Part shown: piece by piece, positions 1 through 64,000 of the stretch
Layout: every line of letters begins with the position of its first letter
Numbering within the stretch: the first letter of the stretch is position 1
Assembly (NCBI RefSeq): GCF_011634835.1
Contig: NZ_SIRP01000001.1
Location: 964,768 to 1,028,767 of the forward strand
DNA: 64,000 nt
Reading direction: 5' to 3'
Source of the DNA: Isoptericola sp. BMS4
Lineage (GTDB): Bacteria > Actinomycetota > Actinomycetes > Actinomycetales > Cellulomonadaceae
The notes under the pieces: generated by a model
The model's input: only the letters and a program-made list of their open reading frames with translations
The model's database searches: none
Told to the model about the DNA's origin: nothing
Made by a program: the position numbers and the translations under genes

Positions 1-155
1 CTTGCGGAGCCGGTCATGGGTCCACCACCAGGTCGCGTTCGCGCGCGCCCAGGATGGTCGGGTGAACCGCCCTGGGTTTCTTGGAGGTGCTCCGCCCTCG
101 GCTTCCGCAACTTGACCCACTACGTTGCCCCGGTCGCTGCTTGAAGCCGGCGGCT
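1..155. other. Left-edge stretch without a supported gene
   Basis: I see no convincing coding frame here. Both strands give only short open stretches of biased composition. The only structure is a small palindrome at its right end. It could be the truncated end of a gene or element that continues to the left, but nothing identifies it. Confidence 0.4.
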
Positions 156-159
156 TCAA
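141..159. terminator. Short perfect palindrome at the end of a minus-strand frame
   Basis: TTGAAGCCG and CGGCTTCAA flank a single central G, a perfect 19-nt palindrome with A-rich flanks. It overlaps the minus-strand stop codon at 156-158. It could act as a weak terminator or be a chance palindrome; the absence of a real loop argues for low confidence. Confidence 0.25.
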
Positions 160-1256
160 ACCCCGGCTACACCCTCAGATCGGATGAGCCGGTAATCTCC
201 ACCTGCGTGGGACAGGAGATCGGGCGACGCGCTGCGCCGGATGGCTTGTGTCGTCGGAACTGGGCGGCGCGCATGGTGCTCGACCAGCCTGCATCGGTCT
301 ACGCCTGGAACGAGAACAGGGGTGTCGGGCGGCTGGTGGGCCGAGTCGGTCACGGCAACGCTGTGCTGCTCGTAGCGCTGGTCTTCGTGATCGTCTGGGT
401 TGTCGTCGCCGTGATCCTTGGCGCGGTGGGAACTGGGATCGGCGCGGCTGCCGGTGCGGTGCTCGGTCTCGGCGGCGACACCTCGTACGAGGGCATGAAG
501 GCAGGACTCTACGTCGCTCTCTGGACGCCGGTCGCCGCTCTGCTCTACCTCGGGTGGGGCGGGCTGGTGTGGGCGTTCGCGTCGCATCTCCTGCCCGAGT
601 CCGACGGAGTGCGCGGTGCGCTTCATCGGCGCGGGTAGACGCGGTCGCCGCGTTGCCCTCTCCCCGCAGGGGCATCGTCCGCGCTCGTGGAGCTCCGAGT
701 CTTCGTCTTCCTTGCGCAGCGACTGTGCCCGCGCCTGGCGGATTCCAATGATCATGACCCAGGTAATGGCCGGTCCCATCGCTGCCATGACCCAGGCGAA
801 GGCCCAGGTCTTGTCGTGTGGGTTGTAGACGTCGATCCCGCCGGGACTGACGACGACAGGCTCGAGCGCCTCGCCAGTCGCCTCGGGCTGCGGCTCCCCG
901 AAGCCGCTCGAGAACTGCACGTCCGCGAGGTCGTGCTCGCCGTCGTCGGAGACGAAGTCACCGCTCCACGTGCAGTCCCTCCCGCAGTTCTTCACCTGGG
1001 GAATGAATCGTCCTTCGATCCCGCCGTGAGTGGCCTGCCAACTGTCGACGGACCAGAAGACTCCAAGCCCGACCCACGCGACACCGAGCGCGATCGACAC
1101 GACCCAGGCCGGCACGACGACGAGCCAGAACGAGACGAGTCGACGACGACGCGATGACGGGGGCACGGCGCGGAGTCTACGCAGCCGCTCCGCCGCCTTG
1201 TGGGGTGCCGTGGCCCCAGCGAGAACCCAGCGGAATGACCGGTAGACGCCGAGCAC
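156..1256 (-). CDS. Membrane protein of unknown function; C-terminal part doubtful
   Basis: I do not recognise the family. Residues 1-190 look like a real protein: a basic N-terminus, a transmembrane helix at about 41-68, an extracytoplasmic segment with two cysteines (91 and 95) and acidic stretches, then a second helix at about 150-173 and a charged tail. From about residue 207 the frame runs antisense to a convergent plus-strand gene and becomes a string rich in Arg, His, Pro and Asp, typical of an out-of-frame shadow. The natural end was probably near position 620-640, and a small frameshift may have removed the original stop. A different minus frame closes with a stop close to 618, which would fit. 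The start at 1256 is an ATG in a reasonable context. Confidence 0.5.
   Translation of the reverse strand: MLGVYRSFRWVLAGATAPHKAAERLRRLRAVPPSSRRRRLVSFWLVVVPAWVVSIALGVAWVGLGVFWSVDSWQATHGGIEGRFIPQVKNCGRDCTWSGDFVSDDGEHDLADVQFSSGFGEPQPEATGEALEPVVVSPGGIDVYNPHDKTWAFAWVMAAMGPAITWVMIIGIRQARAQSLRKEDEDSELHERGRCPCGERATRRPRLPAPMKRTAHSVGLGQEMRRERPHQPAPPEVEQSGDRRPESDVESCLHALVRGVAAETEHRTGSRADPSSHRAKDHGDDNPDDHEDQRYEQHSVAVTDSAHQPPDTPVLVPGVDRCRLVEHHARRPVPTTQAIRRSASPDLLSHAGGDYRLIRSEGVAGV
273..638 (+). CDS. Small integral membrane protein, unknown function
   Basis: This 121-residue frame has a clear membrane pattern: a long hydrophobic stretch at about 30-65, Gly/Ala/Val rich and able to form one or two helices, and another at about 78-102, followed by a short charged tail. 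I chose the ATG at 273 because the upstream in-frame codons read like non-coding sequence. No family is recognised. It converges on the minus-strand membrane protein and overlaps that frame's dubious C-terminal part, so at most one of the two readings is real over 273-638. The hydrophobicity pattern favours this one. Confidence 0.5.
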   Translation: MVLDQPASVYAWNENRGVGRLVGRVGHGNAVLLVALVFVIVWVVVAVILGAVGTGIGAAAGAVLGLGGDTSYEGMKAGLYVALWTPVAALLYLGWGGLVWAFASHLLPESDGVRGALHRRG

Positions 1257-1492
1257 TCATCGCACGTCGCGGTAGCGCGGTTGACCTGCGATTCGTAGGC
1301 GACGGCAGTGGTCGTGCGCTGTGGAGTCCCGACGCACGGCGCCGTTGAGGCGAGCCGCCGTTCGTCTCCGCCCGTCAGTGCGGCGTCCGCGATGTCGGGG
1401 TCGCCTGTGATGCTGTCCAGGCCTTCGCACTCGGTGCTCGTCCCTCGGAGGCGCTGCTGACCTGCAGACCACGGACCTTGAGAAGGACGACC

Positions 1493-2170
1493 ATGCCGAA
1501 TGCACGCATCCAGATCGGTGGCCGCACGCTTGCCCGAGGGGAACACATCAGTGACCTGGAGGTCGCCCATGTGGACCTCGCTCAGTGCTGGTGTGCAGAT
1601 GGGCCACCGGACGACATGCGGCCCACGCTCTCAAATATCCGCGTCAAGGACGTGCGTCTGAACCGGACGACGCTCGGCGGCGCGGTAGTGCGCGACGTGA
1701 CCGTGGACGGGGTGCGTGGAGACAGCGCTTCGAAGTTCATGTTCGGCAACCAGTTCGAGCGGGTTGCCGTGAAAGGGCGTGTCGGCGTCCTCGTGCTGAA
1801 CATCAAACATTCGCAGCCTGAGTACGTCGATGAGTACGCGCCGGTGCTGAAGGCCGCCGAGGCTGCCACCGACTGGACCCTGGACATCTCGGAAGCCGTC
1901 GGCTCGGTGGAGATTCGCGGGTACTCCGCGGACAAGATCCGACGCAACCCAGAAACCCAGGTTGTCGTGCGTCGCGAGAACCTCGCCGACGGGCGATGGC
2001 GCGACATCGACCTGGAGACCACCGCCTTCGGCATCTCCATGGAGCACGTCTTCACGTACGGGTGGCAGGACACCATCCTGGTCGCCGACCCGACCCGGAA
2101 GGCCAAGTACCCGGCCGAGCTGCGCGTCATCCAGCGCCTGCGCGACGAAGGGATCGCGGACCTCGCATGA
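1493..2170 (+). CDS. Hypothetical protein with beta-helix-like repeats
   Basis: A 225-residue soluble protein of unknown function. The start at 1493 is chosen because AGAAGGA lies 5-6 nt upstream; an in-frame TTG at 1478 lies before that ribosome-binding site. Residues of about 40-110 show alternating hydrophobic spacing (VRLNRTTLGGAVVRDVTVDG and similar) resembling pentapeptide-repeat or other right-handed beta-helix proteins. The C-terminal half, with paired tryptophans and charged residues, looks globular. No signal peptide or membrane segment is visible. The gene stands alone, with 236 bp upstream and 275 bp downstream free of genes. A DNA-mimicking or immunity-type role is conceivable for this fold but is not supported by anything specific here. 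Confidence 0.6.
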   Translation: MPNARIQIGGRTLARGEHISDLEVAHVDLAQCWCADGPPDDMRPTLSNIRVKDVRLNRTTLGGAVVRDVTVDGVRGDSASKFMFGNQFERVAVKGRVGVLVLNIKHSQPEYVDEYAPVLKAAEAATDWTLDISEAVGSVEIRGYSADKIRRNPETQVVVRRENLADGRWRDIDLETTAFGISMEHVFTYGWQDTILVADPTRKAKYPAELRVIQRLRDEGIADLA

Positions 2171-2445
2171 CCCCGCGGCGTCGTCCGATGCCACGCGCAC
2201 CTGCCCGACGTCGGGCCCGGCCAGGGGTTGGCCGTCACGCCACTCAGGCCGTGCGACGACGGGACGTCGAACGTCGAGGCGATTGCGTCCAGGCTGCGGT
2301 GACCCGCTAGGGTGCCGCCATCGCTGGTCCGTGGCCGCGCACCCTGGTCGCTTGCTGTCAACGATGACCCTTGCCCGGTGTGGTGCCACGGGCGCGCCGG
2401 TGTCCGCCGGCGCGTGTATCCGAATGTCCTTACCCAGGAGCAACC

Positions 2446-3999
2446 ATGAGCCTCGACGATCTCGTCGGCACCGCGAACGAGCTGATCTGGTCGATCCCGC
2501 TGATCGCTCTCTGCCTTCTCGCGGGCCTGTACTTCTCCCTGCGCACCGGCTTCCTCCAGGTCAGACACATCCCCGACATGCTCCGGCAGCTCAAGAAGGG
2601 CGAGAAGTCGGAGAACGGCACGTCCTCCTTCCAGTCGCTGATGATGTCGCTGGCCGGCCGCGTCGGGATGGGCAACATCGGCGGCGTCGCCACGGCGATC
2701 GCGTTCGGCGGCGCCGGCGCCGTGTTCTGGATGTGGGTGTCCGCGTTCCTCGGCGCCGCCACGTCGTTCGTCGAGTGCACCCTCGGCCAGATCTACAAGG
2801 AGAAGGACCCGGACACCGGTGAGTACCGCGGTGGCCCGGCCTATTACTTCGAGAAGGCGTACAAGCACAAGGCCCGTCGCCTGTCACTGGTCTACGGGAT
2901 CGTCTTCGCGGTGGTCACCATCATCGCGATGAGCTTCTTCCTGCCGGGCGTGCAGGCGAACGGCATGGCCTCGGCGATGGACAACGCGTGGGGCATCACA
3001 CCCTGGGTGACGGCCATCGGCCTGGTGATCCTCCTGGGCTTCATCGTCATCGGCGGCGTCAAGCGCATCGCGCACTTCGCCGGGATCGTGGTCCCCGTGA
3101 TGGCTGTGGCCTACATCCTCATCGCGGTCGTCGTGTTCTTCCTGAACTTCACCGAGATCCCCCGCGTCTTCGAGCTGATCGTCGGCAGCGCCTTCGGCGC
3201 CCAGCCGGTGCTCGGCGCGATCCTCGGCCTCGCCGTCAAGTGGGGCGTGCAGCGCGGCATCTACTCCAACGAGGCCGGCCAGGGCACCGGGCCGCACGCC
3301 GCTGCCGCCGCCGAGGTCTCGCACCCGGCCAAGCAGGGCCTCGCGCAGTCCTTCGCGGTGTACATCGACACCCTGTTCGTCTGCTCCGCGACCGCGTTCA
3401 TCATCATCTCGACCGGCATGTTCAACACGTTCCGCGGCGAGGCGTGGCCGGGCGACGTGATCTTCGAGGGCTCCGGTGGTCTCGGCGCCGACGTCGAGCC
3501 CGGCCCGGGCTACGTGCAGCAGGGACTGGACTCGGTGTTCCCGGGCGCCGGCCCGACGTTCATCGCGGTCGCCCTCGCGTTCTTCGCCTTCACCACGATC
3601 GTGGCGTACTACTACATGGCCGAGACGAACCTGACCTACCTCACCCGCAAGATGAAGAACCGTCTCGCGGCGCGGGGCCTGCAGCGGGCCCTCCAGGCGC
3701 TGGTGCTGGTCTCGGTGGCCTACGGCGCCGTCACGACCGCCGGCGCGGCCTGGGGTCTCGGCGACATCGGTGTGGGCTCGATGGCGTGGCTGAACATCGT
3801 CGGCATCCTGTTCCTCCAGGGGCCCGCCCTGAAGGCGCTCAAGGACTTCCGCGCGCAGAAGCGACGTGGCCTGGACCCGCAGTTCGACCCGCGGCTGCTC
3901 GACATCGAGAACGCGACATTCTGGGAGCTGCGCGCCGACCGGCAGCTCGAGGACGCGGTCCGTCAGGGGTCGCCCGAGAAGGAGCTCGACCTCGACTGA
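2446..3999 (+). CDS. Alanine/glycine:cation symporter (AGCS family)
   Basis: 517 residues, a normal length for the AlsT/DagA/AgcS family of sodium- or proton-coupled small amino-acid importers in the cytoplasmic membrane. The frame has about ten hydrophobic helices. The family hallmark in the middle, NEAGQGTGPHAAAAAEVSHP, corresponds to the conserved segment containing the substrate and cation site; the early GGVATAIAFGGAGAVFW segment is also typical. The ATG at 2446 has AGGAG six bases upstream; 25 upstream in-frame codons are rejected as non-coding. It is followed by a strong hairpin terminator, so it is probably a single-gene transcript. Substrate (alanine, glycine or D-alanine) cannot be told from sequence. 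Confidence 0.93.
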   Translation: MSLDDLVGTANELIWSIPLIALCLLAGLYFSLRTGFLQVRHIPDMLRQLKKGEKSENGTSSFQSLMMSLAGRVGMGNIGGVATAIAFGGAGAVFWMWVSAFLGAATSFVECTLGQIYKEKDPDTGEYRGGPAYYFEKAYKHKARRLSLVYGIVFAVVTIIAMSFFLPGVQANGMASAMDNAWGITPWVTAIGLVILLGFIVIGGVKRIAHFAGIVVPVMAVAYILIAVVVFFLNFTEIPRVFELIVGSAFGAQPVLGAILGLAVKWGVQRGIYSNEAGQGTGPHAAAAAEVSHPAKQGLAQSFAVYIDTLFVCSATAFIIISTGMFNTFRGEAWPGDVIFEGSGGLGADVEPGPGYVQQGLDSVFPGAGPTFIAVALAFFAFTTIVAYYYMAETNLTYLTRKMKNRLAARGLQRALQALVLVSVAYGAVTTAGAAWGLGDIGVGSMAWLNIVGILFLQGPALKALKDFRAQKRRGLDPQFDPRLLDIENATFWELRADRQLEDAVRQGSPEKELDLD

Positions 4000-4031
4000 C
4001 ACGTCGCCCGTCCCGTCACGTGGCGGGATGA

Positions 4032-4067
4032 CGCGCCCGTACCGGCCGGCCGGCCGGTACGGGCGCG
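4032..4067 (+). terminator. Rho-independent terminator after the AGCS symporter gene
   Basis: A perfect 36-nt palindrome begins 32 nt after the stop codon and is followed by GCGTTTT, giving a GC-rich stem and a short U tract. This is the best-formed intrinsic terminator in the window. Confidence 0.8.
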
Positions 4068-4212
4068 GCGTTTTCACCCACGCGAGGGCGCGGGGACGTG
4101 TGCGGGTGGCCGGGGGTGTCCCTACCGTGAGGTCGACGGCGAGGTCGCCGTCCCGCCCGCGGTGCGCCGTCCGGCGCCCTGTGGTCGCGCTCAGGGAGAG
4201 GACGCCGACGAC

Positions 4213-4881
4213 ATGGGTGACGCGATCGGTGCCACGCTCGGCCCGGCCGTGGGCATCGCGATCAGCCCGACCCCGATCGCCGCCGTGATCCTCATCCTGT
4301 TCGGTGGCCGTGCCCGCTCCAACGGCGTCGCGTTCATGCTCGCCTGGATCGTCGGCGTCGCCGCCGTCACCACCGTCGTCGTGCTCATTCCCGGGCTCGA
4401 GGCCGACGGGGGCGGTCCGAGCGCCGTCACGGGGTGGATCAAGCTGGTGCTGGGCGTCCTGCTCCTGGTGCTCGGGGCTCGGCAGTGGCTGTCCCGGCCG
4501 TCGCCCGAGGAAGAGCCGGCCGTCCCCGGCTGGATGTCCCGGATCGACGAGATGCGTCCCGTCGCCGCGTCCGGGCTGGGGCTGCTCCTGTCGGCCCTGA
4601 ACCCGAAGAACCTGCTCCTCGCCGTGGCGGCGGGCGCGTCGATCGGGGCGCTGCCGCTGTCGGCCGGCGAGACGGTCGGCGCCGTCGCCACGTTCACCGC
4701 CGTCGCGACGCTCACGGTGACGGTGCCCGTCATCGGCTACCTGGTCGCCGGGCGCCGGCTGGGCCCCGCCCTGGAGCGGACCAAGGCCTGGCTGATCACC
4801 CACGACGCCGCCGTGATGGCCGTGCTGCTGGTCGTGTTCGGCACCAGCCTGGTCGGGGACGCTCTCCAGATCCTCACCTGA
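4213..4881 (+). CDS. GAP/Sap-like integral membrane protein
   Basis: A 222-residue protein with about six hydrophobic helices, resembling the actinobacterial GAP family (related to the mycobacterial Sap protein that helps export glycolipids and distantly to LysE-type exporters). The segment AIGATLGPAVGIAISPTPIA near the start and LLSALNPKNLLLAVAAG in the middle are the typical conserved stretches, with the NPK motif at the start of a helix. The ATG at 4213 is preceded by AGGGAGAGG, spaced about 11 nt. It is likely an exporter or membrane scaffold, but the substrate is unknown. Confidence 0.8.
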   Translation: MGDAIGATLGPAVGIAISPTPIAAVILILFGGRARSNGVAFMLAWIVGVAAVTTVVVLIPGLEADGGGPSAVTGWIKLVLGVLLLVLGARQWLSRPSPEEEPAVPGWMSRIDEMRPVAASGLGLLLSALNPKNLLLAVAAGASIGALPLSAGETVGAVATFTAVATLTVTVPVIGYLVAGRRLGPALERTKAWLITHDAAVMAVLLVVFGTSLVGDALQILT

Positions 4882-5008
4882 CGGCGGCCGGGACCCCGCG
4901 GGCGGGGCCGACGTCGCGGCCCGGTGGATTCACCCGCCCGGCGCCCCCGCGGGCGATGCCGGGGCCCGACGCCCACGTTAGCGTCGATCAGGGCGAAGGG
5001 AGTGCCCT

Positions 5009-7204
5009 GTGGTCGCCACGACTTCTCAGGCCCGACACCGCCGGCAGCTACCTTCCGTCAGAGGCCAGCTGCCGCGTCCTCGCGTGCGGCGCGTGCTCGA
5101 CGGCGTCGCGCCGGCCACGGTCCTGTGTCTGCAGGCTCCTGGTGGGTACGGCAAGACGACCGCGCTCGCGCAGTGGGCGGCGCACGACCCCCGCCCCGTC
5201 GTCTGGCTGCGTGTGCGCCGTGTCGCGGCAGACCCGTACCGGCTCACCCGGTCGCTCGTCGGGGCGCTGAAGGACGCCGGGCTGACGCACGACGCGGATC
5301 CGTGGCCGGGTCGGGGCGACCCCGCCTCGTGGCACCTGGACACGCTACCGGTCGTCGAGGCGCTCGTGTCCTCCGCCGAGGAGCCGTTCGTCGCCGTCAT
5401 CGACGGCGTCGAGGACATGTCCGGGAGCCCCTGGGAGTGGCTCGTCGAGTCCCTCGCCTCCTCGCTGCCGCGCGGCTCGACGCTCGCGATGGGCACGCGC
5501 GACGCGCTTCCCGCCACGCTGTGGCGACTGCACGCGGGCGGCGAGGTGCGGGTCGTCGGTCCCGAGGTCCTCGCGTTCGACGAGCTCGAGGCGGCGCAGC
5601 TCATGGCCCTGCTCGGCGTGCGGTGGCCGCGGGACCGGCTCGAGCGGCTCCTCCGCCGGACCGAGGGGTGGCCGGTGGCCGTCTACCTCACGGGGCTCGC
5701 GGCCCTGAACGGTCACCAGGGCGTGCGTCCGGCCGCCGACGGCGCCGGTCTCGACGAGTACCTCCGCACGGAGATCGTGGGCAGGCTGCCGCCGGACGAC
5801 GCCCGGTTCCTGCGTCGGGCGTCGGTGCTGGCCTCCCTCGACGCCCCCGCGTGCGACGCGTTGACCGGGGCGCCAGACTCCTCGGCCCGGCTGCACCGTC
5901 TCTCGGCGGTGAACCACCTGCTCGCGCCGCAGGGGGAGTCCCACGACGGGCAGCGGTTCCGCATGCAGCCGCTGCTCGCCCGGTTCCTGGAGGACGACCT
6001 GCGGGAGCGGGACCCGGTCGCGTGGCGCACCGCGCACAGCACCGCCTGCCGCGTCGAGGAGCGGCGCGGCGACATCGACAGGGCGGTGCACCACGCCAGG
6101 CTGTCGGGCGACGACGCGCGCCTGAGCGAACTCGTGTGGTCGCACGCCGTCGAGCCGCTCGGCCACGGCCGCTGGGACGTCGTCGCGCGGTGGCTCGAGG
6201 GCGTCGACCCCGGCCGGCTCCACAGCAGGCGCGGGCTCGCTCTGAGCGCGGCGTGGGCCGCGATCCAGGCGGGGGACGTCCCCAGGGCGAACCGGGCGGC
6301 CGTCGCCGCCGCGGCCGCCGCCGACGGCGAGGCGCTCCGGCCGTACCTCGACCTCCTCCGGGCCGCCATCGGCGGCGAGGGCCTCGAGCACATCGAGGCC
6401 GCCACGCGGAAGTTCGTCACCACCATGCCGACGGACGACCGATGGAAGACGCTCGCGTACTACCTCCTCGGTGTCGCGCTCGTCCTGCGTGACCGTCCCG
6501 ACGAGGGTGTCGAAGCGTTCGAGGCCGGGCGGCGACGTGCCGAGGCCCTCGACGTCCCGGTCGTGCGGGCGCTGTGCCTGGCCGGCCTCGCCGACGCCGC
6601 GCTGCTGTGGGGCGAGCAGCACCGGGCGCTGTCCTACGTCCGGACGGCGCGGGCCGTGGCATCGTCCTGCCGGCTCGACGCCGTGGCGGCGTCCGCGCCG
6701 GTCTTCGCCACGTCGGCCGTCGCGTACCTTGCCGAGGGCCGCCACGGGGACGCCCGCAGAGAGGCGTCCCGCGCCCTGCGCCACATCGCCCTCATGGGGG
6801 ACACCGCCCCCTGGCACGCCGTCGTGGGCAGGTTGGCGCTGGCTCGCGTGAACCTCGGCCTGGGCGACCCGGAGCGCGCGCGGGTCCTCCTCGAGGAGGC
6901 CGGCGACGCCCGCGGGCCCGCGACCGCCTCGCCGGTGATCGACCGCATGTACGCCGAGACCCAGGAGCACCTCTCCCGGCTCACGACCCACCTGACGGGG
7001 GCGTCCTCGCTGACGACCGCCGAGGTGCGGGTGCTGCAGTACCTGCCGACGCACCTGTCGTTCCCGCAGATCGCCGCGGAGCTCGTGGTCTCACGTCACA
7101 CCGTCAAGACGCAGGCGATGTCGGCCTACCGGAAGCTGGGGGTCCACACCCGCACCCAGGCGATCGAGCGAGCACGTCACGCGGGCCTGCTGCCCCCCGG
7201 CTGA
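5009..7204 (+). CDS. LuxR-family transcriptional regulator, MalT-like large ATP-binding type
   Basis: 731 residues, starting at GTG 5009 with GAAGGGA upstream. The N-terminal region carries a Walker A motif (APGGYGKTT at residues 43-51) in a STAND-type ATPase domain. A helical, TPR-like middle (about 330-650) follows, then a C-terminal LuxR helix-turn-helix (LTTAEVRVLQYLPTH, then FPQIAAELVVSRHTVKT). This architecture is that of MalT and other LAL regulators, in which inducer and ATP binding trigger oligomerisation and promoter activation. A structured GC-rich stem-loop follows the gene. The next gene is glutamate decarboxylase in the same direction, so acid-stress or GABA-related control is possible, but the target genes are not known. 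Confidence 0.88.
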   Translation: MVATTSQARHRRQLPSVRGQLPRPRVRRVLDGVAPATVLCLQAPGGYGKTTALAQWAAHDPRPVVWLRVRRVAADPYRLTRSLVGALKDAGLTHDADPWPGRGDPASWHLDTLPVVEALVSSAEEPFVAVIDGVEDMSGSPWEWLVESLASSLPRGSTLAMGTRDALPATLWRLHAGGEVRVVGPEVLAFDELEAAQLMALLGVRWPRDRLERLLRRTEGWPVAVYLTGLAALNGHQGVRPAADGAGLDEYLRTEIVGRLPPDDARFLRRASVLASLDAPACDALTGAPDSSARLHRLSAVNHLLAPQGESHDGQRFRMQPLLARFLEDDLRERDPVAWRTAHSTACRVEERRGDIDRAVHHARLSGDDARLSELVWSHAVEPLGHGRWDVVARWLEGVDPGRLHSRRGLALSAAWAAIQAGDVPRANRAAVAAAAAADGEALRPYLDLLRAAIGGEGLEHIEAATRKFVTTMPTDDRWKTLAYYLLGVALVLRDRPDEGVEAFEAGRRRAEALDVPVVRALCLAGLADAALLWGEQHRALSYVRTARAVASSCRLDAVAASAPVFATSAVAYLAEGRHGDARREASRALRHIALMGDTAPWHAVVGRLALARVNLGLGDPERARVLLEEAGDARGPATASPVIDRMYAETQEHLSRLTTHLTGASSLTTAEVRVLQYLPTHLSFPQIAAELVVSRHTVKTQAMSAYRKLGVHTRTQAIERARHAGLLPPG

Positions 7205-7211
7205 ACGGCCA

Positions 7212-7258
7212 CACGCCGCGCCGCACTCCCTCGGGCACGGAGGTCCCCGAGCGGCGTG
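7212..7258 (+). terminator. Imperfect GC-rich stem-loop between the regulator and gadB
   Basis: CACGCCGC (7212-7219) pairs with GCGGCGTG (7251-7258), and an inner CTCGGG/CCCGAG pair at 7230-7251 extends the stem past a bulge. There is no U tract, so it may slow rather than stop transcription. Confidence 0.4.
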
Positions 7259-7325
7259 GCGACTCGGCAGGCTTCACCCCGCGGGGAGGATGCGGGACCG
7301 GAGCGTGGGGGTGATGGTTGTCAGC

Positions 7326-8729
7326 ATGGCCCTTCACTCGTCGGAACCCTCGGCCCTGCAGGAGTTCGAGCGGCTGGCGATCGCGCCGCTGTACGCGCGC
7401 CCGCGGGCGACGCAGGGGATGCCGGCCGACGTCGTCCCGGACGACGGGATGGACCCGGCGGTCGCGTACAGCATGATCCACGACGAGCTGATGCTGGACG
7501 GCAACTCGCGCCAGAACCTCGCGACGTTCGTCACGACGTACATGGACGACGAGGCCCGGCTGCTGTTCGCCGAGACCGCCGACAAGAACATGATCGACAA
7601 GGACGAGTACCCGCAGACCGCGGCGATCGAGGGCCGGTGCGTCCGGATGATCGCCGGGCTGTGGAACGCTCCCGAGGGCGAGAACGCCACGGGCACGTCG
7701 ACGACGGGGTCGAGCGAGGCGGTCATGCTCGGCGGTCTCGCGCTGAAGTGGCGCTGGCGCGAGCGCCGGCGCGCCGCCGGGCTGCCGACCGACCGCCCCA
7801 ACCTCGTCATGGGGATCAACGTGCAGGTCGTGTGGGAGAAGTTCTGCCGCTACTGGGACGTGGAGCCGCGCTACGCCCCGATCGAGGAGGGCCGCCTCCA
7901 GCTGGACGCCGAGGAGGCCGTCAAGCTGTGCGACGAGAACACGATCGGTGTCGTCGCGATCCTCGGGTCGACGTTCGACGGGTCGTACGAGCCGGTGGAG
8001 GAGATCGCCGCCGCGCTGGACGAGCTCGCCGCCTCGGGCGGGCCGGACGTCCCGGTCCACGTGGACGCCGCCTCCGGCGGGTTCGTCGCACCCTTCCTCG
8101 ACCCGGACCTGCGGTGGGACTTCCGTGTCCCGCGGGTGCGGTCGATCAACGCGTCGGGGCACAAGTACGGCCTCGTCTTCCCGGGCGTCGGATGGGTCGT
8201 CTGGCGCACGCCCGACGACCTGCCCGACGACCTGGTGTTCCACGTGAACTACCTCGGCGGGGACATGCCGACGTTCGCGCTGAACTTCTCCCGCCCGGGC
8301 GCGCAGGTGATCGCCCAGTACTACAACCTCATCAGGCTGGGCCGGGAGGGCTACCGGCAGATCCAGCAGGCGGCGCGCGACACCGCGACGCACCTGGCAC
8401 GGGCGGTCGCGCAGATGGGACCATACGAGCTCCTCTCGGACGGATCCGAGCTGCCGGTGTTCTTCTTCCGTCTCAAGCCCGAGGTGACGAACTACACCGT
8501 GTACGACGTCTCGGCGAAGATGCGCGAACGCGGGTGGCAGGTCCCCGCCTACTCTCTACCGGAGAACCTCACCGACGTGTCCGGCCTGCGCGTGGTCGTC
8601 CGCAACGGGCTGTCGCGCGACATGGCCGAGCTGTTCCTCGCCGACCTCGCCCGGGCGACCGAGTTCCTCCAGAGCCTGGAGTCCAGGCTGCCGCACGACC
8701 CGAGCCACACGGAGTCGTTCCGGCATTGA
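7326..8729 (+). CDS. gadB: Glutamate decarboxylase (PLP-dependent)
   Basis: It converts L-glutamate to GABA and CO2, consuming a proton. The 467-residue frame from ATG 7326 shows the family hallmarks: MIHDELMLDGNSRQNLATFV near the N-terminus, TADKNMIDKDEYPQT, a G-S-S-E-A PLP-phosphate-binding segment at about 128-132, HVDAASGG with the cofactor-contacting Asp247, and SGHKYG with the PLP Schiff-base Lys280. The start is uncertain. In-frame candidates are ATG 7290, GTG 7311 and ATG 7314 (a GGAG at 7300-7303 suits the latter two), and 7326, which gives the MALHSS N-terminus typical of homologues. The stop overlaps a TTG that may have started the next gene. No glutamate/GABA antiporter is adjacent. 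Confidence 0.93.
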   Translation: MALHSSEPSALQEFERLAIAPLYARPRATQGMPADVVPDDGMDPAVAYSMIHDELMLDGNSRQNLATFVTTYMDDEARLLFAETADKNMIDKDEYPQTAAIEGRCVRMIAGLWNAPEGENATGTSTTGSSEAVMLGGLALKWRWRERRRAAGLPTDRPNLVMGINVQVVWEKFCRYWDVEPRYAPIEEGRLQLDAEEAVKLCDENTIGVVAILGSTFDGSYEPVEEIAAALDELAASGGPDVPVHVDAASGGFVAPFLDPDLRWDFRVPRVRSINASGHKYGLVFPGVGWVVWRTPDDLPDDLVFHVNYLGGDMPTFALNFSRPGAQVIAQYYNLIRLGREGYRQIQQAARDTATHLARAVAQMGPYELLSDGSELPVFFFRLKPEVTNYTVYDVSAKMRERGWQVPAYSLPENLTDVSGLRVVVRNGLSRDMAELFLADLARATEFLQSLESRLPHDPSHTESFRH

Positions 8730-8745
8730 GCGGCACCCCCGCGTC

Positions 8746-9426
8746 ATGGCTCGTCCCGGCGCCGGGCGGGGCGACGGACGTCACCCGCTCGGGCCCCCGC
8801 CCGTTCGTCACGAGCGTCGCCTACCGGCTCCCGGACGGCCGCCGGGTGGGGTGGTCGGCGCGGGCGCACCGGCGACCGCCCTGACGTTCTTCGTCGGCTC
8901 CGTCCTCTTCACCGCGGCGGCCTACCTGTCGTACCTGCAGGTGGTCCGGGACAACGGCCGCCGCTGGTTCGCGTGGGTCGTCCACGACATGGGGCAGTGG
9001 GCCGCGCTCGTCCAGCTGGTCGGGACCGTCTACTTCAACGTCAGCACGTTCGCGGCTTTCCTCGACCCCTCGCCCGACGCGGTCGACCGGGTGGTGTGGA
9101 GGCCCGACGCCCTGGGGTCGGTGTGCTTCCTGGTCTCCTCTGCGCTCGCCTTCGCCGAGGCGGGGCACCGGTGGTGGTCGTGGCGGCCCGGCGAGCGCGA
9201 CTGGCACATCACCGCCCTCAACCTGTGGGGTTCCGTGTTCTTCGGGTTCTCCGCCGTCGGCGCCTACGTGCGCCCCGGGGGCGAGGTGCTCGACGCGACC
9301 TGGGCGAACGGCGGCACCTTCCTCGGGGCGGTGTGCTTCCTCGCCGCCTCGATCCTCATGGTGCCGGAGGGACGTGCCTCCCCGGCGGCCGACGACGACC
9401 CGGACTTCTTCGTGCCATCGGGATGA
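8746..9426 (+). CDS. YrhK-like membrane protein, apparently frame-disrupted near the N-terminus
   Basis: From about position 8880 the frame encodes a clear four-helix membrane protein (ALTFFVGSVLFTAAAYLSYLQ, then further helices with a conserved WRPDALGSVCFLVSS segment), like actinobacterial YrhK-domain proteins. The first 40 codons from ATG 8746 are Pro/Arg/Gly-rich and look non-coding. In another frame, a TTG at 8726 overlapping the gadB stop opens SGTPASWLVPA... ending in YRLPDGRRVGWSARAHRR, which matches the expected N-terminus of this family but stops at 8884. As I recall the family, a first helix lies between these two parts, so a deletion plus frameshift near 8865-8880 is likely. It is either a pseudogene or a truncated product from GTG 8851. 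Confidence 0.6.
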   Translation: MARPGAGRGDGRHPLGPPPVRHERRLPAPGRPPGGVVGAGAPATALTFFVGSVLFTAAAYLSYLQVVRDNGRRWFAWVVHDMGQWAALVQLVGTVYFNVSTFAAFLDPSPDAVDRVVWRPDALGSVCFLVSSALAFAEAGHRWWSWRPGERDWHITALNLWGSVFFGFSAVGAYVRPGGEVLDATWANGGTFLGAVCFLAASILMVPEGRASPAADDDPDFFVPSG

Positions 9427-9449
9427 TGTGGCCCGCCCGCGGCCGGGAC

Positions 9450-9467
9450 GAGCCTGGCATCAGGCTC
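9450..9467 (+). terminator. Small hairpin upstream of a membrane-protein gene
   Basis: GAGCCTG and CAGGCTC form a perfect 7-bp stem with a GCAT loop, 23 nt after the preceding stop codon. No U tract follows, so terminator function is uncertain. Confidence 0.35.
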
Positions 9468-9506
9468 AGGGAGTCCTGGGCCGTGTCTCCAGGAAGGAGC
9501 CGGGCG

Positions 9507-9935
9507 ATGTCCACCAGCCAGCAGGGGACCCCCGTCCCCGGACGGTCGAGGGAACACAGCGCCGTGGCCGTCGGCGCCACGGCCTTCGCCGCCGTCCTGA
9601 TGATCATGAGCGGCTTCTTCCAGATGATCGCCGGGATCGTGGCGCTCGTGAACGACGAGTTCTACGTGGTCGGCACGGAGTGGGTCTTCCAGATGGACGC
9701 CACCACGTGGGGCTGGATCCATCTGATCCTGGGTGCGCTCGTCGCGTTGGCGGGCTTCGCGCTCTTCACCGGAGCGGCGTGGGCACGGGCCGTCGGTGTC
9801 CTGCTCGCCGTGGTGGCGGGCGTGACGGCCTTCGCCTGGTTGCCCTGGTACCCCGTCTGGGCGATCGTCCTCGTCGCGGCGTCCGTCATCGTCGTCTGGG
9901 CACTCACCGCCCACGGCCGGGACATCGCCGACTGA
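9507..9935 (+). CDS. Small four-helix membrane protein (DUF7144-like)
   Basis: 142 residues with four hydrophobic helices at about 26-47, 68-84, 87-107 and 115-133. The pattern (M-SGFFQMIAGIVAL, an aromatic loop with W-G-W-I-H, then WLPWYPVWAIVLVAASVIVVWAL) is that of a widespread actinobacterial membrane protein family of unknown role. AGGAAGGAG seven bases before ATG 9507 decides the start. No partner gene explains it. Confidence 0.8.
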   Translation: MSTSQQGTPVPGRSREHSAVAVGATAFAAVLMIMSGFFQMIAGIVALVNDEFYVVGTEWVFQMDATTWGWIHLILGALVALAGFALFTGAAWARAVGVLLAVVAGVTAFAWLPWYPVWAIVLVAASVIVVWALTAHGRDIAD

Positions 9936-9992
9936 CAGTATCGCAGGGGCGGACGGCCGGCGCGACGTCGTCGGGCGGGAGGCGGCGCCGCG

Positions 9993-12365
9993 CTACTGTC
10001 GCGACATCGCCACCCGGAGCCGCTCCTGCGGGTCGATGAAGTGGTCGTGGTCGTCCTTCCCCGTGTCGAGCTGCACCCAGTGGATCGTCCCGTTGCACCT
10101 GCTGCTCGCCGTGTCGTACCTGGACGACACCGTCGTCCCGGACTCGTAGCCGACGTCGGTCGTCTCGTCCGCGGAGAAGATCATCGGCTGCGTGGCGTCG
10201 ACGCGACCCGAGCCGACCTGCGTCCCGTCGTGGTAGAGGGTGACCTGCCCGCCCTTGCCGAGCCCTCCGCCGTCGTAGGCGAACTCCGCGCGCAGCTGGT
10301 GCTTCCCGCTGGGGACGGGCAGGTCGGCGCTCGTCACGAACTCCCGGATCCCGAGGAGGTTGTAGGCGAACTCGAGGACGCCGTGCCTCGCGTACACGGC
10401 CCATCCGCCGAAGCTTCCGCCCTGGGCGATCACGACCCCCTGGAGGCCGTCCTCGGGGACCTCCACCTCGGCGGTGATCGCGAAGGACCGGTTCTTGATG
10501 CTGAGGACGCTGTTCTCGGACAGCCGGCCCATCCCGGGGAAGAACAGCTGCGAGCTGCCCCGCACGAGCGTCGGGCGGCCGGCGAGCTCGGGGTCGAGCC
10601 GTTCCCCGGTGCGGTCGTCCATCGGGAGCACGTTGTACCTGGTCGCCTCGATGAGCCACAGCCGCTGGAGCTCCCGCAGCCGGTCCGGGTGCTCCCGTGC
10701 CAGGTCGACGGCCTGACTGTAGTCGTTCGTGCCGTCGTACAGCTCCCAGACGTCGTCGTCGAACTCCGGCATCTCGGCGCCGACCAGCACCCAGGGTGTC
10801 CGGTGCTTGGTGACCGCGCTCCAGCCGCGATGGTAGACGCCCCGGTTCCCGAACATCTCGAAGTACTGCAGGTCGTGGCGCTCGGGCGCCTCGGCCTCGT
10901 CGAACGTGTAGAGCATGCTCGTGCCCTCCATCGGGGACTGGAGCACGCCGTTGACCGTCGTGGGCTCGCCGAGCCCGACCGCTTCGAGGACCGTGGGGGC
11001 GATGTCGATGACGTGGGTGAACTGCTCCCGCAGCCCGCCGCGGTCGGCGATGCGTCGGGGCCAGTGCACGATCGTGCCGTTGCGCGTGCCGCCCCAGTGC
11101 GAGGCGACCTGCTTGGTCCACTGGAAGGGCGTGTTCATGGCCCATGCCCAGCCCACCGAGTAGTGGTTGTAGGAGGTGGGTGACCCGAAGTCGTCCATCC
11201 TGGACCGCAGGAACTCCGTGGTCTCGAGCGCGGCCATGCCGTTGAAGTTGGCCATCTCGTTGAAGGCACCGTTCATCGTGCCCTCCGCCGAGGCGCCGTT
11301 GTCCCCGATGATGTAGAACACGAGCGTGTCGTCGAGGACGCCGAGGTCGTCGATCGCGTCCACGACGCGACCCACCTGATGGTCGGTGTGCTCGAGGAAC
11401 CCGGCGTAGACCTCCATCTCCCGCGCGAGCACCGGCTTGAGGTCGTCGGGCATGTCGTCCCAGGCGGCGATCTCGTCGTGACGTGCGGTCAGGCCGGCGT
11501 CGGCGGGGATGATCCCGAGCTGCTTCTGGCGGGCGAAGGTCCGTTCCCGCTGGACGTCCCACCCGTCGTCGAAGGCACCGCGATACTTCTCGGCCCACTC
11601 CCGGGGGACGTGGTGCGGTGCATGGGTGGCGCCCGGGGCGAAGTAGACGAAGAACGGGCGGTCGGGCATCAGCGCCTTCTGCTGCCGGATCCAGCTGATG
11701 GCGTGGTCCGCGAGATCCTCCGTGAGGTGGTACCCCTCCTCGGGCTTCGCGGGCGGGTCGATCGGCGTGGTGCCGTCATAGAGCGCCGGGTCCCACTGGT
11801 TGTTCTCGCCACCGATGAAGCCGTAGAACTTCTCGAACCCGCCGCCGCCCGACGGCCACGCGTCGAACGGCCCGAGCGGCGAGGTCTGCCACGGCGGCAC
11901 CTCGTGGCACTTGCCGAACTGCGCGGTGGAATAGCCGTTGAGCCGGAGCGTGAGCGGCAGCGGGGCCTTGGTGTTGGGCCGCATCGCGTTGTTGCCGGGT
12001 GCGGACGTCGCCGTCTCGGTGATGCTCCCCATGCCGACGGAGTGGTGGTTGCGACCGGTGAGCAGCGCCTGCCGCGTGGGCGCGCAGAGCGCGGTCGTGT
12101 GGAACCGGTTGTACCGAAGGCCTCCGGCGGCCAGCCGTTCGGCGGTCGGGGTGAGGCACGGCCCGCCGAAGGTGCTCGGGGCGCCGAAGCCGACGTCGTC
12201 CAGCAGGACGATCAGCACGTTGGCCGCACCGGGTGGTGGGAGCAGCGGTCGGATCGGTGGGTACGACGTGGCGGGGTCCTTGGCGTCGTAGGTGGTCGGT
12301 CCGGGGGCGGCCCGGTCCGGGATCGGGAGCATCGCTCGGACGTGGTTGTCCGGGGCCTCGGCCAT
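9993..12365 (-). CDS. Arylsulfatase (type I, formylglycine-dependent)
   Basis: A 790-residue sulfatase that hydrolyses sulfate esters. The metal-binding DD is at residues 56-57. The nucleophile motif CAPTRQALLTGR places Cys94 as the residue converted to formylglycine, and GYSTAQFGKCH matches the second sulfatase signature. The length and the C-terminal beta-rich segment (about 640-790) are like the large AtsA-type arylsulfatases of actinobacteria. There is no signal peptide, so it appears cytoplasmic. GAAGGAG lies before ATG 12365; the 12 upstream in-frame codons are rejected. No formylglycine-generating enzyme is encoded nearby, so maturation must rely on one elsewhere. Substrate is not predictable. 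Confidence 0.93.
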   Translation of the reverse strand: MAEAPDNHVRAMLPIPDRAAPGPTTYDAKDPATSYPPIRPLLPPPGAANVLIVLLDDVGFGAPSTFGGPCLTPTAERLAAGGLRYNRFHTTALCAPTRQALLTGRNHHSVGMGSITETATSAPGNNAMRPNTKAPLPLTLRLNGYSTAQFGKCHEVPPWQTSPLGPFDAWPSGGGGFEKFYGFIGGENNQWDPALYDGTTPIDPPAKPEEGYHLTEDLADHAISWIRQQKALMPDRPFFVYFAPGATHAPHHVPREWAEKYRGAFDDGWDVQRERTFARQKQLGIIPADAGLTARHDEIAAWDDMPDDLKPVLAREMEVYAGFLEHTDHQVGRVVDAIDDLGVLDDTLVFYIIGDNGASAEGTMNGAFNEMANFNGMAALETTEFLRSRMDDFGSPTSYNHYSVGWAWAMNTPFQWTKQVASHWGGTRNGTIVHWPRRIADRGGLREQFTHVIDIAPTVLEAVGLGEPTTVNGVLQSPMEGTSMLYTFDEAEAPERHDLQYFEMFGNRGVYHRGWSAVTKHRTPWVLVGAEMPEFDDDVWELYDGTNDYSQAVDLAREHPDRLRELQRLWLIEATRYNVLPMDDRTGERLDPELAGRPTLVRGSSQLFFPGMGRLSENSVLSIKNRSFAITAEVEVPEDGLQGVVIAQGGSFGGWAVYARHGVLEFAYNLLGIREFVTSADLPVPSGKHQLRAEFAYDGGGLGKGGQVTLYHDGTQVGSGRVDATQPMIFSADETTDVGYESGTTVSSRYDTASSRCNGTIHWVQLDTGKDDHDHFIDPQERLRVAMSRQ

Positions 12366-12567
12366 GGCATCTCCTTCAGAGTTCCGTGACGGCCCTGCCA
12401 TCGTCGAGTCGTGCCGGCGACCGGCGCATCGTCCCCCCGGGATGAGCGCTGCCGCGGTGGGGCCTCTCCCGGTGAGGGGTGCGGGTGAAATTCGCGCCGT
12501 GGGCGGTTCATCCCGAAAATCCCGTTGTAGCGTCGGCGACGCCTGCTCATGCCCCAGGGAGTCATGT

Positions 12568-13029
12568 GTGCGTCACGCCAGGAGGGCGCTCGTCGTCGCC
12601 GTCGCCGCGGTCCTCGTCGGGTGCGCCCCCGTGGACGACGGCGGTGCGCCGGGCGCCGGCGGGCCGGCGACGACGCCCTCGGTCGAGGGGGTCGGTGCCG
12701 AGGGCGGCGGGTCGACCCGCGCGGACGCCGAGGGGAAGGAAGCGCGCGAGCGACGGCGTGCCCGTGCCCGGGCCCAGGAGCACCTCGACTACGCCGCGTT
12801 CTCGCGGTCCGGCCTGGTCGACCAGCTCGAGTTCGAGGGGTTCACGAGGGAGGTCGCGAGGCACGCCGTCGACAGCCTGGACGTCGAATGGACGACGCAG
12901 GCCGTGAGGGCGGCCATGAACTACCGGGAGTTCGAGTCCTACTCGCGCCGGGGCGTCGTCACCCAGCTGGTGTTCGAGGGATACACGAGGACGCAGGCGG
13001 AGCACGGCGCGGACGCGGCCGGGTACTGA
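12568..13029 (+). CDS. Ltp-family repeat lipoprotein
   Basis: 153 residues from GTG 12568, chosen because AGGGAG lies six bases upstream and the frame then begins with a lipoprotein signal (MRHARRALVVAVAAVLVGC, lipobox LVGC). After a low-complexity Gly/Ala/Thr linker and a charged helix there are two repeats of the Ltp type: YAAFSRSGLVDQLEFEGFT... and YREFESYSRRGVVTQLVFEGYT.... Such repeats occur in host-cell-surface lipoproteins, including the phage-encoded Ltp that blocks DNA injection by related phages. Many actinobacteria carry chromosomal copies of unknown role. It is diverged from the sulfatase gene and no phage genes are nearby. Confidence 0.8.
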   Translation: MRHARRALVVAVAAVLVGCAPVDDGGAPGAGGPATTPSVEGVGAEGGGSTRADAEGKEARERRRARARAQEHLDYAAFSRSGLVDQLEFEGFTREVARHAVDSLDVEWTTQAVRAAMNYREFESYSRRGVVTQLVFEGYTRTQAEHGADAAGY

Positions 13030-13061
13030 CGCGGGGTCGCGGGCGTGCGACGCTGGCAGAC

Positions 13062-13364
13062 ATGGCGACCAACGACGTGAAGTTCCAGATCGACGTCCCC
13101 CAGGACCAGGAGGCGGGGGTCCCGGCGGACTTCGCGTCGTTGTGGCACACGTCGACGTCGTTCGTCATCGACTTCGTCGCGGCGACGAAGCCGGCGCAGG
13201 TGACCACGGACGAGTCGGGGGCCCAGCGCCGCGTGGTGCCCGGCCAGGTCGTCTCGCGGGTGCGCATCCCGCCGCAGCAGGTGTTCGAGCTGGCGCGGGC
13301 CCTCACCCAGCAGCTGGACGCCTGGGAGCGGGAGACGGGCAGGAAGAGCGACGGGAGCGAGTGA
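13062..13364 (+). CDS. DUF3467 family protein
   Basis: A 100-residue protein matching the small DUF3467 family: the central STSFVIDFVAATKPAQVTTDE and the C-terminal VVSRVRIPPQQVFELARALTQQL are characteristic. The members are cytoplasmic and of unknown function. It starts 32 bp after the Ltp gene in the same direction and could be co-transcribed. No classical ribosome-binding site is seen, only a weak purine tract. Confidence 0.85.
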   Translation: MATNDVKFQIDVPQDQEAGVPADFASLWHTSTSFVIDFVAATKPAQVTTDESGAQRRVVPGQVVSRVRIPPQQVFELARALTQQLDAWERETGRKSDGSE

Positions 13365-13401
13365 CCCGTCGCCCTCCCGCCCTGCTCGGGGCGCGCCCTG
13401 C

Positions 13402-14790
13402 TCAGAGCACGCGCTCGGGCCGGGCGAGGATGCCCGGGACCAGGCGGGTGCTGAGCGCGGCGGCGCCGCGCACCAGGCCGAAGCCGACCGCGAACACGGC
13501 CGCCGCGGTCACGACGGCGACGGGCTGCATGAAGATCGCCATGCCGACCAGGGGGAGCAGCAGGACGACGGCGCACAGCGCCGATCCGCCGGACACGAGC
13601 CACAGCGCGGACATGACCGCCCGCCGGGTGGCCTCGGCCATCACGGTGCGCGGCACGCCGAGCCGGTCGAGCGAGACGTGGACGGCGGCGCGGTCGAGCG
13701 TCGTCGCGGCCTGGTTGATCCCCACCGAGCAGGCGACCATGAGGAACGACCCGGCCACGGTGACGAGGACGCCGGTGGAGATGTCGTGCATCAGCCAGCG
13801 TTCGTCGGCGGGCATGTCGGCGGTGTCGGTGTAGCTCGCCATGGCGAGACCGACCGCGCCGAAGACGCCGACGAAGCTGGTCATCGCGACCCCGCTGACC
13901 TGCCGCCACGCCGCCTTCGGGTCCTCCAGGGTCATGCGGGCCGCGAGCAGGCGGGGCACGGTCCGCGCCGTGCGGGCCCTCCGCCGGGCGCGCAGGCGCA
14001 GCACCCAGGGCCCGATGGCGTCGACGGCGAGCAGGACAGCGCCGAAGACCCCGGCCAGCACCCCGACGATGGCGACGACCCCGCCCATCTGGCCGAACAG
14101 GCTGAGGGACTGGACGGCGAGCAGCCCGACGGCGAGCACGCCGGCCGCGACCAGGGCGCGCACCCAGTGCGCGGTGCCGGCGCGCTGCCGGGTCCGGACG
14201 CCGAGCGGCGTGACGACGACGGCACGCAGGCCGGCCAGCGCGCTGACGGCGGCGAGCAGCGTCACGCCGAGCACCACCAGCGGCAGCCACCCCCAGGGCA
14301 GCCACACCTGCCCGCCCAGCGCCTCGCCGCGGAAGTGCAGCAGGCCGAGCAGCGGCGCCGTCGCCCCGTACAGGACGGTCCCGGCGAGCGCGCCGACGAG
14401 GGCGGTGGCCGCGGCCTCCAGCACGGTCAGCGCGGTGACGGTCCCCGTGGTGGCCCCGAGCAGCCGCAGGGAGGCGAGCCGCTCGTCCCTCCGCCGGGCC
14501 GCGAGGCGTGCGGCGGAGGCGCCCACGGTGCCCAGGGGCACGAGCAGCAGCACGAGGGCGATGACCGCGAGCGTCTGGTAGGTGGCCGCGAGGTCGTCGT
14601 CCCAGCGGAAGAACGCCTGGGCGCCGCCCGCCACGAGCTCCAGCAGGGCGGTGACGACCATGAAGCTCGCCACGGGCAGCAGCGTGGCGAGGCGGTCGGA
14701 GTCGCGGCGGCGGGCGAACAGGGGCGCGAGGTGCAGCGCGGTCGCGACGGCGCCCGCGTGGCGCGGTGCGGCGACGGCCGGCGCGCTCAT
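13402..14790 (-). CDS. FtsX-like ABC transporter permease
   Basis: 462 residues with about ten hydrophobic segments arranged in two halves, like actinobacterial MacB/FtsX-type permeases that act with a dedicated ATPase to export peptides, lipids or antibiotics, or to signal. The start at ATG 14790 overlaps the ATPase stop by four bases (ATGA), so the two are translationally coupled. Upstream in-frame codons merely shadow the ATPase gene. No two-component system of the bacitracin-resistance type is adjacent, so no substrate can be proposed. Confidence 0.88.
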   Translation of the reverse strand: MSAPAVAAPRHAGAVATALHLAPLFARRRDSDRLATLLPVASFMVVTALLELVAGGAQAFFRWDDDLAATYQTLAVIALVLLLVPLGTVGASAARLAARRRDERLASLRLLGATTGTVTALTVLEAAATALVGALAGTVLYGATAPLLGLLHFRGEALGGQVWLPWGWLPLVVLGVTLLAAVSALAGLRAVVVTPLGVRTRQRAGTAHWVRALVAAGVLAVGLLAVQSLSLFGQMGGVVAIVGVLAGVFGAVLLAVDAIGPWVLRLRARRRARTARTVPRLLAARMTLEDPKAAWRQVSGVAMTSFVGVFGAVGLAMASYTDTADMPADERWLMHDISTGVLVTVAGSFLMVACSVGINQAATTLDRAAVHVSLDRLGVPRTVMAEATRRAVMSALWLVSGGSALCAVVLLLPLVGMAIFMQPVAVVTAAAVFAVGFGLVRGAAALSTRLVPGILARPERVL

Positions 14791-15515
14791 CGGGCGGTCT
14801 CCGTCCCGGTCGCGGCCGTCGCGGCCGGGGCCGCGGTGTCGGAGACGACGTGCCCGTCGCGCAGAACGACGGTGCGGCCGCAGCGCCGGGCGACGTCGGC
14901 GTCGTGGGTGACGACGACGAGCGTGCGGCCGGTGGCGACGGCGGCGAGCAGCAGGTCGAGCACCTCCACCGACGTGGCGGAGTCGAGCGCGCCGGTCGGC
15001 TCGTCGGCGAAGATCAGCCGCGCGCCGGTCACCTGTGCGCGGGCGATGGCGACGCGCTGCGCCTGCCCGCCGGACAGCTCGCCGAGGCGCCGCTGCTCCA
15101 GGCCGGTCAGCCCCAGGTGGGCGAGCCACTGCTGGGCCTCCGCCTCGGCCTGCGCCCGGGGCACACCGGCGAGCATCCGCGCGACGGCGACGTTCTCCAG
15201 CGCGGTGAGCTCGCCCAGCAGCAGGCCCTGCTGGAACACGAAGCCGAGCTCCTCGCGGCGCAGCCGGGCGCGGGCGGCGTCGTCCATCGCGGCGACGTCC
15301 ACCGGCCCGGAGCCGGCCTGGAGCATCACGCTGCCGGTGGTGGGCCGCAGGATGCCCGCGAGGCAGTGCAGCAGCGTCGTCTTGCCGGAGCCGGAGGCGC
15401 CCATGACGGCCACGGACGTCCCGGGCACGATGTCGAGGTCGACGGAGTCCAGGGCAGGGGAGGTGCTGCCCGGGTAGTGCATCGTCAGGCCGCGGGCGCT
15501 CAGCAGGGAAGTCAT
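14787..15515 (-). CDS. ABC transporter ATP-binding protein (MacB/LolD type)
   Basis: 242 residues. Walker A is GASGSGKT at 39-46, the signature is LSGGQ, and Walker B is LIFADEPTG, followed by the D-loop sequence ALDS and an H-loop TH. The ADEPTGALD string is typical of the LolD/MacB/FtsE class, which energises the FtsX-like permease encoded immediately downstream. ATG 15515 is the first plausible start; more upstream codons are of non-coding composition. Confidence 0.93.
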   Translation of the reverse strand: MTSLLSARGLTMHYPGSTSPALDSVDLDIVPGTSVAVMGASGSGKTTLLHCLAGILRPTTGSVMLQAGSGPVDVAAMDDAARARLRREELGFVFQQGLLLGELTALENVAVARMLAGVPRAQAEAEAQQWLAHLGLTGLEQRRLGELSGGQAQRVAIARAQVTGARLIFADEPTGALDSATSVEVLDLLLAAVATGRTLVVVTHDADVARRCGRTVVLRDGHVVSDTAAPAATAATGTETAR

Positions 15516-15664
15516 GGTCCCAGGCTGCCGGTGGCTACGGTGTCGCGCGTCGCCCCCGGAAAGGATCCTCGGTGCCCGGCATCCACCCCTGGTATGACGG
15601 CGTGCTCGGGGACTGCCCTGAGCGTGACGGTCAGCGGGCGGCGGCCGCCGGTAGGCTCGACGCC

Positions 15665-16357
15665 ATGGCATGGAGCTTCGGCCGCCGGCGCAGCCGCCCC
15701 GTCACGTACCTGCTCGGCGAGCCGGCCGACCCGTACCCGGCGCAGACGCCGGAGGCGCAGCGCGGACGGGTGCTGCGGATCACGGAGATCGGCGAGCCGG
15801 TGCTGCACACCCCGGCCCGCACGGTGGAGCGGTTCTCCACCCCGGAGCTCGCGCGGCTGGTCGACGACATGTTCGCCACGATGGAGGTCGCCGAGGGGGT
15901 GGGGCTCGCGGCGCCGCAGGTGGGCGTCGACCTGCGCGTCTTCGTGTACGACCTCACCGACGACCACGGTGACCGCCACGTGGGGCACGTCGTCAACCCC
16001 GTCCTGGAGGTCGACGACGACGCCGTCCCGGAGACCGAGGAGGAGGGGTGCCTCTCCGTCCCGGGCGCCTACGTGCCGCTGGCACGCCCGGGCGGCGCGA
16101 CGGTCCGGGGCGTCGACCAGCACGGGGGTCCCGTGCAGCTGACGGCGACGGGGTTCCTGGCGCGCTGCTTCGTCCACGAGGCGCAGCACCTCGACGGCAC
16201 GCTGTACTGGGACCACCTGTCGCCCGAGCTGCGGGCGGACGCGCTGCGCCAGCGCGACGAAGAGCGGGCCGACGTCCTCGCGGGGCGGCGTGAGCTGGCG
16301 ATCGAGCTCGAGAAGACCCCGGCGGACTACCCGGAGCGCCCCGCGGGCGGACGCTGA
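15665..16357 (+). CDS. def: Peptide deformylase
   Basis: It removes the N-formyl group from nascent proteins. 230 residues from ATG 15665. All three metalloenzyme motifs are present: GVGLAAPQVG, EEGCLSVPG (the metal-ligand Cys) and HEAQHLDG (two metal-ligand His and the catalytic Glu). There is an N-terminal extension of about 40 residues before the core, usual for an accessory actinobacterial deformylase; it may be a second copy besides one near fmt. It is convergent with the hydrolase gene at 16386. Confidence 0.95.
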   Translation: MAWSFGRRRSRPVTYLLGEPADPYPAQTPEAQRGRVLRITEIGEPVLHTPARTVERFSTPELARLVDDMFATMEVAEGVGLAAPQVGVDLRVFVYDLTDDHGDRHVGHVVNPVLEVDDDAVPETEEEGCLSVPGAYVPLARPGGATVRGVDQHGGPVQLTATGFLARCFVHEAQHLDGTLYWDHLSPELRADALRQRDEERADVLAGRRELAIELEKTPADYPERPAGGR

Positions 16358-16385
16358 CGCGAAAGCCCCGGGAACGACCGGCCCG

Positions 16386-16973
16386 TCAGAGCGTGCGCAC
16401 CCAGTCGGCGACGGCGGCCGCGACGTCGTCGTCCTGGCCCTTGACGTCGTGCGCGCCGGGCAGGGTGATCCGGGTGACGGGCCCCGGGATCGCGGCGGCG
16501 TGCTCCGCGAGCTCGGCGGGGGTGCCGAAGGGGTCGCGGTCGCCGGAGACGAACAGCACGGGCACGTCGACCTGGGGCAGGTGCTCGACGCGGAGCCTGT
16601 CCGGCCTGCCCGGCGGGTGCAGCGGGTAGCTCAGCAGCACCAGGCCGGCGGCGGGCAGCCCGTCGGCCACCGCCATCGAGCACATGCGCCCGCCGTAGGA
16701 GCGCCCGCCGAGCAGCAGCCGGTCCGTCGTCGTGCCCAGCTCGCCGGCGAGGTCCTCGGCCTCCGCGCGCAGGTGCGCGACGGCGGCCGGCGGGCGGTCG
16801 GGCATCTTCCTGCCCGCGGTCCGGTACGGGAAGTCGACCCGCCGGGTGGGCACCGGCGGCTCCAGCGCCCCGAGCGCCCGCTCGACGGCGAGCAGGGTGT
16901 GGTGGTCGCGGTCCGCGCCGGCGCCGGGCGTCAGGAGCAGGCCCGCGGGGGTGGTGTGCCGGGGTGACGTCAT
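16386..16973 (-). CDS. Alpha/beta-fold hydrolase
   Basis: 195 residues of the small dienelactone-hydrolase-like class. The nucleophile elbow is GRSYGG with the catalytic Ser, followed by a strand LVLLSYPLHPPG, an acid site near VLFVSGDRDPF and a catalytic His in LPGAHDVKG. This set matches the KAT8-complex-subunit-3-like/YcjY family found in bacteria, with unknown substrates. The start at ATG 16973 follows a weak purine-rich site. It is encoded back-to-back with the pentapeptide-repeat gene, so a divergent promoter must be very compact. Confidence 0.85.
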   Translation of the reverse strand: MTSPRHTTPAGLLLTPGAGADRDHHTLLAVERALGALEPPVPTRRVDFPYRTAGRKMPDRPPAAVAHLRAEAEDLAGELGTTTDRLLLGGRSYGGRMCSMAVADGLPAAGLVLLSYPLHPPGRPDRLRVEHLPQVDVPVLFVSGDRDPFGTPAELAEHAAAIPGPVTRITLPGAHDVKGQDDDVAAAVADWVRTL

Positions 16974-17010
16974 GCCCCCAGTGTCGCCTGCCACCGGTAG
17001 CGTCCGGAGG

Positions 17011-17628
17011 GTGGGGGAGTCGACGGGTGAGGTGGAGGCCGGCGCCACGGTGCGCGGCGAGGACTGGTACGGCGAGGACCTGACGGGCCGGGTGTTCGAG
17101 GACGTCACGTTCGTGGACGTCGACCTGACCGAGGCCTCGGCCACGGGCGCGCGGTTCGACCGCTGCACGTTCCGCGGGGCGCGCTTCAACGCCTCGACGT
17201 GGACCGAGTGCGCGTTCACCGGCTGCACGTTCAGCCGGGCGAACCTCTTCGACGTCCGGTTCGAGCGCTGCAAGCTCGTGGGCTCCCGGTTCGACGACTG
17301 CGCGTGCGACGTGCTGCACGTCGCGGGTGGCGACTGGTCGTTCGTCACGCTGCGGCGCGCGCACCTGGCGGGCGTCGAGATCACGGGCACGCGGATGCGC
17401 GAGGCCGACCTGGAGGGGGTGCGGCTCACGGGCGCCACCGTCGTCGGGGTGGACCTGTCCGGCGCGGAGCTCGCCGGTGCCGACCTGCGCCGCGCCGTGC
17501 TGCGCGGCAGCGACCTGTCCGCCGTCGACCCCCGCTCGGTGCTGCTCGACGGCGCGGTCGTCGACCCCGCCCAGGCGGTGGTGCTCGCCGAGGCGCTCGG
17601 GGTGGTCGTGACCCCGGGCTCATCGTGA
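17011..17628 (+). CDS. Pentapeptide-repeat protein
   Basis: 205 residues. Almost the whole length follows the A(D/N)LXX pattern of a right-handed quadrilateral beta-helix: ATGARFDRCTFRGARFN, SRANLFDVRFERCKLVGSRF, LEGVRLTGATVVGVDL, GAELAGADLRRAVLRGSDL. Some members (MfpA/Qnr) mimic DNA and protect gyrase; most have no known role. The start is uncertain: GTG 17011 (used here, though GGAGG abuts it directly), GTG 17032, or ATG 16972, which would share bases with the divergent hydrolase start. Confidence 0.85.
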   Translation: MGESTGEVEAGATVRGEDWYGEDLTGRVFEDVTFVDVDLTEASATGARFDRCTFRGARFNASTWTECAFTGCTFSRANLFDVRFERCKLVGSRFDDCACDVLHVAGGDWSFVTLRRAHLAGVEITGTRMREADLEGVRLTGATVVGVDLSGAELAGADLRRAVLRGSDLSAVDPRSVLLDGAVVDPAQAVVLAEALGVVVTPGSS

Positions 17629-17668
17629 CGGCCCCGCCCGGCGGCAGGGCGGGAGTCGGCCGAAAGCA

Positions 17669-17699
17669 GGGCACGGCCGGGTGCCGTCCGGCCCTGGTG
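17669..17699 (+). terminator. Hairpin between the pentapeptide gene and the P-type ATPase
   Basis: The segment starting at about 17669 contains an outer CAGGGC/GCCCTG pair and an inner ACGGC/GCCGT pair with a CGGGT loop and a CCG bulge. It is likely a weak terminator for the pentapeptide gene. It also contains GGCCCTGG, a weak relative of the DosR-like sites elsewhere in this window. Confidence 0.35.
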
Positions 17700-17730
17700 C
17701 GCCGGGGCCGCGGCCCCCGACGATGGGCGG

Positions 17731-20475
17731 GTGGCCACCTCGTCGACGCGACCGGGGCGCGTCGTTGACGCGCACGCACGTCCCGCGGCGGCGGTCCTCG
17801 CCGCGGTGGTGGGCGGCCCAGGCGGTCTGACCCGGGTGGAGGCGGCTAGCCGGCGTCAGGTGCACGGGCCCAACGAGATCCCCGACGGCGCCGGGCGCGC
17901 CGTCTGGCACGTGTTCGCGCAGCAGTTCGTCTCGCCCCTGATCGCCGTGCTGGTGTGCGCCGCGGGTCTGTCCCTGTGGCTGGGGGAGCGGACTGACGCG
18001 ATCTTCATCGGGGCGGTGCTGCTCCTGAACGCGGTCATCGGGACCACGCAGGAGTACCGTGCCGAGCAGGGGGCGCAGGCGCTGCGCCGGATGGTCACCA
18101 CGACCGCCGACGTGGTCCGGGACGGCGACGTCGTTGAGCTGGACGCCCGGGAGCTCGTCCCGGGCGATGTCGTGCTGCTCTCGTCCGGCATGAAGGTGCC
18201 GGCCGACCTGCGCCTGCTGGACGTCCAGGGGCTGCGCGTCGACGAGTCGCCACTGACCGGCGAGTCCCTGCCGGTGGACAAGGACGCCGGCGCCCCTGTA
18301 TCCGTCACGGCGCCGCTGGGCGACCGCCCCACCATGGTCTTCGCCGGCACGTTCGTCGGGTCGGGGCGCGCCCGCGGCGTGGTGACGGCGACCGGTGGTG
18401 GCACCGAGCTCGGGGCGCTGGCCGGGCGGCTGCGGCAGCCGTCGATGGCCGAGCCGCCGCTGCTGGCCCGGATGCGACGCTTCACGGTCGTCGTCGGCGT
18501 CGCCGTGGGCACGGTCGCCGTGGCCATGGGCGTCATCGAGCTGGCCCAGGGTGCGGCGTGGCACGAGGTGGTGCTCGTGGGCGTGGCACTCGCCGTGTCG
18601 GCCGTGCCGGAGGGGCTGCCGGTGGCGCTGACCGTCGCCCTGGCGGTGGCCGTGCGACGGATGGCGCGCCGTGCCGTGATCGTGCGGCGGCTGGTCGCCA
18701 TCGAGTCGCTCGGCTCCTGCACCGTGATCGCCACCGACAAGACGGGGACCCTCACCGTCAACGAGCTCACAGTCACCCACGTCGCCGTGCCCGGGCACGC
18801 ACCCTGGGACGTCTCGGGGGTCGGCGCGGAGCCGACCGGCGCCGTCCTGGTGCCCGTGGGCGGCGACGGACCGGCGCTGGCCGGCGCCGAGCGCCTCGCC
18901 CTCGCCGGCGTGCTGTGCAACGAGGCCACGCTCGCCTCGACGGACGACGGTTGGATGCACCGCGGGGACGCTGTGGACGTCGCTCTCCTCGTGCTGGGCC
19001 ACAAGCTCGGGATCACCAGACCGGCCGCGGCCGAGGCACTGCCCCAGGTCTCCGCCATCCCCTTCGAGCCCGTCCACCGGTACGCGGCGAGCCTGCACCT
19101 GGTGGACGACCGCACGGCATGCGTCGTCGTCAAGGGCGCCGCCGAACGGGTGCTGGCGATGTGCGCCACCATGGCGGGGCCCGACGGCGACGTACCGCTC
19201 GACCGCGCCTGGGCCGACGCCACCGTCGCGCGCCTCGCGACCGGCGGCGAGCGGGTTCTCGCGCTGGCCGCCGGCACCGTCCCTTGGCGGGACGGGCAGG
19301 ACCTCGACCACGGCGACCTGACCGGGCTCACGCTGGTCGGGATGGTGGGCATGAGCGACCCGCTGCGGTCGGACTCGTCCGCCGCGGTCGCCGCGTGTCG
19401 TCGTGCTGGCATCGCCGTCGTCATGGTGACCGGCGACCATCCGGCCACCGCGCTGGCCACGGCGCGGCGGCTCGGACTCGCCGAACGTCCGGACGACGTG
19501 GTCACGGGCGCCCGGCTGGCTCGGGCCGGCGACGACGCGGCCGTCGAGAGGCTGGTGGCGGGCGCGACGGTGTTCGCCCGGGTGGAGCCCGCCCAGAAGT
19601 ACACCGTCGTCGCCGCGCTGACCCGCATGGGGCACGTGGTGGCCGTCACCGGCGACGGCGCCAACGACACCCCGGCGCTGCACCACGCCCACGTCGGGGT
19701 CGCGATGGGCAGGTCCGGGACGGACGTCGCACGCGAGGCGGCGGAAATCGTCGTCACCGACGACCGGTTCGGCGCCATCAGCGCGGGTGTCGAGGAAGGC
19801 CGGATCGCCTACGCCAACGTCCGCAAGGTCGTGCAGCTGCTCGTCTCCACGGGGGCCGCGGAGCTGGTCCTCGTGCTCAGCGCGCTGGTGATCGGTCTCC
19901 CGCTGCCCCTGCTCGCGGTGCAGCTGCTGTGGCTCAACCTGGTGACCAACGGCATCCAGGACGTCGCGCTCGCCTTCGAGCCGGGGGAGGGCGACGAGAT
20001 GTCCCGGACGCCGCGCCCGCCGGGCGAGCCCGTCTTCGACCGCACCATGGTGGAGCGGGTGCTGCTGTCTGCCGCCGTGATGGGGGGTGTCTCGCTCGCG
20101 CTGTACCGTGCGCTCCTGGCGGCGGGATGGACGGTCGAGGACGCGCGCAACAGCATCGTGCTGCTGATGGTGCTGTTCGAGAACGTGCACGTGTTCAACT
20201 CGCGTTCGGAACGGCGCTCGGTGTTCGCCCGCGGTCCGCACCGCAACCTGCTCCTGGTGGGCGGGACCGTCGCCGCCCAGCTGCTGCACGTCGCGGCGAT
20301 GCACCTGCCCTTCACGCAGGAGGCGCTCGACCTGCGTCCCGTCTCGTTCTCGTCGTGGGTCGCCCTCCTGGCGCTCGCCCTGACCCTGCTGCTCGCCGTC
20401 GAGGCGCACAAGGCCTGGCTCCGCCGCCGGCGGGTGACCGGCGGGGTGCGTCCGCCCCGCGGGAGCCGACCGTGA
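17731..20475 (+). CDS. Cation-transporting P-type ATPase (P2 type, CtpF-like)
   Basis: 914 residues, starting at GTG 17731. It has the actuator motif TGES (176-179), PEGLP in the fourth helix (293-297), the phosphorylated Asp336 in DKTGTLT, and the hinge TGDGANDTPAL. The order (N-terminal cation-ATPase domain, actuator, P- and N-domains, six C-terminal helices) is that of P2 ATPases pumping Ca2+ or monovalent cations. Its length is close to mycobacterial CtpF (about 905 residues), a dormancy-regulon member. DosR-like palindromes overlap the stop codon and lie just downstream, and a weak one lies upstream. Ion specificity cannot be fixed by eye. Confidence 0.92.
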   Translation: MATSSTRPGRVVDAHARPAAAVLAAVVGGPGGLTRVEAASRRQVHGPNEIPDGAGRAVWHVFAQQFVSPLIAVLVCAAGLSLWLGERTDAIFIGAVLLLNAVIGTTQEYRAEQGAQALRRMVTTTADVVRDGDVVELDARELVPGDVVLLSSGMKVPADLRLLDVQGLRVDESPLTGESLPVDKDAGAPVSVTAPLGDRPTMVFAGTFVGSGRARGVVTATGGGTELGALAGRLRQPSMAEPPLLARMRRFTVVVGVAVGTVAVAMGVIELAQGAAWHEVVLVGVALAVSAVPEGLPVALTVALAVAVRRMARRAVIVRRLVAIESLGSCTVIATDKTGTLTVNELTVTHVAVPGHAPWDVSGVGAEPTGAVLVPVGGDGPALAGAERLALAGVLCNEATLASTDDGWMHRGDAVDVALLVLGHKLGITRPAAAEALPQVSAIPFEPVHRYAASLHLVDDRTACVVVKGAAERVLAMCATMAGPDGDVPLDRAWADATVARLATGGERVLALAAGTVPWRDGQDLDHGDLTGLTLVGMVGMSDPLRSDSSAAVAACRRAGIAVVMVTGDHPATALATARRLGLAERPDDVVTGARLARAGDDAAVERLVAGATVFARVEPAQKYTVVAALTRMGHVVAVTGDGANDTPALHHAHVGVAMGRSGTDVAREAAEIVVTDDRFGAISAGVEEGRIAYANVRKVVQLLVSTGAAELVLVLSALVIGLPLPLLAVQLLWLNLVTNGIQDVALAFEPGEGDEMSRTPRPPGEPVFDRTMVERVLLSAAVMGGVSLALYRALLAAGWTVEDARNSIVLLMVLFENVHVFNSRSERRSVFARGPHRNLLLVGGTVAAQLLHVAAMHLPFTQEALDLRPVSFSSWVALLALALTLLLAVEAHKAWLRRRRVTGGVRPPRGSRP

Positions 20476-20506
20476 CCTTGGTCCTGCGGCACGGGACCAA
20501 GGTCCC
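20474..20506 (+). promoter_or_regulatory. Paired DosR-like palindromes (or hairpin) after the P-type ATPase
   Basis: GACCTTGGTCC (20474-20484) and GGGACCAAGGTCCC (20493-20506) form an 11-bp inverted repeat with a 9-nt spacer. The second arm alone is a near-perfect palindrome resembling the GGGAC-N-GTCCC boxes bound by DosR/DevR-type response regulators. No U tract follows, so a regulatory site is as likely as a terminator. Confidence 0.4.
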
Positions 20507-20831
20507 TGTCGTGCGGCCCGGGGTGGAGGCACGATGGAGATGGCCTGCGAGACGGGCGAGGGAGCCGAGAGGCTGAGAAGTCGGACGGTCGAGGATCATC
20601 CGGCGACCCCCATCCACCTGATCCGGACAATGCCGGCGAAGGGAGAACGCCTCGCAGGTCGCCTCGTGCCCGGGCCGGTGCTCCGGTGTCCCTTGTCACA
20701 CCGCAGCGGCATCGTGCCTGGTCGTCGCTGTGACCTGCGTCGCGGTCCGTGACCCGCTGTTTCTACATCGTTTACCCTCGAAGTCGCCCGGCGTCAGCGA
20801 CCGACGTCGGCACCGGACTCCGGAGGAACCG
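20507..20831 (+). other. Intergenic region upstream of the GH43/MFS pair
   Basis: No supported gene lies here. The stretch just before GH43 is relatively AT-rich (GTTTCTACATCGTTTACC at about 20759-20776) and probably contains its promoter, with a GTAAACG-type half-site that could be a LacI-family operator. Nothing else stands out. Confidence 0.4.
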
Positions 20832-21854
20832 ATGACGGACCAGGACCAGGTGGGGGTCAACCCGATCGTGCTGCAGCGCGCCGACCCCCACGTGCTGCGC
20901 CACGGCGGCCAGTACTACTTCACGGGCTCGCACCCCGACTACGACCGGATCGTGCTGCGCCGCGCCGCCCGCCTGGAGGACCTCCAGGCCGCCGACGAGG
21001 TGACCATCTGGACGAGGCACGCGGACGGCCCGCAGTCGCAGCTGATCTGGGCCCCGGAGATCCACCGGGTCGACGGCTCCTGGTACGTCTACTACGCCGC
21101 CGCCCCCGTCGCCCACGGCACGGTGGACGCGCCGAGCGAGAACGAGACCTTCAACCACCGCGTCTTCGTCCTGGAGAACACGGCGGACGACCCGTTCGCC
21201 GGCGAGTGGGTCGAGCGCGGGCAGCTCGACACCGGCTGGGAGTCGTTCGCGCTCGACGCGACGACCTTCACGCTCGGCGGCGAGCAGTACCTGGTCTGGG
21301 CGCAGCAGGACCTCGCCGTGCGCGGCCACTCCAACCTCTACATCGCGCGGATGGAGAAGCCGTGGATGCTCGCCACCCCCGCGGTCGAGCTCACCCGCCC
21401 CGAGCACGACTGGGAGACCCGGGGCTTCTGGGTCAACGAGGGCCCCTCCGTCCTGGTCCGCGACGGCAGGGTGTTCCTCACCTACTCCGGCGCCGCCACC
21501 GGCATCGACTACGCGATGGGCCTGCTCACCGCCGACGCCGACGCCGACCTGCTCGACCCGGCGTCGTGGACCAAGAGCCCCACCCCGGTGTTCGTCTCCG
21601 ACCCGTCGGTCGGCCAGTACGGGCCGGGCCACAACTCGTTCACCACCACGCCCGAGGGCGACACGGTGCTCGTCTACCACGCGCGCACCTACACCGAGAT
21701 CGTCGGCGACCCGCTGCGCGACCCGAACCGGCACGCCCGGGCGCAGATCCTGCCCTTCGACGCCGACGGCAACCCCGTCTGGGGCACGCCCGTTCCCGAC
21801 ACCCGCCCCACCCCGACCTCCACCGAGGTCCTGCCCCCGTCCGGAGAGTTCTGA
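20832..21854 (+). CDS. Glycoside hydrolase family 43 (arabinofuranosidase/xylosidase-like)
   Basis: 340 residues with the five-bladed GH43 features: the N-terminal RADPHVLRHGGQYYFTGSHP (catalytic-base Asp in ADP), IWAPEIHRVDGSWYVYYAA, an acidic WVNEGPSVL with the likely general-acid Glu, and a late GPGHNSF. There is no signal peptide, so it acts in the cytoplasm on imported oligosaccharides. Its TGA overlaps the ATG of the MFS transporter (TGATG), a translationally coupled pair. GGAGGAAC precedes ATG 20832. The likely job is removal of arabinose or xylose from xylan/arabinan fragments; linkage specificity is uncertain. Confidence 0.9.
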   Translation: MTDQDQVGVNPIVLQRADPHVLRHGGQYYFTGSHPDYDRIVLRRAARLEDLQAADEVTIWTRHADGPQSQLIWAPEIHRVDGSWYVYYAAAPVAHGTVDAPSENETFNHRVFVLENTADDPFAGEWVERGQLDTGWESFALDATTFTLGGEQYLVWAQQDLAVRGHSNLYIARMEKPWMLATPAVELTRPEHDWETRGFWVNEGPSVLVRDGRVFLTYSGAATGIDYAMGLLTADADADLLDPASWTKSPTPVFVSDPSVGQYGPGHNSFTTTPEGDTVLVYHARTYTEIVGDPLRDPNRHARAQILPFDADGNPVWGTPVPDTRPTPTSTEVLPPSGEF

Positions 21855-23161
21855 TGAGCACCACCGTCGCCGCCGCCCCGAAGCCCCGCGCCCGGGACTC
21901 GCTGAAGAAGATCGCCTTCTGGAACTACGGCGGGCTGTTCTTCTTCTACTTCGCCATCTGGCAGCTCGTCATGACGTTCCTGAGCCCGTGGCTCAAGGGC
22001 GAGATGGGCATGAGCGAGGGCAACATCGGGCTGGTCAACTCGATGATGGCCGGCACCGCGCTGTGCCTGCAGCCGTTCTACGGCTACGTCCAGGACAAGC
22101 TCGGCTTCCGCAAGAACCTCTTCGCGTTCGTCGTCGTGATGGGCGCGCTCATGGGGCCGTTCTTCGCCTTCGTGTTCCCGCCGGTCGTGGGCTTCAACCA
22201 GGTCGTGGGCGCCGTCGTCGGCGGCATCTTCCTGTCCCTGGTGCTCAACTCCGGCGTCGGGGTGGTCGAGGCCTTCAACGAGCGCGGGTCGCGTGCCAAC
22301 GGTTTCGAGTACGGCCACGTGCGCCTCTTCGGCTCGATCGCCGGCGCGACCGCCTCCCTGGTCGGCGGCCTCATCTGGGCGGCCAACCCGGACAACATCT
22401 GGTGGGTCGGGACCTTCTCCGCGATCGTGCTCGGGGCGCTGCTCCTCGCCGCCCGCACCCCGCGGGTCGAGCCGGACCCGGCGCCCGCGGCGGTCGAGGC
22501 GAAGCCCAAGGTGTCGAAGGACACCGTCAGGCAGCTGCTGTCCCAGCGGTCCTTCGTCGGCTTCATGGTGCTGATGTTCGGTACGGCGGCCCTCTACGAC
22601 GTCTTCGACCAGCAGTTCGCGATCTACTTCGGGCAGCACGTCACCGGCGCCGGGGACCCGCAGGTGCTGTTCTCCCGCGTCGTGTTCGTGCAGATCCTGC
22701 TCGAGGCGCTCGTCATGGTGGCCATGCCGTTCGTCATCAACAAGATCGGCGCCAAGCGCGGCCTGCAGCTGTTCGCGCTCGTCCTGGTGGTCCGCGTCGT
22801 CGGCTCGGCGTTCCTCACCTCGACCGAGCTGCTCGTCGTGTGGCGCCTGCTCGCCGCGATCGAGATGCCCCTCATGCTCGTGTCGGTGATGAAGTACATC
22901 ACCCGCATGTTCGACGTCCGCATCTCCGCGACCGCGTACATGATCGGGTTCAACACCGCCAAGCAGGTCGGCGTCCTGATCTTCTCGTGGGTGTTCGGCC
23001 TGTCCTACGAGGCGATCGGCTTCGCGCACTCCTACTGGATCATGGGCGTCGTGGTCCTCGGTGTCCTCGCGGTGGCCAGCTTCCTCATGGCCGACGACCG
23101 CGGCCGCCCCGACCCGGTGGGCAAGGCGGCCGACGGCGAGGCGGACGTCCTGAGGTCGTAG
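21854..23161 (+). CDS. MFS oligosaccharide:H+ symporter (LacY/RafB-like)
   Basis: 435 residues with 12 membrane helices. The N-terminus FWNYGGLFFFYFAIWQLVMTFL and the following GxVNSMMAGTALCLQPFYGYVQDKLGFRKNL are typical of the oligosaccharide:H+ symporter family that includes LacY, as is FEYGHVRLFGSIAGATASL at helix 5, containing the conserved Arg. Coupled to the GH43 gene, it very likely imports the disaccharide or oligosaccharide that the enzyme cleaves. Confidence 0.9.
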   Translation: MSTTVAAAPKPRARDSLKKIAFWNYGGLFFFYFAIWQLVMTFLSPWLKGEMGMSEGNIGLVNSMMAGTALCLQPFYGYVQDKLGFRKNLFAFVVVMGALMGPFFAFVFPPVVGFNQVVGAVVGGIFLSLVLNSGVGVVEAFNERGSRANGFEYGHVRLFGSIAGATASLVGGLIWAANPDNIWWVGTFSAIVLGALLLAARTPRVEPDPAPAAVEAKPKVSKDTVRQLLSQRSFVGFMVLMFGTAALYDVFDQQFAIYFGQHVTGAGDPQVLFSRVVFVQILLEALVMVAMPFVINKIGAKRGLQLFALVLVVRVVGSAFLTSTELLVVWRLLAAIEMPLMLVSVMKYITRMFDVRISATAYMIGFNTAKQVGVLIFSWVFGLSYEAIGFAHSYWIMGVVVLGVLAVASFLMADDRGRPDPVGKAADGEADVLRS

Positions 23162-23213
23162 CCGGCGCCGTGTCGCGGGGCGCGGTCGGGCGCCGTCGGG
23201 AAGAGTGGGCGCC

Positions 23214-25241
23214 ATGCAGCTGGTGACCGGGGCCCTCAACGGCCTGTTCGCGATCGTCTCGACCGTGCTCATGCTCACCCTGCTGGCGTGGGTCTCCCGT
23301 CGGGTCATGGGGGCACCGGTCGGCTGGCTCCGGGCAGGTCTGGTGGCGCTCGCGTCCATCACCGGCGCGTCGGCCGCGCTCACCGCCGGGATGCGCCAGG
23401 CCGGCTGGTCCCGCGCCGACGGCACGCTCGCCGTGTCCCCGGGTGTGGCGCTCGTCGTCATCGCGCTGGCGTTCGCTTGGGCCTTCGTCCTCGGCCTTTG
23501 CGTGCTGCTGGTGCTCGAGCTGCTCGTGCCGACGGGCTCCCTGCCCACCCCCTGGCGGGCGTGGCGCGGGCTGCGGCAGCGCCGCCGGGAGTCGCAGCGG
23601 TACGCGCAGGTCGTCGCCATCGGTGTGCGGCACGGGCTCGGCGGCCTCCTCGGACGCGGCGCGCGGGGGCCGGACGGCGCCCGGCTCGCAGGCACGGACG
23701 TCTCGCGGCTGGCAGCGCGGCTGCGGGACACCCTGAGCGACGCCGGCGTCACGTTCGTGAAGTTCGGGCAGGTGCTCTCCGCGCGCCGCGACCTGCTGCC
23801 CGACACCGTCACGGACGCGCTCGCCACGCTGCAGTCCGAGGTGCCGCCCGCCCCGTGGTCCGTCGTCGAGCCCGCCGTCACCGGCGCGCTCGGACGGCCC
23901 GTCGGCGAGGTGTTCGCCCGCTTCGACCCCGTCCCGATCGCCTCCGCGTCCGTGGGGCAGGTGCACGCCGCCCGCCTGCACGACGGGCGCGAGGTCGTCG
24001 TCAAGGTGCAGCGCCCCGGCGCCCGCGAGCAGGTCGAGGTCGACCTGGCGATCCTGGCCCGGCTCGCCCGTCGGCTCGAACGGGACACCGCGTGGGGTCG
24101 CGGCCTGGGCGTGGTCGCGCTCGCCGACGGGTTCGCCGCGTCCCTGCGCGAGGAGCTCGACTACACCGTCGAGGCGGAGAACACGCGGGCGCTGCGTGCC
24201 GTCCTGGCGCCCACCGGCGCCGACGACGACCCGCGCGTCACCGTCCCCGAGGTGGTCGACGGCCCCTCGGGCCGCACGCTCCTGGTGCTCGAACGGCTCG
24301 ACGGCGTCCCCGTGGGCCGCGCGGACGGCGCGCTGCGGCACCTGGACGCCGGCGCCCGCGCGAGGATCGCCGACCGGCTGCTGCGCGCCACGCTCCGGCA
24401 GGTGCTCGTCGCCGGCACGTTCCACGCCGACCTGCACCCGGGGAACGTGCTGGTCACACCCGACGGCGAGATCGGCCTGCTCGACATGGGGTCCGTCGGC
24501 CGGCTGGGCGAGCCGGAGCGGGTCGCGCTCGGCGCCCTGCTCCTCGCGATCGACGGCGACGACGCGATCGCGGCCACCGACGCCCTGCTGGAGCTGCTGG
24601 ACGCCCCCGCCGGCCTCGACGTGCGCGCCCTGGAGCGCGAGGTCGGCACGCTCGTTCTGCGCTTCCGCGCCGGCGCGGGCGGCGCCGCGGGGTTCGTCGC
24701 CCTGACCCGGCTGGTCACGGGGTCCGGGATCGCCGTCCCGCCGCAGGTGGCCGCCGCGTTCCGCACCTTCGCCGCGCTCGAGGGCACCCTGCGCCACCTC
24801 TGCCCCGGGTACGAGATGGTGGGCGCGATGCGGCGCGAGGGCGAGCCGCTCGTGGCCGGCGCGGTCACGACGGAGGGGCTGCGGCGCAGGGCCACGCGGC
24901 AGCTCGCCGCGTTCGCCCCCGAGCTCGAGCGCCTCCCCCGGCGGGTGACCCGGATCGTGAGCGACCTGGAGCAGGGCCGCTTCACCGTGGCCGTCCGGGC
25001 GTTCTCCGACCCCGGCGACCGGGCTTTCCTCACCGGCCTGGTGCAGCAGGTCGTCTCCACGCTCGTCGCGGTGGCCGCCGTCGTGGCCGGGGCGCTGCTG
25101 CTGGTCGCGGACGGCGGCCCGGCGCTCGCCGACGACCTGCCGCTGTTCACGGTGCTGGGCGCGGCGCTCGCCTTCGTCGGGACGGTGCTGGCGGTGCGGG
25201 TGCTCGTGTTCGCGTTCCGGGGCCCGCCCGGGCACCGGTGA
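23214..25241 (+). CDS. ABC1/AarF/UbiB-family atypical kinase
   Basis: 675 residues. Three N-terminal helices (about 1-110) precede the ABC1 kinase-like domain with FVKFGQVLSARRDLLP (the KxGQ motif), SASVGQVHAARL (Ala-rich loop), a VVKVQRPG lysine, HADLHPGN (catalytic loop) and LLDMGSVG (the DFG equivalent). Two C-terminal helices follow. UbiB/COQ8 relatives support quinone or lipid metabolism as ATPases. The start at ATG 23214 is chosen because GGAAGAG lies about nine bases upstream; GTG 23205 is too close to it. It is a single gene, transcribed alone. Confidence 0.9.
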   Translation: MQLVTGALNGLFAIVSTVLMLTLLAWVSRRVMGAPVGWLRAGLVALASITGASAALTAGMRQAGWSRADGTLAVSPGVALVVIALAFAWAFVLGLCVLLVLELLVPTGSLPTPWRAWRGLRQRRRESQRYAQVVAIGVRHGLGGLLGRGARGPDGARLAGTDVSRLAARLRDTLSDAGVTFVKFGQVLSARRDLLPDTVTDALATLQSEVPPAPWSVVEPAVTGALGRPVGEVFARFDPVPIASASVGQVHAARLHDGREVVVKVQRPGAREQVEVDLAILARLARRLERDTAWGRGLGVVALADGFAASLREELDYTVEAENTRALRAVLAPTGADDDPRVTVPEVVDGPSGRTLLVLERLDGVPVGRADGALRHLDAGARARIADRLLRATLRQVLVAGTFHADLHPGNVLVTPDGEIGLLDMGSVGRLGEPERVALGALLLAIDGDDAIAATDALLELLDAPAGLDVRALEREVGTLVLRFRAGAGGAAGFVALTRLVTGSGIAVPPQVAAAFRTFAALEGTLRHLCPGYEMVGAMRREGEPLVAGAVTTEGLRRRATRQLAAFAPELERLPRRVTRIVSDLEQGRFTVAVRAFSDPGDRAFLTGLVQQVVSTLVAVAAVVAGALLLVADGGPALADDLPLFTVLGAALAFVGTVLAVRVLVFAFRGPPGHR

Positions 25242-25281
25242 CCCGGGCGCGGCGGGGCGAACCGCCGTCCTGGGGAGCCGC

Positions 25282-26169
25282 TCAGTCCCGCACGACCGTC
25301 ACCGGGCAGGGCGCGAAGTCGAGCACCTGCCGGCTCACCGAGCCGAGCATGAGCCGGTCGAAACCACCCAGGCCGCGGTGGCCCACCACGAGCCGGTCGG
25401 CCGTGCCCGCCGCCTCGACGAGGGCCTTGGCCGCCGGGGCGTGCACCACGGAGCGGACCACGCGCTCGGGCGGCAGGTCCACGCCGGCCTCCCGCACGGC
25501 GGCGTCCAGCATGTCGGAGGCGAACCGCTCGTAGTCGTCGAGCGGGGGCGCCCAGCCCCACGACCCGGGCAGCGGGGCGAGCGTCGTGATCTGCCACGCG
25601 AACACCGCGCTGAGCTCCGCGTCCTTGCGTGCCGCCACCTCGGCGCCGTGCCGCAGGGCGGCGACGCTCGGGGGAGAGGTGTCGACGCCGACGACGACGC
25701 GCCGGGGGCGGGGAGCGCTGCGCGTCGCCTCGTCGGCGACGACGGTGCCGTCGTCCGGGTCGTGCGGGTCGCCGTGGCGCACCACCGTCACGGGCACGCG
25801 CGCGTGCTCGACGACGGTCGTCGAGACCGAGCCGAGCACCCGTCGCCCGAGCCTCCCGCGGCGCCGGCGCCCGAGGACCAGCATCTCGGCGCCGGTCTCG
25901 GCGGTGACGCGCAGGAGCGCGTCGGCGGCCGGCCCCGGCACCACGCGGACCCGGGCCTCGGGCCGGACACCGGTCCGGGCTGCGGCGGCCTCCAGCCAGC
26001 CGCGGGTGGCCACGTGGTCGGGGTCCTCGTCGTCGTCGGTGCCGTCGGTCGTGACGCGCACGACGGAGAGGGGCACGCCGCGGCTGGCCGCCTCGGCGAC
26101 GGCCCAGTCCAGGGCCTCGTCGGCCTCCGCCGACCCGTTGGCGCCGACGACGATCCCTCCGGTGCTCAT
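25282..26169 (-). CDS. Universal stress protein with two UspA domains
   Basis: 295 residues: domain 1 at about 5-130, domain 2 at about 156-294. Both end with the ATP-binding pattern (GRRRRGRLGRRVLGSVS and GHRGLGGFDRLMLGSVS, the latter an exact G-2X-G-9X-GS). Size and architecture match the ATP-binding tandem Usp proteins of the mycobacterial dormancy regulon. Its start overlaps the stop of the upstream gene (ATGA), so it is the second gene of a two-gene operon whose leader contains a DosR-like site. Confidence 0.93.
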   Translation of the reverse strand: MSTGGIVVGANGSAEADEALDWAVAEAASRGVPLSVVRVTTDGTDDDEDPDHVATRGWLEAAAARTGVRPEARVRVVPGPAADALLRVTAETGAEMLVLGRRRRGRLGRRVLGSVSTTVVEHARVPVTVVRHGDPHDPDDGTVVADEATRSAPRPRRVVVGVDTSPPSVAALRHGAEVAARKDAELSAVFAWQITTLAPLPGSWGWAPPLDDYERFASDMLDAAVREAGVDLPPERVVRSVVHAPAAKALVEAAGTADRLVVGHRGLGGFDRLMLGSVSRQVLDFAPCPVTVVRD

Positions 26170-26930
26170 GACGCGTCCCCTCGTTCCGTGCCGCCGTCGT
26201 GCTCCGTGCCGTGCGCGGTGCCGGCGTCCCGTGCCTCGTCGCGGTGGGTCCGGCCCGGCAGCAGGTGCGCGATCGGGTGGGTGACGACGTCGACCTGGTC
26301 CACCAGGTCGGCGGGACCCGTCACGACGAGGGCCCGTTCCGCGGCCGTGACGTAAACGGCGGCCGTCCCGCGGGCCGTCACGCGCACGCCCGGGGCCCGC
26401 ACGCCGTCGACGGCGAAGGTGTCGGTGTGCAGCGCCGCCCCGTCGACCTCGGCGACGAGCGCGCGCATGGCGCTGCGGTAGTCGTCGAACGAGTCGGCGA
26501 AGTCGGGCTTGCCGGGCTCGCCCGCCGCGTGCCGCGGCCCGGACGGGGCCTCCGGGTCGACCGGCGCGGCGATGTCCGCGTGCAGGGGCGCGGCGAGCGC
26601 GCCCGAGCAGGCCGCGCGGACCACGTCCTCGACGTCCTCCTCGGCGACCGCGGTGCGCAGCGTCTCGACCTCCAGCGCCTCACCGGTGAAGCTGCGGTAC
26701 GCCCGTACGAAGCGTTCGCACGTCGGGTCGTGCTCGTCGGCGAACCCCGTGAGGGACTCGTCCTCGAGGTCCAGCCCCCACGTCAAGGGGTCCCGGACCT
26801 CCCCGACGACGCCGGAGAACCGGGCGATGCGGGCGTCCTCCCCCTCCCACGACCGTGCGCCCGGCCCGGGCGCCGCGTGCCGCGGGGCACCGGGGTGCTC
26901 GCCGCCGTCGTGCCGCTCGATGTCGTCCAT
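26166..26930 (-). CDS. Uncharacterised protein co-encoded with the universal stress protein
   Basis: 254 residues, no family recognised. It is acidic, has no membrane segment, and contains a helical middle (EALEVETLRTAVAEEDVEDVVRAA) and a beta-rich region (about 175-225) ending in LVDQVDVVTHPIAHLLPGRT. AGGGGGC precedes ATG 26930. It is translationally coupled to the tandem UspA gene and therefore probably a stress or dormancy protein. Upstream in-frame codons are rejected because they run across the promoter. Confidence 0.65.
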   Translation of the reverse strand: MDDIERHDGGEHPGAPRHAAPGPGARSWEGEDARIARFSGVVGEVRDPLTWGLDLEDESLTGFADEHDPTCERFVRAYRSFTGEALEVETLRTAVAEEDVEDVVRAACSGALAAPLHADIAAPVDPEAPSGPRHAAGEPGKPDFADSFDDYRSAMRALVAEVDGAALHTDTFAVDGVRAPGVRVTARGTAAVYVTAAERALVVTGPADLVDQVDVVTHPIAHLLPGRTHRDEARDAGTAHGTEHDGGTERGDAS

Positions 26931-26952
26931 CGGTGCCCCCTGGGTTGATGCC

Positions 26953-26964
26953 GGCCCTTGGTCC
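26953..26964 (-). promoter_or_regulatory. DosR-like site upstream of the universal stress operon
   Basis: GGCCCTTGGTCC on the plus strand (GGACCAAGGGCC on the coding strand) lies 23-34 bp before the first gene of the Usp operon. It shares the ACCAAGG core with the palindromes near the P-type ATPase. Confidence 0.4.
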
Positions 26965-27135
26965 GAGCCTGGACGCGTCGCGCGCGGCGGGCAACACGAC
27001 GCGCCGTCACGCCCCTGGCGAACATCGGCATACCGAGGGGTGAGCGGCCGTTGGGAGCGCATAGAGTCGTAGCGGTCAGGCTGTCGCCGTCATTCCGACG
27101 GGTCGCAGGTAACGCCGCTCGTGAGGGAGCAGCAC

Positions 27136-29703
<2,568 letters not shown>

Positions 29704-29730
29704 CCGCCAGGTGACCCGCACCCGCTGACG

Positions 29731-29780
29731 CACGGCGAAGGCCCCGGACCCTCCTCACAGGGTCCGGGGCCTTCGCCGTG
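29731..29780 (+). terminator. Strong stem-loop terminator after clpC
   Basis: A perfect 22-bp inverted repeat (29731-29752 with 29759-29780) with a 6-nt loop, 27 nt after the clpC stop. No U tract follows, as is common for actinobacterial terminators. Confidence 0.75.
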
Positions 29781-29803
29781 TCCGGCACCGTGCCCGGCAC
29801 CGT

Positions 29804-29853
29804 GAGTCGTCAGGACGTGGTGCGGGTATGCGACCACCACGTCCTGACAGCTC
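29804..29853. repeat. 50-nt hairpin repeat, copy 1
   Basis: The 11-nt ends GAGTCGTCAGG and CCTGACAGCTC pair almost completely, the inner stem (ACGTGGT/ACCACGT) also pairs, and the centre carries GGGTAT. It ends exactly at the stop codon of the minus-strand HAD gene and so probably terminates it. Two more copies with the same ends, length and GTAT centre lie at 39133-39182 and 39314-39363. Confidence 0.65.
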
Positions 29854-30537
29854 TCAGGCGCGCAGGCGGGCGAGGACGGCGCCGGCGAGGTCGGCGACAT
29901 CGTCGACCAGCGCGACGGCCCCGGCCGCGGTGAGCTCGCCGTCGCCGGCGTAGCCCCAGGTGACGCCGAGGCACGCGATGCCGTGGGCGGCGGCGCCGTG
30001 CACGTCGTGCTCACGGTCGCCGACCATGATCACGGGGCCGTCGGCGGCGTCCACGGGGGAGGGGGGGCGCCCCAGCGCGGCGAGGGCCTTCGCGACGACG
30101 TCGGCCTTGGTGGAGGTGGCCTCGTCGACGGGGGCGCCGAAGACGGCGTCCACGAGCGCGCTCAGCCCGAAGCGGTCGCAGATCGGCCTCGCGTACACCT
30201 CGGGCTTGGACGTCGCGACGGCCAGCCCGCATCCGGCGTCCCGCAGGGCGCGCAGGGCCTCGGGCACGCCGTCGAACACCCGGTTGTCGTACATCCCGCC
30301 GCTCGCGTAGACCTCGCGGTAGGCGCGCACCGCCTCGTCGACCCGCTCGGGCGGGACGCCGTGCGCGGGGAACGAGTCGGTGATGGGCGGGCCGACGAAC
30401 GAGCGCAGCGTGGCGTCGTCGGGCACGGGCACGCCGAGGGTGGCGTACGCGTGCCGCACGCCCGCCACGATGCCGGGCGCGGAGTCCATGAGGGTGCCGT
30501 CGAGGTCGAGCAGGACGAGGGGTTCGGGTCGGGTCAC
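29854..30537 (-). CDS. HAD-family hydrolase (phosphoglycolate phosphatase-like)
   Basis: 227 residues from GTG 30537. It has HAD motif I LLDLDGTLMDS, the cap domain (about 15-90), motif II in VATSK, Lys in STKADVV and motif IV IMVGDREHDVHGA. This pattern fits Gph/PpaX-type phosphatases acting on small phosphorylated metabolites, such as phosphoglycolate from DNA repair. Its stop codon abuts the 50-nt hairpin repeat. It is transcribed alone, convergent with clpC. Confidence 0.9.
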   Translation of the reverse strand: MTRPEPLVLLDLDGTLMDSAPGIVAGVRHAYATLGVPVPDDATLRSFVGPPITDSFPAHGVPPERVDEAVRAYREVYASGGMYDNRVFDGVPEALRALRDAGCGLAVATSKPEVYARPICDRFGLSALVDAVFGAPVDEATSTKADVVAKALAALGRPPSPVDAADGPVIMVGDREHDVHGAAAHGIACLGVTWGYAGDGELTAAGAVALVDDVADLAGAVLARLRA

Positions 30538-30622
30538 GCCAGGCAGCGTACGGGCGCGCGGGGCGCCCGCGGGGCCGCGGTGGCGCGTCTCACAGGGCCT
30601 CGCCGGCGTCCCGCACGGCGTC

Positions 30623-31630
30623 TCACACCGACGTGGCGTGCTCCACCAGCCGGTCGAAGCCGGCGTCCAGGGTGGCGTCGACGCGCTGCGCCTCCGGGTG
30701 GGCGTCGTACCAGGCGACCTGCTCGTGCGCGGCGACGTCGTACGTGACCGTGGTGGCGAACTCGGGGACGAGGGCGCGCAGCCTGGCGCAGTCGAAGACC
30801 ATCGAGTGCGCCTTGTCGCCGAGGAGCCCGGGCCCGACGTCGGGCAGCACGCGCGCGATCGTCTCCGACGCGACGTGCACGATCTCGGGGTCCGGCACCC
30901 CGGCGGCGGCGCCGAGCCACGTGTAGACCTGGTCCCAGGTGGGCGCGTGGGTGCCCATGATCTGGAAGGCGTCGCCGATCGCCAGCGGGTGCCCGAGCAG
31001 CCCGGCGAACCCGACCGCGAAGTCCTCGGTGTGCGTCAGCGTCCACAGGCTGGTGCCGTCGCCGTGCACGACGACGGGCTTGCCGGCGCGCATGCGGGCC
31101 ACGTCGGTCCACCCGCCGACCGTGGGGAGCAGGGTGCGGTCGTAGGTGTGGCTGGGCCGCACGATCGTGGCGGGGAACGCGTCCTCGCGGTGGGCGCGGA
31201 CCAGCAGGTCCTCGCCGGCGATCTTGTCGCGGGAGTACTGCCAGTACGGGTTGCGCAGCGGCGTGGCCTCGGTGACCGGAAGCCGGGACGGCGGGGTCTG
31301 GTAGGCCGAGGCGCTCGAGACGAAGACGTACTGCCCGGTCCGTCCGGTGAACCGCTCGACGTCGCGGGCCACGTGCGCGGGCGAGAACGCGCGGAACTGG
31401 GCGACGACGTCGAAGTCGCGCCCCGCCAGCGCGGCGTCGACCGCGGCGTCGTCGGTGACGTCGGCCGTGAGCTGCTCGACATCCTCGGGCAGCGGCCGGG
31501 TGTCCGAGCGGCCACGGTTGAGCACCGTGACGCGGTGCCCGAGGGCCACCGCGCGGGCGACGCTCGCGGCGCTGATCACGCCGGAGCCGCCGACGAACAG
31601 GATGCTGAGCGGGGTGCGGGAGGACTGCAT
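30623..31630 (-). CDS. NAD-dependent epimerase/dehydratase (SDR family)
   Basis: 335 residues. The N-terminal Rossmann motif is LFVGGSGVIS, and the catalytic pair YSRDK (YxxxK) follows NPYWQ. The extended-SDR layout suggests action on a sugar or nucleotide sugar. AGGATGG lies before ATG 31630; longer upstream readings run through the neighbouring hairpin and permease and are rejected. It follows a sugar ABC importer but is separated from it by a stem-loop, so co-regulation is possible but not shown. Homologues are often annotated as reductases of unknown substrate. Confidence 0.85.
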   Translation of the reverse strand: MQSSRTPLSILFVGGSGVISAASVARAVALGHRVTVLNRGRSDTRPLPEDVEQLTADVTDDAAVDAALAGRDFDVVAQFRAFSPAHVARDVERFTGRTGQYVFVSSASAYQTPPSRLPVTEATPLRNPYWQYSRDKIAGEDLLVRAHREDAFPATIVRPSHTYDRTLLPTVGGWTDVARMRAGKPVVVHGDGTSLWTLTHTEDFAVGFAGLLGHPLAIGDAFQIMGTHAPTWDQVYTWLGAAAGVPDPEIVHVASETIARVLPDVGPGLLGDKAHSMVFDCARLRALVPEFATTVTYDVAAHEQVAWYDAHPEAQRVDATLDAGFDRLVEHATSV

Positions 31631-31657
31631 GCCGCCATCCTGCCTGAACCGCCGCAA

Positions 31658-31718
31658 CGATGTCGTCGGCAGCGGACGCCTGCGCTCCCGGCGTCGGCGT
31701 CCGCCGCCGACGACATCG
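31658..31718 (-). terminator. Stem-loop after the ABC permease gene
   Basis: A 23-bp inverted repeat with one mismatch (31658-31680 with 31696-31718) and a 15-nt loop lies directly after the stop of the permease gene. It probably ends or attenuates the importer operon before the epimerase gene. Confidence 0.65.
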
Positions 31719-31722
31719 CGGC

Positions 31723-32553
31723 TCAGCGGCCGCCGAGCCCCGCTGTGGCGATGCCCTTGACCAGATGCTTCTGGAGGGCGATCACGATGATCGTCGTCGG
31801 GATCATCGAGATGATGGACGCGGCCATCTGCAGGTCCCAGCGGGTGCCGTTCTGGCCGGAGAACGTGGCCAGGCCGATGGGCAGCGTGCCGTGCGCGTCG
31901 TAGTCCACCACCGTGATGAGCGGCCACAGGTAGCTGTTCCAGAACGCCATGAACGTGAACACCGCCAGCACGGCGACGGCGGACGTCGCGAGCGGCAGGA
32001 TGATCCGCCAGAACGTGCGGAACGGCCCGGCGCCGTCGACGCGGGCGGCCTCGTCCAGCTCGTACGGGATGCCGCGGAAGAACTGGCGCATGAGGAACGT
32101 GCCGAAGGCGGTGAACGCGAACGGGAAGATCAGCGACTGGTACGTGTCGACCCAGCCGAACCACTGCATGACGATGAACATCGGCACGACCAGGACCTCC
32201 TGGGGCACCATCAGCGTCACGAGGAAGAGCACGAACACGACGTCGCGGCCCTTCCAGCGCAGCCGGCCGAACGCGTAGCCGGCCGTCGTCGAGACCGCGA
32301 GAACCACCAGTGTGCCGGCGATCGCCACGCCGAACGAGTTGGCGATGTACGCGGTGAAGGGCCCGTAGGCGAACACGTCCGCGAAGTTGCTCCAGCGGAT
32401 CTCGGAGCCCACGAGCCGCGGCGGCATCGCGAAGATCTCGTTGTTCGGCTTGAGCGCGGAGAAGAACGCGTACACCAGCGGCAGCGCGAAGAGGGCGGCG
32501 GCGGCCACGACGCCGACGTGGGCGAGCGCCAGACGGATGCGGTCAGTGCTCAT
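31723..32553 (-). CDS. Carbohydrate ABC transporter permease (MalG-like)
   Basis: 276 residues, six helices, with the EAA loop ELDEAARVDGAGPFRTFWRI contacting the ATPase. It is the inner-membrane partner of the MalF-like protein encoded just upstream (11-nt overlap). No ATPase is encoded here; actinobacteria usually share MsiK for such CUT1 importers. Confidence 0.94.
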   Translation of the reverse strand: MSTDRIRLALAHVGVVAAAALFALPLVYAFFSALKPNNEIFAMPPRLVGSEIRWSNFADVFAYGPFTAYIANSFGVAIAGTLVVLAVSTTAGYAFGRLRWKGRDVVFVLFLVTLMVPQEVLVVPMFIVMQWFGWVDTYQSLIFPFAFTAFGTFLMRQFFRGIPYELDEAARVDGAGPFRTFWRIILPLATSAVAVLAVFTFMAFWNSYLWPLITVVDYDAHGTLPIGLATFSGQNGTRWDLQMAASIISMIPTTIIVIALQKHLVKGIATAGLGGR

Positions 32554-33466
32554 AGTGCACCCACCTCTTCTGCGCCCGGAACTGGAACGCGGTCAGCCCG
32601 ATGATGAGCACGAACAGGATCCAGGCGGCGGCCGCGGCGAGGCCGAGCTGCTGGAACTTGAAGCCCTGGTTGTAGATGAACTGCACCAGGGGGAGGGTCG
32701 AGTTGCCGGGCCCGCCGCCGGTGAGCAGCTGCGGCTGCGCGAACACCTGCAGGGCGGTGATGACCGTCATCACCGTGGCGAAGAAGATCGCCGGCGAGAG
32801 CATCGGCAGCACGACGCTGCGCAGCATCCGCGACCCCTGGGCGCCGTCGATCCGGGCCGCCTCGATCACCGGGGCGGGCAGCTGCTCCAGCGCGGCCGAG
32901 AAGATGAGCATGTTGTAGCCCATGCCCTGCCACACCGACATCACGACCACCATCACCATGGCCCAGCGCTCGTCGGCGAGGAAGTTCGGCAGCTCGACGC
33001 CGAACAGCGACACGGACAGGCCGTTGAACAGGCCCTGCGGCTGCAGCAGCATCTTCCACACGAGCGCGTTCGCCACGATCGGGGTGACGACGGGGATGAA
33101 GAACAGCACCCGGAACGCGCCGCGGCCGCGGATGCGCGGGCCCAGGGCGAGCGCGAGCGAGAGGGCCACGACGAGGTTCAGCGGCACGTACAGCAGCGCG
33201 AACACGGCGGAGTTGCGCAGCGCCGGCCAGAAGTCGGGGTTGGCCGTGAACAGCTCGACGTAGTTGCCGAGCCCGGCGAAGCTGCGCTCGCCGAACGCCG
33301 GCCAGTGGAACAGGCTCATGACGATCGAGAGCCCGACGGGGACGACGGTGAACAGGGCGAGGCCCACCAGGGCCGGGCTCATGAAGCCCAGCGCCTGGCG
33401 GGACTCGACCCGGCTCAGCCGGGAGCGGCCGGGGCGCCGCAGCCCGGCGGGGCTGGTCGTGGTCAT
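32543..33466 (-). CDS. Carbohydrate ABC transporter permease (MalF-like)
   Basis: 307 residues with six helices, a P-loop-free periplasmic segment and the EAA loop APVIEAARIDGAQGSRMLRS. ATG 33466 begins five bases after the stop of the binding-protein gene. It forms the membrane channel with the MalG-like subunit. Confidence 0.94.
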   Translation of the reverse strand: MTTTSPAGLRRPGRSRLSRVESRQALGFMSPALVGLALFTVVPVGLSIVMSLFHWPAFGERSFAGLGNYVELFTANPDFWPALRNSAVFALLYVPLNLVVALSLALALGPRIRGRGAFRVLFFIPVVTPIVANALVWKMLLQPQGLFNGLSVSLFGVELPNFLADERWAMVMVVVMSVWQGMGYNMLIFSAALEQLPAPVIEAARIDGAQGSRMLRSVVLPMLSPAIFFATVMTVITALQVFAQPQLLTGGGPGNSTLPLVQFIYNQGFKFQQLGLAAAAAWILFVLIIGLTAFQFRAQKRWVHYEH

Positions 33467-33471
33467 GCGGG

Positions 33472-34731
33472 TCACTCGCCGAACTGCTGCTGGGTCTGCT
33501 CGAGCACGTCGGCCATCTCGGCCTGGCCGTTGTACACGCTCACCAGGTTCGGCTGCAGGGCCGTGTTCACCTGGTCCCACGTGGTCGTCGAGCGCTGCCC
33601 CTCGACGTCCGCGAACGCGGCGTCGAACGTGGCCTTCACCTCGTCGCGCACCGAGGCGTCGAGCGAGTCGAAGTACAGCGGCTGGGACTCGGCCCGCGCG
33701 GGGTAGCTGCGGCCGGAGGACGCCATCGCGTCCTGGGCGGCCTTGCCGACGAGGGAGCCGAGCACCTGGAGCGCGGCCTCCTTGTCCTCGCAGCCCTTGG
33801 CGATGCCGTAGCCGGAGCCCAGCACCAGGCTCACCGAGCCGTTCTCGCCGGCGGGCATGTTCACCATCCCGGCGTCGAAGCCCGCGTCGTTGCCGAGGTA
33901 GCTCACCGCGTTCCACGTGCCGTCCACGGCCATGGCCGCGTTGCCGCCCGAGTACTGGTTCTCGCCCCAGCCCGTGTCCGCGGCGGACGCGGCGGGCAGC
34001 GCCACCTGCTGGTCGGTGACGAGGCCGGAGTACCAGGTGGCGGCGTCGACGAACGACGGGTCGGTGAGGGCGAGCGCCCCGCTCTCGTCGACGGGCTGCT
34101 GGCCGGACCTCGCGATCGGCAGCGCCATCCACTGGAACTCGCCGAGCCCGACGGCGAAGCCCGCGTTCGCGTCGGTGGTCGCGGCCTTCGCGGTGGCCTC
34201 GAAGTCGTCGAACGTCCAGCCGTTCTCCGGCTCGGGGGCGCCGGCCGCCTCGAGGAGGTCCTTGTTGTAGTACACGAGCATCGTCGCGACGTCGAACGGG
34301 ACGCCGAGGAGCCGGCCGTCGTGGGTCATGATGTCGAGCGCGCCGGGGGCGAAGTCGTCCCGGCTGAGGCCCGCCGTCTCGAGGTCGGCGTCGCTGAGGG
34401 GCTCGAACGCGTCGGCGTAGGTGGACAGCCGCTGGCCGTTCATCGACGTGACGCACGCCAGGTTGCCCGAGGACAGGTTGGTCGTGAGCTTGGTGAAGTA
34501 GTCGTTCCACGGGGCGGTCTGGAGGCGGACGTCGAGGTCCGGGTTCTCGGCCTCGACGATCTCGAGCGTCTCGTTGAGCGCGTCCGTGTCGGACTGGCTG
34601 CCGGCCCACATGTCCCAGACGATCGTGCCGTCGCCGGAGCCGGCCGAGCCGCCGTCGCCGGAGCCGCACGCCGCGAGGCCGAGCGTCGCGAGGACGGCGG
34701 TGCCGGCGAGGAGGGGGGTGCGCTTGCGCAT
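33472..34731 (-). CDS. Sugar ABC transporter substrate-binding lipoprotein
   Basis: 419 residues with a lipoprotein signal (MRKRTPLLAGTAVLATLGLAAC, lipobox LAAC) and the CUT1 binding-protein fold (IVWDMWAGSQSD at the start of the mature protein, VPFDVATMLVYYNKDLLEAAG at the hinge region). AGAGAGGAAC precedes ATG 34731. It is the first gene of the importer operon. A GH29 fucosidase gene lies upstream in the same direction, which hints at a fucose-containing substrate, but this is inference. Confidence 0.94.
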   Translation of the reverse strand: MRKRTPLLAGTAVLATLGLAACGSGDGGSAGSGDGTIVWDMWAGSQSDTDALNETLEIVEAENPDLDVRLQTAPWNDYFTKLTTNLSSGNLACVTSMNGQRLSTYADAFEPLSDADLETAGLSRDDFAPGALDIMTHDGRLLGVPFDVATMLVYYNKDLLEAAGAPEPENGWTFDDFEATAKAATTDANAGFAVGLGEFQWMALPIARSGQQPVDESGALALTDPSFVDAATWYSGLVTDQQVALPAASAADTGWGENQYSGGNAAMAVDGTWNAVSYLGNDAGFDAGMVNMPAGENGSVSLVLGSGYGIAKGCEDKEAALQVLGSLVGKAAQDAMASSGRSYPARAESQPLYFDSLDASVRDEVKATFDAAFADVEGQRSTTTWDQVNTALQPNLVSVYNGQAEMADVLEQTQQQFGE

Positions 34732-35030
34732 GGAGGTTCCTCTCTGATGGGTGCTGTGCGGGGTCCGCGGTGTCGTCACGTGCGTCGTCTCCTCGTCGAG
34801 ATCCGTCGGTCGCCGCGGCAGGTGCGGCCGTCCGGTCGAGATCCACTTCGTTCGACCGTCGTGGGCCTATCAGACCACATCCATCATTGTTTGAACACTT
34901 CGTTCGAAATATTAGTCGAGAATGGCTGACCGGGCCGATTGAATGGGGGTCGACAAGGCGGCGAGGCGCTTGCCAGCGCTACTCGCCTACTTCGTTCGTC
35001 TATGAATGAATAAGATGCAGTCGGTGCGCC
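34732..35030 (-). promoter_or_regulatory. AT-rich promoter region with three ACTTCGTTCG repeats
   Basis: About 300 bp upstream of the importer operon, with a marked AT-rich core (34860-35010). The 10-mer ACTTCGTTCG occurs three times in the same orientation at 34845-34854, 34897-34906 and 34989-34998. The middle copy sits in GAACACTTCGTTC, a GAAC/GTTC palindrome next to a TAATAT (34909-34914, minus strand) that could be a -10 element. These are likely operator sites for the importer operon; the regulator is unknown. Confidence 0.5.
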
Positions 35031-36413
35031 TCAGAGGCGTACGGCGAGCACGGCGACGTGCTCGCCACGGAGCGACGCCGGGACCGCGACGTCGCCGTCG
35101 CGGGCGCCCTGCGCCGGGTCTGCCGGCGTCCCGTCACCCAGCCACGCGGTCTCGGCGGCGCCCGCGAGCTCCGGTGGGAGCGCGATCGTGCCACGGGCCG
35201 GGTCGAGGGCGTGCACGAACACCTCGCCGTCGCGGCGCGTGTAGGCGACGGGAGTGCGGTGCGGGTCGGGTCTGCCGGTGACGGGGTCGGCGGGGGAGTC
35301 GCCGCTGCGCAGCCACGGCCGGGTGCCGTAGACGGCCGTGCCGTTCGTCGCCAGCCAACGACCCAGCGCGGCGAGCCGCTCGCGCTGCAGGTCCGGGATC
35401 GACCCGTCCGCGCGGGGACCGACGTTGAGCAGCAGGTTGCCGTTCTTGCTCACGACGTCCACGAGCAGGTGGATCAGCTCGCGCTCGCCGATCGTGTGCT
35501 CCGGGCCCTCCGCAGCGTTGTAGCCGAAGGAGCACCCGAGCCCGCGCGTGGCCTCCCACGGGTGCTCCAGCGTCTCGGGCACGTGCGCGTACTCCCGTGT
35601 CCAGAAGCCGTGGAACGGCACGCCCCAGCGATCGTTGACCACGCCGTCGGGCACCGCGTCGAGGTACTCGCGCAGCAGTGCGGCGAGGCCGTGCGACGCC
35701 GCCGTCTTGCCGGCGTCGGGCCACTCGATGTCGTTCCACAGCACGTCGGGGCGGAAGCGTGCGACGAGCTCGCGCAGCTGCGCGGCCGCGTACCGGGCGA
35801 AGGCGTCGTCGTTGCGGCGCAGCCGGAACAGGTCGGTCGACGACTCGATCGGGGCGAGCTCGCTCACGTGCCAGTCCAGCGCGCCGGAGTAGTACAGGCC
35901 GAGCCGGGCGCCCGCGTCGCGCGTCGCCCGGGCGATCTCCGCGACCAGGTCGCGCCCCGGGCCCCGGCGCACCGCGTTGAACGGCGTCGTGCCGGTGCCC
36001 CACAGGCAGAAGCCGTCGTGGTGCTTGGTCGTCGGGACGACGTAGCGCCCGCCGGCGGCGACGAGCTCGCCCACGAGGGCGTCGGCGTCGAACCCGGTGA
36101 CGTCCCACAGGTCGGCGAGGTCCTCGTACGACGTGCCGACGCCGTAGCGCTCCTCGTGCCGCCGCCGCGTGGGGCTGCCGTCGATGCGGACGGTGTTGGC
36201 GTACCACTCGGCGTACTGGTGGTGGGCGTACGAGTCCTCCTCGGGCACCGTGCCCTCGGCGTGCGGCGTGCCCCAGGCCGGGACGGAGTAGATGCCCCAG
36301 TGCACGAAGAAACCGAGCTTGGCGTCCCGGAACCAGTCGGGGACCACGGGCTCGGGGTACGTGGGCGCGTCGGCCCCGAGATCGGGCCCGGTGCGCCGCT
36401 CGAAGCTCAGCAC
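35031..36413 (-). CDS. Alpha-L-fucosidase (GH29)
   Basis: 460 residues. It has the GH29 N-terminal stretch WFRDAKLGFFVHWGIYSVPAW, the YVVPTTKHHDGFCLW segment, DVLWNDIEWPD with the catalytic nucleophile Asp, and LLLNVGPRADGSI. It releases alpha-linked fucose. There is no signal peptide, so it probably acts on imported oligosaccharides, for example xyloglucan or glycan fragments. GTG 36413 is chosen because GGAGGAG lies seven bases upstream; an ATG at 36455 has no such site. It is upstream of, and codirectional with, the sugar importer operon, separated by the AT-rich region. Confidence 0.9.
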   Translation of the reverse strand: MLSFERRTGPDLGADAPTYPEPVVPDWFRDAKLGFFVHWGIYSVPAWGTPHAEGTVPEEDSYAHHQYAEWYANTVRIDGSPTRRRHEERYGVGTSYEDLADLWDVTGFDADALVGELVAAGGRYVVPTTKHHDGFCLWGTGTTPFNAVRRGPGRDLVAEIARATRDAGARLGLYYSGALDWHVSELAPIESSTDLFRLRRNDDAFARYAAAQLRELVARFRPDVLWNDIEWPDAGKTAASHGLAALLREYLDAVPDGVVNDRWGVPFHGFWTREYAHVPETLEHPWEATRGLGCSFGYNAAEGPEHTIGERELIHLLVDVVSKNGNLLLNVGPRADGSIPDLQRERLAALGRWLATNGTAVYGTRPWLRSGDSPADPVTGRPDPHRTPVAYTRRDGEVFVHALDPARGTIALPPELAGAAETAWLGDGTPADPAQGARDGDVAVPASLRGEHVAVLAVRL

Positions 36414-36449
36414 GGTCGGCTCCTCCGTCGTCGGTGTCGGCGTCGGTCT

Positions 36450-36472
36450 GCACATTGATCCGATCTATGTGC
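36450..36472. promoter_or_regulatory. Palindrome upstream of the GH29 gene
   Basis: GCACAT and ATGTGC flank TGATCCGATCT, a 23-bp dyad about 40 bp before the GTG start. It is a candidate operator for the fucosidase gene; no -35/-10 pair was assigned. Confidence 0.35.
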
Positions 36473-36554
36473 GACCCGGACGAGGATAGCCTGAACCAGA
36501 GCCTGACGTAACGCCGGGCGCGACGAGAGACCTCTGATGAATCCTTCCGGCGCG

Positions 36555-37277
36555 TCAGCCGAGGGGTGCCGGGATCGTGAGCCCCGGGGGCAGGGTGCGG
36601 GACAGGACGTCGCGCAGGGCCGCCACCCGCGCGGCGCGGCCGTCGCCGGTGAGGCGCTCGACGGGCGCCGTGACGCTCACGGCCGCCACGGGGCGGCCCG
36701 CGCGCAGCACGGCGACGGCGACGCACGCGATGCCCGGCTCGTTCTCCTCCGTCTCGGCGGCGTACCCCCGCTCCCGCGCCTCGGCGAGGAGGGGCGAGAG
36801 GCGGTCGCCGGCGGCCGGGGACGGGGCGGTGGCGAGCATCGCGCGGCCGAGCGCCGTCGTGGCGGCGGGGAGGCGCCTGCCGACGGCGGACCAGACCCGC
36901 ACCGGCCGCTGCGGCTCGACCTTGTCCAGGTAGACGACCTCGTGACCGGCGAGGGTGCCGAGGTGCACCAGCTCGTCGACCTCGTCGCGCAGCGCCTCGA
37001 GCGCGGGGCGGACGATGCCGGGCAGGTTCTCCTCGGACAGGAACGCCGTGCCGAGGGCCAGGACGGCCGGGCCCAGGCGGTAGTCGCCCGCCGCCGTCTG
37101 CTCCGCGTACCCGCGGTGGCGCAGGGCGGCCAGGGTGCGGTGCAGGGTCGACTTGTTGGCGCCCACCTCTCCGGCGAGCTCGGCGAGCGCGAGGCCCCGG
37201 GCGCCGGCGCGGGCGAGCGCGTCCAGGGTGAGGAGCGCCTTGTCGACGCTGCCGAGCGGGCTCGGGGGTTGGGCCAT
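36555..37277 (-). CDS. IclR-family transcriptional regulator
   Basis: 240 residues. It has an N-terminal winged helix (LALAELAGEVGANKSTLHRTLAALRHRGY) and a C-terminal IclR effector domain with YLDKVEP and an ending typical for the family. It is divergent from eda-kdgK, whose promoter region contains an IclR-type palindrome, so it most likely controls KDG catabolism and itself, with KDG or KDPG as a plausible effector (KdgR-like). The family assignment is clear; the effector is inferred. Confidence 0.92.
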   Translation of the reverse strand: MAQPPSPLGSVDKALLTLDALARAGARGLALAELAGEVGANKSTLHRTLAALRHRGYAEQTAAGDYRLGPAVLALGTAFLSEENLPGIVRPALEALRDEVDELVHLGTLAGHEVVYLDKVEPQRPVRVWSAVGRRLPAATTALGRAMLATAPSPAAGDRLSPLLAEARERGYAAETEENEPGIACVAVAVLRAGRPVAAVSVTAPVERLTGDGRAARVAALRDVLSRTLPPGLTIPAPLG

Positions 37278-37297
37278 CGTCGCTCCGTCCTCTACTG

Positions 37298-37313
37298 TGT
37301 TCCGTAGTGAACA
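37298..37313. promoter_or_regulatory. IclR/KdgR-type operator between the IclR gene and eda
   Basis: TGTTC-CGTAGT-GAACA is a dyad with perfect 5-bp arms in the 68-bp divergent promoter. A looser relative, GTTCATCATAACGAAAC, follows before the eda start. The position suits autoregulation plus control of eda-kdgK. Confidence 0.6.
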
Positions 37314-37345
37314 ACAGGCGTTCATCATAACGAAACGGAGTCTCG

Positions 37346-38017
37346 ATGTCATCTCCCGACAGCCCGGCCGCGGGCGGCGACGTGCTCGCCGCCCTCGGCG
37401 CCCACCGGATCGTGCCCGTCGTCGTGGTCGAGGGGGCCGCCGACGGCGCCCGCCTCGCCGACGCGCTCGTCGCCGGCGGCCTGCCCGTCGCCGAGATCAC
37501 CCTGCGCACCGCGGGCGGCGTCGAGGCGATCCGCGCCGTCGTCGCCGCGCAGCCCGACGTCGTCGTCGGCGCGGGCACCGTCACCCGCGCCGACCAGGTC
37601 GACGCCGTGGCCGACGCCGGCGCGCGCTACGTGGTCTCGCCGGGGCTGTCCCGGGCCGTCGTCGAGCGCTGCGCCGAGCACGGGCTGCCCGTCCTGCCCG
37701 GCGTCGCGTCGCCCACCGAGATCATGGCCGCGCTCGACCTCGGGATCGACGTCGTCAAGCTCTTCCCCGCCTCCGTCGTCGGCGGCCCCGCCGCGATCAA
37801 GGCGTTCTCGGCGCCGTTCCCCGGCCTGCGCTTCGTGCCCACCGGCGGGGTGAACGCCGGCAATCTCGGCGAGTACCTCGGCCTCGCGCCCGTGCTCGCC
37901 GTCGGCGGCTCGTGGATGGTCGACAAGAAGCTCGTCGACGCCGGCGACTGGGCCGAGATCACCCGCCGCACCGCCGAGGCCGTCGCCCTGGCGCACCCCG
38001 AGTCGAAGGAGTCCTGA
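37346..38017 (+). CDS. eda: KDPG/KHG aldolase
   Basis: It cleaves 2-keto-3-deoxy-6-phosphogluconate to pyruvate and glyceraldehyde-3-phosphate. 223 residues; the class I aldolase barrel is shown by AEITLRTAGGVEAIRA, VVGAGTVTRADQ, FVVSPG-like YVVSPGLS, GVASPTEIMAALDLG and VVKLFPAS with the Schiff-base Lys, then VPTGGVNAGNLGEYL. Its TGA overlaps the kdgK start (TGATG), so the two are coupled. Confidence 0.96.
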   Translation: MSSPDSPAAGGDVLAALGAHRIVPVVVVEGAADGARLADALVAGGLPVAEITLRTAGGVEAIRAVVAAQPDVVVGAGTVTRADQVDAVADAGARYVVSPGLSRAVVERCAEHGLPVLPGVASPTEIMAALDLGIDVVKLFPASVVGGPAAIKAFSAPFPGLRFVPTGGVNAGNLGEYLGLAPVLAVGGSWMVDKKLVDAGDWAEITRRTAEAVALAHPESKES

Positions 38018-39123
38018 TGAGCAACCCGTCCCTGACCGTCCGTCCCGCCGCGGAGTCCCGCTACGACGTCGTCGCGCTCGGCGAGGTCATGCTCCGCATG
38101 GACCCGGGCGACCGCCGCATCCGCACCACCCGCAGCTTCGACGTCTGGGAGGGCGGCGGCGAGTACAACGTCGCCCGCGGTCTGCGCCGCTGCTTCGGCC
38201 TGCGCGGCGCGATCGTCACCGCGCTCGCGGACAACGAGGTCGGCCGGCTCGTCGAGGACTGCATGCTCACCGGCGGGCTGGACACCTCCTGGGTGCGGTG
38301 GCGCGACTTCGACGGCATCGGCCGCGAGGTGCGCAACGGGCTCAACTTCACCGAGCGCGGCTTCGGCGTGCGCGGCGCCGTCGGGGCCAGCGACCGCGGC
38401 CACACCGCCGTCTCCCAGATGCGGCCCGAGGACGTGGACTGGGACGCGCTGTTCTCCTCCGGCGTGCGCTGGCTGCACACGGGCGGCATCTTCGCGGCGC
38501 TGTCCGAGTCGACCGCCGACGTCGCGGAGGCCGCCATGTCCGCCGCCCGCCGGCACGGCACGATCGTGTCCTACGACCTCAACTACCGCCCCTCCCTGTG
38601 GAAGGGCATCGGCGGCGTGGAGCGGGCGCGCGAGGTCAACCGCCGGCTGGCCGAGCACGTGGACGTCATGATCGGCAACGAGGAGGACTTCACCGCCTCG
38701 CTCGGCTTCGAGGTCGAGGGTGTGGACGAGAACCTCACGGACCTCGACACGGGCGCGTTCCGCGCGATGATCGCCCGCGCGGCCGAGGAGTACCCGAACT
38801 TCCAGGTCATCGCGACCACGCTGCGCGGCGTCAAGAGCGCGTCGGTGAACGACTGGGGCGCTATCGCCTGGTCCCGGGCCGAGGGCTTCGCCGAGGCGAC
38901 CCACCGCCCGGACCTGGAGATCTTCGACCGCGTGGGCGGCGGCGACTCCTTCGCGTCCGGGCTGGCCTACGGGCTCATGGAGCTCGGCTCGCTCGCCGAG
39001 GCGGTGGAGTACGGCGCCGCGCACGGCGCGCTGGCCATGACCACGCCGGGGGACACCACCACGGCGACCCTCGCCGAGGTCGCCAAGCTCGCCTCCGGCG
39101 GCAGCGCCCGCGTTCAACGCTGA
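38017..39123 (+). CDS. kdgK: 2-keto-3-deoxygluconate kinase (PfkB family)
   Basis: It phosphorylates KDG to KDPG, the substrate of the preceding eda product. 368 residues: the N-terminal ALGEVMLRMDPG, the GGGEYNVARGLRRC substrate site, SYDLNYRPSLW, and the PfkB signature DRVGGGDSFASGLAYGL with the catalytic Asp. It is a little longer than most KdgK enzymes (about 310-330) because of inserts near 215-260. Gene context supports the specificity. A 50-nt hairpin repeat begins nine bases after its stop. Confidence 0.93.
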   Translation: MSNPSLTVRPAAESRYDVVALGEVMLRMDPGDRRIRTTRSFDVWEGGGEYNVARGLRRCFGLRGAIVTALADNEVGRLVEDCMLTGGLDTSWVRWRDFDGIGREVRNGLNFTERGFGVRGAVGASDRGHTAVSQMRPEDVDWDALFSSGVRWLHTGGIFAALSESTADVAEAAMSAARRHGTIVSYDLNYRPSLWKGIGGVERAREVNRRLAEHVDVMIGNEEDFTASLGFEVEGVDENLTDLDTGAFRAMIARAAEEYPNFQVIATTLRGVKSASVNDWGAIAWSRAEGFAEATHRPDLEIFDRVGGGDSFASGLAYGLMELGSLAEAVEYGAAHGALAMTTPGDTTTATLAEVAKLASGGSARVQR

Positions 39124-39132
39124 CGCCTTCGC

Positions 39133-39182
39133 GAGTTGTCAGGTCCAGCGCGACGTATACCGCGCGCAGGGCCTGACAACTC
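39133..39182. repeat. 50-nt hairpin repeat, copy 2
   Basis: The ends GAGTTGTCAGG and CCTGACAACTC are perfect inverted repeats, with a partly paired middle and GTAT at the centre. It is oriented opposite to copy 3 (39314-39363), with which it shares about 45 of 50 positions when one is reverse-complemented. It likely terminates kdgK. Confidence 0.75.
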
Positions 39183-39189
39183 CCGGGAG

Positions 39190-39306
39190 GGCGGGTTCAA
39201 GCGGTCGTCGCAACACCTGATCTAGCGAGGGGTGTTGCGATGGGTGACCAACCGCCTACTCTTGACAGCCTGACGACGCGTGTTGCGACGACCGCTTGAA
39301 CCCGCC
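39190..39306. mobile_element. 117-bp MITE-like element with perfect 27-bp terminal inverted repeats
   Basis: Positions 39190-39216 are the exact reverse complement of 39280-39306 (key sequence GGCGGGTTCAAG at the left end). The trinucleotide GAG lies immediately outside both ends (39187-39189 and 39307-39309), consistent with a target-site duplication. The interior holds a second 8-bp pairing (39210-39217 with 39231-39238) and a 20-codon open frame from ATG 39240, but no transposase. It looks like a non-autonomous remnant of an insertion sequence; the parental family is unidentified. Confidence 0.65.
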
Positions 39307-39313
39307 GAGCGTC

Positions 39314-39363
39314 GAGTTGTCAGGCTGAGCGCGGGGTATACGTCGCGCTGGGCCTGACAACTC
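39314..39363. repeat. 50-nt hairpin repeat, copy 3
   Basis: It has the same 11-nt ends and GTAT centre as copy 2 but lies in the opposite orientation, on the other side of the MITE-like element. Its last bases overlap the stop codon of the LacI gene (39362-39364), so it probably forms the terminator of that gene. Confidence 0.75.
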
Positions 39364-40381
39364 AGGCGGGTGGGGGAGCGGTGGACTCGCGCACCACGAG
39401 CTCGGTGGCGAGGTTGACGCCGGGGGCGGTCGGGGTGCGCCCGGCGGCGAGGTCGAGCACCATGCGCGCGGCGGTGGTGCCCATCTCTCGCAGCGGCTGG
39501 CGCACGGTCGTGAGCGGCGGTGCCGTCCACTGCGCGAGGGGGAGGTCGTCGTAGCCGACGACCGACACGTCGTCGGGCACCCGCAGCCCGAGCTCCTGGG
39601 CCGCGCGCAGCGCCCCGATGGCCTGCATGTCCGACCCGGCGAAGATGCCGGTGGGCCGGTCCGGCCGATCGAGCAGCTCGCGGCCCGCGGCGTACCCGGA
39701 CTCGACCTCGAAGTTGCCGGACCGCACGAGCGCCGGGTCGAGGGACCGGCCTGCGCCCTCCAGCGCGGTGCGGAAGCCGTCCATCCGCGCCCGGCTGCAC
39801 AGCATGTCGGCGGGCCCGGCGATGCCCGCGATCCGCAGGTGCCCGAGCTCCAGCAGGTGGCGTGCCGCGGCGAGCCCGCCGTTCCAGTTGTCGGAGCCGA
39901 CCGTCGGCACGTTCGCGGGCGGCTCGCCGTCGGTGTCGATGACGGCGAACGGGATGGACCGGCTGGTGAGCTGCCGCTGCTGGGGGTCGGTGAGCCGGGA
40001 CGCCACGAGCAGCACGCCGACGGGCGGGCGGGCGAGCGTGGTGTCGAGCCAGGTGCGCGGCGGCCGGTGCTCGCCGCCGAGCTCGGACAGGATCACGCTG
40101 GTGCGCGCCTCGGCGGCGGCGGACTCGACGCCGCGGATGATCTCCATGGACCACGGCGACCCGAGCCGGTGGAAGACCAGATCGACCAGGCCGGTGCCGG
40201 CCGGCGGCGGTGCGGAGCGGCGGCGCCGGTAGCCGTGGCTCTCGAGCGCAGCCTCCACCCGCGAGCGGGTCCCGGCCGCCACGTCCGCGCGTCCGTTGAG
40301 CACCTTCGAGACGGTGGGCGCGGAGACGCCCACCTCGCGGGCGATCTCGGCGATCGTCGGGGTGGCGGGGGGCAGGGTCAT
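39362..40381 (-). CDS. LacI-family transcriptional regulator
   Basis: 339 residues. It has an N-terminal LacI helix-turn-helix (PTIAEIAREVGVSAPTVSKVLNG, then TRSRVEAALESHGY) and a periplasmic-binding-protein-like effector domain ending in VVGYDDLPLAQWTAPPLTTVRQP. It is divergent from the LplB/YtcP/LipO importer and GH39 operon, with CGAAACTTTCG sites at the shared promoter, so it is most likely the local repressor of xylo- or aldouronate-oligosaccharide use. The start is ATG 40381; longer readings cross the operator. Confidence 0.93.
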   Translation of the reverse strand: MTLPPATPTIAEIAREVGVSAPTVSKVLNGRADVAAGTRSRVEAALESHGYRRRRSAPPPAGTGLVDLVFHRLGSPWSMEIIRGVESAAAEARTSVILSELGGEHRPPRTWLDTTLARPPVGVLLVASRLTDPQQRQLTSRSIPFAVIDTDGEPPANVPTVGSDNWNGGLAAARHLLELGHLRIAGIAGPADMLCSRARMDGFRTALEGAGRSLDPALVRSGNFEVESGYAAGRELLDRPDRPTGIFAGSDMQAIGALRAAQELGLRVPDDVSVVGYDDLPLAQWTAPPLTTVRQPLREMGTTAARMVLDLAAGRTPTAPGVNLATELVVRESTAPPPA

Positions 40382-40438
40382 CGTCGTCTCACTCCAGGCT
40401 CGACGGCGGGCGCGGAGTGAAAACGTCCGCACACTCGC

Positions 40439-40449
40439 CGAAACTTTCG
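40439..40449. promoter_or_regulatory. LacI-type operator CGAAACTTTCG
   Basis: A perfect 11-bp palindrome around a central C, 58 bp upstream of the LacI gene start. This CGAAA-N-TTTCG form is known for xylan-pathway LacI regulators in actinobacteria, so autoregulation is likely. Confidence 0.65.
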
Positions 40450-40622
40450 AATCCGAGGCTACACCACGCCCCCCGCAGGATGGCGGTGTCAGCGACGCAT
40501 GGTCGTCCGCGTGTTCCCTTGCGTGCAGCCGATCTGCGACACGAGCGTCCGGTGCCGTGACCAGACCGTGATGGATCGCCCCTTGACCGCACCGTGATGC
40601 GCGCCATATCGTCCACGCATCG

Positions 40623-40647
40623 ACAACGTTTTCAAAGTCGAAAGTTG
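40623..40647. promoter_or_regulatory. Second LacI-type operator next to the importer promoter
   Basis: CAACGTTTTC and GAAAGTTG flank AAAGTC as an extended imperfect dyad, containing TCGAAAGTT, the reverse complement of AACTTTCGA in the first operator. It lies just downstream of the TATCGT -10 candidate, a position suited to repression. Confidence 0.6.
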
Positions 40648-40713
40648 CGATCCGAACGGCGCCGTGGCCGGGACGGATCGGTGCGCACGACGAGGTGACG
40701 AGCCGGAGGACGC

Positions 40714-41727
40714 ATGACACAGGGGACAGGGGCGGCCACCGCCGTCCCGGACGTGGGGGCGGTGCAGCCGCCCCCGGAGCCCGGGGGGCCGCCGGGCCCG
40801 GACGGTGGCCGGCGGCGGCCGGCCCGGCGGACGTGGGCCGAGGCGCTGCGCAAGGACTGGCGGCTCTACACGTTCCTGATCCTGCCGGTCGCCTTCCTGC
40901 TGCTGTTCCGGTACGTCCCGATGGCGGGCAACGTCGTCGCGTTCCGGCGCTTCCGGCCGGGTGGGTCGATCTTCGGCGACGAGTGGGTCGGGCTCCACTA
41001 CGTCCAGATGTTCTTGAACGACCCGACGTTCTGGCGCGTGTTCACCAACACGGCGATCCTCGGGGCGCTCACCCTGGTGGTGGTCTTCCCGCTGCCGATC
41101 GTCCTCGCGCTGATGCTCAACGAGCTGAGGTCGCGCAGGTTCAAGAAGGTCGTCCAGACGATCACCTACCTGCCGCACTTCATGTCGATCGTGATCGTCG
41201 CAGGGTTCGTGTACGAGCTGACGGCCCTCAACGGCACGATCAACCAGCTCATCACCGCGACCGGCGGCGACGAGATCGCCTTCATGCAGGAGGCCGACTG
41301 GTTCCGCACCGTCTACGTCTCCTCCGAGATCTGGCAGGTCGTCGGCTTCGGCACGATCCTCTACCTCGCGTCGCTGACGACCATCGACGACCAGCTCTAC
41401 GAGGCGGCCAGGATCGACGGTGCGAACCGCTGGCAACAGACCTGGCACATCACGCTGCCGGGCATCCGCCCGACGATCGTGGTGCTGCTCATCCTCAACA
41501 TCGGCACCTTCATGGCGGTCGGCTTCGAGAAGGTCCTGCTGCTGTACAACCCGCTGACCTACCCGACGGCGGACGTCATCGCCACGTACCTGTATCGCGT
41601 CGGCCTGACGAGCGGAAGCTTCTCCTACGCGGCGGCGATCGGCCTCTTCGAGGCCCTCATCGGCCTGACGCTCGTGCTGTCGGCGAACGCGATCTCGAAG
41701 CGACTGGTTGGAGCCTCCCTGTGGTGA
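40714..41727 (+). CDS. ABC transporter permease (LplB-like)
   Basis: 337 residues: a Pro/Gly-rich cytoplasmic N-terminus (1-45), then six helices with the EAA loop QLYEAARIDGANRWQQTW. The segment LYTFLILPVAFLLLFRYVPMAGNVVAF is typical for LplB/aldouronate-type permeases. GGAGGAC precedes ATG 40714. It pairs with the YtcP-like permease encoded with a 4-bp overlap. Confidence 0.94.
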   Translation: MTQGTGAATAVPDVGAVQPPPEPGGPPGPDGGRRRPARRTWAEALRKDWRLYTFLILPVAFLLLFRYVPMAGNVVAFRRFRPGGSIFGDEWVGLHYVQMFLNDPTFWRVFTNTAILGALTLVVVFPLPIVLALMLNELRSRRFKKVVQTITYLPHFMSIVIVAGFVYELTALNGTINQLITATGGDEIAFMQEADWFRTVYVSSEIWQVVGFGTILYLASLTTIDDQLYEAARIDGANRWQQTWHITLPGIRPTIVVLLILNIGTFMAVGFEKVLLLYNPLTYPTADVIATYLYRVGLTSGSFSYAAAIGLFEALIGLTLVLSANAISKRLVGASLW

Positions 41728-42644
41728 CCACGACTCCGAAGACCCCGGACATCTCGGCGGTCCGGACGGTACCGACGACGGTCAAGGACGGCCGTGCCTA
41801 CACGGTGTTCCGGATGGTCAACGTCGTCCTGCTGGTCGCGATCTGCCTCGTGACCCTGTATCCCTTCGTGAACCTGATCGCCCAGTCGTTCAGCTCGCAG
41901 GGCTACATCATGGCGGGCGAGGTGAACCTCTGGCCGAAGGGGTTCAACCTCACGACGTTCGAGAGGGTGTTCGGCGACGAGCGGTTCTGGAGCGGTTACC
42001 GGAACACGATCATCCAGACCGTTCTGGCGACCACCATCGCGATGGTCCTCACGACGACGATGGCCTACGCGTTGGCGAAGGGGCATCTCAAGGGTCGGTC
42101 GTTCTTCATCGGGCTCGTCGTCGTGACGATGTTCTTCAACGGCGGACTGATCCCGAACTACCTGCTCATCACCGACCTCGGGCTCAAGAACTCGGTCTGG
42201 GCGATCGTCCTGCCCAACGCGATCAGCGCCTTCAACCTGCTGGTGATGAAGTCGTTCTTCGAGAACTTCCCTGCGGAGCTCGAGGAAGCGGCGTCGATCG
42301 ACGGGCTCACCACGTACGGCGTCTTCGGCCGCATCGTGGTGCCGCTGTCGAAGGCCGTCATCGCCACGATGATCCTCTTCTACGCCGTGTCGTTCTGGAA
42401 CGCCTGGTTCCCGGCGTTCCTCTACCTGAGCGACCCGGAGCTGCAACCGGTCACCCTGTACCTGCGCAACCTGCTGGCCGGCGCCATGGGCAGCGGCAAC
42501 GAGGCGGGGATGGAGTCCGTGCAGATCGGCGCGAACATCCAGGCGGTGGCGATGCTGCTGACCGTCCTGCCGATCATCTGCTTCTACCCGTTCATCCAGA
42601 AGTACTTCGTGTCCGGCGTGATGCTCGGCTCCGTCAAGGGCTGA
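41724..42644 (+). CDS. ABC transporter permease (YtcP-like)
   Basis: 306 residues from GTG 41724, overlapping the previous stop (GTGA). Six helices, with the EAA loop ELEEAASIDGLTTYGVFGRI. The C-terminus QKYFVSGVMLGSVKG is characteristic of the YtcP family. LplB-YtcP-LipO sets in Gram-positives import aldotetraouronic acid and other complex oligosaccharides; no ATPase is encoded nearby. Confidence 0.94.
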   Translation: MTTTPKTPDISAVRTVPTTVKDGRAYTVFRMVNVVLLVAICLVTLYPFVNLIAQSFSSQGYIMAGEVNLWPKGFNLTTFERVFGDERFWSGYRNTIIQTVLATTIAMVLTTTMAYALAKGHLKGRSFFIGLVVVTMFFNGGLIPNYLLITDLGLKNSVWAIVLPNAISAFNLLVMKSFFENFPAELEEAASIDGLTTYGVFGRIVVPLSKAVIATMILFYAVSFWNAWFPAFLYLSDPELQPVTLYLRNLLAGAMGSGNEAGMESVQIGANIQAVAMLLTVLPIICFYPFIQKYFVSGVMLGSVKG

Positions 42645-42735
42645 GCCGACCGCGACCGACCTCGGCCGGCCCGGCCGGTGGGAGTCGTCCTTTCCCGAAT
42701 CAGTCGAACAACGACGTTCACCGCAGGAGGAGATC

Positions 42736-44394
42736 ATGAAGATCGTCAACAGGAACAAGGCCGTCGTGGGAACGACCGTTGTCGCCCTGGTCGCCACGCT
42801 CACCGCCTGCGGGCCGGGAGGCGGTGAGGAGTCGGAGGAGGGCAGCGGCGAGATCGACATGTCCACCCAGGTCGGGTACATGGAGGACTTCGAGGCCGGG
42901 GACACCTTCAAGGCCACCGAGCCCGTGGAGTTCGGTCTGCTCTACCGTGACCACCCGAACTACCCCTTCAAGGAGGACTGGTCGATCGTCCAGCACTTCG
43001 AGAAGGACCACCACGTCACGTTCGACTACGAGAACGTGCCGCTCGAGGACATGCAGCAGAAGCGGTCGATCCTGATCGGCTCGGGCGAGGCCCCCGACAT
43101 CATGCCGTCCACGTACGCGGGCGACGAGGTGCAGTTCATCAGCGGCGGGGCGATCCTGCCGATCTCGGACTACGTGCAGTACATGCCCAACTTCCAGCAG
43201 AAGGTCGAGGAGTGGGACCTCACCGACGAGGTCGAGGCCCAGCGCCAGGCCGACGGCAAGTACTACATGATCCCGGGCTTCCACGAGGTTCCCAAGCACC
43301 AGTACTCCATCGCCATCCGGCAGGACCTGTGGGACGACGCGGGCCTCGAGCACCCCGCCACCTGGGACGAGTTCGCCGAGCAGCTGAAGATCATCGCCGA
43401 GGAGAACCCTGAGCTCGACTACGCGATGACGGACCGTTGGTCGATCAACGGCCCGATCGAGGCGACGATGCAGGCTGCCGCGCCGAACTTCGGCACGGTC
43501 GCCGGGTGGGGCTACGGCCTGGGGCTGCAGTGGAACGTCGACGAGGGCAGGTACGAGTACGCCGGCGGCTCCGACGAGTACAAGGCGCTCGTGGAGTACT
43601 TCGCCGGTCTCGTCGCCGACGGCCTCCTCGATCCGGAGGCGATGACGCAGGAGGACAAGCAGGCTGAGGAGAAGTTCGCCTCCGGCAAGGCCGCCGCGAT
43701 GGGGACCAACGACCAGACGCTCCTGGAGTACCGGGACGCCTTCGCGGAGACCGGGAACGACGACGCCGAGATCGCGCAGATCGTCGTGCCGGGCGGCCCC
43801 GCGGGCGACTTCATCCCCGGCGGGATGCGCGCCGAGTCCGGCCTGATGTTCTCGGCGCAGGCCGCCGAGCAGGACGACTTCCTGGCGATGCTGCAGTTCG
43901 TCGACTGGCTCTACTACTCCGACGAGGGCCTCGAGTTCGCCAAGTGGGGCGTCGAGGGCGAGACGTTCGAGTGGGAGGGCGACGAGCGCGTCCTGAAGGA
44001 CGACGTCGGCTGGGGCGCGCTCAACCCGGGCGCGCCGAAGCTCCTCAACGCCGACCTCGGCTTCTACAACGGCGTGTGGTCCATCGCGCACGGTTCCACC
44101 GAGGAGCTCGACAAGTCGATGCTCAGCGACGAGGCCGTCGAGTTCATCGACGGGATGAACGCGGTCAAGGAGGAGCTGCCGATCCCCCCGACCGTCCAGT
44201 ACGACGAGATGGAGCAGGAGCAGGCCGGCCTGCAGCAGACGACCCTGCAGGACGTCGTCATGCAGAACACGGCGGCGTTCATCCTCGGCCAGCGCTCCCT
44301 CGACGAGTGGGACGCGTACGTCGCCGAGCTCGAGGGCGCCGGGATGTCCGCGTACGTCGACCGCGCGAACGCCGCCGCGGGGGTCGCGGAGTAA
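42736..44394 (+). CDS. Substrate-binding lipoprotein of an LplB/YtcP-type importer
   Basis: 552 residues, the large size typical of LipO/aldouronate-binding proteins. The lipoprotein signal ends in ATLTAC, and the mature part starts with acidic residues. Motifs include EPVEFGLLYRDHPNYPFKED, IPGFHEVPKHQYSIAIRQDLWDDAGL and a C-terminal QNTAAFILGQRSLDEWDAYV. AGGAGGAG precedes ATG 42736. A 13-bp hairpin follows, likely favouring accumulation of binding-protein mRNA over the downstream genes. Confidence 0.94.
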   Translation: MKIVNRNKAVVGTTVVALVATLTACGPGGGEESEEGSGEIDMSTQVGYMEDFEAGDTFKATEPVEFGLLYRDHPNYPFKEDWSIVQHFEKDHHVTFDYENVPLEDMQQKRSILIGSGEAPDIMPSTYAGDEVQFISGGAILPISDYVQYMPNFQQKVEEWDLTDEVEAQRQADGKYYMIPGFHEVPKHQYSIAIRQDLWDDAGLEHPATWDEFAEQLKIIAEENPELDYAMTDRWSINGPIEATMQAAAPNFGTVAGWGYGLGLQWNVDEGRYEYAGGSDEYKALVEYFAGLVADGLLDPEAMTQEDKQAEEKFASGKAAAMGTNDQTLLEYRDAFAETGNDDAEIAQIVVPGGPAGDFIPGGMRAESGLMFSAQAAEQDDFLAMLQFVDWLYYSDEGLEFAKWGVEGETFEWEGDERVLKDDVGWGALNPGAPKLLNADLGFYNGVWSIAHGSTEELDKSMLSDEAVEFIDGMNAVKEELPIPPTVQYDEMEQEQAGLQQTTLQDVVMQNTAAFILGQRSLDEWDAYVAELEGAGMSAYVDRANAAAGVAE

Positions 44395-44433
44395 CCACGG
44401 TCACCTGCGTCGTCACCATGACGGCGGAAGCCC

Positions 44434-44465
44434 GGTGGTGCGCCGGGACGCACCGGCGCACCACC
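44434..44465 (+). terminator. Intercistronic hairpin between the binding-protein gene and GH39
   Basis: A perfect 13-bp stem (GGTGGTGCGCCGG with CCGGCGCACCACC) around a 6-nt GACGCA loop. It lies in the 93-bp gap inside the operon, so partial termination or mRNA 3'-end protection is more likely than full termination. Confidence 0.6.
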
Positions 44466-44487
44466 ACGTCCCTCGCGAAGGAGCCAC

Positions 44488-46017
44488 ATGGCCCGCATCA
44501 CCGTGCCCACCGACCCCGTCGGAGCACTCGGCGACGCGTGGCGGACCTGCGTCGGCACCGGCCGGTTCGGCCTCGCGCTGCGTCAGGACTACCAGGAGTC
44601 GCTCGCGCTGACCCAGCGCGAGGTCGGGTTCCGCTACATCCGCGGCCACGGGCTGCTGTCCGACGACGTCGGCGTCCATCGCCCGTACGACGTCGCCGGC
44701 CATCGCGGCACGCGGTACGCGTTCAGCTACGTCGACCAGGTCGTCGACTCCTACCTCGGCCTCGGCATCAAGCCGTTCGTGGAGCTCGGTTTCATGCCGA
44801 CGGCGCTGGCGTCCGGTGACCAGACGGTGTTCTGGTGGCAGGGGAACGTCACCCCGCCTGCCGACCACCGCGAGTGGGCCGCCCTGGTGCGTGCCGTCGT
44901 CGCGCACCTGGTGGACCGGTACGGGCTCGACGAGGTGCGCACCTGGCCGATCGAGGTGTGGAACGAGCCTGACCTGCCGCAGTTCTGGGCGCCCGACGGC
45001 GACCCGCGGCAGGCCTACTTCCGGCTCTACGAGGCCGCGGCAGGCGCGGTCAAGGACGTGGACGCCTCGCTGCAGGTGGGCGGGCCCGGGCTCTCCCCGG
45101 CGGGCGACGACTGGTGGCAGCCGTTCGCGGACTTCGCCGCCGCCCGCGACGTCCCGGTCGACTTCGCTTCCGGGCACGCCTATGCGTCCGGCCCGGCGGG
45201 GCACGTTCCCTTCGGCACCTACCAGGCCGTGTACCCGACGGAGCACCTGCTCGAACGGTTCGCCGCGCCGGGGCGCCGCCTCGCGGGCACCGCCCTCGCG
45301 GACGTCCCCGTGCACATCACGGAGTTCAACACGAGCTACCGTCCCGACAACCCGGTGCACGACACCGCCTACAACGCGGCCTATCTGGCGCCCGTGCTCG
45401 CGGCGGGCGGCGACGTCGTCGACTCGTTCGCGTACTGGACCTTCAGCGACGTCTTCGAGGAGTCCGGCGTCCCGGCGTCGTTCCTGCACGGCGGGTTCGG
45501 CATGCTCGCGCACCGGCAGGTGAAGAAGCCCACGTTCCACCTGTACGCCTTCATGGCACGGATGGGCTCCGCCGTGCTGGCCCGCGGCGACGACCACCTC
45601 GTGACCCGTGACGAGGCGACCGGGCGGGTCACCGTGCTCGCCTGGCAGCCCGTCGGCGGCAGCGACGACCCGGTCGAGCCGGAGCGGCACGAGGTGCGCC
45701 TGGACGTGCCGGTCGCCGGCGACCGCGCCTTCGCGCTGCGCTCGGAGGTCGACGTCGAGCGCGGCAACGCCTGGGCGGCGTGGCGGGCCCTGGGGCGCCC
45801 GGCGTCCCCGACGGAGCGGCAGCTCGCCGCGCTGCACGAGGCAGCCGAACCGGTGCGGACCGCCGCGGCGCACGCCGTCGTCGACGGCCGCGTCGCGCTC
45901 GACCTCACCCTGGGCCGGCACGGGGTCACGCTCGTGGAGCTCGACCCGGTCGTGGACGAGACGCCGCCGTGGGTCGACGACGCCCGCGTCCTCGGACGGG
46001 GCCCGTACGGTGAGTGA
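44488..46017 (+). CDS. Glycoside hydrolase family 39 (beta-xylosidase-like)
   Basis: 509 residues. The (beta/alpha)8 barrel contains VWNEPD with the acid/base Glu160 and HITEFNTSY with the nucleophile Glu279, both as in GH39 XynB enzymes; QDYQESLALTQREVGFRYIRGHG near the N-terminus is also typical. A beta-rich C-terminal domain follows from about 340. There is no signal peptide, so it is cytoplasmic and probably releases xylose from imported xylo- or aldouronate-oligosaccharides. AAGGAG precedes ATG 44488. Confidence 0.92.
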   Translation: MARITVPTDPVGALGDAWRTCVGTGRFGLALRQDYQESLALTQREVGFRYIRGHGLLSDDVGVHRPYDVAGHRGTRYAFSYVDQVVDSYLGLGIKPFVELGFMPTALASGDQTVFWWQGNVTPPADHREWAALVRAVVAHLVDRYGLDEVRTWPIEVWNEPDLPQFWAPDGDPRQAYFRLYEAAAGAVKDVDASLQVGGPGLSPAGDDWWQPFADFAAARDVPVDFASGHAYASGPAGHVPFGTYQAVYPTEHLLERFAAPGRRLAGTALADVPVHITEFNTSYRPDNPVHDTAYNAAYLAPVLAAGGDVVDSFAYWTFSDVFEESGVPASFLHGGFGMLAHRQVKKPTFHLYAFMARMGSAVLARGDDHLVTRDEATGRVTVLAWQPVGGSDDPVEPERHEVRLDVPVAGDRAFALRSEVDVERGNAWAAWRALGRPASPTERQLAALHEAAEPVRTAAAHAVVDGRVALDLTLGRHGVTLVELDPVVDETPPWVDDARVLGRGPYGE

Positions 46018-46741
46018 CCTGACGACGCCGCCCGCCCGGGCCTTCGGCGACGGCACGTTCTCGCGCGTCACCGGCGTCGTCTACCACCACGTCGTCGTCG
46101 GCGCGCTGCTGTGCGTCGCGACGCTCCCGAGCGCGGCGCTGCTCCTGCTGCTGGACCGGTCGGCCGCGAGCCTGCCGATCGTCCCGCTGTGCCTGGTTCC
46201 GTACGGGCCCGCGCTGTCGGCGGCCCTGTACGCGCTGCGGGACCGTACGCTCGACCCGGACTCGACGACATCCCCGGCCCCGGCGCGGTCGTTCGTGCGC
46301 GGCTACCGGTCGAACGCCCTGGACGTGATGCGCCTGTGGGTTTCGGCCATGGTCGGTCTCGCGCTCGTCGCATTCGGCGTCGTGCACCGCGAGGCGGCCG
46401 GCCTGCCCGGCGGGTACGTCGCCGTCCTCGGGGTCATCGGGGCCGTCGGGCTGCTGTGGTTGCTGAATGCCGTGACGATCGCGTCGTTCTTCTCCTTCCG
46501 TACCCGCGACGCCGTGCGCCTGGCCGCGTACTACCTGATGCGTACCCCGGGAGTCACCGTGGGCCTGGTGGCCCTCGGCGTCATCGCGCTCGCCGTCGTG
46601 CGGTTCAGCTCCGAGCTGGTGCTCTGGCTCTTCGCGGTCGCCTGGGTGGCGTCGTGGCTCCGCCTCGGCGCCCCTCTGGTTAGGGACGTCGCCGAGCGCT
46701 TCACAGCGCCCGACGACGGGCATCGGCAACGTTCGGCGTGA
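46010..46741 (+). CDS. YesL-like DUF624 membrane protein
   Basis: 243 residues with five or six hydrophobic helices and a polar loop, resembling YesL, a membrane protein regularly encoded beside LplB/YtcP-type importers and pectin or xylan genes in Gram-positives. Its function is unknown. GTG 46010 overlaps the end of the GH39 gene by eight bases, so it belongs to the same operon and is its last gene. Confidence 0.82.
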   Translation: MSDLTTPPARAFGDGTFSRVTGVVYHHVVVGALLCVATLPSAALLLLLDRSAASLPIVPLCLVPYGPALSAALYALRDRTLDPDSTTSPAPARSFVRGYRSNALDVMRLWVSAMVGLALVAFGVVHREAAGLPGGYVAVLGVIGAVGLLWLLNAVTIASFFSFRTRDAVRLAAYYLMRTPGVTVGLVALGVIALAVVRFSSELVLWLFAVAWVASWLRLGAPLVRDVAERFTAPDDGHRQRSA

Positions 46742-46768
46742 CGGCACTCGGCCCTTCCTGGAGCTCCG

Positions 46769-47659
46769 GTGGACGATGCGGCCGCCCAGGGGACCGGGTG
46801 TGGAACACTGTCCGAGATGAGAACGACTCTCAACGCGACGCAGCGTGACGCCCTGACCTGCGCGGAGACCCTGCAGGACGTGCTCGGCACGCTCGAGGCG
46901 CTCGACGACCTCGGCCCGTCGCCGCACGTGGACGCGACCTTCGGGCGCCTGGTACGGACCGTCGTCGAGACCCCCGAGCGGCTCGCCGACGCCGTGCTCG
47001 ACCGGCTCGAGCCGGCCCGGTTCCGGCGGATCAGCGGCCTGGGCGAGCACGCCCTGGAGACCGCGTGGGCGGAGCGGATCCGGTCCGGCACCCGGCTGGC
47101 CGCGTTCCCGTATCGCGACAACTACGAGCACCTGAGCGCGCTGGAGGCCGGCCTGCTGCGCCGTACCGGCCCGGCGTCGTCCGTCGCGTTCCTCGGCGCG
47201 GGGCCGCTGCCGCTCAGTGCGGTGCTCCTGGCCCGGCGGCTCGGCGCGGCCGTGACCGGGCTCGACCGGGACGCGGCCGCGGTCGCCGACGCCCGCGCGA
47301 TCGCCCCGCACCTGCTCGCGCAGCGTCCCCCGCGCGCCCGCGGGGCCGGCCCAGGCGGCGCGGGGGTCACCTTCGAGGAGGCCGACGCGTACGACGCCGA
47401 CCTGACGGCCTACGACACCGTCGTCGTCGCGGCGCTGGTCGGCGAGTCCGCCGACGACAAGCGGCGGCTGCTCGACCACCTCGCCGCCGCCACCCGCCCC
47501 GGCACCGTGGTCCTGGTCCGCAGTGCCCGCGGCCTGCGGACCCTGCTCTACCCGGCCGTCCCCCTCGACGCGCTGCGCGGGTTCGAGGTCCTCGACGTCG
47601 TCCACCCCACCGACGACGTCATCAACTCCGTCGTCGTCGCGCGGCGGAAGTCGTCGTGA
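46769..47659 (+). CDS. Nicotianamine synthase-like protein
   Basis: 296 residues from GTG 46769 (TGGAG five bases upstream); ATG 46817 would give 280. The core matches the nicotianamine synthase family: YRDNYEHLSALEAGLL, then VAFLGAGPLPLSAVLLARRLG (the S-adenosylmethionine site), LTGLDRD-like VTGLDRDAAAVADARAI and RSARGLRTLLYPAV. Family enzymes transfer aminobutyrate units from SAM to build metal chelators; bacterial CntL makes the staphylopine precursor. No opine dehydrogenase (CntM), racemase or metal ABC transporter lies nearby, so the product is uncertain. Confidence 0.78.
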   Translation: MDDAAAQGTGCGTLSEMRTTLNATQRDALTCAETLQDVLGTLEALDDLGPSPHVDATFGRLVRTVVETPERLADAVLDRLEPARFRRISGLGEHALETAWAERIRSGTRLAAFPYRDNYEHLSALEAGLLRRTGPASSVAFLGAGPLPLSAVLLARRLGAAVTGLDRDAAAVADARAIAPHLLAQRPPRARGAGPGGAGVTFEEADAYDADLTAYDTVVVAALVGESADDKRRLLDHLAAATRPGTVVLVRSARGLRTLLYPAVPLDALRGFEVLDVVHPTDDVINSVVVARRKSS

Positions 47660-47663
47660 CCGG

Positions 47664-48245
47664 TCATGCGCGGTAGGGGCGGAGCAGCTGGGCGAGGCGT
47701 GCTCGGAGGAAGGTGGCGAGCGTGCCGTCGCGGTGGATGGCCCAGCCGATCATGGCCCCGTGGTAGGTGATCTCCACGAGCTCGGCCAGAGCCCGGATGT
47801 CGGTGCTCGGCCGAAGCTCGTCGGTCTCCACCGCCTGGTGGAGTCGTTCGGTGATCTTGGCGCGGAGGCGTACCGCGCCGTCCCTGGTGGACTCGTGGAA
47901 CTCGGTGTCCGCCAGGGCGATCTGAAGGAGTGAGACCGAGTTGGCCATCTCCTCGGCGGTCGTCTCGTCGTCGACCGTGTGCACCAGTCCCGCGACGAGC
48001 CGGTCGAGCACGGGGCCGGCGACGGGAGCCTCGTCCATCCCGTCCACCCATCGTTCGACGGCCCACCTGTCCGCGGCGAGGAGGAGCGCGCGCTTGGAGC
48101 CGAATCGCTGCACCAGGGTCGATGCGGACAGTCCGACCTCGAGGCCGGCAGCGGCGAGGGTGAAGCGTTCGGGTCCGATGCGCTGGACGAGGCGGTGAAT
48201 CGTTGCCAGGACCTCGGTGTCGTCGATGGTCTTGGTGCGAGGCAT
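47664..48245 (-). CDS. TetR-family transcriptional regulator
   Basis: 193 residues. The N-terminal helix-turn-helix is FTLAAAGLEVGLSASTLVQRFGSKRALLLAA; the rest is a helical ligand domain. Its start codon overlaps the stop of the DHFR-like gene (ATGA), forming a two-gene operon, and an inverted repeat at that operon's start is the likely operator, so it probably represses itself and the reductase. Confidence 0.9.
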   Translation of the reverse strand: MPRTKTIDDTEVLATIHRLVQRIGPERFTLAAAGLEVGLSASTLVQRFGSKRALLLAADRWAVERWVDGMDEAPVAGPVLDRLVAGLVHTVDDETTAEEMANSVSLLQIALADTEFHESTRDGAVRLRAKITERLHQAVETDELRPSTDIRALAELVEITYHGAMIGWAIHRDGTLATFLRARLAQLLRPYRA

Positions 48246-48781
48246 CAGCTGACAGGGAAGCGGTAGACGGACTGGACGGCGCCCTCGGCCGTCGTCGTCG
48301 ACTCGACCAGCTCGGCGCGCAGTGGCCCGGGCGTGCGCCCGAAGAGCGGGATCCCCTCCCCGAGGAGAACGGGCACCCGCGTGATCGTGAGGTCGGACAG
48401 CAGTCCGGCGGTGAGGAACGTCTGCACCGTCCTCCCTCCGTCCGCGTAGGCGCGGTTCGCTCCGGTCTCGGAAAGTGCTGAGCGAAGGGAGCGGAGATCG
48501 GGGTGAACCGTGACGCGCGAGCGCCCCATGTCCTGGTGCCGGCCGGCAGGCAGGCTGGTGGAGAGGACGTGGATCGGTGTGCCGCGGTAGTAGTCCGGCG
48601 CAGACCTTCGCATCGTGTCGTAGCTCTTGCGCCCCATCGCCAATGCGTCCATGGAGGCGAAGAAGGTGTCGAAACCGGTGTTGTCGAACACCGTCAACCA
48701 GTCGAGCTCACCGTGAGGGCCGGCGATGTACCCGTCGAGGCTGCAGCCGAGGAAGGCGTGGAACGTCGTCATGGCGGCCAT
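48245..48781 (-). CDS. Dihydrofolate-reductase-family protein (RibD C-terminal-like)
   Basis: 178 residues. It has SLDGYIAGPHGELDWL at the N-terminus, ALAMGRKSYDTM, YADGGRTVQTFLTAGLLSDLTIT and VPVLLGEGIPLFG, the standard layout of the YwjB/RibD-like NADPH reductase family rather than true FolA. The substrate is unknown. The ATG at 48781 (or 48772) has no ribosome-binding site and follows a TATAAA element by about 17 nt, so the message may be nearly leaderless. It is encoded before the TetR gene. Confidence 0.88.
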   Translation of the reverse strand: MAAMTTFHAFLGCSLDGYIAGPHGELDWLTVFDNTGFDTFFASMDALAMGRKSYDTMRRSAPDYYRGTPIHVLSTSLPAGRHQDMGRSRVTVHPDLRSLRSALSETGANRAYADGGRTVQTFLTAGLLSDLTITRVPVLLGEGIPLFGRTPGPLRAELVESTTTAEGAVQSVYRFPVS

Positions 48782-48782
48782 G

Positions 48783-48803
48783 ATAAACGAACATAAGTTT
48801 ATA
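48783..48803. promoter_or_regulatory. Promoter/operator of the DHFR-like-tetR operon
   Basis: ATAAAC and GTTTAT form a dyad with an 8-bp spacer (GAACATAA) in an AT-rich patch directly upstream of the DHFR-like start. TATAAA at 48798-48803 (minus strand) is a good -10 candidate overlapped by the dyad. Confidence 0.55.
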
Positions 48804-48829
48804 TTCGTGACCGTCGGCGTCGCGGCGCG

Positions 48830-49663
48830 TCAGACGCGGCGGCGGAACGCCACGACGGCGAGCGTGCCGAAGACGAGCAGGAAGCCCGCGCTCCAGGCCA
48901 GCGACGCCGCGACGGGGCCGGCGACGGGGCCGCCGAGCAGCAGGCCGCGGCACGCCTCGATGACGTGGCTGACCGGGTTCACCTCCGCCCAGGCGCGCAG
49001 CCAGTCCGGCATGGTTCCCGCGGGCGCGGCCATGCTGGTGCCGAACACGAGCGGGAACGGCAGCAGGAACCCGACCGTGGACACCAGCGTCTCGTCGCGC
49101 AGGAGCACGGCGACCAGCACGGTCAGCCAGCTCAGCGAGAACCCGAACCCGATCGCGAGGCCCGTCGCGGCGAGCGCCGAGCCGAAGCCGGTCTCGACCC
49201 GGAACCCGAGCGCGTACCCGACGCCGAACAGCACGACCACGGCGACGACGTAGCGGATCGCGTCGGCGAGCACCGAGCCGAGGAGGATCGACGTCCGGGG
49301 GACCGGCATGCTGCGGAACCGGTCGAACACGCCCTTCTTCATGTCGACGACGATGTGGAGCCCGGTAGCGACCTGCCCGGCCAGGACGGTGGTGAGCACG
49401 AGGATCCCGGGGAACAGGTACTGCAGGTACTCCTGGGTCGACCCGGCGACGGCGCCGCCGAACAGGTAGACGAACAGCACCAGGAACAGCACCGGCAGGA
49501 TCAGGGCGTCGAGCAGGACACCGGGGTTGCGCCGCGTCTTCGTGAGGCTGCGGCCGGCGAGGGCGAGGCTGTGCCGCAGCAGCGGCCAGGGCCGGGGCGT
49601 GGGGGCGCCGGGGCCACCGGCGACCCTCGACCGGCCGGTCGCCGCGGTGGACGTGCTGGTCAT
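48830..49663 (-). CDS. ABC-2 type exporter permease (DrrB-like)
   Basis: 277 residues with six helices and the ABC-2 membrane layout (LDALILPVLFLVLFVYLFGGAV, FPGILVLTTVLAGQVATGLHIV, a long MKKGVFDRFRSMPVPRTSIL loop). It partners the DrrA-like ATPase whose stop overlaps its start by four bases. Such pairs export hydrophobic drugs or lipids. Confidence 0.93.
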   Translation of the reverse strand: MTSTSTAATGRSRVAGGPGAPTPRPWPLLRHSLALAGRSLTKTRRNPGVLLDALILPVLFLVLFVYLFGGAVAGSTQEYLQYLFPGILVLTTVLAGQVATGLHIVVDMKKGVFDRFRSMPVPRTSILLGSVLADAIRYVVAVVVLFGVGYALGFRVETGFGSALAATGLAIGFGFSLSWLTVLVAVLLRDETLVSTVGFLLPFPLVFGTSMAAPAGTMPDWLRAWAEVNPVSHVIEACRGLLLGGPVAGPVAASLAWSAGFLLVFGTLAVVAFRRRV

Positions 49664-50622
49664 GAGTCCTCCTGTGTGGTCGTGGTGCGTCCGGCGTCGT
49701 GGCCGGTGAGCGTGAAGAAGGCTTCGTCGAGGCTCGGCAGGCGCAGGGCCAGCTCGGTGACGTCCATGCCGGCGCGCTCCAGCTCGCGCACGATGCCGGC
49801 GAAGGCCCGCCCGTCGTCGACCGGCGCGGTGACGACGCCGCCGCGCGACCGGTCGACCGGGTGACCCGTGACGCGCCGGACGACGTCGGCGGCGTCGGCC
49901 GTGCGCGCGGGGTCGCGGGGCCGGACGACGACCGTCTGCCCGCCCACGTGCTGCTTGAGGCCGGCGGGGGAGTCGTGGGCGATCACGCGCCCCTGGTCGA
50001 TGACGGTGATCTCGTCGGCGAGGGCGTCCGCCTCCTCGAGGTACTGGGTGGTGAGCAGCACCGTCGTGCCGTCGTCAGCCAGGGAGCGGATGGTGCGCCA
50101 CAGCTCCTCGCGCTTGCCGGGGTCGAGCCCCGTCGTGGGCTCGTCGAGGAAGAGGACGCGCGGGGCGCCCACCAGGCTCGCGGCCAGGTCGAGGCGCCGC
50201 CGCATGCCTCCCGAGTAGGTGGAGGCCCGCCGCCCGGCGGCGTCCGCGAGGCCGAACCGGTCCAGCAGGCGCGCGGCTCGGTCGCGGGCGTCGGGGCCCG
50301 TGAGGTCGAGCAGGCGGCCGAACAGCACGAGGTTCTCGGTGCCGGTGAGGTCCTCGTCGACGGTGGCGTACTGGCCGGTGAGCCCGACGATGCGCCGCGC
50401 CGCGACGGGGTCGCGCAGCACGTCGACGCCGTCCACCACGGCGCGCCCCGCGTCGGGGCGCAGCAGGGTCGCGAGGATCCGGATGGCCGTCGTCTTACCG
50501 GCGCCGTTGGGCCCGAGGACGCCGAGCACGGTGCCGGGCCGCGCCTGCAGGTCGACGCCGTCGAGCGCCGTCGTCCCTCCGTACCGCTTGACCAGGCCCT
50601 CGGCCTCGAATGCGGGCCTCAT
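49660..50622 (-). CDS. ABC transporter ATP-binding protein (DrrA-like)
   Basis: 320 residues. Walker A is GPNGAGKTT, the Q-loop region is GLTGQYATVDEDLTGTENL, the signature is YSGGMRRRLDLA, and Walker B is VLFLDEPTTGLDP. The C-terminal extension (about 225-320) ending in LPSLDEAFFTLTGH is a DrrA hallmark. It is coupled to both neighbours by ATGA overlaps, with the flavin oxidase upstream and the permease downstream. Confidence 0.94.
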   Translation of the reverse strand: MRPAFEAEGLVKRYGGTTALDGVDLQARPGTVLGVLGPNGAGKTTAIRILATLLRPDAGRAVVDGVDVLRDPVAARRIVGLTGQYATVDEDLTGTENLVLFGRLLDLTGPDARDRAARLLDRFGLADAAGRRASTYSGGMRRRLDLAASLVGAPRVLFLDEPTTGLDPGKREELWRTIRSLADDGTTVLLTTQYLEEADALADEITVIDQGRVIAHDSPAGLKQHVGGQTVVVRPRDPARTADAADVVRRVTGHPVDRSRGGVVTAPVDDGRAFAGIVRELERAGMDVTELALRLPSLDEAFFTLTGHDAGRTTTTQEDS

Positions 50623-52028
50623 GCGCCCATCTCCGGCGTCCGTGCCGCGACCTCGTCACGCGGAGCGACGTCGAGACCGCCGCGGAAGAGGCGGTCCGGG
50701 TCGTAGGCGCGCCTGACGGCGCGCAGCCGGGCGAGCGTGGCGGGCGGGTAGGCCGCGCGCACGTCGGCGTCGGTCGCGGACCCCTGGAAGTTGGCGTACG
50801 CGCCGGTGCCGTGCGCGGCCACGGCGTGCCAGTCGGCGAGGGCGTCGTCGACCGCGTCGTCCGTCGCGTCGGCGGGCAGCATCGCGGCGCCGACCACCAG
50901 CGCCTCGGCGTCGCGGTGGGCGAACGCCGTCTCGTCGGGCAGCAGCCGCGAGACCGCGCCGCCCAGGGCGCGCAGCGCCAGGGCCATCGGCCGGTCGCCG
51001 GCGAGCACGGCGGCCAGGTCGGCGGCGACGGCGTCGTCCAGGGCGGGCACCAGGACGTTGCGCGCGACGACGCGCGCCCCGGGCGCGTGGCCGCCGGTGT
51101 CGAGGACGTCGGCGAAACCGACCGTGGCGACCGACGAACCGGTCACCGTCCCGATCCCCAGCAGGGGCTCCACCGCCCGGTCCGCGGCCGCGGGATCCTC
51201 GTGCGCGGCGCACAGCAGCACCGTCGCCGACGCCGGGGCCCCGTGCATCGCGGGCACGAGCACCAGGGTGCTGCTGAGCTCCTCGGGCGCCGCCCGCATG
51301 ACGTCGCGCCAGCCGCGCACGAGCGCGGCGGCGTCGTCGGGCGCGTACGACACGCTGCCGAACCGCACGTCGCCGACCCGCTGTGCCACGAAGTCGAAGG
51401 CCGTCACGACGCCGACGCCCCCGCCACCGCCCCGCAGCGCCCAGAACAGCCCGGAGTGCCGCTCGGGGCTCGTGACAACCTCCCGGCCGTCGGCGGTGAC
51501 CACGCGGGCCGCGACGAGGGAGTCGACCGTCAGCCCGTGCCGGCGGACCATCCACCCGATGCCGCCGCCCAGCGTCAGCCCGCCGACGCCGACGCTCGCG
51601 GTGTCGCCCGTCGTGAGCCCCAGCCCGTGCGGCGCCAGCGCGGCGGCGACCCGGCCCCAGGTCGCGCCGGCCCCGACGCGCACGACGCGCCGGGCGGGGT
51701 CGACGACCTCGACGGCGTCTAGGTGCGCCAGGTCGAGGACCATGCCGCCGTCGTTCGTGCTGTGACCGGCCATGCTGTGCCCGCCCGAGCGCACCGTCAG
51801 GGTCAGGCCCGCGAGCCGCGCGTGCCGGACGGCGCAGGCCACCTCGCCGGTGTCGCGCGGCCGCACGACCAGCGCCGGGCGCCCGACCTTCCCGGGCGTG
51901 GTGCTCGCCGCGGCGTAGCCGTCGTCGCCGGGCAGGAGCACCTCGCCCAGCCCGGGGCCCGGGGCCGGGGCGCTCGGTCGTTCTGCGGTGCGGACGGTCC
52001 TGGTGGGGTGCGGGACGCTGCGGTTCAT
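50619..52028 (-). CDS. FAD-binding oxidoreductase (berberine-bridge/6-hydroxynicotine oxidase-like)
   Basis: 469 residues. It has a PCMH-type FAD domain with VRSGGHSMAGHS, in which the first His is the usual 8-alpha-linked flavin site, and GDTASVGVGGLTLGGGIGW; the C-terminal BBE-like segment includes ANFQGSATDADVRAAYPPATLARL and YDPDRLFRGG. It oxidises an unknown small molecule with O2. The DrrA-like ATPase start overlaps its stop, so oxidase and exporter form one operon, suggesting modification and export of the same or a related compound. Confidence 0.9.
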   Translation of the reverse strand: MNRSVPHPTRTVRTAERPSAPAPGPGLGEVLLPGDDGYAAASTTPGKVGRPALVVRPRDTGEVACAVRHARLAGLTLTVRSGGHSMAGHSTNDGGMVLDLAHLDAVEVVDPARRVVRVGAGATWGRVAAALAPHGLGLTTGDTASVGVGGLTLGGGIGWMVRRHGLTVDSLVAARVVTADGREVVTSPERHSGLFWALRGGGGGVGVVTAFDFVAQRVGDVRFGSVSYAPDDAAALVRGWRDVMRAAPEELSSTLVLVPAMHGAPASATVLLCAAHEDPAAADRAVEPLLGIGTVTGSSVATVGFADVLDTGGHAPGARVVARNVLVPALDDAVAADLAAVLAGDRPMALALRALGGAVSRLLPDETAFAHRDAEALVVGAAMLPADATDDAVDDALADWHAVAAHGTGAYANFQGSATDADVRAAYPPATLARLRAVRRAYDPDRLFRGGLDVAPRDEVAARTPEMGA

Positions 52029-52247
52029 GCTCGGTCACCTCCGTGGTCGGCGTGGCCCGGCCGCGGCGGCCGTGCCCTGACCCTCCCGATCCTTCGCGGC
52101 GCCCGGGCCGGCGTCGTCGTCCGCGCGGAGTCACCTGGGCCTACCGCCGGGGCGGCAGCGGCCCCGGCGCCTACCGCGCGGGGAGCAGGCGGGACCTGCT
52201 CCCGGTGCGGGACGCGCCCGGCGCCACGGCCTCCTACGCTGTGGACC

Positions 52248-53021
52248 GTGCGGACGGATCGAGGCTGGCGACGCTTCTACGCCACGGGGTGGCTGATCTC
52301 CCTGGGGGTCGGCGCGGTGGCCTTCGCCGTCTGGCAGGCGTACGTGCGCGAGGTGGAGCAGCGCGCCGAGGAGGCCGAGCGCACCCGCGACGAGACCGCA
52401 CGCCGGCGTGCGGTCGAGGAGCGGCTGCGCATCGCCCGCGAGCTGCACGACTCGCTCACCCACAGCATCTCCGTGGTCACGGTGCAGGCCGGTGTCGCCG
52501 TGCACCTGGCTCGCAAGCGCGGCGAGGAGCCGACCGCGGCCGTGCTCGCGATCCAGGAGGCCGGGCACGACGCGGCCCGGGAGCTGCGCTCGACGCTCGA
52601 CGTGCTGCGCCGCGACGACGGTGCGGACGGCGTGGGGCTGGCCCGCCTCGACACCCTCGTCGAGCGGGTCCGTGCCTCCGGCGTCCCTGTCGCCGTGACG
52701 GTGACGGGGGAACGCCGCCCCCTGCCGCCCGACGTCGACCGCACCGCGTACCGCGTGGTGCAGGAGGCGCTGACCAACGTGGCGCGCCACGCCGGCGACG
52801 CGTCCGCGACCGTGCGTCTGGCCTACGGCCCCGGCGTGCTCACCGTGCGGGTGGACGACGACGGGCGCGGCGCCGGGCGCCCGCCGACGCCGGGGCACGG
52901 GCTGACCGGGATGCACGAGCGCGTGACCGCCCTGGGTGGGCGGCTGACCGCCGAGCCGGGCGAGACCCGCGGGTTCTCCGTGGCCGCCGAGCTGCCGCTC
53001 GCGCCGGAGGCGCGCTCGTGA
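52248..53021 (+). CDS. Two-component sensor histidine kinase (NarL-partner type)
   Basis: 257 residues from GTG 52248. One N-terminal membrane helix (about 12-32), a coiled linker, a HisKA_3 domain with LRIARELHDSL (His67 phosphorylated), and an HATPase domain (VVQEALTNVARHA N-box, DDDGRGAG and GHGLTGMHERV G-boxes). Without a large extracytoplasmic sensor it may read the membrane or a partner such as the divergently encoded exporter. Its stop overlaps the response-regulator start (GTGA). Confidence 0.9.
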   Translation: MRTDRGWRRFYATGWLISLGVGAVAFAVWQAYVREVEQRAEEAERTRDETARRRAVEERLRIARELHDSLTHSISVVTVQAGVAVHLARKRGEEPTAAVLAIQEAGHDAARELRSTLDVLRRDDGADGVGLARLDTLVERVRASGVPVAVTVTGERRPLPPDVDRTAYRVVQEALTNVARHAGDASATVRLAYGPGVLTVRVDDDGRGAGRPPTPGHGLTGMHERVTALGGRLTAEPGETRGFSVAAELPLAPEARS

Positions 53022-53683
53022 CGACCGTGGTGCTCGTCGACGACCAGCCGCTGATCCGCTCCGGTATCCGGGCCCTGTTGGAGGCCGAGGACGACATCGA
53101 CGTCGTCGGCGAGGGCGGCACGGGGCACGACGGCGTCGACCTCGCCCGGGAGCACCGGCCCGACGTGGTGCTCATGGACGTGCAGATGCCCGGCCTCGAC
53201 GGTATCGAGGCCACCCGGCGGATCGTGGCCGACGACGCCCTGGCCGGCACGCACGTGGTCATGCTGACGAACTACGGCGTCGACGAGTACGTCTTCTCCG
53301 CGCTGCGCGCCGGCGCCAGCGGGTTCGTCGTCAAGGACACCGAGCCGGCCGACCTCCTGGCGGCCGTGCGGGCGGCGGTGCGCGGCGACGCTCTGCTGTC
53401 GCCGGGGATCACGCGCCGGCTCATCAGCGAGTTCGTGGCCCGCCCGCCGGACGCCCTCGCCGTCGCCGGGCTCGAGCTCCTCACGCCCCGGGAGCGGGAG
53501 GTCGTGGCGCTCGTCGCGCACGGGCTGTCCAACGACGAGATCGCGGAGCGCATGGTGCTCAGCCCGCTCACGGCCAAGACGCACGTGAGCCGCGCCATGA
53601 CCAAGCTCGGCGCCCGGGACAGGGCCCAGCTCGTGGTGCTCGCCTACGAGTCGGGCCTCGTGACCCCCCGCGCGTCCTCGTAG
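53018..53683 (+). CDS. NarL/FixJ-family response regulator
   Basis: 221 residues from GTG 53018. The receiver domain has DD at 8-9, the phospho-acceptor Asp54 in VLMDVQMPG, a Thr in VVMLTNYG and a Lys in FVVKDTEP. The C-terminal LuxR helix-turn-helix is LTPREREVVALVAHGLSNDEIA. It is the cognate partner of the preceding kinase. The divergent oxidase-DrrAB operon is a plausible target, by proximity only. Confidence 0.93.
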   Translation: MTTVVLVDDQPLIRSGIRALLEAEDDIDVVGEGGTGHDGVDLAREHRPDVVLMDVQMPGLDGIEATRRIVADDALAGTHVVMLTNYGVDEYVFSALRAGASGFVVKDTEPADLLAAVRAAVRGDALLSPGITRRLISEFVARPPDALAVAGLELLTPREREVVALVAHGLSNDEIAERMVLSPLTAKTHVSRAMTKLGARDRAQLVVLAYESGLVTPRASS

Positions 53684-53685
53684 GG

Positions 53686-53716
53686 GCGCCCCGCACACCG
53701 TCGGCGTGCGGGGCGC
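53686..53716. terminator. Bidirectional terminator between the response regulator and AhpD-like gene
   Basis: GCGCCCCGCAC and GTGCGGGGCGC form a perfect 11-bp stem with a 9-nt loop, three bases after the response-regulator stop and 12 bases from the convergent stop. Confidence 0.75.
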
Positions 53717-53728
53717 GGTCCGGGACCC

Positions 53729-54184
53729 TCAGGAGAACGTGCCCGGCACCTGCCGGACCGTGACGTTGAGCCGGTTGTAGACGTTCACCATCGAGATGTG
53801 CAGGACGAGCGCCGCCAGCGCCTCCTCGTCGTAGTGGCGGACGGCCTCGTCCCAGACGTCGTCCGGCACGCGGTCGCTCCGGTCGGCGATCCGGGTGACG
53901 GACTCGGCGAGGGCGAGGGCGGCGCGTTCGGCGTCGTCGAAGCGTGGCGACTCCGGCCAGCCGGCCAGCACCGCGAGCTTGTCCACGTCCATGCCGGCCT
54001 TGCGGGCGGCGCGGGCCCCGAAGTCCAGGCACCAGGCGCAGCCGTTGATCTGGCTCACGCGCTGGTGCACCAGCTCCAGCGTCTCGTCGGGGACGCCGTG
54101 CCCGCGGGGCGCCTGGCCGAGGGCCTGCATCGGGCTCAGGACCTCGGGCAGGTAGGTCGCGGGGCTCTTCATCCGTGCGGTCAT
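53729..54184 (-). CDS. Carboxymuconolactone decarboxylase-family (AhpD-like) protein
   Basis: 151 residues. The active-site motif is INGCAWCLDFGARAARKAG, with a CxxC pair and the downstream Asp/His-type residues; the ending (ALVLHISMVNVYNRLNVTVRQVP) is that of the AhpD-like branch. These are peroxidase-type thiol enzymes dealing with oxidative stress. No ribosome-binding site decides between close starts; ATG 54184 is used. It is divergent from ferritin. Confidence 0.9.
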   Translation of the reverse strand: MTARMKSPATYLPEVLSPMQALGQAPRGHGVPDETLELVHQRVSQINGCAWCLDFGARAARKAGMDVDKLAVLAGWPESPRFDDAERAALALAESVTRIADRSDRVPDDVWDEAVRHYDEEALAALVLHISMVNVYNRLNVTVRQVPGTFS

Positions 54185-54298
54185 GGATCCTCTTTCGCCG
54201 GGCCGGCGGGTGCCGGTCCCGTCCGCTCACCGTGCCGACGACGCGCGGGCGGGAAACGTGACGGGGCGTCGCCGCACGCCGTCCACTAGCGTGGCGTC

Positions 54299-54844
54299 AT
54301 GGCGGCGACGACGAAGGACTCGACGTTCTGGCGGCTGCTCTCCGAGCAGGTGGGCCACGAGCTGGCGGCGCACCAGCAGTACATGGCGATCGCCGTGTGG
54401 TTCGACGGCCACGACCTGCCCCGGATGGCGGCGCACTTCTACCGGCAGGCGCTCGAGGAGCGCAACCACGCGATGATGATCGTCCAGTACCACCTGGACC
54501 GGTCGCTGCCCGTGGCGATCCCGGGCACCCCGGAGGTGCGCAACGACTTCGCGGACGTCGTGGAGCCCCTGCAGCTCGCGCTCGACCAGGAGCAGCAGGT
54601 CACCGACCAGATCCAGGCGATCTTCCGCGCGGCGCGCGACGAGGGCGACGTGCTGGGCGAGCAGTTCCTGCTCTGGTTCCTCGAGGAGCAGGTCGAGGAG
54701 GTCGCCGCGGCGAACACGCTGCTCACGGTCGCCCGGCGCGCCGGGGACAACCTGTTCGACCTGGAGAACTACGTCGCCCGGGAGGCGATCGGCGACGGCG
54801 GCGAGTCCGCGGACGCCCCGAAGGCCGCCGGCGGCGCCCTCTAG
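54299..54844 (+). CDS. Ferritin (non-haem, Ftn type)
   Basis: 181 residues of four-helix-bundle ferritin. Ferroxidase ligands are Glu21 (QVGHELAAHQQY), Glu54 and His57 (LEERNHAMM), Glu98 (LALDQEQQ) and the Glu in FLEEQVEE near 130. There is no haem-binding Met pattern. It stores iron as ferric mineral and limits oxidative damage. The C-terminal 20 residues are Gly/Ala-rich. A remarkable double palindrome follows the stop. Confidence 0.94.
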   Translation: MAATTKDSTFWRLLSEQVGHELAAHQQYMAIAVWFDGHDLPRMAAHFYRQALEERNHAMMIVQYHLDRSLPVAIPGTPEVRNDFADVVEPLQLALDQEQQVTDQIQAIFRAARDEGDVLGEQFLLWFLEEQVEEVAAANTLLTVARRAGDNLFDLENYVAREAIGDGGESADAPKAAGGAL

Positions 54845-54857
54845 CCTCACCCTGCCC

Positions 54858-54979
54858 GCTGTGGGTACGACGATGGCGAGGAATCGGGCCCGATTCCTCG
54901 CCATCGTCGTACCCACAGCTGTGGGTACGACGATGGCGAGGAATCGGGCCCGATTCCTCGCCATCGTCGTACCCACAGC
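54858..54979. repeat. Two perfect 60-bp palindromes in tandem
   Basis: Positions 54859-54918 and 54919-54978 are identical 60-mers, each a perfect palindrome without a loop (arms begin CTGTGGGTACGACGATGGCG, centre GGGCCC). The outermost G and C at 54858 and 54979 extend the symmetry. Each unit alone would make a very stable hairpin on either strand. Position between the convergent ferritin and GH67 genes suits a bidirectional terminator, but the duplication is unusual. Confidence 0.9.
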
Positions 54980-54991
54980 GACCGGGCGCGG

Positions 54992-57064
54992 TCAGTAGAT
55001 CGTCCGCCCGCGGGCATCGAGGATCCCGGACTTGCGGAAGAAGTACGTGGTGAGCTGGTCCCGCCACTCGACCGCCGAGCGCAGCTGCTCCGCGAGCCGC
55101 TCGCGCACACGGGCGGCGACGTCGTCCGGCACCTCGCCCGCGACGTCCTCCCAGCGCCGGACCATCGCCTCGACACGTTCGACGCCGGCGAAGTGCGTGT
55201 CGTAGACGTGCTGGATCACCGTGGACCCGCTGTGCAGCACGTGCGTGTACGGCACGTGGTGGAAGAACAGCAGCAGCTCGTCGGGGCAGGTCTCCACCGA
55301 CTCGTAGACGTCGCGCCACGGCGCCGGGTACTGGCCGGTGTACCCCGTGCCAGTCGCGCGGGTGCGGTCCACCCCGACCCCGTCGCGGTCGGCGAAGTGG
55401 TACGTGCCCCAGGGGGTGTACTCGTACCCGTCGACGTCCGGCCCGTAGTGGTGGCCGGGGCGCACCATGAAGCCCACGCCGAGCGGCGCCGTGTACAGCT
55501 CGTAGGTGGCCCACGAGTCGTCGAGGATCGTGTGCAGCGTGGAGCGCAGGAGCGTCGACGCGTCGGGGAAGGTCTGCGTGATCCACTCGTCGAGCACGTC
55601 GAGCGCGTCGAGGGTCGGATCCCAGGTCAGGCGTCCGTACGCGTAGAGGTTGGCCTGGGCGAGCGGGTGCCCGGTCCAGAAGCGGTCGCCGCCGACGTTC
55701 GAGACGGCGGCGAACCCGCCCGAGGCGGCGACCTCCTCGGCGAGGGCGGGCGTGTCCTCGCCGCGGAACCGGAACCCCAGGACCTCGGCCCACGCCGGCC
55801 CCAGGTAGACGGCGTGCCGCTGCTGGCCGGTGTACTCCTGGGTGACCTGCAGCTCCAGCGCGACCCGCGTGCGCGGCATCGCCGCCAGCACCGGCGAGAC
55901 GGGCTCGCGCACCTGGAAGTCCATCGGGCCGTGCTTGACCTGCAGCACGACGTTCTCGGCGAACCGGCCGTCGAGCGGGGCGAAGTGGTCGTACGCGGCG
56001 CGCGCCCGGTCCGTGGACCGGTCGCGCCAGTCCTGGCGGTGGTCGTAGACGAACGCCCGCCAGTGCACGAGCCCGCCGTGCGGGGCGACGGCCTCCGCCA
56101 GGAGGTTGGCCCCGTCGGCGTGGTCGCGGCCGTACGCGAACGGGCCGGGCTGGCCCTCCGAGTCCGCCTTGACGACGAACCCGCCGAAGTCGGGGATCAG
56201 CGTCCAGACGGCGGCCGCGGCGTCCCGCCACCAGGTGCGCACGTCGTCGTCGAACGGGTCGGCGGTGGGCAGGCCCCCGAGCGTCATCGGCGCCGCGAAG
56301 CTCACCGCCAGGTGGGTGCGCACGCCGTACGGGCGCAGCGCGGCCGCGACCCTCGCGACCTCGGGCAGGTCGTCGGTGAGGAGGCGCGCCTCGCGGGCGT
56401 GCACGTTGACGTTGTTGATGCAGGCCCGGTCGACGCCGACGGAGGCGAGGAGCCGTGCGTACGCCGTGGCGCGGGAGAGGTCGGTGCGCACCCCGCCGTC
56501 GTCGTAGAAGATCGATCCGCCCGCGTAGCCCCGCTCCACCTGGCCCATCACCGGGTGCACGTCGACGTTGTCCCAGTGGTCGAGCATCCGCAGCGCCGCC
56601 GCCGGGGCGTGCGTCTCGTCGGCGTCCGGGGCCGCGAAGGCGGACTCCTCGAGCCGGACGACGTGGAAGAACCCGTGCAGCAGCGACGTCGCCGTCACCG
56701 CGGTCACCGTGACCTTGCCGTCGGTGCGCCGCAGCCGGAACCCCTCGACCGCGCCGTCGGGCTCCGCCTCGGGGACCTCGGGGTCGGTGAGCAGGAGCAC
56801 GAGGTCCGGTGACTCGTCGGCGGTGACGACGGCGCCGCCGTGCGCGATCGTCGCGGCGGTGATCTCGCCGTGCAGCGCCTCGAGCACCTCGGCCGGTCCG
56901 TCGGGCCCCGGGGGCGGCACGCGGCCCGGGTCGGACAGGTCCGCGAGGGCGACGCGGCGCCGGCCGACGGCGGCGAACACGGCGTCGGGGAGCCATGCGG
57001 GGTGCGGCGCCGGGAGCGCGGTGGCGTCCTCGGCGTCCTGGGTGACGTTGTCGACAGCAACCAT
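54992..57064 (-). CDS. Alpha-glucuronidase (GH67)
   Basis: 690 residues, the usual size for GH67. It removes (4-O-methyl)-alpha-D-glucuronic acid from xylo-oligosaccharides. Key segments: AALRMLDHWDNVDVHPVMGQ, VERGYAGGSIFYDDG, FGGFVVKADSEGQPGPFAYGRDHADGA (with the general-acid Glu), and GPMDFQVREP together with LELQVTQEYTGQQRH (the Asp/Glu pair). Most of these match the family's catalytic barrel. No signal peptide, so it is intracellular. ATG 57064 is used; a much longer reading upstream only shadows the dctM gene. It is the last gene of the uronate operon. Confidence 0.95.
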   Translation of the reverse strand: MVAVDNVTQDAEDATALPAPHPAWLPDAVFAAVGRRRVALADLSDPGRVPPPGPDGPAEVLEALHGEITAATIAHGGAVVTADESPDLVLLLTDPEVPEAEPDGAVEGFRLRRTDGKVTVTAVTATSLLHGFFHVVRLEESAFAAPDADETHAPAAALRMLDHWDNVDVHPVMGQVERGYAGGSIFYDDGGVRTDLSRATAYARLLASVGVDRACINNVNVHAREARLLTDDLPEVARVAAALRPYGVRTHLAVSFAAPMTLGGLPTADPFDDDVRTWWRDAAAAVWTLIPDFGGFVVKADSEGQPGPFAYGRDHADGANLLAEAVAPHGGLVHWRAFVYDHRQDWRDRSTDRARAAYDHFAPLDGRFAENVVLQVKHGPMDFQVREPVSPVLAAMPRTRVALELQVTQEYTGQQRHAVYLGPAWAEVLGFRFRGEDTPALAEEVAASGGFAAVSNVGGDRFWTGHPLAQANLYAYGRLTWDPTLDALDVLDEWITQTFPDASTLLRSTLHTILDDSWATYELYTAPLGVGFMVRPGHHYGPDVDGYEYTPWGTYHFADRDGVGVDRTRATGTGYTGQYPAPWRDVYESVETCPDELLLFFHHVPYTHVLHSGSTVIQHVYDTHFAGVERVEAMVRRWEDVAGEVPDDVAARVRERLAEQLRSAVEWRDQLTTYFFRKSGILDARGRTIY

Positions 57065-57132
57065 GGTGTCCTTGGGGGTCGTTCGGGTCGGGCAGGGGTC
57101 CGGGGCGCCGCGGCGTCCGGGACCCCACCGTC

Positions 57133-58437
57133 TCATTCCAGCAGGCCCAGCATCTGCGGGATCCCGAGGGAGAGGGCCGGGACGAAGGTGATGGCGAGCA
57201 GCGCGAGGACGAGCCCGACGAAGAACGGGACGAGCCGCGGCACGATCCTCTCGATCGAGACGCCGCTCACGCCGCTCGCGACGAACAGCACCGACCCCAC
57301 CGGGGGCGTCATGGTGCCGATGCACAGCGCGAACACGAGGATCATGCCGAAGTGGATCGGGTCCACGCCCACCTGCGTCGTGATCGGCAGGAAGATCGGC
57401 GTGAAGATGAGGATCGCCGGTGTGATGTCCATGAACGTCCCCACGACCAGCAGGATGACGATCATCAGCAGCAGGATCAGCACCTTCGAGTCCGCCGCCG
57501 ACAGCAGCGCGTCGGTGATGGCCTGCGGGATGCCCGTGAACGCCATGACCCACGACATCGCCGAGGAGGCCGCGATGAGGAACATCACGACGCCCATCGA
57601 CACGACCGTGCTGACCACCACCTCCTTGAAGCTCGCCCACGACATGCTGCGGTAGACCAGGGCCAGCACGAGGCAGTAGACGACGGCGGCGGCCGCGCCC
57701 TCCGTCGCGGTGAAGACGCCGGCGACGATGCCGCCCACGACCACCACGATGAGCAGCAGGCTGGGCACGGCGCGCAGCAGGACCCGCAGCGCCTCGCCGG
57801 CCCCGACCCGCGACCGGGTCGTGTAGCCGCGGCGCCGGGCGTAGACGAACGCGATCGTCATGACGACGGCGCCCATGAGGATCCCGGGCACGTACCCGGC
57901 CATGAACAGCGCCGAGATGGACAGGCCACCCGCGACGGTGGAGTAGACGATCGCGGCCGTCGTCGGGGGGATGAGCAGGCCCGTCGACGCCGACGCGATG
58001 TTCACCGACGTGCTGAAGGCGGGGTCGTACCCCTCCTCCTTCTGCCGCTTGGTCAGCGTGCCGCCGATCGCGGCGGCCGACGCGACGGCGGAGCCGGACA
58101 GCGACCCGAAGAGCATGTTGCCGAGCACGTTGGTGTGCGCGAGCGACCCGGGCACGCGGCCCGCGAGGACGAGCGCGACGTCGATGAGGCGGCTCGCGAT
58201 GCCGCCGTTGTTCATGATGTTCCCGGCGAAGATGAACAGCGGCACGGCGAGCAGGGTGAAGCTGTCGATGCCGGACGTCATCTGCTGGCCCGTGATGAAC
58301 GTCGAGTCGTCCCACGGCATGAACACGATCGCGGTGAGGAACGCGGCGACCCCCAGCGAGACGGAGATGGGGACGCTGGCGAACAGCAGGACGAAGAAGA
58401 CCCCGAACAGCACGAGGGCGGCGAGCAGAGGTTCCAC
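57133..58437 (-). CDS. dctM: TRAP transporter large permease (DctM)
   Basis: 434 residues from GTG 58437 with about 12 helices. FGSLSGSAVASAAAIGGTLTKRQKEEGYDP and ASTGLLIPPTTAAIVYS are the family's conserved stretches, as is GTFMDITPAILIFTPIFLPI. It forms the sodium-driven channel with DctQ. A GH67 gene follows 68 bp downstream, suggesting glucuronate or an aldouronate as substrate. Confidence 0.95.
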   Translation of the reverse strand: MEPLLAALVLFGVFFVLLFASVPISVSLGVAAFLTAIVFMPWDDSTFITGQQMTSGIDSFTLLAVPLFIFAGNIMNNGGIASRLIDVALVLAGRVPGSLAHTNVLGNMLFGSLSGSAVASAAAIGGTLTKRQKEEGYDPAFSTSVNIASASTGLLIPPTTAAIVYSTVAGGLSISALFMAGYVPGILMGAVVMTIAFVYARRRGYTTRSRVGAGEALRVLLRAVPSLLLIVVVVGGIVAGVFTATEGAAAAVVYCLVLALVYRSMSWASFKEVVVSTVVSMGVVMFLIAASSAMSWVMAFTGIPQAITDALLSAADSKVLILLLMIVILLVVGTFMDITPAILIFTPIFLPITTQVGVDPIHFGMILVFALCIGTMTPPVGSVLFVASGVSGVSIERIVPRLVPFFVGLVLALLAITFVPALSLGIPQMLGLLE

Positions 58438-58440
58438 GGG

Positions 58441-58971
58441 TCAGCTCCCTTCGGTCTCGGCCGGGGGCTCGGACACGTGCTCGGTCTCCGAGCCCGTGAG
58501 GTCCTCCCAGAGGTTCATGGCCTGCGCGGCCGTGATGGCCAGGCCGCTCAGGGGCACGATGAGGTAGACGAGGCCGCGGGAGATGCCCAGCAGCGCGGAG
58601 TAGTCGTTCCGGGCACCGATCGCGAGCATCACGCCGCCGACGCCGAGGACGAGGACCGCGAAGAGCAGGACGAGGACGTCGGCGCCCACGGTCACGCCCT
58701 GCCGCGCCCGCGGCGCCAGCCGGTCGCGCACCATGAACAGCGCCATGTGCTTGCGGTGCACGAAGGCGTAGGAGGCGCTGAGCAGCGAGGTCCAGATCAG
58801 CAGGTAGCGGACCACCTCTTCGGTGAACGCCGTCGGGGCGCCCAGCACGTAGCGGGTGAAGACCTGGACGAGCACCAGGACGGTCATGGCGACCAGGAGG
58901 ATCCCTGCGGACCAGGCGAGGGTCCCCCCGAGGAGTCCACGTGCTCTCGCGAGCCGTGCGTGCGTGGTCAT
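58441..58971 (-). CDS. dctQ: TRAP transporter small permease (DctQ)
   Basis: 176 residues with four helices; VLVLVQVFTRYVLGAPTAFTEEVVRYLLIWTSLLSASYAF is the classical DctQ pattern (shown here in two adjoining helices), followed by HRKHMALFMVRDRL. ATG 58971 is used; GTG 58983 overlaps the dctP stop (GTGA) and is an alternative. Three bases separate it from dctM. Confidence 0.92.
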   Translation of the reverse strand: MTTHARLARARGLLGGTLAWSAGILLVAMTVLVLVQVFTRYVLGAPTAFTEEVVRYLLIWTSLLSASYAFVHRKHMALFMVRDRLAPRARQGVTVGADVLVLLFAVLVLGVGGVMLAIGARNDYSALLGISRGLVYLIVPLSGLAITAAQAMNLWEDLTGSETEHVSEPPAETEGS

Positions 58972-58979
58972 GGTGGTCG

Positions 58980-60005
58980 TCACTCCTTGGCCTCGTCGAT
59001 GGTGGCGAGGAGCTCCGCGACCTCGGGGTACTCCTCGGCGTACTCGTCGACGAGCGGGCGGGACATCTCGCGGAAGGCCTCGACGTCGACGTCGTCGACG
59101 AACTCGACCCCCATGTCCTCCGCGTCGGCGACGGCCTGCTGGACGCTCTCGTCCCACGCGACCTTGTGCTGCTTGGTGGAGCGGCGCGCGGCCGCGGTGA
59201 TGAGCTCCTGGTCGGCGGGCGTGAGCGTGCGCCAGGTGTCGCTGCTCATGACGAGCATGTCGGGGATGCGGGTGTGCTCGTCGCGGGAGAAGACCTTCGC
59301 GACCTCGCCGTGGGCGCTGTCGGTGAGCGCCGTCTCGTTGCTCTCGGCACCGTCGATGAGGCCGGTCTGCAGGGCGGTGTAGATCTCGCCGAACCCCATG
59401 GCGACGGGCGCGGCCCCCAGCACCTCCATCAGCTGGGTCTGCGACCGCATGTCCTGCACGCGGATCTTGAGCCCCCGCAGGTCGTCGGGGGTCCGCACGG
59501 CGGTGTGGGCGGTGTAGAAGGAGCGCGCTCCCGAGGTGTAGTACGTCAGGCCGACGAAGCCGTCGTCGACGCTCGACCGGAAGAAGTCCGCCATCTCGGG
59601 GGAGTCCATCACCCGGTAGTACTCCTCCTTCGACTCGAAGATGTACGGCAGGCCGAAGGTGTGGTACGCGGGGCTGTCGTTCGCCAGGCTGGGCGCGGCG
59701 ACCCGCGCCATGTCGATGACGCCCTGGTTGAGCTGGGCGATGACGTCCGGTTCCGAGCCGAGCTGGCCGTTTCCGTAGATCCGCACGACGATCCGGCCGT
59801 CGCTGCGTTCCTCCACGTCCTCGGCGAACGCGGCGAGCGCCTTCGACGTGACGTGGGTGTCGCCCAGGCTGTGCGCGAGGCTCAGGACGAGGGGGTTCTC
59901 CGCGGTGGCCTCGGCGCTGGTCGCCGGGGGACCGGAGGCGGGCGCGCAGGCGGCCAGACCGGTCGTGAGCAGCACCGTCGCGAGGACGGCGAGCAGCTTC
60001 TTCAT
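58980..60005 (-). CDS. dctP: TRAP transporter solute-binding lipoprotein (DctP)
   Basis: 341 residues. The signal is MKKLLAVLATVLLTTGLAAC with lipobox LAAC, unusual in that many DctP proteins are free and periplasmic; a lipid anchor suits a monoderm. The mature part has LVLSLAHSLGDTHVTSKAL, GNGQLGSEPDVIAQLNQG, LRGLKIRVQDMRSQTQLMEVLGAAPVAMGFGEIYTALQTGLIDGAESN, with the conserved Arg that binds the carboxylate. This fits uronate-type substrates. AGGAGCAGG precedes ATG 60005. Confidence 0.95.
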   Translation of the reverse strand: MKKLLAVLATVLLTTGLAACAPASGPPATSAEATAENPLVLSLAHSLGDTHVTSKALAAFAEDVEERSDGRIVVRIYGNGQLGSEPDVIAQLNQGVIDMARVAAPSLANDSPAYHTFGLPYIFESKEEYYRVMDSPEMADFFRSSVDDGFVGLTYYTSGARSFYTAHTAVRTPDDLRGLKIRVQDMRSQTQLMEVLGAAPVAMGFGEIYTALQTGLIDGAESNETALTDSAHGEVAKVFSRDEHTRIPDMLVMSSDTWRTLTPADQELITAAARRSTKQHKVAWDESVQQAVADAEDMGVEFVDDVDVEAFREMSRPLVDEYAEEYPEVAELLATIDEAKE

Positions 60006-60016
60006 GGTCCTGCTCC

Positions 60017-62536
60017 TCACATGCCGATCATGTCGAACTGGGCGAACGAGACGGTGACGCGCTGGTCGTCGTCGGTCCGGGGGATCTTGACGAGGACGGC
60101 GCCGCGTGCCGGGTCGTAGTGCCAGCCCCGCTCGGCGTCCTCGAACCGCCGGTGGTACAGCACGTGGGGGAGGCGCTCGCCGTCGACCTCGACCCAGTAC
60201 GGAGCCCGGTCGGGGCTGACGACGTCGAGCAGGACCCGGCGGACCGGGCTGCGGAAGGACCCCCGCCGGGCGAGGTCGATCGTGACCTGCTCACCGGCGC
60301 GCATCGTGACCTCCGTGCGCAGCAGGTCGCCGTCCTCGTGGGCGCGGGTGAGCCCGTCGTCCTCGTAGAGCACGAACGTGCCGTCGCGGTCGGGGGCGCA
60401 CAGCAGGTGCAGGTCCGTCACCTCGTCGCGGGTAAGGCTGGTGAGCTCGTTCCCCGCGAGCGGGACGATGCCGCCGCCGCGGACGAACATCGGGATCGAT
60501 CCGAGGTCCACGGGCAGCTCGACGCTCTGCCCGCCGGAGTACCGGCGTCGGGTCCAGAAGTCGTAGAACACCTCGCCCTCCGGCAGGCGCACGGTTCGCG
60601 TCGTCGCCCCGGGCGTGAGGACGTTCGCCACGAGCAGTGAGTCGCCGAGCATGAACTCGGTCGAGTTCTCGTCCGACCCCGGGTCGTGCTGGAAGGCGCT
60701 GACGAGCGGCTCCATGAGCGGCAGTCCCGTGTCCCGGGCGCGTGCCGTGAGCGAGTACGTGTACGGGAAGAGCCGGTAGCGCAGCCGGATCGCGTCGCGG
60801 ATCGTCCCGGTGTGCTCGGGGTACATCCACGGCTCGGTGACGGTGTTGTCCGAGTTCACCGAGTGGATGGAGAAGCGCGGCTGGAAGACGCCGTGCTGGA
60901 CCCAGCGGACGAACAGCTCGGGCTCCGGCCGCGGGCCGTGGAACCCGCCGATGTCGCACCCCTGGTGCGGGACGCCGGACAGGCTCATCCCGAGGATCGT
61001 CGCGACGTTGTGCCGCAGCGTCTCCCAGGACGTCGAGTTGTCGCCGGCCCACGTCTGCGCGTAGCGCTGGATGCCGGCGTGCCCCGAGCGGCAGACGATG
61101 TACGGGCGGGCGTCGGGCGAGTGCTCCGCGATCGCGTCGCGGGTGACGTGGCACATGAGGTTCGCCATGACGGTGCGCAGCCCGTGGATGGTGCCGCCCG
61201 TGCCGTCGAAGTCGACCCGGGAGTCGGCGTCGACCAGGCCGTCGTACTCGCAGTTGTCGTTCCACACCGACGTCGTGCCCTGGTCGAGGACGGCGGCGGT
61301 CAGCCAGCGCTTCCAGTGCTCGCGCGCCTGCGGCTTCGTGAAGTCGACGAAGCTGCCGGGCCCGCCCCACCAGGCGCCCGTCGCGGGGCCCTCGCCGTGC
61401 CGTGCCTGGGCGTCGGTGCTGCGGCCCACGAGGACGCCGGCGTCGGCGACCTCGTCGAGGCGCGGGTGCACGTCCAGGAGGGCGGGCTTGACGTTCGGCG
61501 ACACGGTGATGCCGCGCTCGGTCATCGCGCGGAAGAATCTGGGCGGGTCGGGGAACCGGTCGTCGTTCCAGGTGAAGACGCAGCGCTTCGGGCCCGCCGG
61601 CGTCTCCTGCGTGGTGTACCCGGAGGAGAGCTGGAAGCCGTCCACCGGGATGCCCTCGGCCCGCGCGATGTCGATGTAGTCCGTGATCGCCGTGTCGCAG
61701 TCGGCGTCCAGCTCCGCGTAGTACATCGAGGAGGCGAGGTGGCCGAGGGCGTACTTCGGCAGCAGCGGCGGCCGGCCGGTGAGGTCCGTGTAGCGCCGGA
61801 CGACGTCGCGCATCGCCGGCCCGGCGATCAGGAACAGGTCGATGTCGCCGCCGTCGGCCCGGTAGCGGCTGTGCGGCTCCCAGTAGTTGCTCTTCTCGCG
61901 GCCCAGGTCGAAGTCGCAGGCGTGGGTGTTGTGGTAGAAGTACCCGACCGCCGTGCGGGTGCCGCGGTCGAGCCGCAGGTAGAACGGGATGTGCTTGTAC
62001 AGCGGGTCCGTCTCGCGGGCGTCGTAGCCCATGGCGTCCTTCGGGCTCATCGTGACGAGCTTCTGCGCCTTGTTCAGCGGACCGGTCGTCTCCCCGAAGC
62101 CGTAGTAGGCGTCGTCGGGGGACGCGGCGCTGGTGTGGATCCGGCGCCCGTTCGGGTCCTGCAGGTAGCCGATCCCGGCCACGTCGGAGTGCAGCAGGCT
62201 CCCCTCGTCGTCCCAGACGCGGATCCGGAACGGGTCCTTCTCGACCTCGACGCGCAGCGCGCCGCCGGTGAGGACGGCCCGGTCGCCGTCGTCGACGAGC
62301 TCCACCGGCGGGGGCGTGACTCGGCGGCGCTCGGCACCCATGAAGGCGTCGAGCCGGTCCGGCCAGGCCGTGGTGACCAGCGTGTACGACTCCTCGGCGA
62401 AGTCGCCGTCGAAGCCCGCGCGGATGCGCAGGACGTGGTCGGTCATGAGCAGCAGCCGGATCTCGACACCGTCGGTGCGGATGCGGACCCACCCGTCGAC
62501 CAGCTCTACCGTCTCTGCGCGCGTCGTCGTCAGCAC
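60017..62536 (-). CDS. Glycoside hydrolase family 31 (alpha-xylosidase/alpha-glucosidase-like)
   Basis: 839 residues. Family 31 barrel with the nucleophile segment TSVWNDNCEYDG and the acid/base segment QTWAGDNSTSW, then GCDIGGFHG. A beta-sandwich N-domain precedes it (about 1-220, with YYGFGETTGPLNKAQK) and beta-rich C-domains follow. Family members cut alpha-xylose or alpha-glucose linkages; context favours hemicellulose fragments. GTG 62536 is chosen because GAAGGAGG lies about ten bases upstream. It ends 11 bases before dctP, so it is part of the same operon. Confidence 0.93.
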   Translation of the reverse strand: MLTTTRAETVELVDGWVRIRTDGVEIRLLLMTDHVLRIRAGFDGDFAEESYTLVTTAWPDRLDAFMGAERRRVTPPPVELVDDGDRAVLTGGALRVEVEKDPFRIRVWDDEGSLLHSDVAGIGYLQDPNGRRIHTSAASPDDAYYGFGETTGPLNKAQKLVTMSPKDAMGYDARETDPLYKHIPFYLRLDRGTRTAVGYFYHNTHACDFDLGREKSNYWEPHSRYRADGGDIDLFLIAGPAMRDVVRRYTDLTGRPPLLPKYALGHLASSMYYAELDADCDTAITDYIDIARAEGIPVDGFQLSSGYTTQETPAGPKRCVFTWNDDRFPDPPRFFRAMTERGITVSPNVKPALLDVHPRLDEVADAGVLVGRSTDAQARHGEGPATGAWWGGPGSFVDFTKPQAREHWKRWLTAAVLDQGTTSVWNDNCEYDGLVDADSRVDFDGTGGTIHGLRTVMANLMCHVTRDAIAEHSPDARPYIVCRSGHAGIQRYAQTWAGDNSTSWETLRHNVATILGMSLSGVPHQGCDIGGFHGPRPEPELFVRWVQHGVFQPRFSIHSVNSDNTVTEPWMYPEHTGTIRDAIRLRYRLFPYTYSLTARARDTGLPLMEPLVSAFQHDPGSDENSTEFMLGDSLLVANVLTPGATTRTVRLPEGEVFYDFWTRRRYSGGQSVELPVDLGSIPMFVRGGGIVPLAGNELTSLTRDEVTDLHLLCAPDRDGTFVLYEDDGLTRAHEDGDLLRTEVTMRAGEQVTIDLARRGSFRSPVRRVLLDVVSPDRAPYWVEVDGERLPHVLYHRRFEDAERGWHYDPARGAVLVKIPRTDDDQRVTVSFAQFDMIGM

Positions 62537-62728
62537 GTGCGATCGTCCTCCTTCGGGTCGCACCGGGTCGCTCCGTCGTCGGCCTCCGTCTCCGACGGCT
62601 GTGCCGGGCGGGGGCTGCGAGCGTCCGTGCTCGTGTCTCTCAGGTCCTGCGGGTGCCGTGCTCGTCGTGGCGCGGGCGTCGCCGGGTCGTGGTCGGTCGG
62701 GTCAGGTCGTGCGAGGTGCGGCGGCGGC

Positions 62729-63868
62729 TCAGCCGCGGCCGGGGGTGGTGCGGCGGAACGCGTCCCAGACGCCGAGCAGGTACTGGGTGCCCAGCGCCCG
62801 GTCGTACAGGCCGTAGCCGGGGCGCGGCCGGTTCGTGGTGTTCTCGTCCCACAGGTGGCGGCCGTGGTCGGGGCGTACGTAGCCCGTGTACCCCGCCTCC
62901 GCGTAGGCGCGCATGACCTCGACCGTGTCGACGTCGCCCTCCTCGGCGCGGTGACCCACCTCGGTGAAGTCGCCGTTCGGGAGGTGCTTGACGTTGCGCA
63001 CGTGCGTGAAGTGGATGCGGTCCACGAACCTTCGCACGGTGTCGGCGGCCTGCGGGGCCTGCGCGGGGTTCGCGGAGAAGCTCCCGAGGCACAGCGTCAG
63101 CCCGTGGTACGGGCTGGGGTGCAGGTCGAGGACGCGGGCGAGGTCGTCAGCCGTGGACACGACGCGGGGCCAGCCGAAGACGTCGAACGGCGGGTCGTCG
63201 GGGTGGACGCCCAGCTTGACGCCGGCCTCCTCGCAGGCGGGGATCACGGCGTCGAGGAAGTACCGGTAGTTCGCGTACATGTCCTCGTGCGTGACGCCCT
63301 CGTACGCGGCGTTGAGCTCGGTGAAGCCCGCGAGACGCTCGGGCTCCCAACCGGGCAGCGTGAGACCGCCCGACCCGGACTCCATGTCGGCGATGAGGCT
63401 CTCGGGCGTCATCTCGTCGACGACCGCCTTCTCGAAGTAGAGCGCGGTCGAGCCGTCGGGCAGCGGGCGCCACAGGTCGGTGCGCAGCCAGTCGAAGACG
63501 GGCATGAAGTTGTAGCAGACGACCTTGACCCCGGCGCGGCCCAGGCGCCGGATCGTGGTCACGTAGTTCTCGATCGCCTCGTCGCGGCTGCGCCCCAGCA
63601 CCGTGCGGCCCAGCTTGATCGACTCGTGCACGTTGACCGACTCGACGACCTCGGCGTCGAACGTGCGGGTGACGCCGCGGGCGCGCGCCTCGTCGGTCAG
63701 GCCGGTGATCCGCGCGACCTCCGCGTCGATCTCGGCCTGCTCCCACACCTCGCCGGCCTGCTTGTGGTGCAGGCTCCACACGATCGTCTCGACGCCCGGG
63801 ACCTGCCGGACCTGGTCGAGCGTGACCGTGTCGTTCCCCTCGCCGTACCAGCGGAAGCCCATCTTCAT
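62729..63868 (-). CDS. uxuA: Mannonate dehydratase
   Basis: It dehydrates D-mannonate to 2-keto-3-deoxygluconate. 379 residues; the start MKMGFRWYGEGNDTVTLDQVRQVPGV, LHHKQAGEVWEQAEI, VCYNFMPVFDW, GVHPDDPP and LGSFSANP are typical UxuA segments, several contributing metal ligands (His, Cys, Asp). Its product is the substrate of KdgK (38.0 kb). GAAGGAC precedes ATG 63868. It is codirectional with the downstream GH31-TRAP-GH67 genes. Confidence 0.95.
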   Translation of the reverse strand: MKMGFRWYGEGNDTVTLDQVRQVPGVETIVWSLHHKQAGEVWEQAEIDAEVARITGLTDEARARGVTRTFDAEVVESVNVHESIKLGRTVLGRSRDEAIENYVTTIRRLGRAGVKVVCYNFMPVFDWLRTDLWRPLPDGSTALYFEKAVVDEMTPESLIADMESGSGGLTLPGWEPERLAGFTELNAAYEGVTHEDMYANYRYFLDAVIPACEEAGVKLGVHPDDPPFDVFGWPRVVSTADDLARVLDLHPSPYHGLTLCLGSFSANPAQAPQAADTVRRFVDRIHFTHVRNVKHLPNGDFTEVGHRAEEGDVDTVEVMRAYAEAGYTGYVRPDHGRHLWDENTTNRPRPGYGLYDRALGTQYLLGVWDAFRRTTPGRG

Positions 63869-63899
63869 CGTGAAGTCCTTCGTTCGTTCCGGTGTGGCG

Positions 63900-64000
63900 T
63901 CAGGGGCGGGGGTAGGCCGCCAGGGGGAGGCGGTAGGCCAGGTCGGCGGCGACCTCGTGCGCCTCGTCGAGCTCCAGGCGGTGCTCGAGCACGAGCCGGG
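63900..64000 (-). CDS. C-terminus of an unidentified gene cut by the window edge
   Basis: Only the last 32 residues are visible, ending in ADLAYRLPLAAYPRP before a TGA 31 bases upstream of uxuA. The codon composition looks genuine (strong G/C in third positions). Too little remains to identify it; by position a uronate-pathway enzyme such as fructuronate reductase or glucuronate isomerase would fit. Confidence 0.55.
   Translation of the reverse strand, partial: RLVLEHRLELDEAHEVAADLAYRLPLAAYPRP

Follow-up and report, generated by a model that had tools for sequence, protein, structure and literature searches.

The window, a 64,000-bp stretch of DNA from Isoptericola sp. BMS4, lies within a 4.32-Mb contig of a genome recorded as 4,433,416 bases in 47 contigs. 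In it, a ferritin-like gene and a GH67 gene converge on a 60-mer that is present twice, head to tail, with 100% identity (54858–54917 and 54918–54977; Table 1). A sequence-only reading had described the pair as identical loopless 60-bp palindromes between convergent ferritin and GH67 genes. The repeat identity and the gene context, the latter by Pfam matches, were both borne out, but the loopless perfect palindrome formed by each unit is 62 bp long, the two units overlapping by 2 bp ('GC', common to both), and the perfect palindrome spanning the whole pair measures 124 bp rather than the 122 bp given. The arm pattern occurs 4 times in the window and 0 times in 100 shuffles of it, so that the element is not a product of chance, and Rfam 15 returned no match above the gathering score anywhere in the window.

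Table 1 Features of the ferritin–GH67 gap, in window coordinates.
Feature	Position	Strand	Remarks
Ferritin-like gene (PF00210)	54299..54844	+	13 bp from stop codon to element
62-bp palindromic element, first assembled copy	54858..54919	.	Arms 54858-54879 and 54898-54919, centre 54880-54897; from the window palindrome and the family anatomy
Second assembled copy, judged a false duplicate	54918..54979	.	From the exact 62-bp sides and the simulation
124-bp palindrome (2 x 62 bp)	54857..54980	.	Almost certainly the footprint of two contig ends, k-1 = 62
GH67 gene (PF07488, PF07477)	54992..57064	-	12 bp from assembled pair to stop codon

The perfection of this DNA had been taken to imply a recent origin, an active maintenance mechanism or an assembly artefact. 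For the tandem doubling, the record together with a simulation points almost certainly to the last. Specifically, four sites of the BMS4 genome are doubled: the window site, C1:1189257 and C1:1427921 are direct doublets, each a perfect palindrome with 62-bp arms, and C1:1316056 holds two copies split by exactly 100 N. Both units are identical and loopless at each of the four, and exactly 62 bp of palindrome stands on either side of every junction, eight ends in all (at the N-gap site, the 62 bp per side were counted directly from the sequence), despite single-copy palindromes with expected lengths of 64 bp at the window site, 76 bp at C1:1189257, 68 bp at C1:1427921 and 66 bp at C1:1316056. 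This common length is k-1 for k = 63. When de Bruijn contigs of single-copy models were simulated, the k = 63 contigs laid end to end matched every base of the record at the window site (922 bases), C1:1427921 and C1:1189257, as they did with 100 N added at C1:1316056; with k set to 55, 61, 65 or 71, other lengths were left, or one contig. It is the constant 62 bp per side, in the face of differing palindrome lengths, and the reproduction of the record by simulation that lead us to judge the doubling an artefact.

In the course of events that we propose, an assembler working at k = 63 would branch on meeting a perfect palindrome longer than k-1, each contig would retain k-1 = 62 bases of it, and the two contig ends, joined end to end, would yield a false tandem pair; the genome itself would carry one 62-bp palindromic element at the window site. 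The k = 63 simulation also branches at C1:924893 and C1:2399686, where loopless copies of 62 bp stand single in the record; both contigs share the whole 62 bp there, and an ordinary overlap join would be expected to give one copy. The pair does stand in the sequence record, as real DNA left by a recent duplication would, yet such a duplication is highly improbable in view of the eight ends of exactly 62 bp, found at four sites whose palindromes differ in length and one of which has 100 N, and of the base-for-base match of the simulated contigs. The relatives argue the same way: no doublets, that is, no pairs about 60 bp apart, occur among the matches listed for other genomes, which are complete for G017 (45 copies on one contig) and partial for several others. 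A caution follows for assemblies in general: a perfect palindrome that exceeds the assembly k-mer in length may enter a finished record as a false tandem pair with palindromic ends of length k-1.

The single 62-bp element is real. BLAST located it at 25 places, equal to 21 sites, in the BMS4 genome, and a looser pattern added a full copy at C1:1409132, so that single units of the kind first noticed in the window occupy 22 sites in this genome and have counterparts in relatives. The looser pattern also returned two possible half-copies (C1:188264 and C1:3918651), which are uncertain because 2 mismatches were allowed and the control had 2 matches per strand. Single copies measure 58 bp in 14 of 18 cases and 57 bp in the other 4. 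A codon-usage gene finder, applied to 24 loci with the two half-copies included, called 15 of them convergent, 9 tandem and none divergent; one of the 15, C1:550164, actually lies inside an ORF, the end of which is overlapped over 22 bp by the copy at C1:549673. At the tandem loci, the element starts 10–18 bp past the upstream stop codon in eight cases and 86 bp past it in one.

This element belongs to a large family whose members lie immediately past genes in related bacteria and whose sequence 'dialect' differs from lineage to lineage. A BLAST search with the BMS4 element found matches in 1 of 38 genomes, its own, and none in 37 relatives, which suggested a repeat confined to one species; this is ruled out by other dialects within the KipA gene of relatives. 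The KipI–KipA fusion gene of BMS4 has one in-frame copy inside. At the same position, five relatives carry an in-frame insert of other sequence and ten have no insert; in G015 the contig ends before the site, and G005 gave no match. The inserts are clear TGTGAGCGGA-type hairpins in G001, G014 and G007, a diverged one in G006, and one with no clear hairpin in G004. The linker at the insert site differs between species, and no target-site duplication is readable there. The KipI–KipA linker contains, in addition, a perfect 60-bp palindrome unrelated to the element (L038, about 4014–4073; G000:C1, about 550713–550772).

A TGTGAGCGGA-dialect pattern that allowed 48–72 bp matched 42 places in 5 of the 18 genus genomes, 40 of them at exactly 58 bp. 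The general pattern TGTGNG-N45..47-CNCACA, run against a reversed control in the 18 genus genomes and in G019, a member of another genus, gave at least 10 matches in 12 of the 18 (matches/control: BMS4 38/5, G017 61/2, G014 32/1, G002 32/4, G005 31/4, G011 29/4, G008 22/2, G012 21/1, G007 18/4, G016 18/5, G015 12/1 and G006 10/2) and 24/4 in G019. Counts in G001, G003, G004, G009, G010 and G013 were near those of the control, with four of the G001 matches real. Across 121 genomes of the bacterial family, an exactly-58-bp pattern had any match in 45 and at least five matches in 14 (controls at most 3), the latter spread over six genera, that of BMS4 and five others; G042, G058 and G116 are represented by exact-58-bp match counts only, without sequences.

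The element is absent or almost so in several species, and after acs it is present in BMS4 only and absent in 16 of 17 genomes, most of which have other hairpins there; it is thus not required. Following acs, CCGGAGCGAGC-type repeats occur in five relatives (L132, L133, L135, L141 and L142), some in tandem, and the corresponding place in G009 (L138) is taken by a perfect hairpin of other sequence with 29-bp arms, followed by a partial repeat. After the ferritin gene, a longer, diverged palindrome is found in G001 and nothing of the element kind in G009 and G014. An origin from phages or plasmids was rejected, as viral contigs gave five stretches with one core-pattern match each and four plasmid records had a partial 28-base match only. 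Searched across 84,980 species, the BMS4 core matched once each in 37 stretches from unrelated records, among which the BMS4 genome itself may figure, a number near the chance expectation of about 30 obtained by arithmetic. On the single contig of G017 (G017:C1, 3.58 Mb), 1 of 45 exactly-58-bp copies lies between 1.40 and 2.17 Mb; copies are possibly sparse away from the origin, the location of which is assumed. An element pair exactly 552 bp apart, start to start, occurs in both G014 (L245) and G007 (G007:C256:3532-4141), with different centres, and may perhaps represent one shared locus with conserved spacing.

Members of the family measure about 58 bp from TGTG to CACA, or 62 bp with flanks, and consist of two arms of about 22 bp, conserved at their ends, and a centre of about 18 bp that varies. 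Their anatomy was compared in 108 loci fetched from five genomes (40 of the 45 places in G017, 17 in G008 with one flank piece left out, 19 in G014, 17 in G019 and 15 in G016), from which 109 elements were kept, each 57–59 bp long and paired at 15 or more of 20 arm positions, and two G016 loci dropped. The length is 58 bp in 107 of these 109, a proportion biased by the choice of the G017 and G008 loci from a 58-bp list; in G017, 61 matches fall at 57–59 bp and 45 at exactly 58 bp, and up to 16 copies may be 57 or 59 bp long. Length is nearly constant, not fixed. Of the two flanking bases, those on the left read GC or GT in 105 of 109 elements and those on the right GC or AC in 102, and the closing bases are C-G in 55, T-A in 38, T-G in 7, C-A in 4 and others in 5. 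Since these closing bases pair, the unit extends over about 62 bp.

Arm positions 1–20 are almost uniform within one genome, and centres mostly differ among its copies. At arm positions 11–15 and in the centre, bases that differ between copies match within a copy in G014, G017, G019 and G016. In G008, agreement at arm positions 11–15 is about the same within copies (0.933) as between them (0.929), and that of the centre (0.43 and 0.37) is near random, with the arms near invariant. For the 40 G017 copies, five covariation measures exceed 500 of 500 shuffles and all slid versions, the structure having been drawn from the same sequences and the shuffles leaving relatedness in place. The artefact thus accounts for the doubling, while the perfection within a copy reflects pairing that is the family norm and that covaries between copies, which argues that something maintains it. 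Folded as RNA, the 62-nt unit reaches -61.2 kcal/mol (z -12.4). In the sense RNA of tandem copies, G-U and A-C mismatches number 12 versus 12 in the arms and 28 versus 30 in the centres; over 27 positions in all copies they number 32 versus 31, and 9 versus 2 in copies with at least 6 of 9 centre pairs, a cut-off set after the fact. Some G017 centres are near-identical in distant copies (7 pairs at 15/18 or more), and the few centres nearly shared in G017 and in G019 indicate that some copying did occur.

In BMS4 and the five sampled relatives, the element stands mostly just 3' of stop codons, often in convergent gaps. The 109 elements from the relatives comprise 58 in convergent gaps, 36 in tandem gaps, 13 inside predicted ORFs and 2 in divergent gaps, and most lie at most 60 bp from the stop codon of the gene ending there (farthest, 284 bp). 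For comparison, the window has 35 tandem, 9 convergent and 8 divergent gene pairs, so that convergent gaps are over-represented among the elements. Apart from KipA, genes with an open in-frame copy are MoeA, where G001, G014 and G017 have it at the same codon, a YjeF_N/Carb_kinase gene, a GH20 gene, a HisKA_3 kinase and an AMP-binding ligase; the remaining ORF cases look ambiguous or resemble gene-finder errors. Of the 8 further convergent gaps in the window, 3 also contain hairpins. One gap called convergent has, at 29731–29780, a perfect hairpin with 22-bp arms and a 6-nt loop; another, at 39130–39363, has two imperfect palindromes of about 50–56 bp with GAGTTGTCAGG..CCTGACAACTC ends, which lie about 180 bp apart and perhaps form another palindrome family.

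Arm types follow genomes. BMS4 uses TGTGGGTACG, to which the arms of G019, from another genus, are close; G001, G007, G014 and G015 use TGTGAGCGGA, G005 TGTGAGCGGGCG, G011 TGTGAGCGCG, G002, G016 and G017 TGTGGGCATG, and G008 and G012 TGTGGGTGCACG, G012 having also one other type. Many sites are common to several species, and flank comparison yielded 60 cross-genome pairs of matching positions, and 47 under stricter rules with both copies at 58 bp; these pairs, having sites in common, are not independent, and in a few cases not all can be true orthologues (two G008 copies are matched to one G016 copy). Mean identity in the 18 same-type pairs is 0.92 for arms and 0.55 for centres. In the 29 different-type pairs it is 0.495 and 0.32, and the arm identity lies within 0.08 of that of random copies in all 28 pairs having a random value. 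Independent insertion at a favoured position could account for some of these dialect differences. In a tree of acs and KipA with a midpoint root, BMS4 adjoins G003, G004, G005, G006 and G011 (group 97; split joining BMS4 81), and the G001 group falls outside this group. Most many-copy relatives around BMS4, G003 and G004 having too few copies to count, carry TGTGAGCG-type arms, matching sites included. With TGTGAGCG types on both sides of BMS4 in the tree, a dialect must have been exchanged or have arisen more than once.

We lean towards a reading in which the element is a REPIN-like bidirectional 3'-end hairpin with arms that track a putative trans-acting factor. Each hairpin would end or protect the transcripts of the flanking genes, and the arm sequence would follow the specificity of the factor, all copies in a genome changing dialect together. 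Uniform arms combined with diverse centres are hard to obtain via recent copying or gene conversion, because the centre would be carried along, and easier to obtain if something recognises the arms and not the centres. Arm-only recognition, taken with the 3'-end position and the hairpin, is what makes us prefer a 3'-end signal with a co-evolving factor to a selfish element, two options that are not mutually exclusive. The double bidirectional terminator envisaged in the sequence-only reading loses its 'double', while the position suits a single bidirectional 3'-end hairpin. The 8 sense nucleotides downstream of the 36 tandem copies contain 7% T and no T-tract, which counts against a terminator, and a strong one would hardly be expected inside coding genes, where some copies lie (KipA, MoeA and others).

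It is possible, if doubtful, that the family instead consists of selfish REPIN-like miniature elements, moved as single-stranded hairpins by a putative non-RAYT enzyme, with copies surviving mainly 3' of genes because insertions elsewhere are harmful. Such elements would fit the REPIN-like anatomy, the patchy spread across genera and species, the in-frame copies in KipA, MoeA, YjeF/Carb_kinase, GH20, histidine kinase and AMP-ligase genes and the near-identical G017 centres in distant copies, but sit less well with centres that mostly differ between copies of one genome and with the many sites common to several species. Mobilisation by RAYT is unsupported: the corresponding domain (Y1_Tnp, PF01797) was found in 0 of 18 genus genomes, not in G019, and in 1 of 38 genomes overall (G037), with controls positive in 5 of 14. 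A double-stranded site with two half-sites at set spacing, bound by a sequence-specific protein such as a roadblock or nucleoid protein where genes converge, appears improbable. Base-by-base reading of DNA needs no match within a copy, so the within-copy matching of copy-variable positions (the closing pair, arm positions 11–15 in four of five genomes, and the centres) counts against it, even though conserved end blocks, nearly constant spacing and a variable centre are what such a site would have, as are the near-random centre and near-invariant arms of G008. The arm ends may resemble lac operator halves and the ends of Tn7.

The boldest reading is a dialect system of REPIN-like kind without RAYT, in which a putative factor, possibly exchangeable by horizontal transfer, would recognise or rewrite tens of hairpins at long-conserved gene ends, the whole set switching arms in place. 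We consider this reading rather unlikely. If the overall picture of the family holds, it offers a natural series, with tens of sites per genome, several dialects and shared sites, in which to ask what keeps dispersed hairpins uniform within a genome and in what way sites and their recognition evolve jointly, in bacteria that gave no match to the REPIN-linked enzyme. A literature search, mostly outside subscription journals, returned no description of the element family, which is apparently undescribed.

Among known systems, REPINs have nearly the same anatomy as the element (PMC3116915), so that the REP-like role allowed for in the sequence-only reading holds for the anatomy but not for the RAYT gene linked to REPINs, which was not found. 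Inverted conserved ends, a variable spacer of set length and the capacity to fold, which mark a REPIN, are all present in the element, its length being nearly constant. Further shared traits (PMC3116915, PMC3733652) are compensatory changes in the hairpin, genome-specific types, and a location mostly in convergent or unidirectional gaps with some copies within genes; REPs have the same bias towards convergent and unidirectional gaps (PMC3733652). By contrast, the element forms one long continuous stem with TGTGRG ends, whereas a REPIN consists of two short REP hairpins with GTAG-type tags. REP stems carry GTAG- or CGTC-type tags (PMC3733652), neither of which was found at the element. Also unlike REPINs, the element carries different arm types at matching sites in different species and occurs in a genus without RAYT (PF01797).

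The element resembles intrinsic terminators in being a GC-rich stable hairpin mostly a few tens of bp past stop codons, and differs from them in lacking a T-tract, in arms shared genome-wide, in a nearly constant length and in copies inside genes. Rickettsia palindromic elements are likewise palindromic repeats that also occur in frame within coding genes; the element described here is shorter, and its copies lie mostly after genes, not within them, in several dialects across species. The DNA uptake sequences of Neisseriaceae number thousands of copies, and their inverted pairs can serve as terminators. The present element, conversely, occurs in tens of copies and, in the searches made, only as full palindromes. 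What the two have in common is the lineage-specific dialects of a repeated sequence, which PMC3630211 describes for the uptake sequences and which we find in this element.
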